This document shows, one piece after another, positions 1-50,501 of a stretch of 50,501 nucleotides of DNA; within the stretch, counting starts at the first letter, position 1; each line of letters opens with the position of its first letter. Source of the stretch: Actinomycetota bacterium (GTDB lineage Bacteria; Actinomycetota; Actinomycetes; Nanopelagicales; Nanopelagicaceae); the NCBI GenBank assembly GCA_009699375.1, contig WLOF01000002.1, positions 1 to 50,501 of the forward strand. Reading direction: 5' to 3'. The position numbers and the translations under genes are program-made. The notes under the pieces were generated by a model. That model had not been told where the DNA came from. It was given only the letters and a program-made list of their open reading frames with translations, and made no database searches.

Positions 1-477
1 GGTGCGCAAGGCCGTCTTGAAAGAATTGACGTGGGGCAGAACTTTTTAACTTTTGTGGATTATGCACATACGCCGGATGCAGTGAGTCGAGTATTGGAAA
101 CTTGTCGTGCCATGACTCAAGGAAAAGTAATTGGCGTACTTGGCTGTGGCGGAGATAGAGACCCGTCCAAGCGCCCTCTTATGGGTAAGGCGCTTGTAGA
201 GGGGAGCGATATCGCGATATTCACGAGCGATAATCCTCGTTCGGAAAATCCTGAAACAATCTTGCTTCAGATGGTTGGAAGCTTGAAGATTGCTCCGCCG
301 CATACAGTAATTTCAGATAGGCGTGGCGCTATTTCTCAGGCAATTGATTTTGCGTCGGGCGGTGATGTCGTAGTTGTCATGGGGAAAGGCCACGAAACTG
401 GACAAGAAATTTCTGGAGTTGTGCTCCCATTTGATGATCGCTTAATCCTCGCCTCAGCGATTGAGGGGAAAGCATGA
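1..477 (+). CDS. murE: UDP-N-acetylmuramoyl-tripeptide synthetase MurE, C-terminal part (5' truncated by window)
   Basis: Frame open from base 1 (GAQGRLERIDVGQNFLTFVDYAHTPDA...); Mur ligase motifs YAHTPDA, GCGGDRDPSKRPLMG, SDNPRSE; followed by murF with 4-nt overlap. Confidence 0.95.
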   Translation, partial: GAQGRLERIDVGQNFLTFVDYAHTPDAVSRVLETCRAMTQGKVIGVLGCGGDRDPSKRPLMGKALVEGSDIAIFTSDNPRSENPETILLQMVGSLKIAPPHTVISDRRGAISQAIDFASGGDVVVVMGKGHETGQEISGVVLPFDDRLILASAIEGKA

Positions 478-1859
478 TTGACCTTACTGCCGGAGAGATT
501 TCCACAATCGTTGAGGGAACGCTACATGGCGACCCCGCGATACGTATTACTGAACCTGCGGTATTTGATTCACGACTTGCAACTCAAGGATCTCTTTTCA
601 TTGCGCTCAAAGGCGACATTAGAGACGGACATGATTTTGCTAAAGATGCACTGTCTAAGGGAGCTAATTTAGTTTTAGCATCACAGTTGATAGATGGACC
701 TTGTGTGGTTGTGTCTGACGTTCGAATTGCAATCGGAAAACTTGCTCAACATGTCCGTCAAGCGCTTCCTCATTTGACGGTTATTGGAATTACTGGCTCA
801 CAAGGGAAAACCACCTCGAAAGACTTACTCTCCTGGGTTCTTAGCATGAATGGCCAAACCGTATCGGCAGAAGGTTCTTTCAATAATGAACTTGGCGTTC
901 CTTTAACCCTTCTCCGTTGCACGCCCCAGACTCGTTATTGTGTTTTGGAAATGGGCGCACGCCATAAAGGAGATATCGCTCAACTTTGTGAAATTGCTTC
1001 TCCAGATATTGGAGTAGTTTTGAAAGTTGGAAACGCACATGTTGGGGAGTTCGGTTCACGAGAAATTATCGCTAAAACGAAAGCAGAGTTAATAAACTCC
1101 CTACCCGAAACTGGGACTGCAATACTGGGACTTTATGATGAATACACCCCTTTGATGGCAAAAGGACGTACTTTAAGAACGCTGACATTCGGTGAAACAC
1201 ATGACGCTGATGTTCGAGCAACTGATGTTGATATTCGAGAAGGACGTGCACATTTTGACTTGGTGACACCCCAAGGAAGATCTGCAGTGGGATTGAGATT
1301 AATTGGAACGCACCAAATCTCTAACGCGCTAGCGGTTGCTTCTGTGGCAACCGCTTTGGAAATTCCTTTAGACGTTATTGCTGTTGGCCTTTCCACTGCA
1401 GACGTGGTGAGTAAGTGGAGAATGGAACTTCATGAACTAGACGGTGTACTTCTCATTAATGATGCCTATAACGCAAATCCAGATTCCACAGCAGCGGCAC
1501 TTCGCTCGCTTGCTCTTTTTGCGCAAGAGCGCGGTGGTCAATCATGGGCATTCTTGGGGAAAATGCACGAACTCGGGGAAGAATCAGCGAGAGATCATGC
1601 AAACATTGGAACTCTTGCCCAATCACTCGGTATTGATCATCTAGTCGCGGTCGGAGCACATGAATATGGAGCGGATGTCATGCCTGAATCTGCAATGCGC
1701 GTGCACCTATGCTCAGACCAGCTACAGGCTCAAGAATTTGTTCAACACATTCAGGAAGGCGACGTGCTTCTCTTCAAAGCTTCAAGAGCCGAAAAATTCG
1801 AAGAACTCGTTAAAAGCGTAGAACAATTGTGGAGTGAAAAGTTAGGGGATGAAGCATGA
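474..1859 (+). CDS. murF: UDP-N-acetylmuramoyl-tripeptide--D-alanyl-D-alanine ligase
   Basis: [15 protein letters not shown]-loop, DAYNANPDS motif; ATGA overlaps with murE and mraY. Confidence 0.95.
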
Positions 1860-2914
1860 GAGAAATCCTTCTCGCAGGGGGCGTGGCACTTTTCGTCAGC
1901 CTATTCGGAACTCCAATCCTTATTCGATTCCTCGCAAAGCGCGGTTATGGACAAATAATTCGCGATGATGGACCGAAGAGTCACCACACAAAAAGAGGAA
2001 CGCCCACGATGGGTGGGTTAGTTATAATTTTTGCAGTCGTATGTGGGTATTTTCTCTCTCATGCCTTGACGCGCGTAGATGTAAGCGCATCAGCTATTTT
2101 AGTAATCGGCCTAGTTTGCTCACTTGGATTTGTTGGATTTTTAGACGATTGGCTAAAAGTTTCACGGCAACAATCATTGGGTCTTACTGGCATACAAAAA
2201 ATCTTAGGCCAAGGTGTACTCGCAGCAGGTTTTGCTGTCATGGGGATTCGATTTACAGATCATGATGGATATACGCCAGTTTCACTTTATCTTTCTACAG
2301 TCCGAGATACTTCACTCAAACTTGGCGCAGTAGTGGTTGTCCTCTGGATAGTGTTTATGGTTATTGGAACGAGTAACGCAGTTAATCTCACGGACGGTCT
2401 AGACGGATTAGCAACTGGTGCTTCAGTCATGACTTTTTTGGCATTTATTTTGATTGGCGTATGGGAGTTTGGCCAAGGATGCGCAGTTGCCCCAGGCCTC
2501 AATTGTTACGCAGTGCGAGATCCACTTGATCTAGCAGTACTTGCTGCAGCATTTGCTGGTTCTTGTACGGGATTCCTTTGGTGGAACGCATCACCGGCAA
2601 AGATTTTTATGGGAGATACAGGATCGCTTGCATTGGGCGGTGCACTTGCAGGCCTAGCAGCAACTTTACGAACAGAACTATTGTTGGTCCCACTTGGGGG
2701 ACTATTTGTCATCATCACATTGTCAGTAATCATCCAACGTCTATATTTCAAAATGTCAGGTGGCAAGCGCGTATTCAAAATGGCCCCATTGCAACACCAT
2801 TTTGAATTGCTTGGCTGGGGTGAAGTTACAATTGTTTTGCGATTTTGGATAATTGCTGGGCTGTCTGTGGCCGTTGGTCTTGGATTGTTCTATGCACAAT
2901 GGGTGGCGAAATAA
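1856..2914 (+). CDS. mraY: Phospho-N-acetylmuramoyl-pentapeptide transferase
   Basis: [45 protein letters not shown] motifs. Confidence 0.97.
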
Positions 2915-2916
2915 TT

Positions 2917-4287
2917 GTGAAAATAAGCGAACTTCTTGGCTCGAAAGTACTTGTCATTGGTGCTGGAGTTACAGGAAAAGCTGTCGCTAGAGAATTAGAG
3001 AAGTTTGGTGCGGCCGTGACTGTCACTGATGAAAATCTGTCTTCGAGTGCGGGTGACTCCATTTCTACAGACGAAGCGCTCACTCAACAATGGAGCTTTG
3101 CCGTTGTATCTCCTGGTTGGCGAATCGATCATCCGTTTCTTGAAAAAATGCGCAAAAAAGGTCTCCGATTAATGAGTGAAGTAGATCTAGCGTGGGATTT
3201 GAAATGTGAGATCCGTCCTTCTCAAAAATGGATTGGAATCACTGGAACGAATGGAAAAACTACAACAGTTGAATTGGCATCGGCCATGCTCAAAGCTGGT
3301 GGCTTAAAGGTGACCGCGTGCGGCAATGTTGGAGATACCGTCATTGAGGCAGTGTGTAGTGGGCTTTCTTTCGATTGGTTAGTTGTTGAACTTTCGTCGT
3401 TCCAATTGGAATGGAGCCAAACGCCACATTTCCATTCAGTTGCAATTCTCAATGTCGCAGATGACCATACGGACTGGCACGGAAACTTTAAGAATTATAT
3501 GTCTGCTAAATTAAAAATATTGGATCGTGCTGATGAGGCTATTGTGAACGCTGATGACGGGGGATTGGTCGTTGCCACACAGTCTTGGCACGGGAAGAAA
3601 ACATATTTCACTTTGAATTCTCCAAAACCCGGCGAGTTAGGTTTAGTGGAGAATCTGTTGATTGATAGAGCATTTGTAGCAGATGCAGAAGAAGCAAGTG
3701 TTATCGCCGAACTTTTAGATGTATCTCCAAGCGCTCCACATAGCGTTTCCAATACTTTTGCTGCCGCTGGATTAGCGCTCAGTGCGGGAGTCTCACATGA
3801 CGATATTCGAACAGCTGTTAAAAATTTTTCCCCAGGTAGGCATCGAATTGAAACCGTTTTGGAAAGTGACGGAATTACTTGGATAGATGATTCAAAAGCT
3901 ACAAATCCCCATGCGGCGCAGGCATCGCTCATGTCGCAAACTTCAGTGGTGTGGATTGCTGGTGGCCTTGCTAAAGGCGCGAATATGTCAGAACTCGTAG
4001 CAAAAACGAAAAACCGCATCAAAGTTGCAATCTTGATTGGAACAGATAGGGAAATGATTGCAAAAGAACTCATGGAGCAAGGACCGGAAATTAAGATTAT
4101 TCGAGTGGATGGGACTCAAACTGATTCTTTAATGGAGAGAGTCGTCAAAATTGCACAAGTCGAAGCAAAATCTGGAGATTGTGTATTGCTAGCCCCTGCC
4201 TGCGCATCCATGGATCAATTCATCTCATATGCAGACCGCGGCGATCAATTTGTCCAAGCTGTTCGGTCGTTAGTTGGACAATCGTGA
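2917..4287 (+). CDS. murD: UDP-N-acetylmuramoyl-L-alanine--D-glutamate ligase
   Basis: GITGTNGKTTTVEL; GTG start at 2917 (MKISELLGSKVLVIGAGVTGKA) replaces the over-extended ORF start at 2845. Confidence 0.93.
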   Translation: MKISELLGSKVLVIGAGVTGKAVARELEKFGAAVTVTDENLSSSAGDSISTDEALTQQWSFAVVSPGWRIDHPFLEKMRKKGLRLMSEVDLAWDLKCEIRPSQKWIGITGTNGKTTTVELASAMLKAGGLKVTACGNVGDTVIEAVCSGLSFDWLVVELSSFQLEWSQTPHFHSVAILNVADDHTDWHGNFKNYMSAKLKILDRADEAIVNADDGGLVVATQSWHGKKTYFTLNSPKPGELGLVENLLIDRAFVADAEEASVIAELLDVSPSAPHSVSNTFAAAGLALSAGVSHDDIRTAVKNFSPGRHRIETVLESDGITWIDDSKATNPHAAQASLMSQTSVVWIAGGLAKGANMSELVAKTKNRIKVAILIGTDREMIAKELMEQGPEIKIIRVDGTQTDSLMERVVKIAQVEAKSGDCVLLAPACASMDQFISYADRGDQFVQAVRSLVGQS

Positions 4288-5435
4288 GAACTCAAAATTT
4301 TCTTTCTAAACCGATTAGTTCCTATTATCTCTTGCTAGTTAGTACTGTCTCGTTAACCAGTTTGGGTCTAGTAATGGTTCTTTCGGCTTCCTCTATACAT
4401 TCCTTGGAAGCGAATGGTTCTTCATTTGCGATTGTTGCGCGTCAGTTGGTTTTTTTGATTTTGGCATTACCAGTAGGTTATGTCGCATCTCGCTTACCTT
4501 TAGAGCGGTGGCTTTCTATCTCACGATATTCACTCATCGGTTCCGCTTTGGTTCTCATGATTGTTCAGATTCCAGGAATTGGACATTCCGTCGGTGGAAA
4601 TCGAAATTGGGTTGGTTACGGCCCAGTCGTTATTCAACCCAGTGAGTTTGTGAAATTTTTTCTCGTACTTTGGGCTGGATATATGTTGTCACGCTACGAA
4701 TCCAAAGGGACGGGTTCAGGCAACGTAATAAAACTTCTTTTGCCAGCGTTCTTGGCGATCATGCTCTTGATTTTGCTTGGTAGGGATTTAGGGACTGCAG
4801 CGGTATTCGGAGCGATTTTAGTTGGATTACTTTTTGTTTCAGGAATTAAACTCCGATTATTGGGAATCACTTCTATTATCGGGGTCAGTGCAATTGTTGG
4901 CATGATCATTACAGTTCCTCAAAGAATGAGTCGGTTACTTGCTGTGCTTAAGCCATTTTCTCCCGAGTATTACAAATTGGCGGGGTGGCAACCTGCACAC
5001 AGCATTATGGGATTAGCAAGTGGTGGGCTTTACGGCGTAGGCCTTGGCGCTAGTCGGCAAAAATGGGGCAACCTTGCAGAAGCGCATACCGATTTTATTT
5101 TTTCTGTCATCGGGGAAGAACTGGGATTGCTCGGAACTTTGGCAGTTCTTTTGCTTTTATCTGCGTTAATTTATTCCATATTTAAGATTGCTATTCGAGC
5201 ACAAGATCCGATGACACGTTATGTGTGTGCTGGAATTGGTTGCTGGATTTTGATCCAAACGGTTATGAACATTGGTTCCGCTACAAGTGTTCTTCCCGTG
5301 GTTGGCGTAACACTGCCCCTCGTCTCTTACGGTGGTTCGTCACTTTTCGCTACGATTTTGGCGTTAGGTTTTGTTTTAGGTGCAGCGAGAAGAGATCCAG
5401 CGATAAGTGAAGTTCTGAAAAGTGGCCGCTCATGA
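4284..5435 (+). CDS. ftsW: SEDS-family lipid II polymerase / flippase FtsW
   Basis: Multi-TM SEDS protein with GLGASRQKWGNLAEAHTDFIFSVIGEELG and LPLVSYGGSS; GTGA overlap with murD supports start 4284. Confidence 0.93.
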   Translation: MRTQNFLSKPISSYYLLLVSTVSLTSLGLVMVLSASSIHSLEANGSSFAIVARQLVFLILALPVGYVASRLPLERWLSISRYSLIGSALVLMIVQIPGIGHSVGGNRNWVGYGPVVIQPSEFVKFFLVLWAGYMLSRYESKGTGSGNVIKLLLPAFLAIMLLILLGRDLGTAAVFGAILVGLLFVSGIKLRLLGITSIIGVSAIVGMIITVPQRMSRLLAVLKPFSPEYYKLAGWQPAHSIMGLASGGLYGVGLGASRQKWGNLAEAHTDFIFSVIGEELGLLGTLAVLLLLSALIYSIFKIAIRAQDPMTRYVCAGIGCWILIQTVMNIGSATSVLPVVGVTLPLVSYGGSSLFATILALGFVLGAARRDPAISEVLKSGRS

Positions 5436-6523
5436 GCCCAAGAAAAATAGTTTTTGCCGCAGGTGGAACCGCTGGACACATTGAACCCGCCCTAGCTGTT
5501 GCTAAAGAGTGGAGACGTCGTTTCCCTTCGGATGAGTGCATATTCATGGGAACGCCAGAAGGATTAGAGAATTCACTTGTTCCGGAATCTGGTTTTGCGC
5601 TGGAAAATGTTTCTAAAGTTCCTATGCCTCGCCGATTAGATTCACATGTATTCCGATTTCCTTTGCGCATGTGGAATTCTGTGCAACAAGCAGAAGCCAT
5701 AGTTAATCGAGCATCACTCGTTGTAGGTTTTGGAGGTTACGTTTCGGCATCCGCATACATGGCAGCTAAAAAGTTACGTATTCCATTGGTAATTCACGAT
5801 GCAAATGCGAAAATAGGTTGGGCCAATCGCCTTGGTTCTTATTTCACAGAAAACTTAGCAGTTTCACGCCCCGTCCAAACTTCTAGATTTTCTCGTGCAA
5901 CGGTTACGGGGACTCCTTTACGTCAAGATGTCCATGAGGCTTTAACACTTGCCTCATCGGATTGGAGCAGCGCACGCGCAGCAGCAAAAAAATCGATGGG
6001 ATGGGATTTATCTGTACCGTCAATTTTGATTCTCGGAGGATCTCAAGGCTCGATGTGGTTAAACAACGAGATTGCTTCAGTGCTACCCGCGCTGCAAGCC
6101 ATGAATGTTTCGATACTGCATGCTGTAGGAAACAAGAATGTCGTCCCGTTGAATTCAGGTAATTATCGAGCAACGCCCTACATCACCGATATGGCAACTG
6201 CATATTTGGCAGCAGATTTAGTGATTTCCCGAAGCGGAGCAATTACATGTTCCGAACTTGAAGCACTCGGACGATTTTCCTTATTCATTCCGTTACCTTT
6301 CGGAAACGGTGAGCAAGCGCTCAATGCTCAAAATTTAGTGAACGCAGAGCGCGCTGTCATAGTGACACAGAAAACCTTTTCAGGAAGTTGGTTAATTTCT
6401 CACTTGCCTGCGCTTGTAATCCAAGCGTTGAACACTCCACTCAATGGACTTGTCGACGATCGGGATGCTGCACGTAAAATTGCGAACATGATGGAAAGCG
6501 TCATGAAGAGGGAGGGGATGTGA
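5432..6523 (+). CDS. murG: UDP-GlcNAc:undecaprenyl-PP-MurNAc-pentapeptide transferase
   Basis: AAGGTAGHIEPALAVA, GGSQGSMWLN, ISRSGAITCSELEALG motifs. Confidence 0.95.
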   Translation: MSPRKIVFAAGGTAGHIEPALAVAKEWRRRFPSDECIFMGTPEGLENSLVPESGFALENVSKVPMPRRLDSHVFRFPLRMWNSVQQAEAIVNRASLVVGFGGYVSASAYMAAKKLRIPLVIHDANAKIGWANRLGSYFTENLAVSRPVQTSRFSRATVTGTPLRQDVHEALTLASSDWSSARAAAKKSMGWDLSVPSILILGGSQGSMWLNNEIASVLPALQAMNVSILHAVGNKNVVPLNSGNYRATPYITDMATAYLAADLVISRSGAITCSELEALGRFSLFIPLPFGNGEQALNAQNLVNAERAVIVTQKTFSGSWLISHLPALVIQALNTPLNGLVDDRDAARKIANMMESVMKREGM

Positions 6524-7908
6524 GAATTTCCCTTTCTGATTTTTTTGGAAAACGAGTGCATTTTGTCGGTATCGGTGGAACTGGAATGAGCGGTCTTGCT
6601 CGCATTATGTCTACATATTCCATCGAAGTAAGTGGTTCGGATATGAAAGAGTCTTCTGTTCTTACTGGGCTGAGAGCCATTGGGGCAAAAGTTTCTAGTA
6701 ACCATGACAGTAAAAACGCGGACGGCGCAGATTTCCTCGTTTTCTCCAGTGCAATTTCTGACTCAAATCCTGAAATGAAGCGAGCTAGAGAGCTAAAAAT
6801 CCCAATTCTTTCTCGTGCACAAGCACTCAGTGCTTTGATGTCAGAGTCAACGGCAGTGGCTGTAGCTGGAACACACGGTAAGACCACTACGACATCAATG
6901 TTGACGGTAGCGGTGCAAAGCTGTGGCGAAGATCCATCGTTTGCAATCGGTGGGACTTTGAGCGCTTCGGGCTCAAACGCACATAGAGGTACTGGTGATT
7001 TTTTTATTGCCGAAGCAGATGAATCCGATGGATCTTTTGTCGAATATCAACCATACGGTGCAGTGATAACAAACATTGAACATGACCATGTTGACTACTT
7101 CAAGACCCCAGAATCCGTGATGGAAGCGTTCGAATCTTTTGTTGGAACAATTGCGTCTGACGGATTCCTTGTTTACTGCGCGGATGACGCGGGTTCACAA
7201 GCCTTAGGGAGTTCTGTCAAAAACATTCGAAAGATTTCCTATGGGACGCATGCAGATTCTGATTTGAGGATTGATTCGATAGAGCTATTGCCTCAAGGTT
7301 CTAAAGCTCGAGCGTTGTGGAATGGAAAATCTATAGGAACATTAGATTTGCAAGTGCCGGGCCATCACAACATACTCAACGCAAGCGCTGCCCTTGCCGG
7401 GGGATTAGCGCTGGGCTTACCTAGTTCGCAATTGATTGCCGGGCTTGCCACGTTTCGAGGTACTGGACGCAGGTTTGAATTGAAAGGGCAAGTGCAAGGA
7501 ATCAGAGTTATAGATGATTATGGGCACCATCCAACTGAAATTCGAGTAACTCTCGCGACAGCTAAACGTTACGCAACCGATGGACGAGTGCTTGTCGTTT
7601 TTCAACCCCATAGATATTCCAGGACGCAAGCTTTTATTCCGGAATTTGCAGAAGCACTCGATATTGCTGATCAAGCTTGGGTTCTTGAAGTGTATGGCGC
7701 GAGTGAAGAACCTATTGCTGGAGTAAGCGCAGAATCAATTACTAAACGTATGAACCACGGAGTATTTGAGCCGAACTTTTTGACTGCGACTGAGGCAGTT
7801 GTGGCGTATGCGCGACCAGGTGACGTCATTCTCACTTTAGGCGCTGGCGATGTTAGTTCCTTAGCTCCAATTATTGTGGAAGCGTTGGCAAAAAAATTTC
7901 CGCAGTAA
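6520..7908 (+). CDS. murC: UDP-N-acetylmuramate--L-alanine ligase
   Basis: HFVGIGGTGMSGLARIM, AGTHGKTTTTSML, FQPHRYSR motifs. Confidence 0.96.
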   Translation: MRISLSDFFGKRVHFVGIGGTGMSGLARIMSTYSIEVSGSDMKESSVLTGLRAIGAKVSSNHDSKNADGADFLVFSSAISDSNPEMKRARELKIPILSRAQALSALMSESTAVAVAGTHGKTTTTSMLTVAVQSCGEDPSFAIGGTLSASGSNAHRGTGDFFIAEADESDGSFVEYQPYGAVITNIEHDHVDYFKTPESVMEAFESFVGTIASDGFLVYCADDAGSQALGSSVKNIRKISYGTHADSDLRIDSIELLPQGSKARALWNGKSIGTLDLQVPGHHNILNASAALAGGLALGLPSSQLIAGLATFRGTGRRFELKGQVQGIRVIDDYGHHPTEIRVTLATAKRYATDGRVLVVFQPHRYSRTQAFIPEFAEALDIADQAWVLEVYGASEEPIAGVSAESITKRMNHGVFEPNFLTATEAVVAYARPGDVILTLGAGDVSSLAPIIVEALAKKFPQ

Positions 7909-7946
7909 TAGCCCCACGAAGAAAGCGCAGGTCTCACAAGTCACTA

Positions 7947-8606
7947 TTGCGTCTTCTTGTTGCCGCCATAGTTCTCGGTTGCCTTGCCTACGTTCTCGGA
8001 TGGTCATCGTTATTAACTGTTCAGGATGTGAAAGTTTTTGGAGCCCCAAATGAAAAGAGCGCAATAGCACTCAAGGTCCAATCTTCAATTGTGAGCGGTC
8101 AAAAGCTTGCGCGGTTAGAACCTAGAGTCATTACGCAGAAATTACAAAAAATTGATTGGATCGAGAATGTAAAAGTGAGTCGAAATTGGATTAATAGAAA
8201 AGTGGAGATTCGCATCACTGCTAGATTACCTATTGCATCATTAGGCAGTCGTTTCATCGACATCAACGGCAAGATTTTCTCACTCGAATCTGCACCATCA
8301 CGGACACTTCCGGTCTTAAAATCATCCACGCCCGAGGCTGCGAAATTTGCTATTTCTTTATTGGTGGCCCTTCCAAGCGAGATTCGAAGTGAACTTCGAG
8401 GGCTTGAAGCACTTAATCAAAATTCTGCCACGTTAATTCTGCATAATTCGCGAACCGGAAGACCTAGAACATTTGCAGTGATTTGGGGAGATGAAAATTC
8501 CATGGACTTTAAGGTTAAAGTCTATAAAGCACTCATTGCCCTTCCGGAAAATAGGAATATTTCTGAGATTGATCTCTCGGCACCTCATGCACCGATTGTG
8601 AAGTAG
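7947..8606 (+). CDS. ftsQ: Cell division protein FtsQ (POTRA domain); N-terminus probably extends upstream to about 7908
   Basis: Position between murC and ftsZ; N-terminal TM then POTRA-like segment (VQDVKVFG...); only canonical start in track is TTG 7947, but the frame is open upstream and encodes an Arg/Lys-rich tail. Confidence 0.85.
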   Translation: MRLLVAAIVLGCLAYVLGWSSLLTVQDVKVFGAPNEKSAIALKVQSSIVSGQKLARLEPRVITQKLQKIDWIENVKVSRNWINRKVEIRITARLPIASLGSRFIDINGKIFSLESAPSRTLPVLKSSTPEAAKFAISLLVALPSEIRSELRGLEALNQNSATLILHNSRTGRPRTFAVIWGDENSMDFKVKVYKALIALPENRNISEIDLSAPHAPIVK

Positions 8607-8737
8607 TCGAACCTTCGTTGTAAAAAGCAATTAACTCAATCATTTTCACGAAATACTTCACTACGTGCGCGCTTTTTATTGCTTTTCTCGGGGAAAATCT
8701 TTAAAGAATGAGTTGAGGTATCTCTTCGTGTCGGTGT

Positions 8738-8766
8738 TTGATTCGCTTTCTCACCCCCTCTACGGT
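8738..8766 (+). promoter_or_regulatory. Predicted ftsZ promoter: -35 TTGATT, 17-bp spacer, -10 TACGGT
   Basis: Hexamers read directly in the 227-bp ftsQ-ftsZ gap; strong SD gaggagg just before GTG 8834. Confidence 0.5.
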
Positions 8767-8833
8767 CGCCACACACAGAGAATGAACGCTAAATCTCAAC
8801 TTGAGGGTTGGTAGTTCTTGAGGAGGATACACA

Positions 8834-9967
8834 GTGGCTTCACCGCAAAATTATTTGGCAGTCATCAAAGTTGTTGGAGTTGGTGGCGGTGGAGTTAATG
8901 CTGTAAACCGAATGATTGACGTCGGACTCAAAGGCGTTGAGTTCATTGCAGTCAATACCGATGCACAACATTTATTGATGAGTGATGCTGATGTGAAGTT
9001 AGATATTGGTCGTAAATCAACGCGAGGACTTGGTGCTGGTGCATCACCTGCGCGGGGACGCGAAGCTGTGCTCGATCATGTAGATGAAATTGAAGAAATT
9101 TTACGTGGCGCAGATATGGTTTTTGTTACTGCAGGCGAAGGTGGCGGAACAGGAACTGGCGCAGCTCCGATCATTGCAAAGATTGCTCGTGAATTGGGCG
9201 CACTCACTATTGGTGTTGTTACCAGACCATTTTCTCATGAAGGAAAAATCCGTACCAAGCAAGCTGAAGAAGGTATAGAAGAATTACGCGCCCATGTTGA
9301 CACTCTGATTGTTATTCCTAACGATCGACTATTGGCAATCTCGGATCACTCAATAACATTAGTAGAAGCGTTCAAGAGCGCAGATCAAGTTTTGCTTTCT
9401 GGAGTACAAGGCATCACCGAAATTATTACCCAACCGGGCTTAATCAACCTTGACTTTGCTGATGTTAAGAGTGTGATGACCGATGCTGGATCAGCACTTA
9501 TGGGAATTGGATCTGCTCGTGGTGAAAATCGTGCCTTGCGTGCAGCTGAATTAGCAATTTCATCTCCATTGCTTGAGGCCTCAATAGATGGCGCAATGGG
9601 TGTTCTGCTTTCAATTGCTGGCGGATCAGATCTTGGTTTGTTTGAAATAAATGAAGCGTGCGAATTAGTTCAAGCTGCTGCGCACCCAGAAGCCAATCTG
9701 ATTTTTGGAACCACTATTGATGATGCCCTGGGTGATGAAGTTCGCATCACTGTTATTGCCGCAGGATTTGAAGGTGGTTCACCGAAGAAAGTTTCGATGC
9801 CGGTAATTGATAAGGCAACTTTGGGGGGACAAGCCGACCCCATTGCAACAAATGATCCATTGGCTGTCGCCCTCGAATTACCCGATGAATCGTATTCGCG
9901 TAAGCGCGTGACATTTGAAGAACTCGTTTCCGAGGACGAAATTGATGTCCCTGACTTCATGAAGTAA
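8834..9967 (+). CDS. ftsZ: Cell division protein FtsZ
   Basis: [22 protein letters not shown] tubulin signature; C-terminal conserved peptide [10 protein letters not shown]. Confidence 0.98.
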
Positions 9968-9972
9968 GAATT

Positions 9973-10698
9973 TTGGTTTCAACCTTTTTTACCAGCAGGA
10001 GCGCCTACGAACTCGGGTCTTCATCCTCAAACCACGGCGGGAGTGTGCATCCCTATAACTCCTTGAATCTAGCGTTGCACGTCGGAGATGATGCCAACGT
10101 TGTATTGCAGAACAGAAAATCTCTCAAAGAGCAGTTATCAACTGCATCTGGCCTGCCTCACATGGCGCCGATGTTTATGAATCAAACCCATGGAGCAAAT
10201 GTTTTCGTGGTGGATGGAGTCACGGATATTGAACCGAGTGCGGACGCACTCATTACGCAATTGCCGGGTATTGCGCTGTGTGTATTAGTTGCAGATTGCA
10301 TTCCTTTGCTTATGTGGGACCAGCAGGTCAATGTGATTGCTGCAGTGCATGTTGGAAGAAGAGGCCTTCTCAACGGTATTAGTGCCAAAGTTGTTGACCT
10401 GATGAGAATGATGGGTGCCCAACAGATACAAGCGCAGATTGGTCCATCAATTTGTGGCCTTTGTTATGAAGTGGGAGAAGACGTATATTCCGAAGTAGTA
10501 GCTCAACATCCATCAACTAGATCACAAACTGCTCTTGGTAAACCAGCTTTGGATTTGCGCTCCGGTTTGGAGGAACTCCTCTCTACGCTAGAAGTTCCAA
10601 CTGAAGTTGTGCCAGGGTGTACTGCCGAAGATCTGGGCCTTTTTTCTTTTCGACGTGATGGAATTACGGGCAGGCAAGCAGGTGTGATTTGGAATTAG
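9973..10698 (+). CDS. pgeF: PgeF/YfiH family (DUF152, polyphenol oxidase/purine nucleoside phosphorylase-like)
   Basis: NQTHGANVFVVDG, ADCIPLL, HVGRRGL, GPSICGLCYEVG, TAEDLGLFSFRRDG; downstream of ftsZ. Confidence 0.85.
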   Translation: MVSTFFTSRSAYELGSSSSNHGGSVHPYNSLNLALHVGDDANVVLQNRKSLKEQLSTASGLPHMAPMFMNQTHGANVFVVDGVTDIEPSADALITQLPGIALCVLVADCIPLLMWDQQVNVIAAVHVGRRGLLNGISAKVVDLMRMMGAQQIQAQIGPSICGLCYEVGEDVYSEVVAQHPSTRSQTALGKPALDLRSGLEELLSTLEVPTEVVPGCTAEDLGLFSFRRDGITGRQAGVIWN

Positions 10699-11378
10699 AT
10701 GATCGTCAGATACAAATCTCTGAGAACTTAGAGAAAGTTCGGGAGAAAGTTCGCGTTGCGTGCGAAAAAGCGGGCCGCTCTGCAACTGAAATCACCTTAA
10801 TCGCTGTGACAAAAACGTACCCACTTTCAGATATTTCGGCGCTAGTGCACCTGGGAGTCCATGAATTTGGCGAAAATCGAAGTGCAGAAGGCGAAGAGAA
10901 GGCAAAAGAAATATCGGGCACATGGCATTTTCAAGGCCAAATGCAAAGTAATAAAATTAAGCAGATAGTCCAGTGGGCTAATGTCATACATTCACTCGAT
11001 GATCTCAGACATATTCCTTTTATTAAGAAAAGTCTGCCCGATGGGAAAGTAATTTCAGTTTTCCTACAAGTAGCACTGGATGAAAATCTACATCGGGGTG
11101 GGGCCCCTGAGGAATTGTTGCCAGTTTTAGCAGAAAAGGTTCTTTCAACGCAAGGTTTGCAGCTGGAAGGCCTCATGGCCGTGGCTCCATTAGATCAAGA
11201 TCCGCATCGTGGGTTTTCCCATTTAGAACGAATTCATAGTGAATTTAGCCAACAATTTCCTATGTCCAAAAACCTTTCTGCTGGCATGAGTAATGACTTT
11301 GAGGTGGCAATCCAATACGGCGCGACACATATTCGAGTAGGCAGTTCAATACTCGGAGTTCGGACAGGCCCCCTGTAA
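10689..11378 (+). CDS. YggS/PROSC family pyridoxal phosphate-dependent protein
   Basis: LIAVTKTYP, FGENR, WHFQGQMQSNKI, ATHIRVGSSILG motifs; TTG start overlapping pgeF stop. Confidence 0.9.
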   Translation: MELDDRQIQISENLEKVREKVRVACEKAGRSATEITLIAVTKTYPLSDISALVHLGVHEFGENRSAEGEEKAKEISGTWHFQGQMQSNKIKQIVQWANVIHSLDDLRHIPFIKKSLPDGKVISVFLQVALDENLHRGGAPEELLPVLAEKVLSTQGLQLEGLMAVAPLDQDPHRGFSHLERIHSEFSQQFPMSKNLSAGMSNDFEVAIQYGATHIRVGSSILGVRTGPL

Positions 11379-11381
11379 AAT
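11376..11381 (+). promoter_or_regulatory. Candidate -10 (TAAAAT) of leaderless sepF, 6 nt before ATG 11388; first 3 bases are the yggS stop codon TAA
   Basis: TAAAAT-ttcgac-ATG read directly. Confidence 0.45.
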
Positions 11382-11387
11382 TTCGAC

Positions 11388-11846
11388 ATGGCTAATGCAT
11401 TGAGAAAAGTAGCGAACTACCTCGGGCTCATGGAAGACCTTGAGATGGATTCTGCTCAAGAAGTTCAACAACGTCCGGTAAGTGTTCCTGATGTAAAGAT
11501 TCGTACACGCGATCCTCGGACCTCTACTGTGTCAGCCGCACCAGCGATGGAATTAGATTTACCAGTTCTAGATCGCATCGTGACTTTGCATCCTCGTTTT
11601 TACAATGAGGCTCGAACAATTGGTGAGCATTACAGACTTGGTAATCCTGTCATTATGAATTTAACGGACATGGAAGAGAATGAACGTAAGCGCTTGGTTG
11701 ATTTCGCGAGTGGATTAGTATTCGGCCACAATGGAACAATCGAACGAGTGACATCTAAGGTGTTCCTTCTCTCTCCTGCAAATGTCAGAGTGAGCAGCGA
11801 AGATAAAACTGCTGCTGCAGAAGCAAGTTTCTTTAACCAAAGCTGA
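11388..11846 (+). CDS. sepF: Cell division protein SepF
   Basis: MANALRKVANYLGLMED N-terminal amphipathic helix and P-RFYNEARTIGEHYR-G-PVIMNLTDM...F-SG motif; position after yggS. Confidence 0.93.
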   Translation: MANALRKVANYLGLMEDLEMDSAQEVQQRPVSVPDVKIRTRDPRTSTVSAAPAMELDLPVLDRIVTLHPRFYNEARTIGEHYRLGNPVIMNLTDMEENERKRLVDFASGLVFGHNGTIERVTSKVFLLSPANVRVSSEDKTAAAEASFFNQS

Positions 11847-11850
11847 GTCA

Positions 11851-12135
11851 ATGCCAGGCATTGGTGAACTTCTAGTAACAATTCTGCGGTTATTTCTCTT
11901 TGCGCTTTTCGGACGGTTGATTCTTGATTACATACGAATGTTTGCAAGTTCTTGGCAACCGAAAGGTGTTTTTCTCTTTCTTGCAGAGGCGATTTATTCA
12001 ATCACGGACAAGCCAACTGCTCTGGTTCGCAAGTTTGTACCGCCGTTGCGCTTAGGTTCTGTGAGTTTAGATCTTTCATTTCTGGTTTTGTTTTTCGGAG
12101 TTCAACTTCTTATCCCATTGGTAGGACGTCTTTAA
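11851..12135 (+). CDS. YggT family membrane protein
   Basis: ~94 aa, N- and C-terminal TM, actinobacterial YggT position after sepF. Confidence 0.85.
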   Translation: MPGIGELLVTILRLFLFALFGRLILDYIRMFASSWQPKGVFLFLAEAIYSITDKPTALVRKFVPPLRLGSVSLDLSFLVLFFGVQLLIPLVGRL

Positions 12136-12159
12136 TATTTCTTGATTTCTAGTTTTCTC

Positions 12160-15100
12160 TTAATTCTTAGAAATATGTGCGTTGAAGCCCAATTCGTTAT
12201 CTCCCAGCTGAATTTTCTCATCTCTTGCCATTGATGTTGCAAGCACTTCGCCAGAAATATCAGGCGTTCCTGAAACGATTGCAGCGACGACCTCAGGATG
12301 TGCGTTCCAGGCCACAGTAATTCTGTCGCTAATATCGAAGCCATCGCTCTTTCTTTTCTCCTGCAGGAATCGAATCGCTTCGCGTACGTGACCTTTAGCG
12401 ATAAGGGCAGGTGATAGTTCGAGATCAATCGCGACGCTTTCAGCCTCGTGGCTAGCAACTGTCCAGCCTGTTTTTGGAACTTCAGTAACAATCACGTCGT
12501 TAATATCTATTTCCCACGTTTCAGATTCGAAGGCAATCGTGGTGGATTTCTTTGTGCGCAACGTATGTACTAATTCAGCGGCAGGCGAAAGCGCAATAGC
12601 TTTAGCAATTTCTTGAACTTTTGCACCATATTTAGTTCCAAGAGACTTGAAGTTCGCTTTGATACTGACATCAACTAAATCACCGTGAGCACCAGCGATA
12701 TCCTCAAGTTCCACAACATTGAGTTCTTCTGCGATTTGATCTTTCATTTCCAAAGGAAGTTCTGACCATCCAGCGGCGGCGATGAGTGCGCGTTGTAAGG
12801 GTTGGCGAATTTTCACACCAGACTCTGCGCGCGCAGCTCTTCCTAATTCAACAATCCGGCGCGTAAGTGCCACATTTGCTGAGAGCGTTGCATCGATTGC
12901 AGATTGTTGAGCAATGGGGAAATCGGCTAGGTGTACTGAGTGTGGTGCGTTTTCTTCAACTGGTGCAATCAATTCCTGCCAAACATGTTCAGTGATAAAT
13001 GGAACCATCGGTGCGAGTAGCAAGGTGAGTGTTCGGAGCGCTTCATGCAATGTGGCCAATGCGCTTGGGTCGCCATCCCAGAAACGACGTCGTGAACGTC
13101 TCACGTACCAATTCGATAGGTCGTCGATAAATGTTGCTAGCGCTTTACCTGCTCGTTGCGTATCGAATTCATTGAACGAAGTATCTACTTCGTTGATGAG
13201 AACATTCAGATCAGAAATGATCCAACGATCCATGAGCGGTCGTTCGGACAGGGGAGGAGCGGCGCTGATATCGAAATCTGCGGCCTTTGCATACAGTGCT
13301 AAAAATGAAACGGTGTTCCAGTACGTTAATAAAGTTTTACGAACAACATCATTAATGACTTCATGGCCCACTCGTCGCGCAGCCCAAGGCGAGCCTGCTG
13401 CCAACATGAACCATCGGACTGCGTCGGCTCCATGTTCATCCATGAGAGCTATGGGTTCGAGAGTGTTTCCTAAGTGCTTACTCATTTTTCTGCCATCTTT
13501 ATCCAGAATATGGCCAAGACAGAGAACGTTCTTATAAGAACTCTCGTCAAATACCAACGTTCCAATTGTCATCAGCGTATAAAACCAACCACGAGTTTGA
13601 TCGATTGCTTCGCAAATAAAATCTGCAGGGTAAGCAGCTTTGAATTTTTCGACCGAACCCTCTTGATGTGGATAGCCCCACTGTGCAAAGGGCATAGCTC
13701 CTGAGTCGTACCAGCAGTCGATTACTTCATTGACGCGGATCATTGCTGCCCCGCACTGTTCGCACGGCCACGAAATGTCGTCAACAAAAGGCCGGTGAGG
13801 ATCTAGCGCCGAGAGTTCTGCACCAGCTAATTTTCCTAATTCTTTGAGCGAACCAACACAGATGTCATGTTTATTCTCGCATCGCCAAATAGGTAGCGGA
13901 GTTCCCCAATAGCGATTTCTAGAAAGGGCCCAGTCAATATTATTTTTCAACCAGTCTCCATAGCGACCCGTTTTAATTGTTTCAGGGTGCCAATTTGTTT
14001 TCTGATTTTCACGAATCAATTCGGACTTGATAGCCGTGGTGCGGATATACCAGGATGGTTGTGCGTAATACATCAACGGAGTGTGACAACGCCAGCAATG
14101 AGGATATTGGTGCTCATAAGGGAGGTGTTTGTAGAGAACTCCATTAGCGCGAAGTTGCTTTACTAAAACTTTATCTGCATCTTTAAAAAACATTCCACCA
14201 ATGAGATCGACATCAGGTCCGAAAGTTCCATCGGCGAGTACTGGATTTACTACAGGCAAACCATATGCTCTGCAAACCTGAAGATCGTCGGCTCCGAAAG
14301 CTGGTGATTGATGGACTAATCCGGTTCCGTCTTCCGTTGTTACATAATCGGCTAGAACTGCAAAATGAGCATCTGGAATATCAACCAGATTAAATACAGG
14401 CTTATATTTGATGCGTTCAAACTCGGAGCCTTGCATTTTCTTCAAGACTTTTACTTCGCCCTTTAAAATTGCAAGTAGTGGTTCTGCCAACACGAGCACT
14501 TCAGAGCCATCTTCTGTCGTTTCTTCAACTACTACATATGTAACAGTGGGGTTGAGTGCAATCGCAGTGTTAGAAACTAGCGTCCACGGGGTTGTTGTCC
14601 ATACAAGAAAGCTTGCGCCTAACGTGGCAAGTGGACCTGATGTAATAGGGAATCGAACATAAACGGAAGGGTCTGTAACAGTTTCATATCCTTGCGCTAA
14701 CTCGTGATCTGATAATCCAGTTCCACAACGTGGGCAGTAGGGTGCAACGCGGTGATCTTGAACAAGGAGGCCTTTGTTCCAAATTTGCTGCAAACTCCAC
14801 CAAACGCTTTCGACGTATTCCGGTGACATCGTCCAATATGCCTTGTCGAAATCCACCCAAAAACCCATGCGATCAGTCATTGTTGTAAAAGCACCAACAT
14901 GCCTTTGAACGGACTCTTTGCATTTTTCGTTAAATTGAGCGATACCAAATTTTTCAATGTCGCCTTTGCCTGCAAATCCGAGTTCTTTCTCCACAGCAAT
15001 TTCTACTGGCAGGCCATGACAATCCCATCCCGCTTTCCGCGAAACGTATTTGCCTTTCATCGTGTGATAGCGAGGGAAGACATCCTTAAAAACGCGCGCT

Positions 15101-15285
15101 TCAATGTGGTGAGTCCCGGGAGCACCATTTGCGGTTGGAGGTCCCTCGTAAAAAGTCCACGTTTCCGACCCGACCCGAGCATCAAGGGAGCGTTCAAAAA
15201 TCGAATGGGTTCGCCAGAAATCCAAAATAGAGCGTTCTATCGCAGGTAAATCCACCTGGGCGGGTATTGCGCGGTAACTGCTCAC
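12160..15285 (-). CDS. ileS: Isoleucine--tRNA ligase
   Basis: GPPTANGAPGTHHI (HIGH-type), KMSKHLGN (KMSKS), 1041 aa. Confidence 0.97.
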   Translation of the reverse strand: MSSYRAIPAQVDLPAIERSILDFWRTHSIFERSLDARVGSETWTFYEGPPTANGAPGTHHIEARVFKDVFPRYHTMKGKYVSRKAGWDCHGLPVEIAVEKELGFAGKGDIEKFGIAQFNEKCKESVQRHVGAFTTMTDRMGFWVDFDKAYWTMSPEYVESVWWSLQQIWNKGLLVQDHRVAPYCPRCGTGLSDHELAQGYETVTDPSVYVRFPITSGPLATLGASFLVWTTTPWTLVSNTAIALNPTVTYVVVEETTEDGSEVLVLAEPLLAILKGEVKVLKKMQGSEFERIKYKPVFNLVDIPDAHFAVLADYVTTEDGTGLVHQSPAFGADDLQVCRAYGLPVVNPVLADGTFGPDVDLIGGMFFKDADKVLVKQLRANGVLYKHLPYEHQYPHCWRCHTPLMYYAQPSWYIRTTAIKSELIRENQKTNWHPETIKTGRYGDWLKNNIDWALSRNRYWGTPLPIWRCENKHDICVGSLKELGKLAGAELSALDPHRPFVDDISWPCEQCGAAMIRVNEVIDCWYDSGAMPFAQWGYPHQEGSVEKFKAAYPADFICEAIDQTRGWFYTLMTIGTLVFDESSYKNVLCLGHILDKDGRKMSKHLGNTLEPIALMDEHGADAVRWFMLAAGSPWAARRVGHEVINDVVRKTLLTYWNTVSFLALYAKAADFDISAAPPLSERPLMDRWIISDLNVLINEVDTSFNEFDTQRAGKALATFIDDLSNWYVRRSRRRFWDGDPSALATLHEALRTLTLLLAPMVPFITEHVWQELIAPVEENAPHSVHLADFPIAQQSAIDATLSANVALTRRIVELGRAARAESGVKIRQPLQRALIAAAGWSELPLEMKDQIAEELNVVELEDIAGAHGDLVDVSIKANFKSLGTKYGAKVQEIAKAIALSPAAELVHTLRTKKSTTIAFESETWEIDINDVIVTEVPKTGWTVASHEAESVAIDLELSPALIAKGHVREAIRFLQEKRKSDGFDISDRITVAWNAHPEVVAAIVSGTPDISGEVLATSMARDEKIQLGDNELGFNAHISKN

Positions 15286-15291
15286 CGGTGC

Positions 15292-15297
15292 ACTCTA
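15292..15297 (-). promoter_or_regulatory. Candidate -10 (TAGAGT) of leaderless ileS, 6 nt before GTG
   Basis: Minus strand reads gaaTAGAGTgcaccgGTGAGC. Confidence 0.45.
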
Positions 15298-15337
15298 TTC
15301 CATCGTGGCGAGAGTGGCATTTCTCTCCATATCGGCA

Positions 15338-15343
15338 TAAGGT
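15338..15343 (+). promoter_or_regulatory. Candidate -10 (TAAGGT) 7 nt before GTG 15351 of the TraR/DksA-like gene
   Basis: TAAGGT-gcgcgcc-GTG read directly. Confidence 0.45.
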
Positions 15344-15350
15344 GCGCGCC

Positions 15351-16124
15351 GTGCCCACGAAAACTAAGAAAAAGCCCGCATCAAAGAGCGCTGGCAAAAA
15401 AGCGCCAGCTAAAACTGCCGTAAAGAAAAAAACTGCAGCAAAGCCCGCGAAAAAGGTTGCCAAAAAACCAGTGAAAAAAGTGGCTAAAAAAATTGCTAAG
15501 AAAGTTGTGAAGAAGGTCGCCAAAAAGGTTGCTAAGGCACCGATTAAAAAAGTAGCGGAGAAAAAACCTGCAGGCCGTCCGTTCCCAACAAAAGCTACTA
15601 TCGCGCCAGTCTCTACCCCTGCTCCTGTCGCCACAATTCCCGAAGAACGTCGGTTAGTTATGCCACCGCCACCGCGCCCTTCAAAGTCATTGAAAAAAGG
15701 CGTCCCACTAAAGCCAATCAAAATCGCCCCTACCCCTGTTGTTGTCTCTGAAAACGAAACTCCATGGACTGCAGCAGAACTGAAAAGTATCCGAGTCGAA
15801 ATTGCGCAAGACCTTCTTCGTCTTAAGGCAGAGCTTGTCGCTGTCGAAACAGAGATGGATGAACTGATTCGTGATTCAGGTGAAGGCGCTGGCGATGACC
15901 AAGCTGATGCTGGAACTAAAACCTTTGAACGTGAGCATGAAATGTCCCTTGTAATTAATGCTCGAGACATGGTGTTACAAACTGAAAGAGCGCTTGAACG
16001 TATCGACGAAAAACGTTACGGACAGTGTGAAGAATGTGGAAATTCCATAGGTAAAGCGAGATTGCAAGTTTTCCCTCGCGCGACCCTATGCATGATCTGC
16101 AAACAGAAGGAAGAACGGCGCTAA
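15351..16124 (+). CDS. TraR/DksA-family zinc-finger protein with Lys/Ala-rich histone-H1-like N-terminal tail
   Basis: C-terminal CEECGNSIGKARLQVFPRATLCMICKQ (CxxC...CxxC); N-terminal KKVAKKPVKKVAKKIAKKVVKKVAKK repeats; GTG 15351 preferred to ORF start 15267. Confidence 0.85.
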   Translation: MPTKTKKKPASKSAGKKAPAKTAVKKKTAAKPAKKVAKKPVKKVAKKIAKKVVKKVAKKVAKAPIKKVAEKKPAGRPFPTKATIAPVSTPAPVATIPEERRLVMPPPPRPSKSLKKGVPLKPIKIAPTPVVVSENETPWTAAELKSIRVEIAQDLLRLKAELVAVETEMDELIRDSGEGAGDDQADAGTKTFEREHEMSLVINARDMVLQTERALERIDEKRYGQCEECGNSIGKARLQVFPRATLCMICKQKEERR

Positions 16125-16126
16125 TT

Positions 16127-16648
16127 TTGGGCGCCTCGTGGCCCATCGTGCGCAGAGTCGCAATTACTGCGTGGGTTATCTGGATACTGGATCTCCTGAG
16201 CAAAACTCTTGTAGCACATTATCTAGAAGGCAAGAATTCCGTTCGAGTCATTGGCAATTTTTTGCAACTGAACCTCACTCGAAACTCAGGAGCAGCATTT
16301 AGTTTCGCACCTGGTGGGACAGTCTTCTTAACAAGTTTCGGCCTTGTGGTTGTTGCTGTAATCATTTTTACCATGGGAAAAGTAAAGTCTCATTGGTGGG
16401 CAATTACCTTGGGATTTGTACTAGGAGGAACCCTTGGGAATCTCACCGATCGAATTTTTCGCGGAAGTTCACTTAAAGGCGAAGTAATTGACTGGATTCA
16501 ACTGCCAATGTGGCCGATTTTTAACTTGGCAGATTCGGCTATTGTTCTTGCTGCGGGGTTTGCAGTAATTCTGACAGTGAAAAATATTTCTCCTACTGCG
16601 CCACCCACCGTGAAAGACGATGAAAAAGAGAGCCATGATGGCGCGTGA
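16127..16648 (+). CDS. lspA: Lipoprotein signal peptidase (signal peptidase II)
   Basis: DLLSKTLV, NLTRNSGAAFS, GNLTDRI, FNLADSAIV motifs; TTG 16127 right after upstream stop is a likely start. Confidence 0.92.
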   Translation: MGASWPIVRRVAITAWVIWILDLLSKTLVAHYLEGKNSVRVIGNFLQLNLTRNSGAAFSFAPGGTVFLTSFGLVVVAVIIFTMGKVKSHWWAITLGFVLGGTLGNLTDRIFRGSSLKGEVIDWIQLPMWPIFNLADSAIVLAAGFAVILTVKNISPTAPPTVKDDEKESHDGA

Positions 16649-17576
16649 ATTAAGAACTTTAGTTGTACCTGAAGGGGTAGAGGGTGAGCGCGTTGATAGC
16701 GCCCTCACTCGCGTCTTAGGTTTATCTCGAACTGCCGTTGTTCGCCTTTTAGAAAACGGTGAGATAACTTCACGGGGACTAGCTATGACTAAGTCAGATC
16801 GAGTTCTCGGCGGGCAAGTACTTGAGATTTTGATGCCCGATACAACTGTGCAAGAAGCAGTGCCTGCTACACCGCTTGCGGGCCTTTCTATAATTTATGA
16901 TGACGATGCCATTGTCGTTATTGATAAGCCTGTTGGTTGCGCTGCGCATCCCAGTCCTGGTTGGACAGGGCCCACAGTTATTGGAGCGCTCTCTGCTGCG
17001 GGATATTCAATTTCAACAAGTGGTGCTCCCGAGAGGGCTGGGATTGTTCATCGTCTCGATGTTGGAACGACTGGCTTGATGATCGTCGCAAAAACAGATC
17101 GCGCATACACGGTCCTCAAAGATGCTTTCCGCAATAGAGAAGTGGAAAAGGTGTATCACGCACTCGTACAAGGACATATGGATCCTTCGAGTGGAACTAT
17201 TGATGCGCCGATTGACCGTCATCCCAAAGAAGATTATCGATTTGCCGTTGTAGCGGATGGCAAGATGAGTATCACCCACTATGAAGTGATCGAGTATTAC
17301 CGAGGTGTGTCATTGGTAAAAGTAGAGTTAGAGACAGGACGCACTCATCAAATTCGCGTACATTTTTCAGCACTGCGCCACCCACTCGTAGGGGACATGA
17401 CTTATGGTGCTGATCCAACGCTTGCAGCAAAGTTAGAGATATCCCGCCCCTGGCTGCACGCTCTTGAACTGCGATTTAAACATCCCATTACTGGTGATTT
17501 GCTAGATCTTCGAACCCCTTACCCAGCTGACTTGCTTCGCGCCCTGGCGTTGCTTAACTCCGCAGTCCTGCCATAA
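16638..17576 (+). CDS. RluD-family 23S rRNA pseudouridine synthase (RluA superfamily)
   Basis: S4 domain plus GIVHRLDVGTTGLMIVAKTD catalytic motif, ETGRTHQIRVH. Confidence 0.93.
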   Translation: MARELRTLVVPEGVEGERVDSALTRVLGLSRTAVVRLLENGEITSRGLAMTKSDRVLGGQVLEILMPDTTVQEAVPATPLAGLSIIYDDDAIVVIDKPVGCAAHPSPGWTGPTVIGALSAAGYSISTSGAPERAGIVHRLDVGTTGLMIVAKTDRAYTVLKDAFRNREVEKVYHALVQGHMDPSSGTIDAPIDRHPKEDYRFAVVADGKMSITHYEVIEYYRGVSLVKVELETGRTHQIRVHFSALRHPLVGDMTYGADPTLAAKLEISRPWLHALELRFKHPITGDLLDLRTPYPADLLRALALLNSAVLP

Positions 17577-17580
17577 GGAC

Positions 17581-17586
17581 TAGTCT
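17581..17586 (+). promoter_or_regulatory. Candidate -10 (TAGTCT) of leaderless dnaE, 8 nt before GTG 17595
   Basis: TAGTCT-caccagcc-GTG read directly. Confidence 0.45.
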
Positions 17587-17594
17587 CACCAGCC

Positions 17595-20500
17595 GTGGCC
17601 TCTTTTGCGCATTTACATGTACACACCGAGTATTCGATGCTCGACGGTGCCGCGCGCGTTGGAGATTTAGTAGCGGAAGTAGCTAGGCAAGAAATGCCCG
17701 CTATTGCCATGACAGATCACGGAAATGTATTTGGTGCATTTGATTTCTATAAGCAGGCCAAGAAAGCTGGCGTCAAACCGATCATCGGTATTGAAGCGTA
17801 CGTTGCGCCAGAATCTAGATTTGAAAAGCGTCGAGTTAAATGGGCGCAAGGCGGAGATGATGATGTCTCTGGCGGTGGTGCTTACACGCACATGACCTTG
17901 CTTGCGGAGAACAACGAAGGCTTAGGTAATTTATTTAGACTATCTTCCTTGGCATCGCTCGAAGGTTACTACTACAAACCTCGAATGGATCGCGAACTTT
18001 TGTCTCAGTACAGCAAAGGAATTATTGCGACAACGGGTTGTCCCGGCGGAGAAGTGCAGACGCGCTTACGCATGGGTGCTTACAAAGAAGCAGTGCGTGC
18101 TGCTAGCGAATTACGAGATATTTTTGGCCCGGAAAATTTCTATCTAGAAATAATGGATCACGGAATCGAAATAGAAAGCCGAGTAAAAGCAGATTTACTC
18201 AAGTTGGGAAAAGAACTTAACCTTCCTTTGCTAGCCACAAATGACTTGCACTATACCTATCTCGAAGATGCTGCCGCTCACGAAGTGCTTTTGTGTGTTC
18301 AATCTGGATCAATTTTGGCGGATCCAAAGCGATTTAAATTTGAGAACAACCAGTTTTATTTAAAGTCTGCTGCAGAAATGCGGGAGCTTTTTAAGGAAAT
18401 CCCTGAAAGTTGCGACAATACGTTGCTGGTAGCAGAGCGATGCAACGTAACTCTACGTGAAGGTGAGAATTTACTTCCTAAGTTCACCGTCCCCGAATCA
18501 GAAACCGAGGACAGCTGGTTGCGCAAAGAGGCGCAAAGAGGATTAGCTGAAAAAATCTCTGGATCGATTCCTGCGCAGTACCAAGAGCGCTTGTCGTATG
18601 AACTCGATGTCATGATTAAAATGGGATTTCCTGGTTATTTTCTCGTGGTGGCAGATTTAGTAAGCCATGCAAAGCGACAAGGAATTCGAGTAGGTCCAGG
18701 TCGTGGCTCTGCCGCCGGCTCTCTCGTTTCGTATGCACTTGGAATTACAGCATTAGATCCTTTAGAGCATGGCTTGCTCTTCGAACGTTTCCTTAATCCA
18801 GAGCGTATTTCTATGCCTGATATTGATCTAGATTTCGACGAGCGTCGCCGAAGCGAAATGATTCGTTATGCGACAGAAAAATATGGCGAAGACCGTGTGG
18901 CGCAAATTATTACCTACGGAACCATCAAATCTAAGCAGTCGATTAAAGATTCCACGCGCGTTCTTGGTTATCCGTATGCAATTGGAGAAAAATTAACTAA
19001 AGCGTTACCCCCTTCAATTATGGGTAAAGATATTTCTCTTTCCGGCATTTTCGATACTAAAAATGAGCGATACGACGAAGCTAGTGAATTTAGAACGCTG
19101 TACGAAACAGATCCAGATTCTAAAAAAGTTGTAGATACAGCCCGTGGACTTGAAGGCTTGAAGCGTCAATGGGGAGTCCATGCAGCGGGTGTAATCCTGT
19201 CTAAGGAACCGCTTTTAGATGTTATTCCGATTCATCGTCGGGAAGCAGATGGCGCAATAATTACCCAGTTTGATATGGGTGCTTGCGAAGCCATCGGTTT
19301 ATTGAAAATGGATTTCCTCGGACTTCGAAATCTTTCGGTTCTTGATGATTGTCTTCTTAATATCACAGCTAATTGCAACGAAAATGTTGTCTTAGAAACG
19401 TTAACCTTGGATGATCCAAAAACTTTTGCTCTTCTGGGTCGAGGGGATACTTTAGGAGTCTTCCAGCTCGATGGTGGCCCTATGCGCGCACTATTGCGCT
19501 CTATGGTTCCGGATTCTTTTGCAGATATCTCCGCAGTTATTGCGCTTTATCGTCCTGGTCCTATGGGTGAAAACGCACACAACAACTATGCCGATCGTAA
19601 GAATAATCGCAAACCTGTTGTTCCTATTCACCCAGAGCTTTCAGTTCCGCTTCAGGAAATCTTGGGTGATACATATGGCCTCATTGTTTATCAAGAACAA
19701 GTTATGGCTATCGCGCAAAAAGTCGCTGGATTCTCACTCGGGCGTGCAGATTTATTAAGAAAAGCTATGGGTAAGAAAGACCGTGAAATTCTTGATAAGG
19801 AATACGTTCATTTCGAGGCTGGAATGAAGCAGAATAATTTTAGTGATGCTGCGATTGCTGAATTATGGAAAACCCTTATTCCCTTTTCGGACTATGCCTT
19901 CAATAGAGCCCATAGCGCTGGGTATGGCGTGGTTTCTTATTGGACTGCTTATCTCAAAGCGAATTATCCCACCGAATATATGGCAGCACTGCTGACTAGT
20001 GTTCGAGATGACAAAGATAAATCTGCGCTCTACTTGAGCGAAAGTCGCCGTATGGGCATTCGTGTTTTACCGCCAGATGTAAATGAATCTGATGCTGAAT
20101 ACACCCCTCGCGGAAAAGATATTCGTTTTGGGCTGGCAGCAATTCGAAATGTTGGAGAGGGAGTGGTTGCTTCCATAAAGAAGTCTCGGATAGAGAAAGG
20201 AAACTTCACATCCTTTGGAGACTTTCTTGCGAAAGTAGATGTACAAGTGTGTAATAAAAAAACTATTGAGTCACTGATCAAGGCGGGAGCATTTGATTCA
20301 TTCGATGTTTCTCGCAAAGGTCTTATGGCCGTTCATCTTGAAGCCATTGATTCGATTATAGAAACTAAGCGAGCAGAGGCCGTAGGACAATTTGATCTCT
20401 TTGGGGGAGAAGAAATCACATCGATCTCTGGTCTCGATATTGAAATCCCGCCGGGCGAATGGGAAAAAGCTCTTTTGTTGAGTTATGAAAGAGAGATGTT

Positions 20501-21086
20501 GGGTCTCTACGTATCGGACCATCCGCTTCTCGGAGTCGAGCATGTATTGCGTTCAGCAACTGACATGACAATCAGCGAACTCGTCGATGACGATTCACCA
20601 ACAGAGAAGATCGTCACAATCGGTGGCTTGATCACATCCATTCAGCGAAAAGTGACAAGACAAGGAGCCTCGTGGGCCATTGTCACTGTGGAAGATTTAG
20701 AAGGTTCTCTCGAAGTGCTTTTCTTCTCGAATACATATGTGCAGCATGCACTCTCACTCACAGAAGACCGAGTGGTTGTCATTAGAGGGCGAGCAGACCG
20801 ACGTGAAGATAAATTGCGTTTTACTGCCCTTGAGATGACTTTTCCTGATATTTCCAAAGGTCCAGTTGGTCCATTGGTTGTAACAATTCCTATCTCGCAA
20901 TGCACTCCACCCATCGTTGATCGCTTGAAGGAAATACTGAGAACGCATCCTGGACAACGAGAAGTTCACTTAGCCATTGATGACATGGGCAAAGTCACAT
21001 TAATGAAATTGGAACCGCGAGTTACCGCTTCTCCAAGTCTGAGCGCAGACCTTAAATCAATCCTTGGAGCCGGCTGCCTGGCATAA
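17595..21086 (+). CDS. dnaE: DNA polymerase III subunit alpha (DnaE)
   Basis: PHP domain HLHVHTEYS...TDHGN, PDIDLDFDERRR active-site motif, OB-fold C-terminus; 1163 aa. Confidence 0.97.
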   Translation: MASFAHLHVHTEYSMLDGAARVGDLVAEVARQEMPAIAMTDHGNVFGAFDFYKQAKKAGVKPIIGIEAYVAPESRFEKRRVKWAQGGDDDVSGGGAYTHMTLLAENNEGLGNLFRLSSLASLEGYYYKPRMDRELLSQYSKGIIATTGCPGGEVQTRLRMGAYKEAVRAASELRDIFGPENFYLEIMDHGIEIESRVKADLLKLGKELNLPLLATNDLHYTYLEDAAAHEVLLCVQSGSILADPKRFKFENNQFYLKSAAEMRELFKEIPESCDNTLLVAERCNVTLREGENLLPKFTVPESETEDSWLRKEAQRGLAEKISGSIPAQYQERLSYELDVMIKMGFPGYFLVVADLVSHAKRQGIRVGPGRGSAAGSLVSYALGITALDPLEHGLLFERFLNPERISMPDIDLDFDERRRSEMIRYATEKYGEDRVAQIITYGTIKSKQSIKDSTRVLGYPYAIGEKLTKALPPSIMGKDISLSGIFDTKNERYDEASEFRTLYETDPDSKKVVDTARGLEGLKRQWGVHAAGVILSKEPLLDVIPIHRREADGAIITQFDMGACEAIGLLKMDFLGLRNLSVLDDCLLNITANCNENVVLETLTLDDPKTFALLGRGDTLGVFQLDGGPMRALLRSMVPDSFADISAVIALYRPGPMGENAHNNYADRKNNRKPVVPIHPELSVPLQEILGDTYGLIVYQEQVMAIAQKVAGFSLGRADLLRKAMGKKDREILDKEYVHFEAGMKQNNFSDAAIAELWKTLIPFSDYAFNRAHSAGYGVVSYWTAYLKANYPTEYMAALLTSVRDDKDKSALYLSESRRMGIRVLPPDVNESDAEYTPRGKDIRFGLAAIRNVGEGVVASIKKSRIEKGNFTSFGDFLAKVDVQVCNKKTIESLIKAGAFDSFDVSRKGLMAVHLEAIDSIIETKRAEAVGQFDLFGGEEITSISGLDIEIPPGEWEKALLLSYEREMLGLYVSDHPLLGVEHVLRSATDMTISELVDDDSPTEKIVTIGGLITSIQRKVTRQGASWAIVTVEDLEGSLEVLFFSNTYVQHALSLTEDRVVVIRGRADRREDKLRFTALEMTFPDISKGPVGPLVVTIPISQCTPPIVDRLKEILRTHPGQREVHLAIDDMGKVTLMKLEPRVTASPSLSADLKSILGAGCLA

Positions 21087-21184
21087 AACGAGCTTCCGTT
21101 ACTCGATTAATTGTAAGCCTCGAAGGCTTGTGCAACCTCTAGACTTTGGACTCCGGAACCTGCGACAGATGTGGATAATTGACG

Positions 21185-22492
21185 ATGATTCGTACCGTTG
21201 ATTTTCGCGGTAAAGCGCTCACAAAGTCTCAATATCGAAATGAACTCCCTCGAGCTCAATTAGATGTTGCAAGCGCAATGGAAAAAATACAACCGATTCT
21301 CAAGCGAGTTCAAAATGGTACCGAAGCAGACCTTTTAGATTTAGCACGTGAATTTGATGGCGTTACCCCAGAGCGAATAAAAGTTTCTCAGAAGGATATT
21401 GATTCTGCTCTCCAAAATTTAGATCCTGCAGTGCGCAGTGCTCTCGAACTTTCAATCAAGCGAATAGTTCTTGTGCATAACGATCAAATTCGAGCAACGA
21501 AAACAACGACCGTGGTTGACGGTGGAACAATCACTGAGAAATGGATTCCGGTAGATCGCGTTGGTTTATATGTCCCGGGAGGGCGCGCTGTTTATCCAAG
21601 CAGCGTCATGATGAATGTTATTCCTGCTCAAATTGCTAAAGTTCCAAGCATTGCAGTGGCATCTCCGCCACAACCTGAATTTAATGGGCTTCCACACCCG
21701 ACTATCTTGGCAACGTGTGCACTTCTTGGTGTGACTGAGGTGTATGCAATTGGAGGAGCTCAAGCAGTCGCTCTTTTTGCATATGGCATGGAAGGTGTTT
21801 GCGAAAAGGTAGACATGGTTACAGGACCGGGAAATATTTATGTTGCTGCCGCAAAACGTGCGTTGCGTGGTGTGATTGGAATAGATTCTGAAGCCGGACC
21901 AACTGAGATTGCAATATTGGCTGATGAAACGGCCAGGCCACATGAAATCGCGGCAGATCTCATTAGCCAAGCAGAACATGACACGATTGCTGCGGCTGTG
22001 CTTGTAACCAACAGCTCTGATCTAGCTGACAAAGTAAGAATTCAATTGCAAAAGCGGGTAGCGCTCACTAAACATAGCGAACGCATTTCAACTGCCCTTT
22101 CAGGTATTCAATCAGCAATAGTGTTGGTGGATTCCATCTCGCAAGGGCTTGATGTTGTTAATGCCTACGGGGCAGAACACTTAGAAATTCAGACTCAAGC
22201 CAGCGCTGAAGATGCACAATTAGTGCGTAATGCTGGAGCAATATTTATTGGCAGATTCTCTCCAGTTTCACTTGGTGATTATTCTGCAGGTTCAAACCAC
22301 GTTCTACCTACGGGTGGGTGTGCTTGTCATTCCAGTGGTTTAAGTGTTCAAACTTTCTTGCGTGGCGTTCACCAGATTCACTATGGCGAGAAAGCGTTCA
22401 ATGACATTCTTTCAACTGTAATCACTTTGGCGAATTCCGAAGACTTGCCCGCACACGGTGAAGCAATGTCTGCGCGAAATGAAACTCCATGA
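21185..22492 (+). CDS. hisD: Histidinol dehydrogenase
   Basis: [41 protein letters not shown]. Confidence 0.96.
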
Positions 22493-23598
22493 TGACACAT
22501 TCCTCACAACAATGGCCGGAGTGGTTACCTATCCGAAGTGATCTGAGTTTGCTGACCCCTTATGGCGCGCCACAATTGGAGAGCAAAGCTCAACTCAACA
22601 CCAATGAGAATCCATTTCCACCATCTGCCGCCCTTGTCGAAGCAATCGGTCGCAAGGCACGAGAAGTAGGGGAATCCCTCAATAGGTATCCAGATCGCGA
22701 TGCAGTTGAGCTGAGAAAATTACTGGCAACGTTCATGAGCGAGCGAGGGAAAAGTGATTTTTCTTCAGAAAATATTTGGGCAGCAAATGGAAGTAATGAA
22801 GTCATTCAATCAATCTTTTTAGCTTTTGGTGGAAGTGGCGCACTTGGTTTTGTCCCGTCCTATTCAATGCACCCGCTTATCGCTCAAGTAACTTCCACGG
22901 ACTGGGTGAGCGCTAGTCGCGAAAATGATTTCTCAATTAATGCGTCCAAGGCTTGTGAGGAAATCCGAGCATCAAAGTCGAACTTGATTTTTATTACAAC
23001 ACCGAATAATCCAACTGGAACTTCTGTTCCTATCAGCGACCTCGAGAGAATTGCACAGGCAGCAGCGGAGATCGGTGCGCTCTTGATAATCGACGAAGCA
23101 TATGCAGAATTTTCCCAAGAAGATTCAGCAACGACGCTTATCGAAAAATATCCTCACGTAGTTGTTGTACGTACCATGAGTAAGGCCTTTGCATTTGCTG
23201 GCGCACGAGTGGGTTATTTAGTAGCCCACCCTAAAGTTGTAGACGCAATGAAAATAGTGAGGTTGCCTTATCACCTGAGCGCCATGACGCAGGCAATTGC
23301 GATGGTTGCACTCCAGCATCGAGCAGAGCTGTTGTTAAGCGTTGACTCACTTATAACTTCCAGAAACAAAATGGCCGATGAGCTCGGAAAGCTGGGCTTA
23401 CCCGTATTGCCTAGTAGTGCAAATTTTCTTCTCTTTGAAGTCAATTCCCCTTCGTTAGTGTGGAAATCTTTGCTAGATGAAGGCGTCTTGATTCGAGATG
23501 TGGGATTATCAGGTTATCTTCGAGTCACGATTGGCAATGAAGCCGAAAATGCATTATTCATTTCCGCATTAAAGAAATCACTAGGAGGTCAAAAATGA
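22489..23598 (+). CDS. hisC: Histidinol-phosphate aminotransferase
   Basis: [44 protein letters not shown] (PLP lysine). Confidence 0.95.
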
Positions 23599-24179
23599 GA
23601 AAAGCACGGGTAGAAAGAAAAACTAAAGAATCTCACGTTATTGTCGAACTCAATCTCGATGGTGACGGAAGCATCGATGTTTCTACAGGCGTTCCATTTT
23701 TCGACCACATGCTGGGCCAACTAGGAAAACATTCTGGTTTTAACCTCATGGTGAAAACAACAGGTGATGTGGAAGTTGATTCACACCACAGCGTTGAAGA
23801 TACGGCCTTGGCTTTTGGACAAGCGCTGAAGGAAGCCCTTGGAGACAAAATAGGAATTCGTCGTTTCGGCGATGCCATGGTTCCGCTCGACGAAGTATTA
23901 GTTCAAGCCGCTGTGGATCTTTCTGGGCGTCCATATTTGGTGCACCGCCAACCGGAAATTGTTGAACTAATCGGAACTTTTGATACAACGATGGGTAAAC
24001 ATATTTGGGAGTCGATAGTTGCAGAAGCTCACATAGCTTTACATGTAAGAGTTCTTGAAGGGCGAAACGCTCACCATGTTTTGGAAGCGCAGTTTAAAGC
24101 AGTCGCACGTGCACTCCGTGATGCAGTTTCTTTAGACGGCAAAGTTGCTGGTATTCCTTCAACAAAAGGCTCTCTTTGA
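23595..24179 (+). CDS. hisB: Imidazoleglycerol-phosphate dehydratase
   Basis: GVPFFDHMLGQLGKH, DSHHSVEDTAL, GRNAHHVLEAQFKA; strong SD aggagg. Confidence 0.97.
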   Translation: MRKARVERKTKESHVIVELNLDGDGSIDVSTGVPFFDHMLGQLGKHSGFNLMVKTTGDVEVDSHHSVEDTALAFGQALKEALGDKIGIRRFGDAMVPLDEVLVQAAVDLSGRPYLVHRQPEIVELIGTFDTTMGKHIWESIVAEAHIALHVRVLEGRNAHHVLEAQFKAVARALRDAVSLDGKVAGIPSTKGSL

Positions 24180-24784
24180 TAGCAATTCTTGATTATGGTT
24201 CTGGCAATCTGCGTTCTGCCCAAAGAGCATTTGCACATACGGGTTTAGACGTTCAGGTCACGTCAGATGTACGAACCTGCATTGAATCCGATGGTTTGGT
24301 CGTACCTGGTGTTGGAGCATTTCAAAGTTGTATGAACGGCCTTCAAATCGCTCATGGGGATGAAATAATTAAAGAAAGAATTTCTAAATCACGACCCGTG
24401 TTAGGCATATGTGTTGGAATGCAAATACTTTTTGCTCGTGGCCTTGAACCATCGAGATCGCAATCTTCAAGTGCGCCTGGATTGGCATATTGGGATTCGC
24501 CTGTAAGCAAACTTGGCGCGCCAGTGTTGCCACATATGGGTTGGAACACTGTCCAAGCTGATCCGAATTCAGTCCTCTTTAAAGGTCTATCTGATGAAAC
24601 GTTTTATTTTGTTCATTCTTATGCCGCTAAGGATTCAGTCGGCGCAATGCAAGCATGGACTACGTACGGAGATACATTTTTGTCCGCAGTAGAAGATGGC
24701 CCGCTCAGCGCCACACAATTTCACCCTGAGAAATCTGGAAAAGCAGGACTTGCCTTTATTAGAAATTGGTTAGCCACGCTATGA
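24176..24784 (+). CDS. hisH: Imidazole glycerol phosphate synthase subunit HisH
   Basis: [16 protein letters not shown] (Cys nucleophile), [10 protein letters not shown]. Confidence 0.96.
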
Positions 24785-25506
24785 GGGATACAAAACTGGA
24801 ATTACTTCCTGCAGTCGATGTCAAAGATGGAAAAGCTGTGCGTTTGGTTCAGGGAGAACTTGCTAAGGAAACTATTTACGGGAATCCACTTGAGGTTGCA
24901 CTGGAATTTCAAAGCGCAGGTGCCGAATGGATCCATTTAGTGGATTTAGATGCAGCATTTGGTAGGGGAGATAATTCTGCGATATTGGCTGAAGTAGTGG
25001 GCCGACTAGACATTAAAATCGAACTTTCTGGCGGAATAAGAGATAGCCAAACTTTAGAACGTGCCCTTGCAACAGGTTGTCAAAGAATTAATTTGGGAAC
25101 TGCTGCATTAGAAAATCCGCAATGGACCTCTTCTATGATTGCTCAATATGGTGATCGAATTGCTGTTGGGTTAGATGTGAGAGGAAGAACGTTAGCTGCG
25201 CGTGGCTGGACTTCTGAAGGTGGCGACTTATACGAAACTTTGGAGCGTTTAGATCGCGATGGATGCGCGCGTTACGTTGTCACAGATGTTGCAAAAGATG
25301 GAACGTTAACAGGGCCAAACTTGGAATTACTCGAAAGCGTTTGCAAAGCGACTACCCGCCCCGTTGTTGCCAGCGGTGGAATTTCTTCGTTAGCAGATCT
25401 TCAATCGCTCATGAAGATTGTTGGGGTCGAAGGCGCAATTGTTGGCAAAGCACTTTATGCCGGCGCTTTTACTTTGGAGCAAGCGTTAGAAATCACTGCG
25501 CAATGA
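24781..25506 (+). CDS. priA: Bifunctional HisA/TrpF isomerase PriA
   Basis: [64 protein letters not shown]; actinobacterial PriA-type, ATGA overlap with hisH supports start 24781. Confidence 0.9.
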
Positions 25507-26276
25507 CTCTTCGGGTCCGAATTATTCCTTGTCTAGATGTGACAGATGGACGAGTGGTCAAAGGTATTAATTTTAAGAATTTGGTTGACGCGGGTGATCC
25601 TGTTGAAATGGCAGGGCTCTATGATTTTGAAGGCGCAGATGAAATTACATTCCTGGATATCTCCGCGAGCAGTTCTGGCAGAGAAACTACTCTCGAGATA
25701 GTTCGAAAAACGGCAGAACAAGTTTTCATTCCGCTAACCGTTGGAGGTGGAATACGTAGCGTTGAAGATGTAGATCGACTTTTGCGAGCAGGCGCTGACA
25801 AAATTTCCATAAATACTGCAGCCATTGCCAGACCAGAATTGATTGCAGAGATTGCGGATAAATTCGGTTCACAAGTTTTGGTACTTTCTGTAGATGCGCG
25901 TCGAGCAAGTACAAAATCTGGTTTTGAAGTGACAACCCACGGTGGACGCGAGGGGACGATGCTTGATGCGTTGGAGTGGGTTGAAAGTGCATGCGATCTT
26001 GGTGTTGGGGAGATTTTGCTTAACTCAATGGATGCAGATGGAACACGTGCCGGTTATGACATCGGGATGATTAGCGCAGTGAGGAAAGTTGCCTCAGTCC
26101 CACTTATTGCAAGTGGCGGAGCAGGTGCACTATCTGATTTTGCTGGAGCTCTAGATGCAGGAGCTGATGCGCTGTTGGCAGCGAGTGTTTTTCATTTTGG
26201 AGTTCATCGAATTGGTGATGTTAAGCGTTATTTGGCGAAAGAGGGTTATTCCATTCGCGAGGAGAGTAATCAATAG
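25503..26276 (+). CDS. hisF: Imidazole glycerol phosphate synthase subunit HisF
   Basis: [36 protein letters not shown] start at 25263 is over-extended, ATG 25503 overlaps priA stop. Confidence 0.96.
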
Positions 26277-26290
26277 GGCAGAATATCCCT

Positions 26291-26641
26291 ATGGATCAGC
26301 GCGGACTCAGCCCATCTGTGCAAGAGCTTTTGAAGGATCCTGATTCTCTGATTCCCGCAATTGCACAAGATCATGTCACTGGGAAAATTCTTATGATGGC
26401 TTGGATGAATCAAGAGTCGTTAGCGCTCACTCTAGAAACAAGAAAAGCAACGTACTGGAGTCGAAGTCGCAATGAGTTGTGGGTCAAGGGCGCAACTTCC
26501 GGACATTTTCAAAGCGTTAAGGATGTTTGGTTAGATTGCGATGGGGATGCACTTCTTATCAGCGTCGAACAAGTGGGTTCTGCTTGCCACACCGGTGAGC
26601 AGTCCTGCTTCCATAAGAATTTACTTGAGCTCTCAGAATGA
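26291..26641 (+). CDS. hisI: Phosphoribosyl-AMP cyclohydrolase
   Basis: [43 protein letters not shown]. Confidence 0.96.
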
Positions 26642-28122
26642 AATTAGAAGCATTTCGCGAATTTGCAAAGAGTTATAACGTCATCCCAGTTTCTCGCACC
26701 CTTCTAGCTGATAGCGAAACCCCACTTGGCGTTTACCGCAAACTAGCAAAGAGCGCACCAGGAACATTTCTTTTGGAGTCGGCCGAACATGGTGGCGTCT
26801 GGTCTCGATACTCTTTCGTTGGCGTTCATTGCGAAGCAACTCTTAGCGAAAAAGATGGTGTCGCTATTTGGGAAGGAACAATGCCTGCTGGTGCTCCAGT
26901 CGGTATTCCTGTTCTAGATGCATTGCGTGTATGTGCAGAGCAACTTAAATCTCCCAAGATTGCGGATTTGCCGCCACTTACGGGTGGATTAGTTGGTTAT
27001 ATGGGATATGACTGTGTACGCGCACTAGAAAAACTCCCGAACTTAACCACAAAAGATGTTCAGATCCCTGATTTAGCTTTTATGTTAACAACAGACTTAG
27101 CGGTTCTCGACCACAGCAACGGCACTGTTACTTTGATAGCTAACGCAATTAATTGGGACGGAAGTAATGAACGGGTTGACTTAGCATGGGAATCTGCAAT
27201 TGCGCGATTAGACAAGATGGAAGCCGATTTATTGCGCGTAGATAAAGGCGAAATTGCGCAAATGGCACCTAAGGCAGAACCAATTTTCACAAGAAATATT
27301 GAATCCCATCAGTATTGTGAGAATGTAAAGAAAGCAAAATCAGAAATCACTGCTGGTGAAGCATTTCAAGTGGTGTTGTCTCAGCGTTTTTCCATGGATT
27401 GCACCGCGGACGCACTCGAGGTTTACAGGATGTTGCGCGTGCAAAACCCAAGTCCGTATATGTATTTACTCCGATTACGAGATGGTCTTGATGTAGTGGG
27501 CTCAAGTCCCGAAGCGCTAGTGAAAGTCACCAATCGAGAAGTTTTAATACACCCGATTGCTGGCACGAGACGACGCTCAGATTCTCCTGAAGAGGACATC
27601 GCACTTGGCGAAGAACTTTTAGCAGATCCAAAAGAGCGTGCAGAACATTTAATGCTTGTTGATCTAGGTAGAAATGACATTGGTCGTGTATGTGCACCTG
27701 GAACTGTGGAAGTAGTTGAATTTATGCATATTGAAAGGTATTCACACGTTATGCATATTGTTTCGACCGTTACGGGAACTCTTAATGAAAACACGTCTCC
27801 CGTAGATGCGCTCTTTAGCGTTTTCCCCGCAGGAACGTTATCCGGCGCACCAAAACCCCGGGCTATGGAGATTATCGAGACCCTAGAAACTACCCGCCGC
27901 GGAATCTACGGGGGAGCGGTTGGTTATATTGATTTCACAGGAAACATAGATACATGTATTGCAATTCGAACCGCAGTGATACATAAAGGCAAAGCTTTTG
28001 TTCAAGCCGGTGCTGGAATTGTTGCGGACTCAGATCCTGAATCGGAAAATCAAGAATGCATCAATAAGGCTGCCGCAGTGTTGGGCGCAGTGTCTGCAGC
28101 AAATGCGTTGCGGAAACTGTGA
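26638..28122 (+). CDS. trpE: Anthranilate synthase component I
   Basis: [10 protein letters not shown]-like [54 protein letters not shown]; overlaps hisI by 4 nt. Confidence 0.96.
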
Positions 28123-28283
28123 TGACGAAATTACTCATTCTTGCCATTGTCATCATCGTTTCAGGACTACTCATCAGAGCTATTGCTAAATTGCCTTCTA
28201 GATATGATCGAAAGCCAAAGGTGCAAAATTCATGGAGTGCGCTTGACAGCGGCATTGATCCAACAGAAAACAAAGCTCCATGA
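28122..28283 (+). CDS. 53-aa single-TM small protein ([53 protein letters not shown])
   Basis: My translation of the trpE-trpC gap; ATG overlaps the trpE TGA and its own TGA overlaps the trpC ATG (28280); absent from ORF track (<60 aa). Confidence 0.75.
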   Translation: MTKLLILAIVIIVSGLLIRAIAKLPSRYDRKPKVQNSWSALDSGIDPTENKAP

Positions 28284-29053
28284 GCGTATTGGATGAAATT
28301 ATTTTTGGTGTGAGAGAAGATCTCGCTACTCGCAGGAAATCGATGAGTGATGTTCTTGATGCAGTTGCGCAGGCACATCCCGTTAAAGATGCGATCACAG
28401 CACTAAAGGGCGACAAAATTTCCGTCATTGCTGAAGTAAAGAGATCTTCACCGAGCAAAGGTGTTCTTGCCCAGATTCCCGATCCTGCACTGTTAGCAAA
28501 GTCTTACGAAGCTGCAGGAGCGGGTGCAATTAGCGTGCTCACAGAAGCGCGTCGCTTTGGTGGCTCGCTCAATGATTTAGATGCAGTGCGGGCAGCTGTA
28601 AATATTCCGGTCTTGCGTAAAGATTTTATGGTCGATGAGTATCAATTCTACGAAGCAAGAGCGCACGGAGCGGACATAGTTCTACTGATAGTTGCCGCTC
28701 TTTCAAAAAACCAACTTCAGGATTTTGCTGAGCTGACGAAATCATTGGGGATGCATGCGCTGATAGAAGTGCATACTGAAGATGAACTCGTTCGTGCCCT
28801 CGAAATAGAACCTGCGATGATCGGAGTGAACTCACGTAATTTAAAGACTTTAGAAGTAGATGCGAAGGTATTCAATTCGCTCCTTCCGCAAATTCCAAAG
28901 AACATTATCCGAGTTGCTGAATCGGGAATTAGCACCGCCGATGATGTCGGGTTCGCAAAGAAGTGCGGTGCCAACGCAGTGCTTGTGGGTGAAGCGCTTG
29001 TGAAGGGGAGTGACGTGACTCTCACAATGCGCACTTTATTGGCTCAAGGGTAG
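28280..29053 (+). CDS. trpC: Indole-3-glycerol-phosphate synthase
   Basis: [44 protein letters not shown]. Confidence 0.96.
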
Positions 29054-29056
29054 ACT
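29051..29056 (+). promoter_or_regulatory. Candidate -10 (TAGACT) of leaderless trpB, 7 nt before ATG 29064; first 3 bases are the trpC stop TAG
   Basis: TAGACT-tcacatt-ATG read directly. Confidence 0.45.
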
Positions 29057-29063
29057 TCACATT

Positions 29064-30254
29064 ATGTCTACTACAGAAATCCTCGGGCACTTTGGTCCCT
29101 ATGGTGGTCGTTTCGTGCCTGAAGCACTTATCGGCGCGTTAGACGAATTAGAAAATGCGCACAAAAGTGCAATTGATGATCCACTCTTTCAAGCAGAGTT
29201 AACAGAATTACATAAAACTTACAGTGGTCGTCCTAGCATCATCACTGAAGCAAAGAGATTTTCAGAATATGCAGGTGGTGCGCGAATTCTTCTCAAGCGT
29301 GAAGATCTCAATCACACCGGTAGCCACAAAATTAATAACGTTTTAGGTCAAGCGCTTTTAACAAAGCGAATGGGGAAAAAGCGAATCATCGCTGAAACGG
29401 GAGCCGGGCAACACGGAGTTGCATCGGCTACCGCAGCTGCACTCTTTGGACTTGAATGCGTTGTGTATATGGGCGAGGAAGATACGCAACGTCAATCACT
29501 CAACGTTGCGCGAATGAAATTGCTCGGTGCAGAAGTCGTTCCAGTGACTGCTGGTTCTCGCACTCTAAAAGATGCAATCAATGAGGCCATGCGTGATTGG
29601 GTAACAAATGTAGAAACAACACATTATTTACTCGGCACAGTCGCAGGACCGCATCCATTTCCCACAATGGTGCGAGATTTCCAAAAAATAATTGGTCAAG
29701 AGGCACGAGAACAGGTATTGGCGCTAACGGGACGTTTGCCTGACGCAGTGCTTGCTTGTGTAGGGGGAGGATCCAACGCGATTGGTATTTTCCATGCCTT
29801 TATTCCGGATTCCGATGTACAACTCATCGGATTCGAAGCCGGCGGTGATGGCGTTGAAACAGGACGACATGCCGCAACTATCACCGGAGGATCTCCAGGT
29901 GTTTTACATGGCACTCGTTCCTATGTTTTACAAGATGCGAATGGTCAAACCGTAGAATCGCACTCCATTTCAGCTGGTCTTGATTACCCTGGCGTTGGAC
30001 CAGAGCATGCATTTTTACATGACATTGGGCGCGCTCAATATCGTGCAATCAATGATGTACAAGCCATGCAAGCTTTTAAGTTGATGTGCGAGACAGAGGG
30101 AATAATTCCTGCGATTGAAACAGCGCATGCACTTGCTGGAGCGCTCGAAGTTGGAAGAGAGCTTGGCCCCAATTCCATATTATTAATCAACTTTTCAGGA
30201 CGTGGCGACAAAGATGTACAAACTGCTGCTCAATATTTCGGAATACCTCTTTAA
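29064..30254 (+). CDS. trpB: Tryptophan synthase beta chain
   Basis: [16 protein letters not shown] (PLP lysine), [20 protein letters not shown]. Confidence 0.98.
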
Positions 30255-31057
30255 TGACGACGCAGCTTGAGGATGCTTTAAAAAGGGCCAAGAGCGAAAA
30301 TCGCGCTGCTCTCATCGCATATATTCCTGCTGGTTTTCCTTCCTACGAGGGGTGCAAGAAAGTTATTACGGTTTTTCAAGAAGCCGGAGTAGATGTAGTA
30401 GAAATCGGATTTCCATATAGCGATCCAGTAATGGATGGGCCGACCATCCAAGAAGCCGCAACAATTTCCCTGCGTGGCCGAACTGGTGCTCCTCAAGTAT
30501 TTTCGACAGTTAAGCATGCACATAGCGTTGGCTTGGCAACTCTGGTTATGACTTACTGGAATCCAATTGAAAAATATGGAGCGGATGCATTCGCGCAAGA
30601 GATTGCCAGTAATGGTGGGTCAGGTGTCATCACACCTGACTTGACTATTGAAGAATCTGCAAAGTGGGAAAGCGCTGTTCTATCTTCACAAATCAATTCG
30701 ATTTACGTCGTGGCTCCCAGCACAACTAAGGATCGCTTGGCTCGAGTTGCTTCGCATTGTTCTGGATTCGTTTATGCAGCATCTCTTATGGGGGTAACAG
30801 GTACGCGCACTTCAGTATCTTCTGGAGCAGAAGATCTCGTTTCTCGTCTTCGGGAGGAAACGACACTGCCCATTTGTGTGGGCTTAGGAGTTTCCACGCG
30901 CGAGCAAGCTAAAAGTGTTGCCTCCTATGCAGATGGAGTAATCGTTGGGTCTGCATTTATTAAAATATTGCTTGAAGCTAAGAGCGAAGCTCAAGGTTTA
31001 GAAAGCGTGAGAGCGCTAGCAAAAGAACTTGCGTTAGGAGTAAGGGAAGCGCGATGA
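30254..31057 (+). CDS. trpA: Tryptophan synthase alpha chain
   Basis: YIPAGFPSYE, VEIGFPYSDPVMDGPTIQ, GVTGTRT, GLGVSTREQ. Confidence 0.96.
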   Translation: MTTQLEDALKRAKSENRAALIAYIPAGFPSYEGCKKVITVFQEAGVDVVEIGFPYSDPVMDGPTIQEAATISLRGRTGAPQVFSTVKHAHSVGLATLVMTYWNPIEKYGADAFAQEIASNGGSGVITPDLTIEESAKWESAVLSSQINSIYVVAPSTTKDRLARVASHCSGFVYAASLMGVTGTRTSVSSGAEDLVSRLREETTLPICVGLGVSTREQAKSVASYADGVIVGSAFIKILLEAKSEAQGLESVRALAKELALGVREAR

Positions 31058-31518
31058 AAAAATTGAGTCCGTGGCTAGGTTTGGTTTTCCGAGTAGTCGT
31101 TGGTGCGGTGCTCCTAGTTGCTGGATATCTCAAAGCGTTCAATCCGAGTAAAGCAAAAATGGCAGTGCGCGCATACGAAGCGCTGCCGATACCTGTCGCA
31201 AATATTTTGGGTGTTGCCCTGCCATGGATTGAAATTGGGGCAGGTTTGCTGTTAATTCTTGGTGTAGCCGTTAGGCAGACGGCAATCTTCTCAGGTTTCC
31301 TTATGCTTATTTTTATCATCGCAATTGCGCAAGCCTGGGCACGCGGTTTATCAATTGACTGCGGCTGCTTCGGGGGCGGAGGTCAGGTTGACGCCAAGGA
31401 TACGAAATATGTTCAAGAAATTCTCCGTGATTTTGGTTTAGGCCTCATGAGTTTGTATCTATTTCGGTACCCTAAGAGTCGGTTCGCACTGGAAAGAGAG
31501 AAGGAAACACATGAGTAA
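31054..31518 (+). CDS. MauE/DoxX-like redox-associated integral membrane protein
   Basis: Four-TM layout, DCGCFGGGG Cys motif; adjacent to DsbA-like gene. Confidence 0.8.
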   Translation: MKKLSPWLGLVFRVVVGAVLLVAGYLKAFNPSKAKMAVRAYEALPIPVANILGVALPWIEIGAGLLLILGVAVRQTAIFSGFLMLIFIIAIAQAWARGLSIDCGCFGGGGQVDAKDTKYVQEILRDFGLGLMSLYLFRYPKSRFALEREKETHE

Positions 31519-32176
31519 ACAACCAGGTGGAGACAAAGTTACCCGATACATAGTCATCGGGATGGTCGTATTTATTGTCGCTGTTGGAGTGATTTTTTCA
31601 TTCGTCAGCAGCTCCAGCAAGGCTGCCCCATATCCTTCTATAGTTTCTAAGAGCGAAGGGTACGGAATTGTCTTCAACGGTGATCTGAAAAACGTACCGA
31701 AAGTTGATATTTGGGAAGATATGCAATGTCCATATTGCGGACGCTTTGAAGGCGTGAATGGTCCATACATACAAAAATTAATAAAAGAAAAGAAAGCCAC
31801 AATTGTTTTCCATGTGCTGTCATTTGCGGGACCAGAATCAGTTCTTGCAGCCAACGCGGTAGCGTGTTCAGCGGATGAAGGAAAATTCTTGCAGTATCAC
31901 GAATACCTATACGCCAACCAATCTCCGACAGAAAATTCAGGAAAATGGTCGACTGAAGGTTTGCTCAGCGCAGGATCTGAAGTGGGTCTTACATCAAGCA
32001 CATTCAAATCCTGTGTGGCGGATGGAACGTATGGCCAGTGGGTAAAGAATGTTGCTGATGACGGTGCGGCTAAGAATATCAATGCAACTCCAACAGTCTT
32101 TAAAGACGGTCAAAAATTGGATGGCAACGTTGTATTTTTTGACCCTGTTGCATTTGCTAAAGCCATCGAGGGTTAG
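31511..32176 (+). CDS. Membrane-anchored DsbA-family thioredoxin-fold protein
   Basis: N-terminal TM, MQCPYCGRFE (CPYC), cis-Pro motif ATPTVF. Confidence 0.88.
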   Translation: MSKQPGGDKVTRYIVIGMVVFIVAVGVIFSFVSSSSKAAPYPSIVSKSEGYGIVFNGDLKNVPKVDIWEDMQCPYCGRFEGVNGPYIQKLIKEKKATIVFHVLSFAGPESVLAANAVACSADEGKFLQYHEYLYANQSPTENSGKWSTEGLLSAGSEVGLTSSTFKSCVADGTYGQWVKNVADDGAAKNINATPTVFKDGQKLDGNVVFFDPVAFAKAIEG

Positions 32177-32181
32177 TAACT

Positions 32182-33024
32182 GTGATGTTGCGGTTCATCC
32201 CAACTCCTAGTACTAGTGCTTTCAATATTGGCCCTCTGCAAATTCACTGGTATGCCTTATGCCTGATTGCAGGAATTGCAGTCGCAATTTGGTTGGGAGA
32301 TAAACGTTATCGGGCACTTGGCGGTGGCAAAAGCATTGTTGCTGATGTAGCAATAGTCGCAGTCCCGTCAGGAATTATTGGAGGACGTCTTTATCACGTT
32401 ATAACATCACCTGCCAATTACTTCGGGAGTGACGGAGATCTTTCTAGAGCTTTTAAAATTTGGGAAGGTGGTTTGGGAATTTGGGGGGCAATCTCTCTTG
32501 GAACACTTTCGGCTTGGATTTATTATCGTAAAGGTTTGAAATCTGATCGCGAAGGCGTTCTGCCTTTCGCGAAGTTTGCAGATGCTCTGGCTCCAGGAAT
32601 CCTTTTTGCAGAAGCAATAGGTCGTTTCGGAAACTGGTTTAACGGTGAACTTTTTGGCAAACCAACAACGCTGCCGTGGGCGGTAGAAATACCGCCGTAC
32701 AACAGACCCTACTTATATGGAAATTTCGAAACTTTTCATCCGACTTTTTTATACGAAGCACTCTGGTGCATCCTCATTGCAGTAGTCCTTCTCAAAAAGG
32801 GAAAATTATTGAAGCCTGGCCAAGGATTTCTTTTTTACGTAGCAGCGTATTGTTTTGGTAGATTTTTTATCGAAATACTTCGAATTGACTATGCAAGTCA
32901 CTTTCTAGGTCTCAGAATTAATGTGTGGGTGAGTGCACTGGTGTTCCTTGCAGCTGTGTGGTTCTTTGTACTTCTTGGGCGCCGTCCGCAAGCAGTCCCT
33001 ACTGCAGAATCGGATAACCTTTAG
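32182..33024 (+). CDS. lgt: Prolipoprotein diacylglyceryl transferase
   Basis: IPSPxxxxFxIGPLQIHWYAL, GGRLYHV, EAIGRFGNWFNGELFG, HPTFLYEALW. Confidence 0.95.
   Translation: MMLRFIPTPSTSAFNIGPLQIHWYALCLIAGIAVAIWLGDKRYRALGGGKSIVADVAIVAVPSGIIGGRLYHVITSPANYFGSDGDLSRAFKIWEGGLGIWGAISLGTLSAWIYYRKGLKSDREGVLPFAKFADALAPGILFAEAIGRFGNWFNGELFGKPTTLPWAVEIPPYNRPYLYGNFETFHPTFLYEALWCILIAVVLLKKGKLLKPGQGFLFYVAAYCFGRFFIEILRIDYASHFLGLRINVWVSALVFLAAVWFFVLLGRRPQAVPTAESDNL
33015..33020 (+). promoter_or_regulatory. Candidate -10 (TAACCT) of leaderless VIT-family gene, 6 nt before ATG 33027
   Basis: TAACCT-ttagcc-ATG, inside the last codons of lgt. Confidence 0.4.
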
Positions 33025-33026
33025 CC

Positions 33027-33734
33027 ATGTCCCTCGAAGATGTTTATCAAAGAAATCTGCATCACCGTACGCACAGAGCTGGTTGGTTACGAGCTGCAGT
33101 GCTTGGTGCGAATGACGGATTAGTTTCTACTGCCTCTCTCATGATTGGCGTTTCTGCAGCAAATGCCGACAGTTTCCTTATCACTGCTGGTATTGCAGGA
33201 ATAGTTGCAGGCGCGATGTCAATGGCTGTTGGAGAATACGTTTCAGTCAGATCACAAAATGATGTTGAAGAATCTGATCGCATTATGGAGATGGAACATT
33301 TAGCGCTAGATCCAGAGGGTGAACTTTTAGAATTGGAACATATCTATATTAAGCGCGGACTTTCACAAGAACTCGCACACCAAGTCGCGGTAGCCATGCA
33401 TGACAAGGACCCCTTGGCTGCACATCTCAGGGACGAACTGGGTCAACATCCCCATACAAAAGCGCGACCGATGCAGGCAGCACTTGCTTCAGCGGCAAGT
33501 TTCACTATGGGTGGATTGATTCCATTTGTTGGTGCGTTTGCTCCAAGTGCAGGTGCAAAAGCGTGGAGTATCGTCCTATTTACTGTTATTGGATTACTAG
33601 GCACTGGAATTATTAGCGCACGTACTGCAGGTTCGCGAGTAGTCCCTACAACAATTCGCGTGCTGATAGGTGGAGCGTTAGGTATGGCAATTACGGCTGG
33701 AATCGGAAGTTTGGTTCATTTAAGCGGAATCTAG
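33027..33734 (+). CDS. VIT1/CCC1 family Fe2+/Mn2+ transporter
   Basis: AVLGANDGLVSTASLMIGV, GAMSMAVGEYVSV. Confidence 0.9.
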   Translation: MSLEDVYQRNLHHRTHRAGWLRAAVLGANDGLVSTASLMIGVSAANADSFLITAGIAGIVAGAMSMAVGEYVSVRSQNDVEESDRIMEMEHLALDPEGELLELEHIYIKRGLSQELAHQVAVAMHDKDPLAAHLRDELGQHPHTKARPMQAALASAASFTMGGLIPFVGAFAPSAGAKAWSIVLFTVIGLLGTGIISARTAGSRVVPTTIRVLIGGALGMAITAGIGSLVHLSGI

Positions 33735-33812
33735 AGGCAAACGAGAGAAGAATTAACTCCGCTGCTTATCAAAATCTTTGGTAGAGTTTGCACAGCAGAT
33801 TTCAAGGGCCAA

Positions 33813-33839
33813 AGTTGTCCCTCTACATTTCGGACAACT
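33813..33839. promoter_or_regulatory. 8-bp inverted repeat AGTTGTCC-N11-GGACAACT just upstream of gltB
   Basis: Read directly; ends 11 nt before GTG 33851; a TACATT hexamer lies between the arms. Confidence 0.5.
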
Positions 33840-33850
33840 GGAGCAATTTC

Positions 33851-36800
33851 GTGACTCTCGCATCAAACTTTCCGCAGAAGCAGGGACTTTATGATCCTGC
33901 TTTTGAGCATGATGCCTGCGGTGTTGCCATGGTCGCAACACTCAACAAGATTGCCACACATGAAATTGTTGCAACCGCTCTCACAGCGCTTCGAAATTTA
34001 GAACACCGGGGCGCATCTGGCGCAGAGCCAGACAGCGGAGATGGTGCAGGAATTCTTATCCGTATTCCTGACGCGTTTTTACGCGCTGTCACAGGATTCA
34101 AACTTCCGCCCGCTGGTCACTACGCAGCTGGTATCGCTTTCATAGCTCAAGGCGCAGATGTGAAATCTGCGATTGAAAAATTAGCAGATGAAGAAGGGCT
34201 GACGGTTTTGGGTTGGAGAACTCTTCCGATTAATTCAGCCTCACTCGGCAAAACTGCGACGTCTGTTATGCCGCAATTCGAGCAACTCTTTGTTTCGGGT
34301 AAAAAAGATGAATCAGGCATTCATCTTGATCGCTTAACATTTTGCTTGCGGAAACGGGTCGAGCATAGCCTCGAAGTGTATTTCCCATCCTTATCTTCAC
34401 AAACAATTGTTTATAAGGGAATGTTGACTACCGGTCAGCTAGAAGAGTTCTTCCCGGATTTATCTGACTCACGGGTGATGTCACCGTTAGCGGTTGTTCA
34501 CTCCCGATTCTCAACAAATACTTTCCCTTCTTGGCCATTAGCGCATCCCTACAGATTCATTGCCCACAATGGTGAGATTAATACAGTGAAGGGCAATAGA
34601 AATTGGATGCGGGCCCGCGAAGCACTTTTGAAAAGCGATGTCATTCCTGGAGATATTTCTAGAATTTTCCCGATCATTGATACGCATGGAAGTGACTCTG
34701 CTTCATTTGATGAAGTACTCGAACTTCTTTATTTAGGAGGAAGATCGCTGGCACATTCTGTCTTGATGATGATTCCGGAAGCGTGGGAAAATCACGCATC
34801 GATGTCTCAATCTCGTCGCGAATTCTATGCTTTCCATTCCTCACTTATGGAGCCTTGGGATGGTCCAGCATGTGTAACTTTTACAGATGGACATCAAGTA
34901 GGCGCCGTTCTCGATCGCAACGGTCTACGGCCATCACGTTTTTGGGTGACAAAAGATGGACTCGTTGTACTCGCAAGTGAAGTGGGCGTTTTAGATATTC
35001 CAGCAGATCAGATTGCTCGAAAAGGGCGACTTCAGCCCGGAAAAATGTTCTTAGTTGATATTGAAGCGGGCAGAATTATTGAAGATGAAGAAATTAAAAA
35101 TGATTTGGCCACTTCGGCACCTTACGGAGAATGGCTTCACGCAGGAAAAATTAAGTTGGGGGAGTTGCCCGCAAGAGAACATATTGTCTATCCACATTCA
35201 TCTGTAATTCGTCGTCAAAGAGCTTTCGGATATACCGAAGAAGATTTACGAATTCTCATTACTCCAATGGCACGCAATGGTGCCGAGCCATTAGGTTCAA
35301 TGGGTAGCGACTCACCCATTGCTGCACTCTCTAATCGACCAAGACTTTTATTTGATTACTTCACACAATTGTTTGCCCAAGTAACGAATCCTCCACTCGA
35401 TGCAATCCGCGAAGAACTCGTTACATCTCTAGCCGGCTCAATAGGGCCAGAACATAATCTTTTAGATCCTGGACCCCATTCTTGTAGGCAAATTGACTTA
35501 GATTATCCAGTAATCGACAACGACGAACTTGCAAAAATTATTCACGTTAATGCTGATGGCGATCATCCAGGATTTATTACACATGTTGTACGTGGTCTCT
35601 TTCCCGTTGCTGGAGAGGGAGCCGGACTGAAAACAAGACTGGATGAAATTCGGGCTGAAGTTTCCGGAGCAATTGCGGAAGGCGCACGACTTATTGTTTT
35701 GTCAGATCGAGATGGCGATGCAGATAATGCACCAATCCCATCTCTATTACTTACAGCAGCTGTTCACCACCATTTGATTCGCGAAAAAACTCGCACGAAT
35801 GTTGGGCTTGTTATTGAAGCAGGCGATGTGCGAGAAGTGCACCACGTAGCACTTCTGATCGGATACGGTGCAGGCGCCGTCAATCCTTATCTTGCGATGG
35901 AAAGCGCAGAAGATTTAGTTTTGCAAAGCGTCATTACAGGAATCGGACCCGAGAAAGCGGTACGTAACCTCATTAAGTCTCTGGACAAGGGCGTACTTAA
36001 GGTCATGTCAAAGATGGGAATCTCCACGATAGCTTCCTATACAGGAGCACAAGTTTTTGAAGCCATCGGACTCTCAAATGAAATTATCGATGAATATTTT
36101 GCAGGGACTACTTCGCGATTGGGCGGAGTCGGACTCGATGTCATTGCTCGAGAAACCATTGCCCGTCATCACATTGCTTATCCTCCCGGAGGAGAAGTTC
36201 CTGGAACAAAGCGCCTACCGATTGGTGGCGAATACCAATGGCGCAGAGATGGGGAACCTCATCTATTTGATCCTGAAACTGTGTTCACTCTCCAACATTC
36301 AACTCGTAACAAACGATTTGATATTTTCAAGAGATATACAAATAGGGTCAATGATCAAAGCAAAAATGCGATGACTCTGAGAGGGTTATTTGCATTCAAA
36401 ATCGATGAGAAGAAGTCAATCGATATTGCACAAGTAGAACCTGCGGGAGCAATTTATAAGCGATTCTCGACAGGTGCAATGTCCTACGGTTCGATATCAC
36501 AAGAGGCTCACGAAACTATGGCAATAGCCATGAACCGTTTGGGCGGTAAATCAAATACCGGCGAGGGCGGCGAAGATCCAGAGCGTTTTACAATGATGGC
36601 CAATGGTGATTCGAAACGTTCTGCAATCAAACAAGTAGCTAGTGGACGCTTTGGTGTAACGAGTGATTATTTGGTTAATTCCGATGACATCCAAATAAAA
36701 ATTGCTCAAGGTGCAAAGCCAGGCGAGGGCGGTCAATTACCAGGTAACAAGGTTTATCCATGGATTGCCAAAGTTCGTTACTCCACCCCTGGCGTAGGTC

Positions 36801-38365
36801 TTATTTCGCCACCGCCACACCACGATATTTATTCCATTGAAGATTTAGCACAACTGATTCATGACCTTAAGAACGCAAACAAGAACGCGCGAATCCACGT
36901 GAAACTTGTTGCTGAAGTTGGCGTCGGAACTGTTGCTGCAGGAGTGAGCAAAGCCCACGCAGATGTTGTTTTGATTTCTGGGCATGATGGCGGAACTGGA
37001 GCGTCGCCACTGACTTCCCTAAAACATGCTGGCGCACCTTGGGAGCTTGGCCTTGCTGAAACTCAACAAACCTTGCTGCTTAATGGGTTGCGCGATCGAA
37101 TTGTCGTACAAGCAGATGGTCAATTGAAAACTGGACGAGATGTCGTCATTGCGGCGCTACTGGGTGCAGAGGAGTTTGGTTTCGCAACTGCGCCATTGGT
37201 TGTATCGGGTTGCGTCATGATGAGGGTTTGTCATCTAGATACCTGTCCAGTAGGAGTTGCAACTCAGAATCCAGAACTGCGTAAAAAATTCACAGGGAAA
37301 CCAGAATTTGTTGAAACATTCTTTGAATACATTGCAGAAGAAGTCCGTGAATATCTTGCACTTCTCGGTCTCCGGACTCTGGAAGAAGCTGTCGGGCGAG
37401 TTGATCTTTTGGATACTGCAAAGGCAATCACACATTGGAAAACTTCTGGCTTAGATTTGGCACCCCTGCTTTCTCGACCAGATGTGAAAGGTCCGTTACA
37501 TCAAACAACATTCCAGGACCACGGTCTCGAGAACGCGCTAGACAACGAATTGATTATCAAAGCAGAGCCTGCGTTATTGCATGGGAAGAAAGTTGAAATT
37601 TCTGTTGATGTCAGAAATGTGAATCGCACAGTTGGAACGATGCTAGGTGCTGAGATCACCCGAAAGTATGGTGGCGCTGGACTACCGGCAAATACTGTTG
37701 ATATCACTTTGCGAGGATCTGCAGGACAATCCTTAGGTGCCTTCATACCAAGTGGTCTCACTTTGCGACTTTACGGAGATTCCAATGATTATGTTGCTAA
37801 GGGTATTTCTGGCGGACGCGTCATAGTCCAGCCCGACAGGAAATCTACTTTCCCATCACAAGAAAATGTGGTTGCTGGAAACGTCATTGGTTACGGTGCC
37901 ACTTCAGGTGAAATATTTATTAGAGGCGTCGTTGGTGAAAGATTTTGCGTGCGAAACTCTGGGGCAGTTGCCGTGGCAGAGGGAATCGGCGATCACGGTT
38001 GCGAATACATGACGGGTGGCACTGTTCTCGTTCTTGGCAAAACAGGCAGAAATTTTGCTGCAGGAATGTCTGGTGGCAGAGCATTTGTTCTTGATTTGGA
38101 ACCAGCGAATGTTAATCCTGAAATGGTCGACATTATGTCTGTTCCAGTCGACGAACGAGATTCTCTTAAAGAATTAGTTTCTTCGTTTGCGAAAGAAACA
38201 CAATCAGCTGTTGCGCAATCGCTGCTGGACGATTGGGATTCATCGGTTACAAGAATTTCATTGGTTATGCCTCGCGACTATGCCAGAGTCTTGCGCGCTA
38301 TGGATAAAGCGCTTCGAGAAGGACTGCCTGCTGACCAATATGTCATGGAGGTGGCAAATGGGTGA
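33851..38365 (+). CDS. gltB: Glutamate synthase large subunit
   Basis: [13 protein letters not shown] (mature N-terminal Cys), [46 protein letters not shown] 33851 preferred to ORF start 33788. Confidence 0.96.
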
Positions 38366-39812
38366 TCCAAGAGGTTTTTTGACGACTCCTCGAGAAGTTC
38401 CAAAGAGGAGACCTGTTGATATTCGTATTCGCGATTGGAAAGAAGTTTACGAACCGCAAGAGTTTAGCGCTCTTCAAAAACAAGCTGGTCGATGCATGGA
38501 TTGCGGAATCCCTTTCTGCCATCAAGGGTGTCCTTTAGGAAACCTCATCCCAGAATGGAATGACTTAATTTTTAGAGGTGACAAAGATGAGGCAATCGAT
38601 CGCTTACATGCAACAAACAATTTCCCTGAATTCACTGGGCGACTTTGTCCCGCTCCATGTGAAACCGCATGCGTAGTCGCAATCAACGCAGATGCTGTAA
38701 CCATCAAGCAAGTAGAACTCCGAACCATCGAAGAAGCTTTTGATAATGGGAAAGTTATCCCATTGCAACCCGATCGTCTTTCTGGAAAAACCGTTGCTGT
38801 TGTTGGTTCCGGACCCGCTGGCTTGGCTGTTGCTCAGCAATTAACTCGCGCTGGTCATACCGTTGCCGTTTATGAAAGAGCCGAAAAAATTGGTGGCTTA
38901 CTACGTTACGGAATTCCAGAATTCAAGATGGAGAAATCAATTCTTGATCGCAGACTCACACAGATGAGCGCAGAAGGAACGCGGTTCCGACCAGGTGTTG
39001 ATGTAGGTGTAGAAGTAACAGGCCATCAACTTCGCTCACGTTACGATGCAGTTGTACTTGCAGTGGGTGCCACAGATTGGCGCGAACTGCCTATTCCTGG
39101 ACGCGACTTGCGTGGCATTCATCAAGCTATGGAATATCTACCTTGGGGGAATAAGCAAGCGCTTGGCGAAATTGAAATCTCACCTATCAATGTCGAAGGA
39201 AAGCACGTAGTCATTCTTGGTGGGGGAGATACGGGTGCAGATTGCTTGGGAACAGCCACGCGACAAGGTGCAGCAAGTGTGACCCAGTTGGAAATTTTGC
39301 CACGACCAACAGAAGAACGTCCTTCTGCGCAGCCTTGGCCGATGTATCCAATGATATTCAGAGTTTCGAGTGCTCACGAAGAAAATGATCATCGAATTTT
39401 TTCTGTATCTACTGAGAAATTTATTGGGGATTCTGACGGAAATGTCAAAGCCCTTGTACTAGTTGAAACAGAATTCGTGAATGGCAAATTTACTAGCGTG
39501 CCTGGAACCGAAAAGGAAATTCCTGCAGATTTCGTCTTTCTAGCAATGGGATTCACTGGCCCAGAAAAAAGTCCATTGCTCACTCAATTAGAAGTAGAGC
39601 TGGACGAGCGCGGGAATATCAAGCGAAATCAACAATATGAAACAAATTCTGAAGGTGTATTTGTTTGTGGAGATGCAGGTAGAGGGCAATCACTCATTGT
39701 TTGGGCTATTGCCGAAGGTCGTAGCGCAGCATCTGCAGTTGACCGATTCTTAACCGGAAGTTCACAGTTACCGTCACCAATTGAGCCGACAGAGCGCCAA
39801 CTAATGGTTTAG
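38358..39812 (+). CDS. gltD: Glutamate synthase small subunit
   Basis: [64 protein letters not shown]; overlaps gltB by 8 nt. Confidence 0.96.
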
Positions 39813-39815
39813 TGT
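39810..39815 (+). promoter_or_regulatory. Candidate -10 (TAGTGT) of leaderless pyk, 6 nt before ATG 39822; first 3 bases are the gltD stop TAG; CCGACA at 39786-39791 is a possible -35
   Basis: TAGTGT-tgaact-ATG read directly. Confidence 0.5.
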
Positions 39816-39821
39816 TGAACT

Positions 39822-41261
39822 ATGCGTAGAGCCAAAATAGTTTGCACTCTAGGCCCAGCAGTTTCTAGTCAGAAGCAAGTAAATGCACTCATTGCAGCAG
39901 GCATGAACATGGCGAGATTAAATCTTTCTCACGGAAGCCATGAGGATCATAATTCTCACATTGCTTTTATTCGCCAAGGAGCTAAAGAGTTAAACCGCGC
40001 AGTTGCAATTCTGGTTGATCTTCAAGGTCCAAAAATTCGACTCACCCGATTTAGTACAGGACCTCACCTCCTGGCTGTCGGCGATATTTTCACCATTACA
40101 ACTGACGATATTGACGGAACAAAAGAGCGCGCAGGAACAACATATAAAGGCTTACCTGGAGATTGTAAAAAAGGCGATCGAATTCTCATAGACGATGGGA
40201 AAGTGACTGTTTCGGTTATTGATGTTTCCAAAACCGAAGTGAAAACAGAAGTAATTGAAGGCGGCATGATCAGTGACAACAAGGGGATTAATTTACCCGG
40301 AGTAGCCGTTTCTGTCCCAGCCCTTTCAGTAAAAGATATTGAAGATCTTAAATGGGGCCTCCGTGCTGGCGCAGATTTTATTGCACTCTCGTTTGTCAGA
40401 AGTGCGGAGGATTTACAAGATGTTCATAGAATTATGGACGAAATTGGAATTCGTGTTCCAGTTATTGCAAAAATTGAGAAACCCCAAGCAGTTGCTAATA
40501 TCGACAGCATTGTCGCTGCCTTTGACGGAATAATGGTTGCACGTGGAGATCTTGGAGTTGAACTTCCTATCGAAGAAGTTCCGCTTGTACAGAAGTTATG
40601 TGTCGAGAAAGCAAGAGAATCAGCGAAACCTGTGATTGTCGCAACGCAAATGCTTGAATCAATGATGAACAGTTCACGCCCTACGCGCGCTGAAGCAACG
40701 GATTGCGCTAATGCCGTATTAGATGGTGCAGACGCTTTGATGCTTTCCGGTGAAACCAGTGTGGGGCAATATCCCATTGAGGCAGTTGCGACTATGGCCC
40801 GAATCATCGAAAAAACTGAGGAAGGTGGGCTCCATCGAATTGCGCCATTACAACATTCACCAAAAACAACCGGTGGTGCAATCACGAGGGCAGCAGTAGA
40901 TGTCGGGCAAACAGTAGGAGCAAAATATTTAGTTGCCTTCACTCAGAGCGGTGACTCGGCAAGAAGAATGTCACGCCTTCGCTCCGGAATTCCTATTTTG
41001 GCACTTACTCCAGAATCGGGAACATTCAACAGGTTGGCACTGAGTTGGGGAGTCGAATCTATTTTGGCTCCAACTGTTAACCACACGGATGAAATGGTGA
41101 AGCAAGTTGATTCCATACTTATGTCGTCAGGAAGAGCCAGCATTGGCGAACTCATCATGATCGTTGCAGGTTCACCACCAGGAATCCCTGGCTCTACAAA
41201 TGCAATGCGTGTGCACCGAATTGGTGATGCTGTTGCAGGTGTTGCGCCTGCTTATCGCTGA
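39822..41261 (+). CDS. pyk: Pyruvate kinase
   Basis: RRAKIVCTLGPA, MARLNLSHGSHEDH, VPVIAKIEKPQAV, MVARGDLGVELP, ATQMLESM. Confidence 0.98.
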   Translation: MRRAKIVCTLGPAVSSQKQVNALIAAGMNMARLNLSHGSHEDHNSHIAFIRQGAKELNRAVAILVDLQGPKIRLTRFSTGPHLLAVGDIFTITTDDIDGTKERAGTTYKGLPGDCKKGDRILIDDGKVTVSVIDVSKTEVKTEVIEGGMISDNKGINLPGVAVSVPALSVKDIEDLKWGLRAGADFIALSFVRSAEDLQDVHRIMDEIGIRVPVIAKIEKPQAVANIDSIVAAFDGIMVARGDLGVELPIEEVPLVQKLCVEKARESAKPVIVATQMLESMMNSSRPTRAEATDCANAVLDGADALMLSGETSVGQYPIEAVATMARIIEKTEEGGLHRIAPLQHSPKTTGGAITRAAVDVGQTVGAKYLVAFTQSGDSARRMSRLRSGIPILALTPESGTFNRLALSWGVESILAPTVNHTDEMVKQVDSILMSSGRASIGELIMIVAGSPPGIPGSTNAMRVHRIGDAVAGVAPAYR

Positions 41262-41300
41262 CCAGCGTCTCTCTTTTTAATCAGGTACACTCGCGTGCGC

Positions 41301-41373
41301 GCCTCGGTACTCCAACGGTAGAGAGGGCAGTCTCAAACACTGCATAGTGTCGGTTCGAATCCGACTCGGGGCA
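41301..41373 (+). tRNA. tRNA, anticodon CAA (Leu codon UUG) on a 73-nt class-I (short variable loop) body; CCA not encoded
   Basis: Hand folding: acceptor 41301-41307/41366-41372 (7 bp with GU pairs), anticodon stem 41327-41331/41339-41343 (GCAGT/ACTGC), loop CTCAAAC 41332-41338, variable loop 5 nt, T arm GTCGG-TTCGAAT-CCGAC, discriminator A73; TACACT -10 candidate at 41286-41291. Confidence 0.85.
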
Positions 41374-41374
41374 C

Positions 41375-41992
41375 ATGAGCACACAAACATCGAATGAATT
41401 AAATGTTCCTAGTGCTGGCCTGGCAAGAATCTTGGTCGCAGAAGACGAAACGTTGATTCGTATGGATTTAGTCGAGATGCTCAACGGTGCCGGATATCAA
41501 GTTGTGGGCGAAGCAAAAAATGGGGAAGAAGCAATTGCATTAGCGCGTGAGCTCAAACCGGATTTGGCAATTCTTGATGTGAAGATGCCAGTACTGGATG
41601 GGATTTCAGCAGCAGAAGAAATTATTTCCATTTCTCCTGTCCTGATGCTTACAGCATTTAGTCAAAAAGAATTAGTAGATCGTGCGCGAGATGCCGGAGT
41701 TATGGCGTATGTAGTTAAACCTTTCTCAATTAATGATTTATTGCCGGCAATGGAAATTGCTATGAGCAGGCACAAACAAATGGTTTCTCTTAGCGAAGAA
41801 GTTGCAGAGCTTTATGAAAGACTTGAAGTGAGAAAACTTATTGACAAGGCAAAAGGGATTTTAATGGCGGCCCTCAACCTCACAGAACCGCAGGCATTTT
41901 CTTGGATACAAAAAGCGGCTATGGATCGGCGACTATCCATGAAGGAGATTGCCAACGCGGTAATTTCCCCTACCGATATCCCCGAGCGGTAA
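41375..41992 (+). CDS. pdtaR: ANTAR-output response regulator, PdtaR-like
   Basis: ARILVAEDETLIRMDLVEML receiver, LDVKMPVLDG phospho-Asp, VVKPFS, C-terminal ANTAR (ALNLTEPQAFSWIQKAAMDRRLSMKEIANAV). Confidence 0.9.
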   Translation: MSTQTSNELNVPSAGLARILVAEDETLIRMDLVEMLNGAGYQVVGEAKNGEEAIALARELKPDLAILDVKMPVLDGISAAEEIISISPVLMLTAFSQKELVDRARDAGVMAYVVKPFSINDLLPAMEIAMSRHKQMVSLSEEVAELYERLEVRKLIDKAKGILMAALNLTEPQAFSWIQKAAMDRRLSMKEIANAVISPTDIPER

Positions 41993-42051
41993 CGTGGGCC
42001 TGAGGGGCTAGGCCTTAAAAAGAGGCGAACTTTGTGAGGTATTTACTTCGC

Positions 42052-42113
42052 GCTCTTGTCCAACTATGAGCCAAACCTGTACCCTGACTGCTTCCCTCTC
42101 CGGGGACAAGAGC
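42052..42113. repeat. 10-bp inverted repeat GCTCTTGTCC (42052-42061) / GGACAAGAGC (42104-42113) upstream of livJ
   Basis: Perfect 10/10 complement, 42-nt spacer, second arm just upstream of the SD. Confidence 0.6.
42056..42085 (+). promoter_or_regulatory. Predicted livJ promoter: -35 TTGTCC, 18-bp spacer, -10 TACCCT
   Basis: Hexamers read directly; strong SD aggaagg before ATG 42130. Confidence 0.45.
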
Positions 42114-42129
42114 TACAGGAAGGTAGTTT

Positions 42130-43386
42130 ATGAAAATTCGTTTTCGCGTTGTCGGGCTTCTAGCCACCGCAGCACTCGCTGCAGCGACACTGACAGGATG
42201 TTCGTCTTCTAACGAACTCATTATTGCAACTGATCTACCGCTACAAGGTGCATCATTTGATTCTAATGATTCAACTAACAAAGCAATCGAACTGTATTTG
42301 AAGCAGAACGATTACATGGCCGGCGAGTACAAGGTGAAGTTGAAGATTTATGACAACGCCACAGCTGCCAAGGGTTCATGGGATGATGCCAAGTGCGCCC
42401 AGAACGCCCAAGATCACGTAGCAAATAAGAAAGAAATCGCAGTCATGGGTACATACAACTCAGGTTGCGCAAAAATCATTGTCCCAATTATTAACCAGGC
42501 ACCAGGTGGAGCCATCTTGATGATTTCAGATGCAAACACCAACCCTGGTCTAACTAAGGCATGGGAACCAGGCGAGCCAGATATCTATTACCCATCTGGA
42601 GTTCGCAACTATGCACGTGTATGTACTACAGATGACAACCAAGGATCTGCTGCAGCTCAATTCGCACAGTCAATTGGCGTAAAGAGCATCTTCGTACTCA
42701 ATGACAACCAGACTTACGGTCAAGGTGTTGGAACTGCTGTTACAGCCGAAGCTAACAAGCTAGGTCTCAAAGTTCTTTCTAGCGGAACAAGCGGAGAAGC
42801 TTGGGATGCAAAGCAAGCTTCATACGAAGCTCTCTTTACAAAGATCAAGGCTCTCAAGCCAGACATGATCTACATCGCTGGAATCTTTGACAACAATGGT
42901 GGACAGCTCATCAAAGACAAGGTCAAAGTTCTTGGCGATAACACCAAGGTAAAGATCATGGCACCAGACGGATTCACTGGATACCCAGACTTCGTCAAGA
43001 TGCCAGAAGCTGATGGCGCATACTTAACATTCGCTGGTCTTTCAACTGATTTGCTTCTTGCTAACGCACCAGATGGTGCCGGCGCAAAGTTTGTTTCAGA
43101 CTACAAGGCTGAATACGGTACTGATCCAGTCGGTTCATACCCACTTTATGGCGTTTCTGCTGTTCAGGTCATTATGGCTGCAATTGCTGCCTCTGACGGA
43201 ACACGCGAAGGCGTACGTAACGCCGTCTTCTCCGGAAGCGGAATCACAATCCCTGCTGACAAATCAGTACTTGGTAAGTCAATCACTATCGATCCTGCAA
43301 CTGGAGACGTCGATGCTATCGATATCACAGTTGAGATCGTAAAGGGTGGAGCAGAGACAACACTTCAAGCTTGGGTTCTTAAATAA
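42130..43386 (+). CDS. livJ: ABC branched-chain amino acid-type substrate-binding lipoprotein
   Basis: Signal peptide with lipobox LTGC; periplasmic binding type I fold; upstream of livHMGF. Confidence 0.9.
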   Translation: MKIRFRVVGLLATAALAAATLTGCSSSNELIIATDLPLQGASFDSNDSTNKAIELYLKQNDYMAGEYKVKLKIYDNATAAKGSWDDAKCAQNAQDHVANKKEIAVMGTYNSGCAKIIVPIINQAPGGAILMISDANTNPGLTKAWEPGEPDIYYPSGVRNYARVCTTDDNQGSAAAQFAQSIGVKSIFVLNDNQTYGQGVGTAVTAEANKLGLKVLSSGTSGEAWDAKQASYEALFTKIKALKPDMIYIAGIFDNNGGQLIKDKVKVLGDNTKVKIMAPDGFTGYPDFVKMPEADGAYLTFAGLSTDLLLANAPDGAGAKFVSDYKAEYGTDPVGSYPLYGVSAVQVIMAAIAASDGTREGVRNAVFSGSGITIPADKSVLGKSITIDPATGDVDAIDITVEIVKGGAETTLQAWVLK

Positions 43387-43404
43387 ACTCAAGTAGATAT
43401 TAAT

Positions 43405-43443
43405 AAGAGAACGGGGTGGGCCTAGTGCTCGCCCCGTTCTCTT
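43405..43443 (+). terminator. 17-bp stem hairpin (AAGAGAACGGGGTGGGC / GCTCGCCCCGTTCTCTT, loop CTAGT) between livJ and livH
   Basis: Read directly; two GU pairs; short T-rich tail tttaatatatcttt. Confidence 0.75.
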
Positions 43444-43513
43444 TAATATATCTTTGCTTCAATTTCTAGATTAGTATCAGCACAAGAAGTTTGGTGTATC
43501 AGTTCACAGCGCA

Positions 43514-44566
43514 ATGGGAGATTACGTGTCAATATTTGCAAAGGGATATCAGGCGAGAAAGATTCGTCGTCGCTATCTCGAACGGACCTTGGGTTCTATT
43601 GCATCCGTGCTCATCATTTTTTGGCTAACAATAAATTTCATCAAATCTCCATCGCAGTTCTTTCAAGCATCGATTATTGGCCTCAGCAATGGAGTCCTTT
43701 ATGCACTGATTGCTTTGGGTTACACACTGGTTTATGGAATTATTGAACTCATTAATTTTGCCCATGGAGATCTCTTCATGCTTGGCGCAGTATTTTCAGC
43801 GAACTTCATCGCTATTTGGTTTGGAAAAAGTTCATCCAGCCCTGGAGCGTGGTTGGTTTTCTTCGGATGTTTGATTTGTGTAATGAGTGTGAGTGCAGGC
43901 GTTAACGTAGGAATCGAGCGATTTGCATATCGAAAACTTCGAAGAGCGCCAAAATTAGCACCCCTTATTACTGCCGTCGGAGTGTCATTTGTATTGCAAT
44001 TTATCGGACTACGTTGGAATGGTTCTGGCCCAAAGACTTGGAACAGTGTTTTGCCACCTGGTCAATTTGAAATTTCAGGTGTGACAATCGCGTACACAAC
44101 GCTTTATGCAATAGCAATTACCCTCCCTTTGCTAATTTTGATGACATGGATTGTCACACGCACACGCCAAGGCAAGGCCATGCGCGCCACTGCCCAAGAT
44201 CAAGATGCAGCTCGCTTGATGGGTATTAACGTAGATCGCACAATTTCTTTTACTTTTGCACTCGGTGGAGCACTTGCCGGTGCCGCTGGGTTAATTTTCC
44301 AACAAACGCGAGGGCTCACTTCCTACAATCTTGGTTACCAACTGGGCTTGATTGCTTTCACTTCCGCCGTTATGGGTGGAATCGGTAGTTTGCAAGGGGC
44401 AGTTCTCGGTGCACTCTTAATCGGGTTAATCCAGGGCCTTAACGACGGATTGCCAATCGGCCTCGGGCAACAATGGTCTCAGACAGTAGTCTTTTCAATT
44501 CTTATTCTGCTGATGGCTTTCAGACCGACTGGATTGCTTGGCAAGCCAGTAACCGAAAAGGTGTGA
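43514..44566 (+). CDS. livH: Branched-chain amino acid ABC transporter permease LivH
   Basis: GLSNGVLYALIALGYTLVYGIIELINFAHGD, MRATAQDQDAARLMGI. Confidence 0.92.
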   Translation: MGDYVSIFAKGYQARKIRRRYLERTLGSIASVLIIFWLTINFIKSPSQFFQASIIGLSNGVLYALIALGYTLVYGIIELINFAHGDLFMLGAVFSANFIAIWFGKSSSSPGAWLVFFGCLICVMSVSAGVNVGIERFAYRKLRRAPKLAPLITAVGVSFVLQFIGLRWNGSGPKTWNSVLPPGQFEISGVTIAYTTLYAIAITLPLLILMTWIVTRTRQGKAMRATAQDQDAARLMGINVDRTISFTFALGGALAGAAGLIFQQTRGLTSYNLGYQLGLIAFTSAVMGGIGSLQGAVLGALLIGLIQGLNDGLPIGLGQQWSQTVVFSILILLMAFRPTGLLGKPVTEKV

Positions 44567-44573
44567 TGTAACT

Positions 44574-45764
44574 ATGGCGATAAAATTGAGAGTAGGAAAA
44601 GCCAAGAAGGAAAAGGCTGTCAAAAAAAGTACGAGTCAAAAGCAATGGACAATTGGTTTCTTGATCGCTGCTGTAATTATTTGGACTTTCTATACCTTCA
44701 TCATGTATCGATTGCCATTTGATATTCAACAAGTCTTTCAGCACTGGCTACCACCTACAACTGTTAATGAAGCACTTGTGTGGGTAATTTGCGCTTTAGG
44801 TCTAAATATTGTTGTCGGCTATGCAGGGTTACTGGATCTGGGCTTCGTTGCTTTTTGGGCAATTGGTGGATATTCGGCAGGTTGGTTTATGTCGTCATTC
44901 TTCCGCCAGGTGAATGTTCATGTACTGAGTACAGCTAAAGCTGAATCTCCTGGAATCCACATCAGTTTCTGGGGAGTAATTTTCATAGGCGGTCTTATTT
45001 GCGCAGCGTTTGGAATCATTATTGGTGCGCCAACACTGCGGCTTAAGAGCGATTATTTAGCGCTAGTTACGCTGGGTTTTGGAGAAATCATTCCGCAAGT
45101 ATTTACCAATGGTGAAAATATTGCTGGTTTCAATATGTCTAATGGAACCAAAGGCATTTCCCCGGTCGACAACATTGGGGTTCCTGGCAAAGCGCTAGGA
45201 CCATTCGATTTCAGTTGGAAGTTCTTTATTTTTGCATTGCTAACTGCCATGATGATTTTCGTTTCCTTGAGATTGCGTAAAGGACGCCTTGGGCGTGCAT
45301 GGCTTGCCATCCGTGAGGATGAACTCGCTGCCAGCATGATGGGTGTGCCGCTCATGCGAACAAAGCTTGCAGCCTACGCAGTTGGTGCATTCACTGGCGG
45401 TATCGGGGGCGTGGCATTTGCAACTCACGTGAATGGCGTCTTCGCAGATCGTTTTAATTTTTCCATATCTATCATCTTGCTCGCGATGGTTGTACTTGGC
45501 GGAATGGGAAATGTTTGGGGCGTAATGGTTGGAGCGCTCTTGGTAGCGTGGGTTAACTCGACAGGGCTGCCGTCACTCGGCGAGCTTGTGAACACAACTT
45601 TTAATTTAAATATTAATTTCCCTTCGTACAACTTCTTGCTCTTTGGCGGAGTTTTGATTTTGATGATGCTCTTCAAACGAGAAGGCATGATCCCAGAATC
45701 GCGATTGAAGGCAATCCTTCATGAAGCAGATGACACATCATCTAACCTGGGAGGTCATCACTGA
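44574..45764 (+). CDS. livM: Branched-chain amino acid ABC transporter permease LivM
   Basis: LNIVVGYAGLLDLGFVAFWAIGGY, LRLKSDYLALVTLGFGEI, GGMGNVWGVMVGA. Confidence 0.92.
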   Translation: MAIKLRVGKAKKEKAVKKSTSQKQWTIGFLIAAVIIWTFYTFIMYRLPFDIQQVFQHWLPPTTVNEALVWVICALGLNIVVGYAGLLDLGFVAFWAIGGYSAGWFMSSFFRQVNVHVLSTAKAESPGIHISFWGVIFIGGLICAAFGIIIGAPTLRLKSDYLALVTLGFGEIIPQVFTNGENIAGFNMSNGTKGISPVDNIGVPGKALGPFDFSWKFFIFALLTAMMIFVSLRLRKGRLGRAWLAIREDELAASMMGVPLMRTKLAAYAVGAFTGGIGGVAFATHVNGVFADRFNFSISIILLAMVVLGGMGNVWGVMVGALLVAWVNSTGLPSLGELVNTTFNLNINFPSYNFLLFGGVLILMMLFKREGMIPESRLKAILHEADDTSSNLGGHH

Positions 45765-46543
45765 TGTCTAGCGTTTTGGCTGCCGAGAAAATCGTTGTTC
45801 AATTTGGTGGATTAGTTGCAGTGAATTCTGTTTCATTTGACATCCCAACCGGGAAAATCGTGAGCCTTATAGGCCCAAATGGTGCCGGTAAAACTACATT
45901 CTTCAACGTACTCACTGGTCTGTATAAACCAACTAGTGGTTCAGTGATTTTTGATGGCACCGACATCACTGGAACCCCACCCCACAAGATTGCGTCCGGG
46001 GGAGTTGCACGTACATTCCAGAATATTCGCCTTTTCGGATTAATGACTGCTGAAGAAAATGTGATGGTAGCAATGCATTCACATTTGAAAGCTGGGATTT
46101 TGGCCACAATTTTTGGCACTCCGGCTCAACGACGAGAAGAGAAACTTGCTCGCGAAGAAGCCCGTGAACTTCTTAATTTCGTAGGCATCGGCAAATGGGC
46201 CGGAGAATACGCACGAAATCTTTCCTATGGCGATCAGCGCCGCTTAGAAGTAGCTAGAGCGCTAGCGATTAAACCTAAAGTACTTCTATTGGACGAACCT
46301 ACTGCGGGAATGAATCCACAAGAATCGTTGACCTTTATTGATTTCGTTTATCGAGTACGTGATGAGCAAGGTGTATCAATTCTTTTGATTGAACACGATA
46401 TGAGTGTGGTTATGTCTGTGTCAGAGCGTGTAACGGTCCTCGATCAAGGTGAAAAAATTGCTGAGGGAACACCAGCGCAAATTAAATCTAATCAGCGAGT
46501 CATCGAGGCCTATCTTGGAAAAGCGAAAGGCGAAAAAGCATGA
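45764..46543 (+). CDS. livG: Branched-chain amino acid ABC transporter ATP-binding protein LivG
   Basis: GPNGAGKTTFFN Walker A, NLSYGDQRRLEVARAL signature, LLLDEPTAGMNP. Confidence 0.94.
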   Translation: MSSVLAAEKIVVQFGGLVAVNSVSFDIPTGKIVSLIGPNGAGKTTFFNVLTGLYKPTSGSVIFDGTDITGTPPHKIASGGVARTFQNIRLFGLMTAEENVMVAMHSHLKAGILATIFGTPAQRREEKLAREEARELLNFVGIGKWAGEYARNLSYGDQRRLEVARALAIKPKVLLLDEPTAGMNPQESLTFIDFVYRVRDEQGVSILLIEHDMSVVMSVSERVTVLDQGEKIAEGTPAQIKSNQRVIEAYLGKAKGEKA

Positions 46544-47253
46544 CCGCCATGTTGGAAGTTAAAGATTTACAGGTTGCATATGGAGCAATCTTGGCTGTCA
46601 AAAATGTTTCCCTCACCGTAAACCAAGGTGAGATTGTTACGTTGATCGGTTCTAATGGTGCAGGAAAATCGACGACTTTGCGTACAATCTCCGGCTTACT
46701 CAAACCCAAGGCCGGAACAATTACATTTTTAGGTGAACGAATTGATGGGAAAGAGGGACACCTCATCGTTCAAAAAGGGCTCTGTCAATCTCCTGAGGGC
46801 CGTCGCATTTTTCCTCGCATGTCAGTTCGCGAGAATCTAGAACTGGGAGCATTTCTTCGCAATGATAAAACTGTTATTGCAGAAGATTTTGAGAAAGTTC
46901 TAGAACTCTTCCCTCGCCTGCGCGAACGTATCGAGCAGAAAGCCGGAACGATGTCAGGTGGCGAGCAACAAATGCTTGCTGTTGGTCGCGCAATGATGGG
47001 AGCACCAAAGTTGCTTCTACTCGATGAACCTTCCATGGGTCTTGCGCCTGTATTAGTTGACATGATTTTTGAAACTATTGTAAAAATTCGTGAACAAGGA
47101 ATCACGATTTTGTTAATCGAACAAAATGCGTCTGCGGCGTTAGATGTTGCAGATCGCGCCTATGTTCTAGAATCTGGAACTATCAAGATGAGCGGTAAAG
47201 CCTCAGATCTTGCTAAAGATGAGGCAGTAACAAAAGCTTATCTAGGCGGTTAA
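46540..47253 (+). CDS. livF: Branched-chain amino acid ABC transporter ATP-binding protein LivF
   Basis: GSNGAGKSTTLR, GTMSGGEQQMLAVGRAM, LLLLDEPSMGLAP. Confidence 0.94.
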   Translation: MTAMLEVKDLQVAYGAILAVKNVSLTVNQGEIVTLIGSNGAGKSTTLRTISGLLKPKAGTITFLGERIDGKEGHLIVQKGLCQSPEGRRIFPRMSVRENLELGAFLRNDKTVIAEDFEKVLELFPRLRERIEQKAGTMSGGEQQMLAVGRAMMGAPKLLLLDEPSMGLAPVLVDMIFETIVKIREQGITILLIEQNASAALDVADRAYVLESGTIKMSGKASDLAKDEAVTKAYLGG

Positions 47254-47260
47254 CTCGTAG

Positions 47261-47683
47261 TTATTTTCTCGGAGCAAGAATTAAACATGTAATTCTTGCG
47301 GTGCACGTGCGTTGGCCCTCATCATTTGTAATAACAATGTCATAAGAGCACATCGTCTTACCCAACGATAATGCGGTTGCAACAGCTGTAACCTTGCCTT
47401 TTGTTGCAGATTTATGATGCGTCGCGTTAATATCAACGCCCACGACTGTTCGATCTGGCCCTGCATGTAATTGAGTCCCAATTGAGCCAAGACTTTCGGC
47501 TAAAACTACATTTGCGCCACCATGCAATAGACCGATGGGTTGAGTATTGCCTTCAACTGGCATCGTGGCTACAAGTCGAGTGGGCGATGCTTCAAGAATC
47601 TCGATTCCCATTTTCTTATCTAACGCCCCACTGCCACGCTCGCGCAGTTGCTCCATAAAATTTGAATGTGCTTTGTCGTCCAT
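47261..47683 (-). CDS. Hotdog-fold PaaI/YdiI-type thioesterase
   Basis: QPIGLLHGGANVVLAESLGSIGT motif; ATG at 47681-47683 (MDDKAHSNFMEQL) preferred to ORF start. Confidence 0.88.
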   Translation of the reverse strand: MDDKAHSNFMEQLRERGSGALDKKMGIEILEASPTRLVATMPVEGNTQPIGLLHGGANVVLAESLGSIGTQLHAGPDRTVVGVDINATHHKSATKGKVTAVATALSLGKTMCSYDIVITNDEGQRTCTARITCLILAPRK

Positions 47684-47690
47684 AAGGCTA

Positions 47691-47696
47691 ACTCTA
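47691..47696 (-). promoter_or_regulatory. Candidate -10 (TAGAGT) of leaderless thioesterase gene, 7 nt before ATG
   Basis: Minus strand reads aagaTAGAGTtagccttATG. Confidence 0.45.
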
Positions 47697-47707
47697 TCTT
47701 GCTCGCA

Positions 47708-47713
47708 TAGAAT
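47708..47713 (+). promoter_or_regulatory. Candidate -10 (TAGAAT) of leaderless polA, 7 nt before ATG 47721
   Basis: TAGAAT-gtggcac-ATG read directly. Confidence 0.5.
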
Positions 47714-47720
47714 GTGGCAC

Positions 47721-50264
47721 ATGGCCTCTCGACTACTTTTAATCGACGGTCATTCAATGGCTTATCGCGCTTTTTATGCCCTTCCTGCCGAGAATTTCAC
47801 AACAGCCACGGGGCAACACACAAATGCCATATATGGATTTGCCACCATGCTGATCTCGTTGCTCAAGGAAGAAAAGCCCACGCACGTCGCTGTTGCTTTT
47901 GACGTTTCTCGTAAAACTTTTCGAACTGAGAAATTTCCAGAATACAAGGCCAACCGAGCGAAAACTCCTGATGAATTTCGTTCTCAAATGTCACTGTTGC
48001 ACGATTTGGTGAAAGGTTTCGGTATTTCACAATTTGAAGTAGAAGGGTTTGAAGCCGACGACATCCTTGCCACTCTGACTTCCCTTGCAGAACGCGAAGG
48101 CGTAGATGTGATTATCTGCACGGGGGATAGGGACAGTTTCCAATTAGTGAGTGAGAAAACAACAGTCCTGTATCCAAAACGCGGCGTCAGTGATTTAGCC
48201 AGAATGACACCCGAGGCAGTCTTTGAAAAATACGGATTAACTCCGCAGAACTATCCAGATTTTGCAGCGCTACGTGGAGACCCGAGCGATAATTTGCCAT
48301 CCATTCCGGGGGTTGGTGAAAAGACCGCATCTAAATGGATTATTGAACACGGTTCTTTACAAGCACTTGTTGATGGCGCTGGGAAGATTCCAGGGAAAGT
48401 CGGAGAAAGTTTACGAGCCAATATTCAGGTTGCGTTAACAAATAGGGAACTCACGCAATTGATACACGACGTCCCACTCGACGTCAGTATGGAAAGTTTG
48501 GCATGGAGTGGTGTTAGCGAATCAGCACTAACGCCGTTATTTGAGAAATTGGAATTTCGAACACTGAAAGAGCGCATTAAACCCATTCTCGCTCAATCTG
48601 CAATTGCCCCTGACGATGAGAACCAAGAGGCAATGCTGTTCGTTGATCAAGAATCTGAGGTACTCACACCAGAGGAAGCGGCTGAAAGAATCTCGAACCA
48701 CATTGGCCCAATTTCTTTCAATGCAGAATTTATCGACGGCGCGCTTCATCGCTATGGCGTAGCTTTGACATCTTCGCAAGCATTCCTTGTTCATTCCTCT
48801 CAGGTGGGTGATTGGATAGCCGATTCGAAGATTCCAAAGATTTTGCATGACGCAAAAGCATTTGGGAGAAATCACGTACTTGGTGGGGTTATTTTTGATA
48901 CCAGCTTGGCAAGTTACTTAGTGAACCCAGGCGCTAGACCACAAGACATAACAGAGTGGGATGGAAATACATTTTTACAAGCCGAAAAACTATTTTCTCT
49001 ACGAGACTCACTTACAGTTGAACTCACTGACCGGAACCTTTTGGCGCTATTTCATGATTTAGAAATGCCAGTTTCTGAACTTTTGACGGCCATGGAGAGA
49101 AGAGGAATTGCAGTTGATGCTGGGGCGCTTACTGAACTTCGTGAATTCTTTGCCTCAGAAGTTGAACGCGAAACGAAAAAAGCACATGAGGAAGCGGGTC
49201 GCGAATTCAATGTTGCATCTCCGAAGCAGCTCCAAGTAGTTCTCTTCGACGAGTTAAAACTTCCTAAGACGAAGAAGATAAAAACAGGGTATTCAACGGA
49301 TGCCGATTCCCTGCAGACGCTTTTCGAGAAAACTCAGCACCCTGTCTTAAACCAGCTACTTCGCATTCGTGAAACAAATAAACTCAAAACCACAATTGAT
49401 GGGCTTCTCGAGGCAATTGATACTGACGGAAGAATTAGAACTCATTTTCAACAAATGGTTGCAGCAACTGGTCGCTTGTCTTCAACGGGTCCCAATTTGC
49501 AGAACATCCCTGTAAGAACCCAAGAAGGTCGCAAGATTCGCGAATGTTTTATTGCCGGAACTGGCTTTCAATCCCTACTGACGGCCGATTACAGCCAAAT
49601 TGAAATGCGCATCATGGCTCACCTTTCGGATGACCAAAATCTTTTAGATGCCTTCACAAAGGGTGAAGATCTGCATTCCACCATTGCTTCAGAAGTTTTT
49701 GGCGTGCCGGCTGGCAGCGTTGATCCAGAAATGCGCAGACAAATTAAAGCAATGTCTTATGGATTGGCATATGGATTATCCGCTTACGGGCTATCTGCAC
49801 AACTTTCTATTTCCCCACCGCAAGCACAACAGCTCATGGATCGATATTTTGAGCGATTTGGAGGAATTCGCGATTACCTCAGTAGCGTTGTGGAAGAAGC
49901 GCGCAAAGTTGGTTACACGGAAACGATTATGGGCAGACGCCGCTACTTACCAGATTTATCAGATGACAATCGCCAACGTCGAGAGATTGCAGAACGTATG
50001 GCCCTGAACGCTCCTATCCAGGGCTCTGCTGCAGACATTATTAAACGAGCCATGCTTAATGTGGAATCCGCAATTCAGGGCGAAGGCTTGAAATCGCGAT
50101 TGCTTTTGCAAGTGCATGATGAACTCATATGTGAAGTTGCGCCGGGGGAGGATGAAGTACTCACCGCGCTGATGCGAAAAGAAATGGGCTCTGCATATCC
50201 GTTGAAGGCGCCATTAGCTGTCAGTGTTGGTATTGGAAAGAGTTGGAACGAAGCCGCACATTAG
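47721..50264 (+). CDS. polA: DNA polymerase I
   Basis: 5'-3' exo domain (LLLIDGHSMAYRAFYAL), polymerase motifs DYSQIEMRIMAHLS, RRQIKAMSYGLAYGLS, LQVHDELICEV; ATG 47721 preferred to ORF start 47547. Confidence 0.96.
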   Translation: MASRLLLIDGHSMAYRAFYALPAENFTTATGQHTNAIYGFATMLISLLKEEKPTHVAVAFDVSRKTFRTEKFPEYKANRAKTPDEFRSQMSLLHDLVKGFGISQFEVEGFEADDILATLTSLAEREGVDVIICTGDRDSFQLVSEKTTVLYPKRGVSDLARMTPEAVFEKYGLTPQNYPDFAALRGDPSDNLPSIPGVGEKTASKWIIEHGSLQALVDGAGKIPGKVGESLRANIQVALTNRELTQLIHDVPLDVSMESLAWSGVSESALTPLFEKLEFRTLKERIKPILAQSAIAPDDENQEAMLFVDQESEVLTPEEAAERISNHIGPISFNAEFIDGALHRYGVALTSSQAFLVHSSQVGDWIADSKIPKILHDAKAFGRNHVLGGVIFDTSLASYLVNPGARPQDITEWDGNTFLQAEKLFSLRDSLTVELTDRNLLALFHDLEMPVSELLTAMERRGIAVDAGALTELREFFASEVERETKKAHEEAGREFNVASPKQLQVVLFDELKLPKTKKIKTGYSTDADSLQTLFEKTQHPVLNQLLRIRETNKLKTTIDGLLEAIDTDGRIRTHFQQMVAATGRLSSTGPNLQNIPVRTQEGRKIRECFIAGTGFQSLLTADYSQIEMRIMAHLSDDQNLLDAFTKGEDLHSTIASEVFGVPAGSVDPEMRRQIKAMSYGLAYGLSAYGLSAQLSISPPQAQQLMDRYFERFGGIRDYLSSVVEEARKVGYTETIMGRRRYLPDLSDDNRQRREIAERMALNAPIQGSAADIIKRAMLNVESAIQGEGLKSRLLLQVHDELICEVAPGEDEVLTALMRKEMGSAYPLKAPLAVSVGIGKSWNEAAH

Positions 50265-50278
50265 GTAAGTGGGTAAGA

Positions 50279-50501
50279 CTAGATAGCCGGACGCGTGTTG
50301 TCCTTCATTGCAAGAAGATCTTGTTCTTCACTTGGCAGCGTATTTGCAGCTGACAATCTGGATTTACCTGCTTGCAAGACAATCCATCCGATAGCAAGAG
50401 TGATAGTTGTTATACCCAAGGCATATCGTGGTGAATATTGATTAGAAATCCAACCACCAATTGCTGCACCCAGCGCCATAAATGTTCCTTCTGCAGTCCA
50501 C
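50279..50501 (-). CDS. MFS transporter, C-terminal fragment (5' part outside window)
   Basis: Frame open to window edge; WTAEGTFMALGAAIGGWISNQYSPRYALGIT resembles late MFS helices. Confidence 0.6.
   Translation of the reverse strand, partial: WTAEGTFMALGAAIGGWISNQYSPRYALGITTITLAIGWIVLQAGKSRLSAANTLPSEEQDLLAMKDNTRPAI

Follow-up and report, generated by a model that had tools for sequence, protein, structure and literature searches.

A class-I leucine tRNA conserved across Actinomycetes and its junction with pdtaR in Nanopelagicaceae

Results

A tRNA gene between pyk and pdtaR

The window, a stretch of 50,501 nt of actinobacterial DNA, carries a tRNA gene on its forward strand (41301–41373) between two genes of the same orientation. 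Upstream lies an open reading frame (39822–41261, +) that we take, from our knowledge of the protein family, to be pyk, encoding pyruvate kinase, and that keeps this position in most relatives. Downstream lies pdtaR (41375–41992, +), which encodes a response regulator receiver domain followed by an ANTAR RNA-binding domain (Pfam PF00072 and PF03861). Both neighbours agree with a preliminary description of this DNA. One encoded base, C74 (41374, +), separates the tRNA from the pdtaR start codon, and a −10-like hexamer, TACACT (41286–41291, +), matching TANNNT, is found 15 nt upstream of the tRNA.

ARAGORN calls a single tRNA in the whole window, tRNA-Leu(caa) at 41301–41374, and the Rfam tRNA model RF00005 covers 41301–41373 over its full length (52.1 bits, E = 2e-8). 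Read directly, the acceptor stem GCCTCGG/TCGGGGC contains G-U pairs at 4-69 and 7-66, and the T arm is GTCGG-TTCGAAT-CCGAC. The anticodon arm, GCAGT-CTCAAAC-ACTGC, has a canonical 7-nt loop that holds the leucine anticodon CAA (41334–41336, +; positions 34–36). The D arm (41310–41325, +) has a stem of only three pairs (CTC/GAG, 10–12 with 23–25), leaves C13 and A22 unpaired, and carries A14, A15, G18, G19, A20a and G21. The variable region, ATAGT (41344–41348, +), ends in U48, the tertiary partner of A15, and the discriminator base is A73. CCA is not encoded, so the 3′ end of the tRNA would be completed after processing. Thus, the canonical arms, CAA anticodon, 5-nt variable region and acceptor G-U pairs given in the preliminary description hold in every detail. 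The C13-A22 mismatch that it also reported is present but is no oddity, as 13.22 is unpaired in all four tRNA-Leu of the complete relative G021.

The variable region is 5 nt long in the window tRNA and in its relatives, well short of the arm of at least 10 nt that marks class II, so this is not a class-II tRNA. The fold energy of the locus is unremarkable by itself (z = −1.6), and the decisive evidence that the tRNA is real is its conservation.

Conservation across the class Actinomycetes

The identical 73-mer occurs in 20 other genomes. Near-identical tRNA loci in named genomes point to a Planktophila-like actinobacterium of the lake-plankton family Nanopelagicaceae as the source of the window. 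A search of 60 related genomes found the tRNA in 34 of 36 members of its own family, Nanopelagicaceae, at 89–100% identity, and in other families of the class at 75–88% identity; the pyk-tRNA-pdtaR neighbourhood is retained in most of Nanopelagicaceae. More widely, a pattern scan with one genome per species gave at least 118 stretches of the class-I type. All 80 stretches among the matches listed are actinobacterial, including Streptomyces, Mycobacterium, Bifidobacterium, Nocardioides, Micromonospora, Pseudofrankia and Planktophila; mycobacterial homologues were also found individually. A strict pattern applied across the class was positive in 175 of 296 genomes, a lower bound because divergent members are missed, while the reversed-pattern control gave zero. 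The preliminary description had wondered about a conserved actinobacterial peculiarity, and these results bear this out. A search of plasmids for the class-I tRNA-Leu type returned no match.

A covariance model, for which we counted only matches above about 69 bits because the phylum search at E = 1e-5 also returns ordinary tRNAs, matched strongly in 33 of the 38 genomes that we sampled from the class. Strong matches also came from several families in other classes within the phylum; many others gave background scores only. With 12 candidates scored per genome, five of the 38 class genomes had no strong class-I match, possibly through a limit of the search or through real loss. Four of these five belong to the genus of G054, a genome with a bldA-like gene.

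In 50 distinct named relatives, the acceptor, D and T pairs all form. The constancy of U48 and of the D loop in this set is partly by construction, as its members were picked with fixed bases, and we therefore judged covariation on free positions only. Two pairs that the search did not constrain, 10-25 and 11-24, do covary, with 10-25 appearing as G-C, C-G, U-A and A-U.

Contigs labelled as Bifidobacterium breve and as Streptomycetaceae metagenome-assembled genomes contain the tRNA in its Nanopelagicales version, closely followed by pdtaR in the same orientation; they are probably mislabelled or contaminated.

Leucine identity and the decoding of UUG

The assembly to which the window belongs is 74% complete (0.95 Mb in 73 contigs), and we assembled tRNA sets for two complete relatives, G021 and G035, from Rfam matches and sequence stretches, obtaining 38 and 37 tRNAs, respectively. 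Each genome has four tRNA-Leu: those with CAA and UAA anticodons are class I (73 nt), and those with GAG and UAG are class II. Neither complete set contains a second CAA tRNA, of class II or otherwise, or any other decoder of UUR codons, so UUG and UUA depend on class-I tRNAs alone in these relatives. As our class-II YAA pattern is strict, the absence of a class-II CAA tRNA and the standing of the window tRNA as the sole CAA tRNA are statements about G021 and G035. Published streptomycete gene lists likewise have a single CAA tRNA per genome (PMC4932002). Not every genome has class-I forms of both UUR tRNAs: G054 has a class-II UAA tRNA beside its class-I CAA tRNA.

The core of the window tRNA carries a leucine signature. 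The combination of unpaired 13.22, A15-U48, A20a-G21 and A73 picks out exactly the four tRNA-Leu among the 38 tRNAs of G021; A14 also belongs to the D-arm part of this signature, and A73 is present in the window tRNA and in 20 of 20 aligned class-I sequences. In E. coli, leucine identity requires A73, A15-U48, G18G19 and A20a, and the variable arm is dispensable (PMC9976931); the window tRNA shares A14, A15-U48, G18G19 and A20a with its E. coli counterpart. Recognition without a long arm is also known for human mitochondrial tRNA-Leu(UUR) (PMC9976931).

We then compared the placement of UUG codons in alignments of the Nanopelagicales pyk and pdtaR products. The reference rows came from other actinobacteria and had their UUG and UUA codons masked; a column counted as conserved at 95% agreement or more among them. 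Every UUG in a strongly conserved column stood at leucine (132 of 132), and none fell in any of the 172 columns conserved for another residue. The overall distribution of UUG over columns resembled that of CUN codons. Finally, all 16 genomes checked have one gene for leucyl-tRNA synthetase (LeuRS); split matches in two of them represent one gene.

The preliminary description had left open whether the gene encodes a non-canonical tRNA-Leu, a tRNA charged with another amino acid or a regulatory tRNA-like RNA. Charging by another synthetase, which would make UUG reassigned or ambiguous, would fit a short variable region that is atypical for leucine, and tRNAs of dual identity are known in Streptomyces (tRNA-ProX; PMC11415595). 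Against it stand the D-arm and A73 signature, the confinement of conserved-column UUG to leucine, and the lack of a second CAA tRNA; the sole alternative decoder of UUG, the UAA tRNA, is itself class I. We regard this account as very improbable. Even less credit is due to a regulatory tRNA-like RNA or a decaying gene outside translation. Its direct joining to a regulator gene, pdtaR, and its unexceptional fold energy would suit such a role. However, the tRNA is conserved almost perfectly in distant genera with compensatory changes in its stems, no other CAA tRNA exists in the complete relatives, and the same tRNA occurs across Actinomycetes without a junction to pdtaR; the leucine signature and the use of UUG for leucine speak against this option as well.

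With its leucine signature, a single LeuRS, UUG read as leucine and no other CAA tRNA in the complete relatives, the gene encodes a leucine tRNA rather than another isotype or a regulatory RNA. We put the probability at roughly 0.93 that it is a working tRNA-Leu without a long variable arm that reads UUG and would be charged by the only LeuRS of the cell. The simplest account is that one LeuRS charges both structural classes of tRNA-Leu. In this scheme, LeuRS would recognise A73 and the core (A14, A15-U48, G18G19, A20a-G21 and the unpaired 13.22), not the variable arm, and the UAA sister tRNA, also class I, reads UUA and might additionally read UUG by wobble.

The junction between the tRNA and pdtaR

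The ATG of pdtaR, at 41375, is separated from A73 by C74 alone. Among 46 unique Nanopelagicales loci, 40 have C74 followed directly by a start codon (CATG in 38, CGTG in 2), placing the start codon at a conserved tRNA 3′ boundary. Past the fifth base after A73, conservation in the 46 loci drops to about 30–60%, and the PdtaR N-terminus ahead of the receiver core ranges from 1 to about 30 codons. With the N-terminus this variable, the feature being held is the position of the start codon, not the protein.

All 94 tRNAs of three genomes have C at position 74, although CCA is encoded in only 27 of them. Processing in Streptomyces coelicolor severs the majority of CCA-encoding tRNAs between their two Cs (PMC4681348). 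A cut after C74, as in S. coelicolor, would free an mRNA that starts exactly at its AUG. The junction therefore suggests that a leaderless pdtaR mRNA could arise through 3′ processing of the tRNA.

In 26 of the 46 unique loci, a TANNNT hexamer begins 14–16 nt ahead of the tRNA, and the window sequence directly upstream of the pdtaR ATG contains none. Thus, the tRNA and pdtaR are probably transcribed as a unit from the tRNA promoter, with TACACT the probable promoter in the window; the tRNA would then make up the 5′ portion of this unit in Nanopelagicaceae. A scan with the sigma-70 consensus found no promoter at the tRNA.

Similar junctions, in which a tRNA is followed by C and RTG, precede other genes of the family. 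These join tRNA-Ala(UGC) to a cyclophilin gene, tRNA-Leu(CAG) to GDPD, tRNA-Pro(GGG) to a CDP-alcohol phosphatidyltransferase, tRNA-Arg(UCU) to an RNase T-type exonuclease, tRNA-Arg(UCG) to an Sbt_1 transporter, tRNA-Met to a homocysteine S-methyltransferase, tRNA-Leu(GAG) to a phosphoribosyltransferase, tRNA-Asn to an ACT protein and tRNA-Ala(GGC) to LeuRS. In 41 genomes, start codons after tRNAs fell 63 times at offset 1, 22 times at offset 2 and 19 times at offset 4. The Leu-CAA/pdtaR junction accounts for 29 of the 63 cases at offset 1, and the other 34 are at other tRNAs. As this excess outside the pdtaR case is moderate, we treat punctuation at the other junctions as a strong lead, not as a result.

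We give roughly even odds to the proposal that one transcript in Nanopelagicaceae yields both the class-I tRNA-Leu and a leaderless pdtaR mRNA, a bacterial form of tRNA punctuation recurring at other junctions of the family. Alternatively, ribosomes could translate pdtaR from a transcript that is unprocessed or made separately, with the G-rich acceptor strand acting as a Shine-Dalgarno sequence and the one-base spacing reflecting genome compaction. GAGG or GGGG does lie 3–4 nt from the start codon, just before CAC-AUG, genomes in Nanopelagicaceae are small, and the excess at offset 1 for other tRNAs is modest (34 cases, vs. 22 at offset 2 and 19 at offset 4). However, the G-rich strand is base-paired within the tRNA and would be removed by processing, offset 1 stays constant while the PdtaR N-terminus varies from 1 to 30 codons, and several comparable junctions elsewhere in the family lack the purine run. 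We consider this alternative unlikely.

If tRNA punctuation does operate here, the tRNA-pdtaR junction would parallel mitochondrial punctuation in a bacterium and would couple mRNA 5′ ends to tRNA maturation. As in mitochondria, where leaderless mRNAs are freed by tRNA processing, the start codon sits at the tRNA 3′ boundary. In contrast to mitochondria, the setting is bacterial, there is one junction per transcript, and the cut is predicted to fall after C74.

Discussion

The window encodes a normally working yet structurally exceptional leucine tRNA, which would be charged as such and which is conserved across a large bacterial class. Reviews assign cytosolic tRNA-Leu to class II (PMC9976931, PMC7609411). 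For UUG codons, the rule fails in a large bacterial class to which Mycobacterium and Streptomyces belong, and many of its lineages depart from it for UUA as well. A single LeuRS would need to handle tRNAs of two structural classes, so that these bacteria offer a natural way to ask which identity elements are enough to specify leucine. On the practical side, isotype models may flag class-I tRNA-Leu as anomalies.

Canonical bacterial class-II tRNA-Leu shares with the class-I tRNA A73, A14, A15-U48, G18G19, A20a-G21, the three-pair D stem and the unpaired 13.22. The difference lies in the variable region, which is 11–15 nt in the class-II tRNA-Leu of the same genome and 5 nt in the class-I tRNA. 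Human mitochondrial tRNA-Leu(UUR) also lacks the long arm, reads UUR and is leucylated on the strength of A73 and A14 (PMC9976931), but it is organellar, has a partly unfolded anticodon branch and is served by its own mitochondrial LeuRS. In contrast, the actinobacterial tRNA is encoded on a bacterial chromosome and would share one LeuRS with class-II tRNAs.

Among open-licence papers, we found no dedicated description of class-I tRNA-Leu as a class-wide actinobacterial exception. The type is nevertheless already implicit in known data. In M. tuberculosis, only tRNA-Leu-2, -3 and -5 are named as long-armed (PMC11541572), which implies short-armed isoacceptors without describing them as a conserved type.

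A tRNA-Leu(UAG) with a short loop from a mycobacterial tRNA cluster (PMC6582537) is likewise class I, as are the tRNA-Leu of Felixounavirus, cyanophages and Streptomyces phages, which have the same CCAA..GG.AGAG-type D arm. These cluster and phage tRNAs are supernumerary, lie in arrays and include UAG anticodons, whereas the actinobacterial tRNA is a single chromosomal gene with no substitute. We count the Felix O1-type phages of enterobacteria, whose class-I tRNA-Leu has a D arm like that of the window tRNA, in favour of the leucine reading. Felixounavirus carries three anticodons (UAG, CAA and UAA), cyanophages UAA, and Streptomyces phages CAA and UAG. A scan of viral contigs gave at least 116 stretches and, among the 80 matches listed, the anticodon is UAA in 57, CAA in 17 and UAG in 6. 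Class-I tRNA-Leu is common in phages, including the Felix O1 type, and the host LeuRS must charge these tRNAs if they are used.
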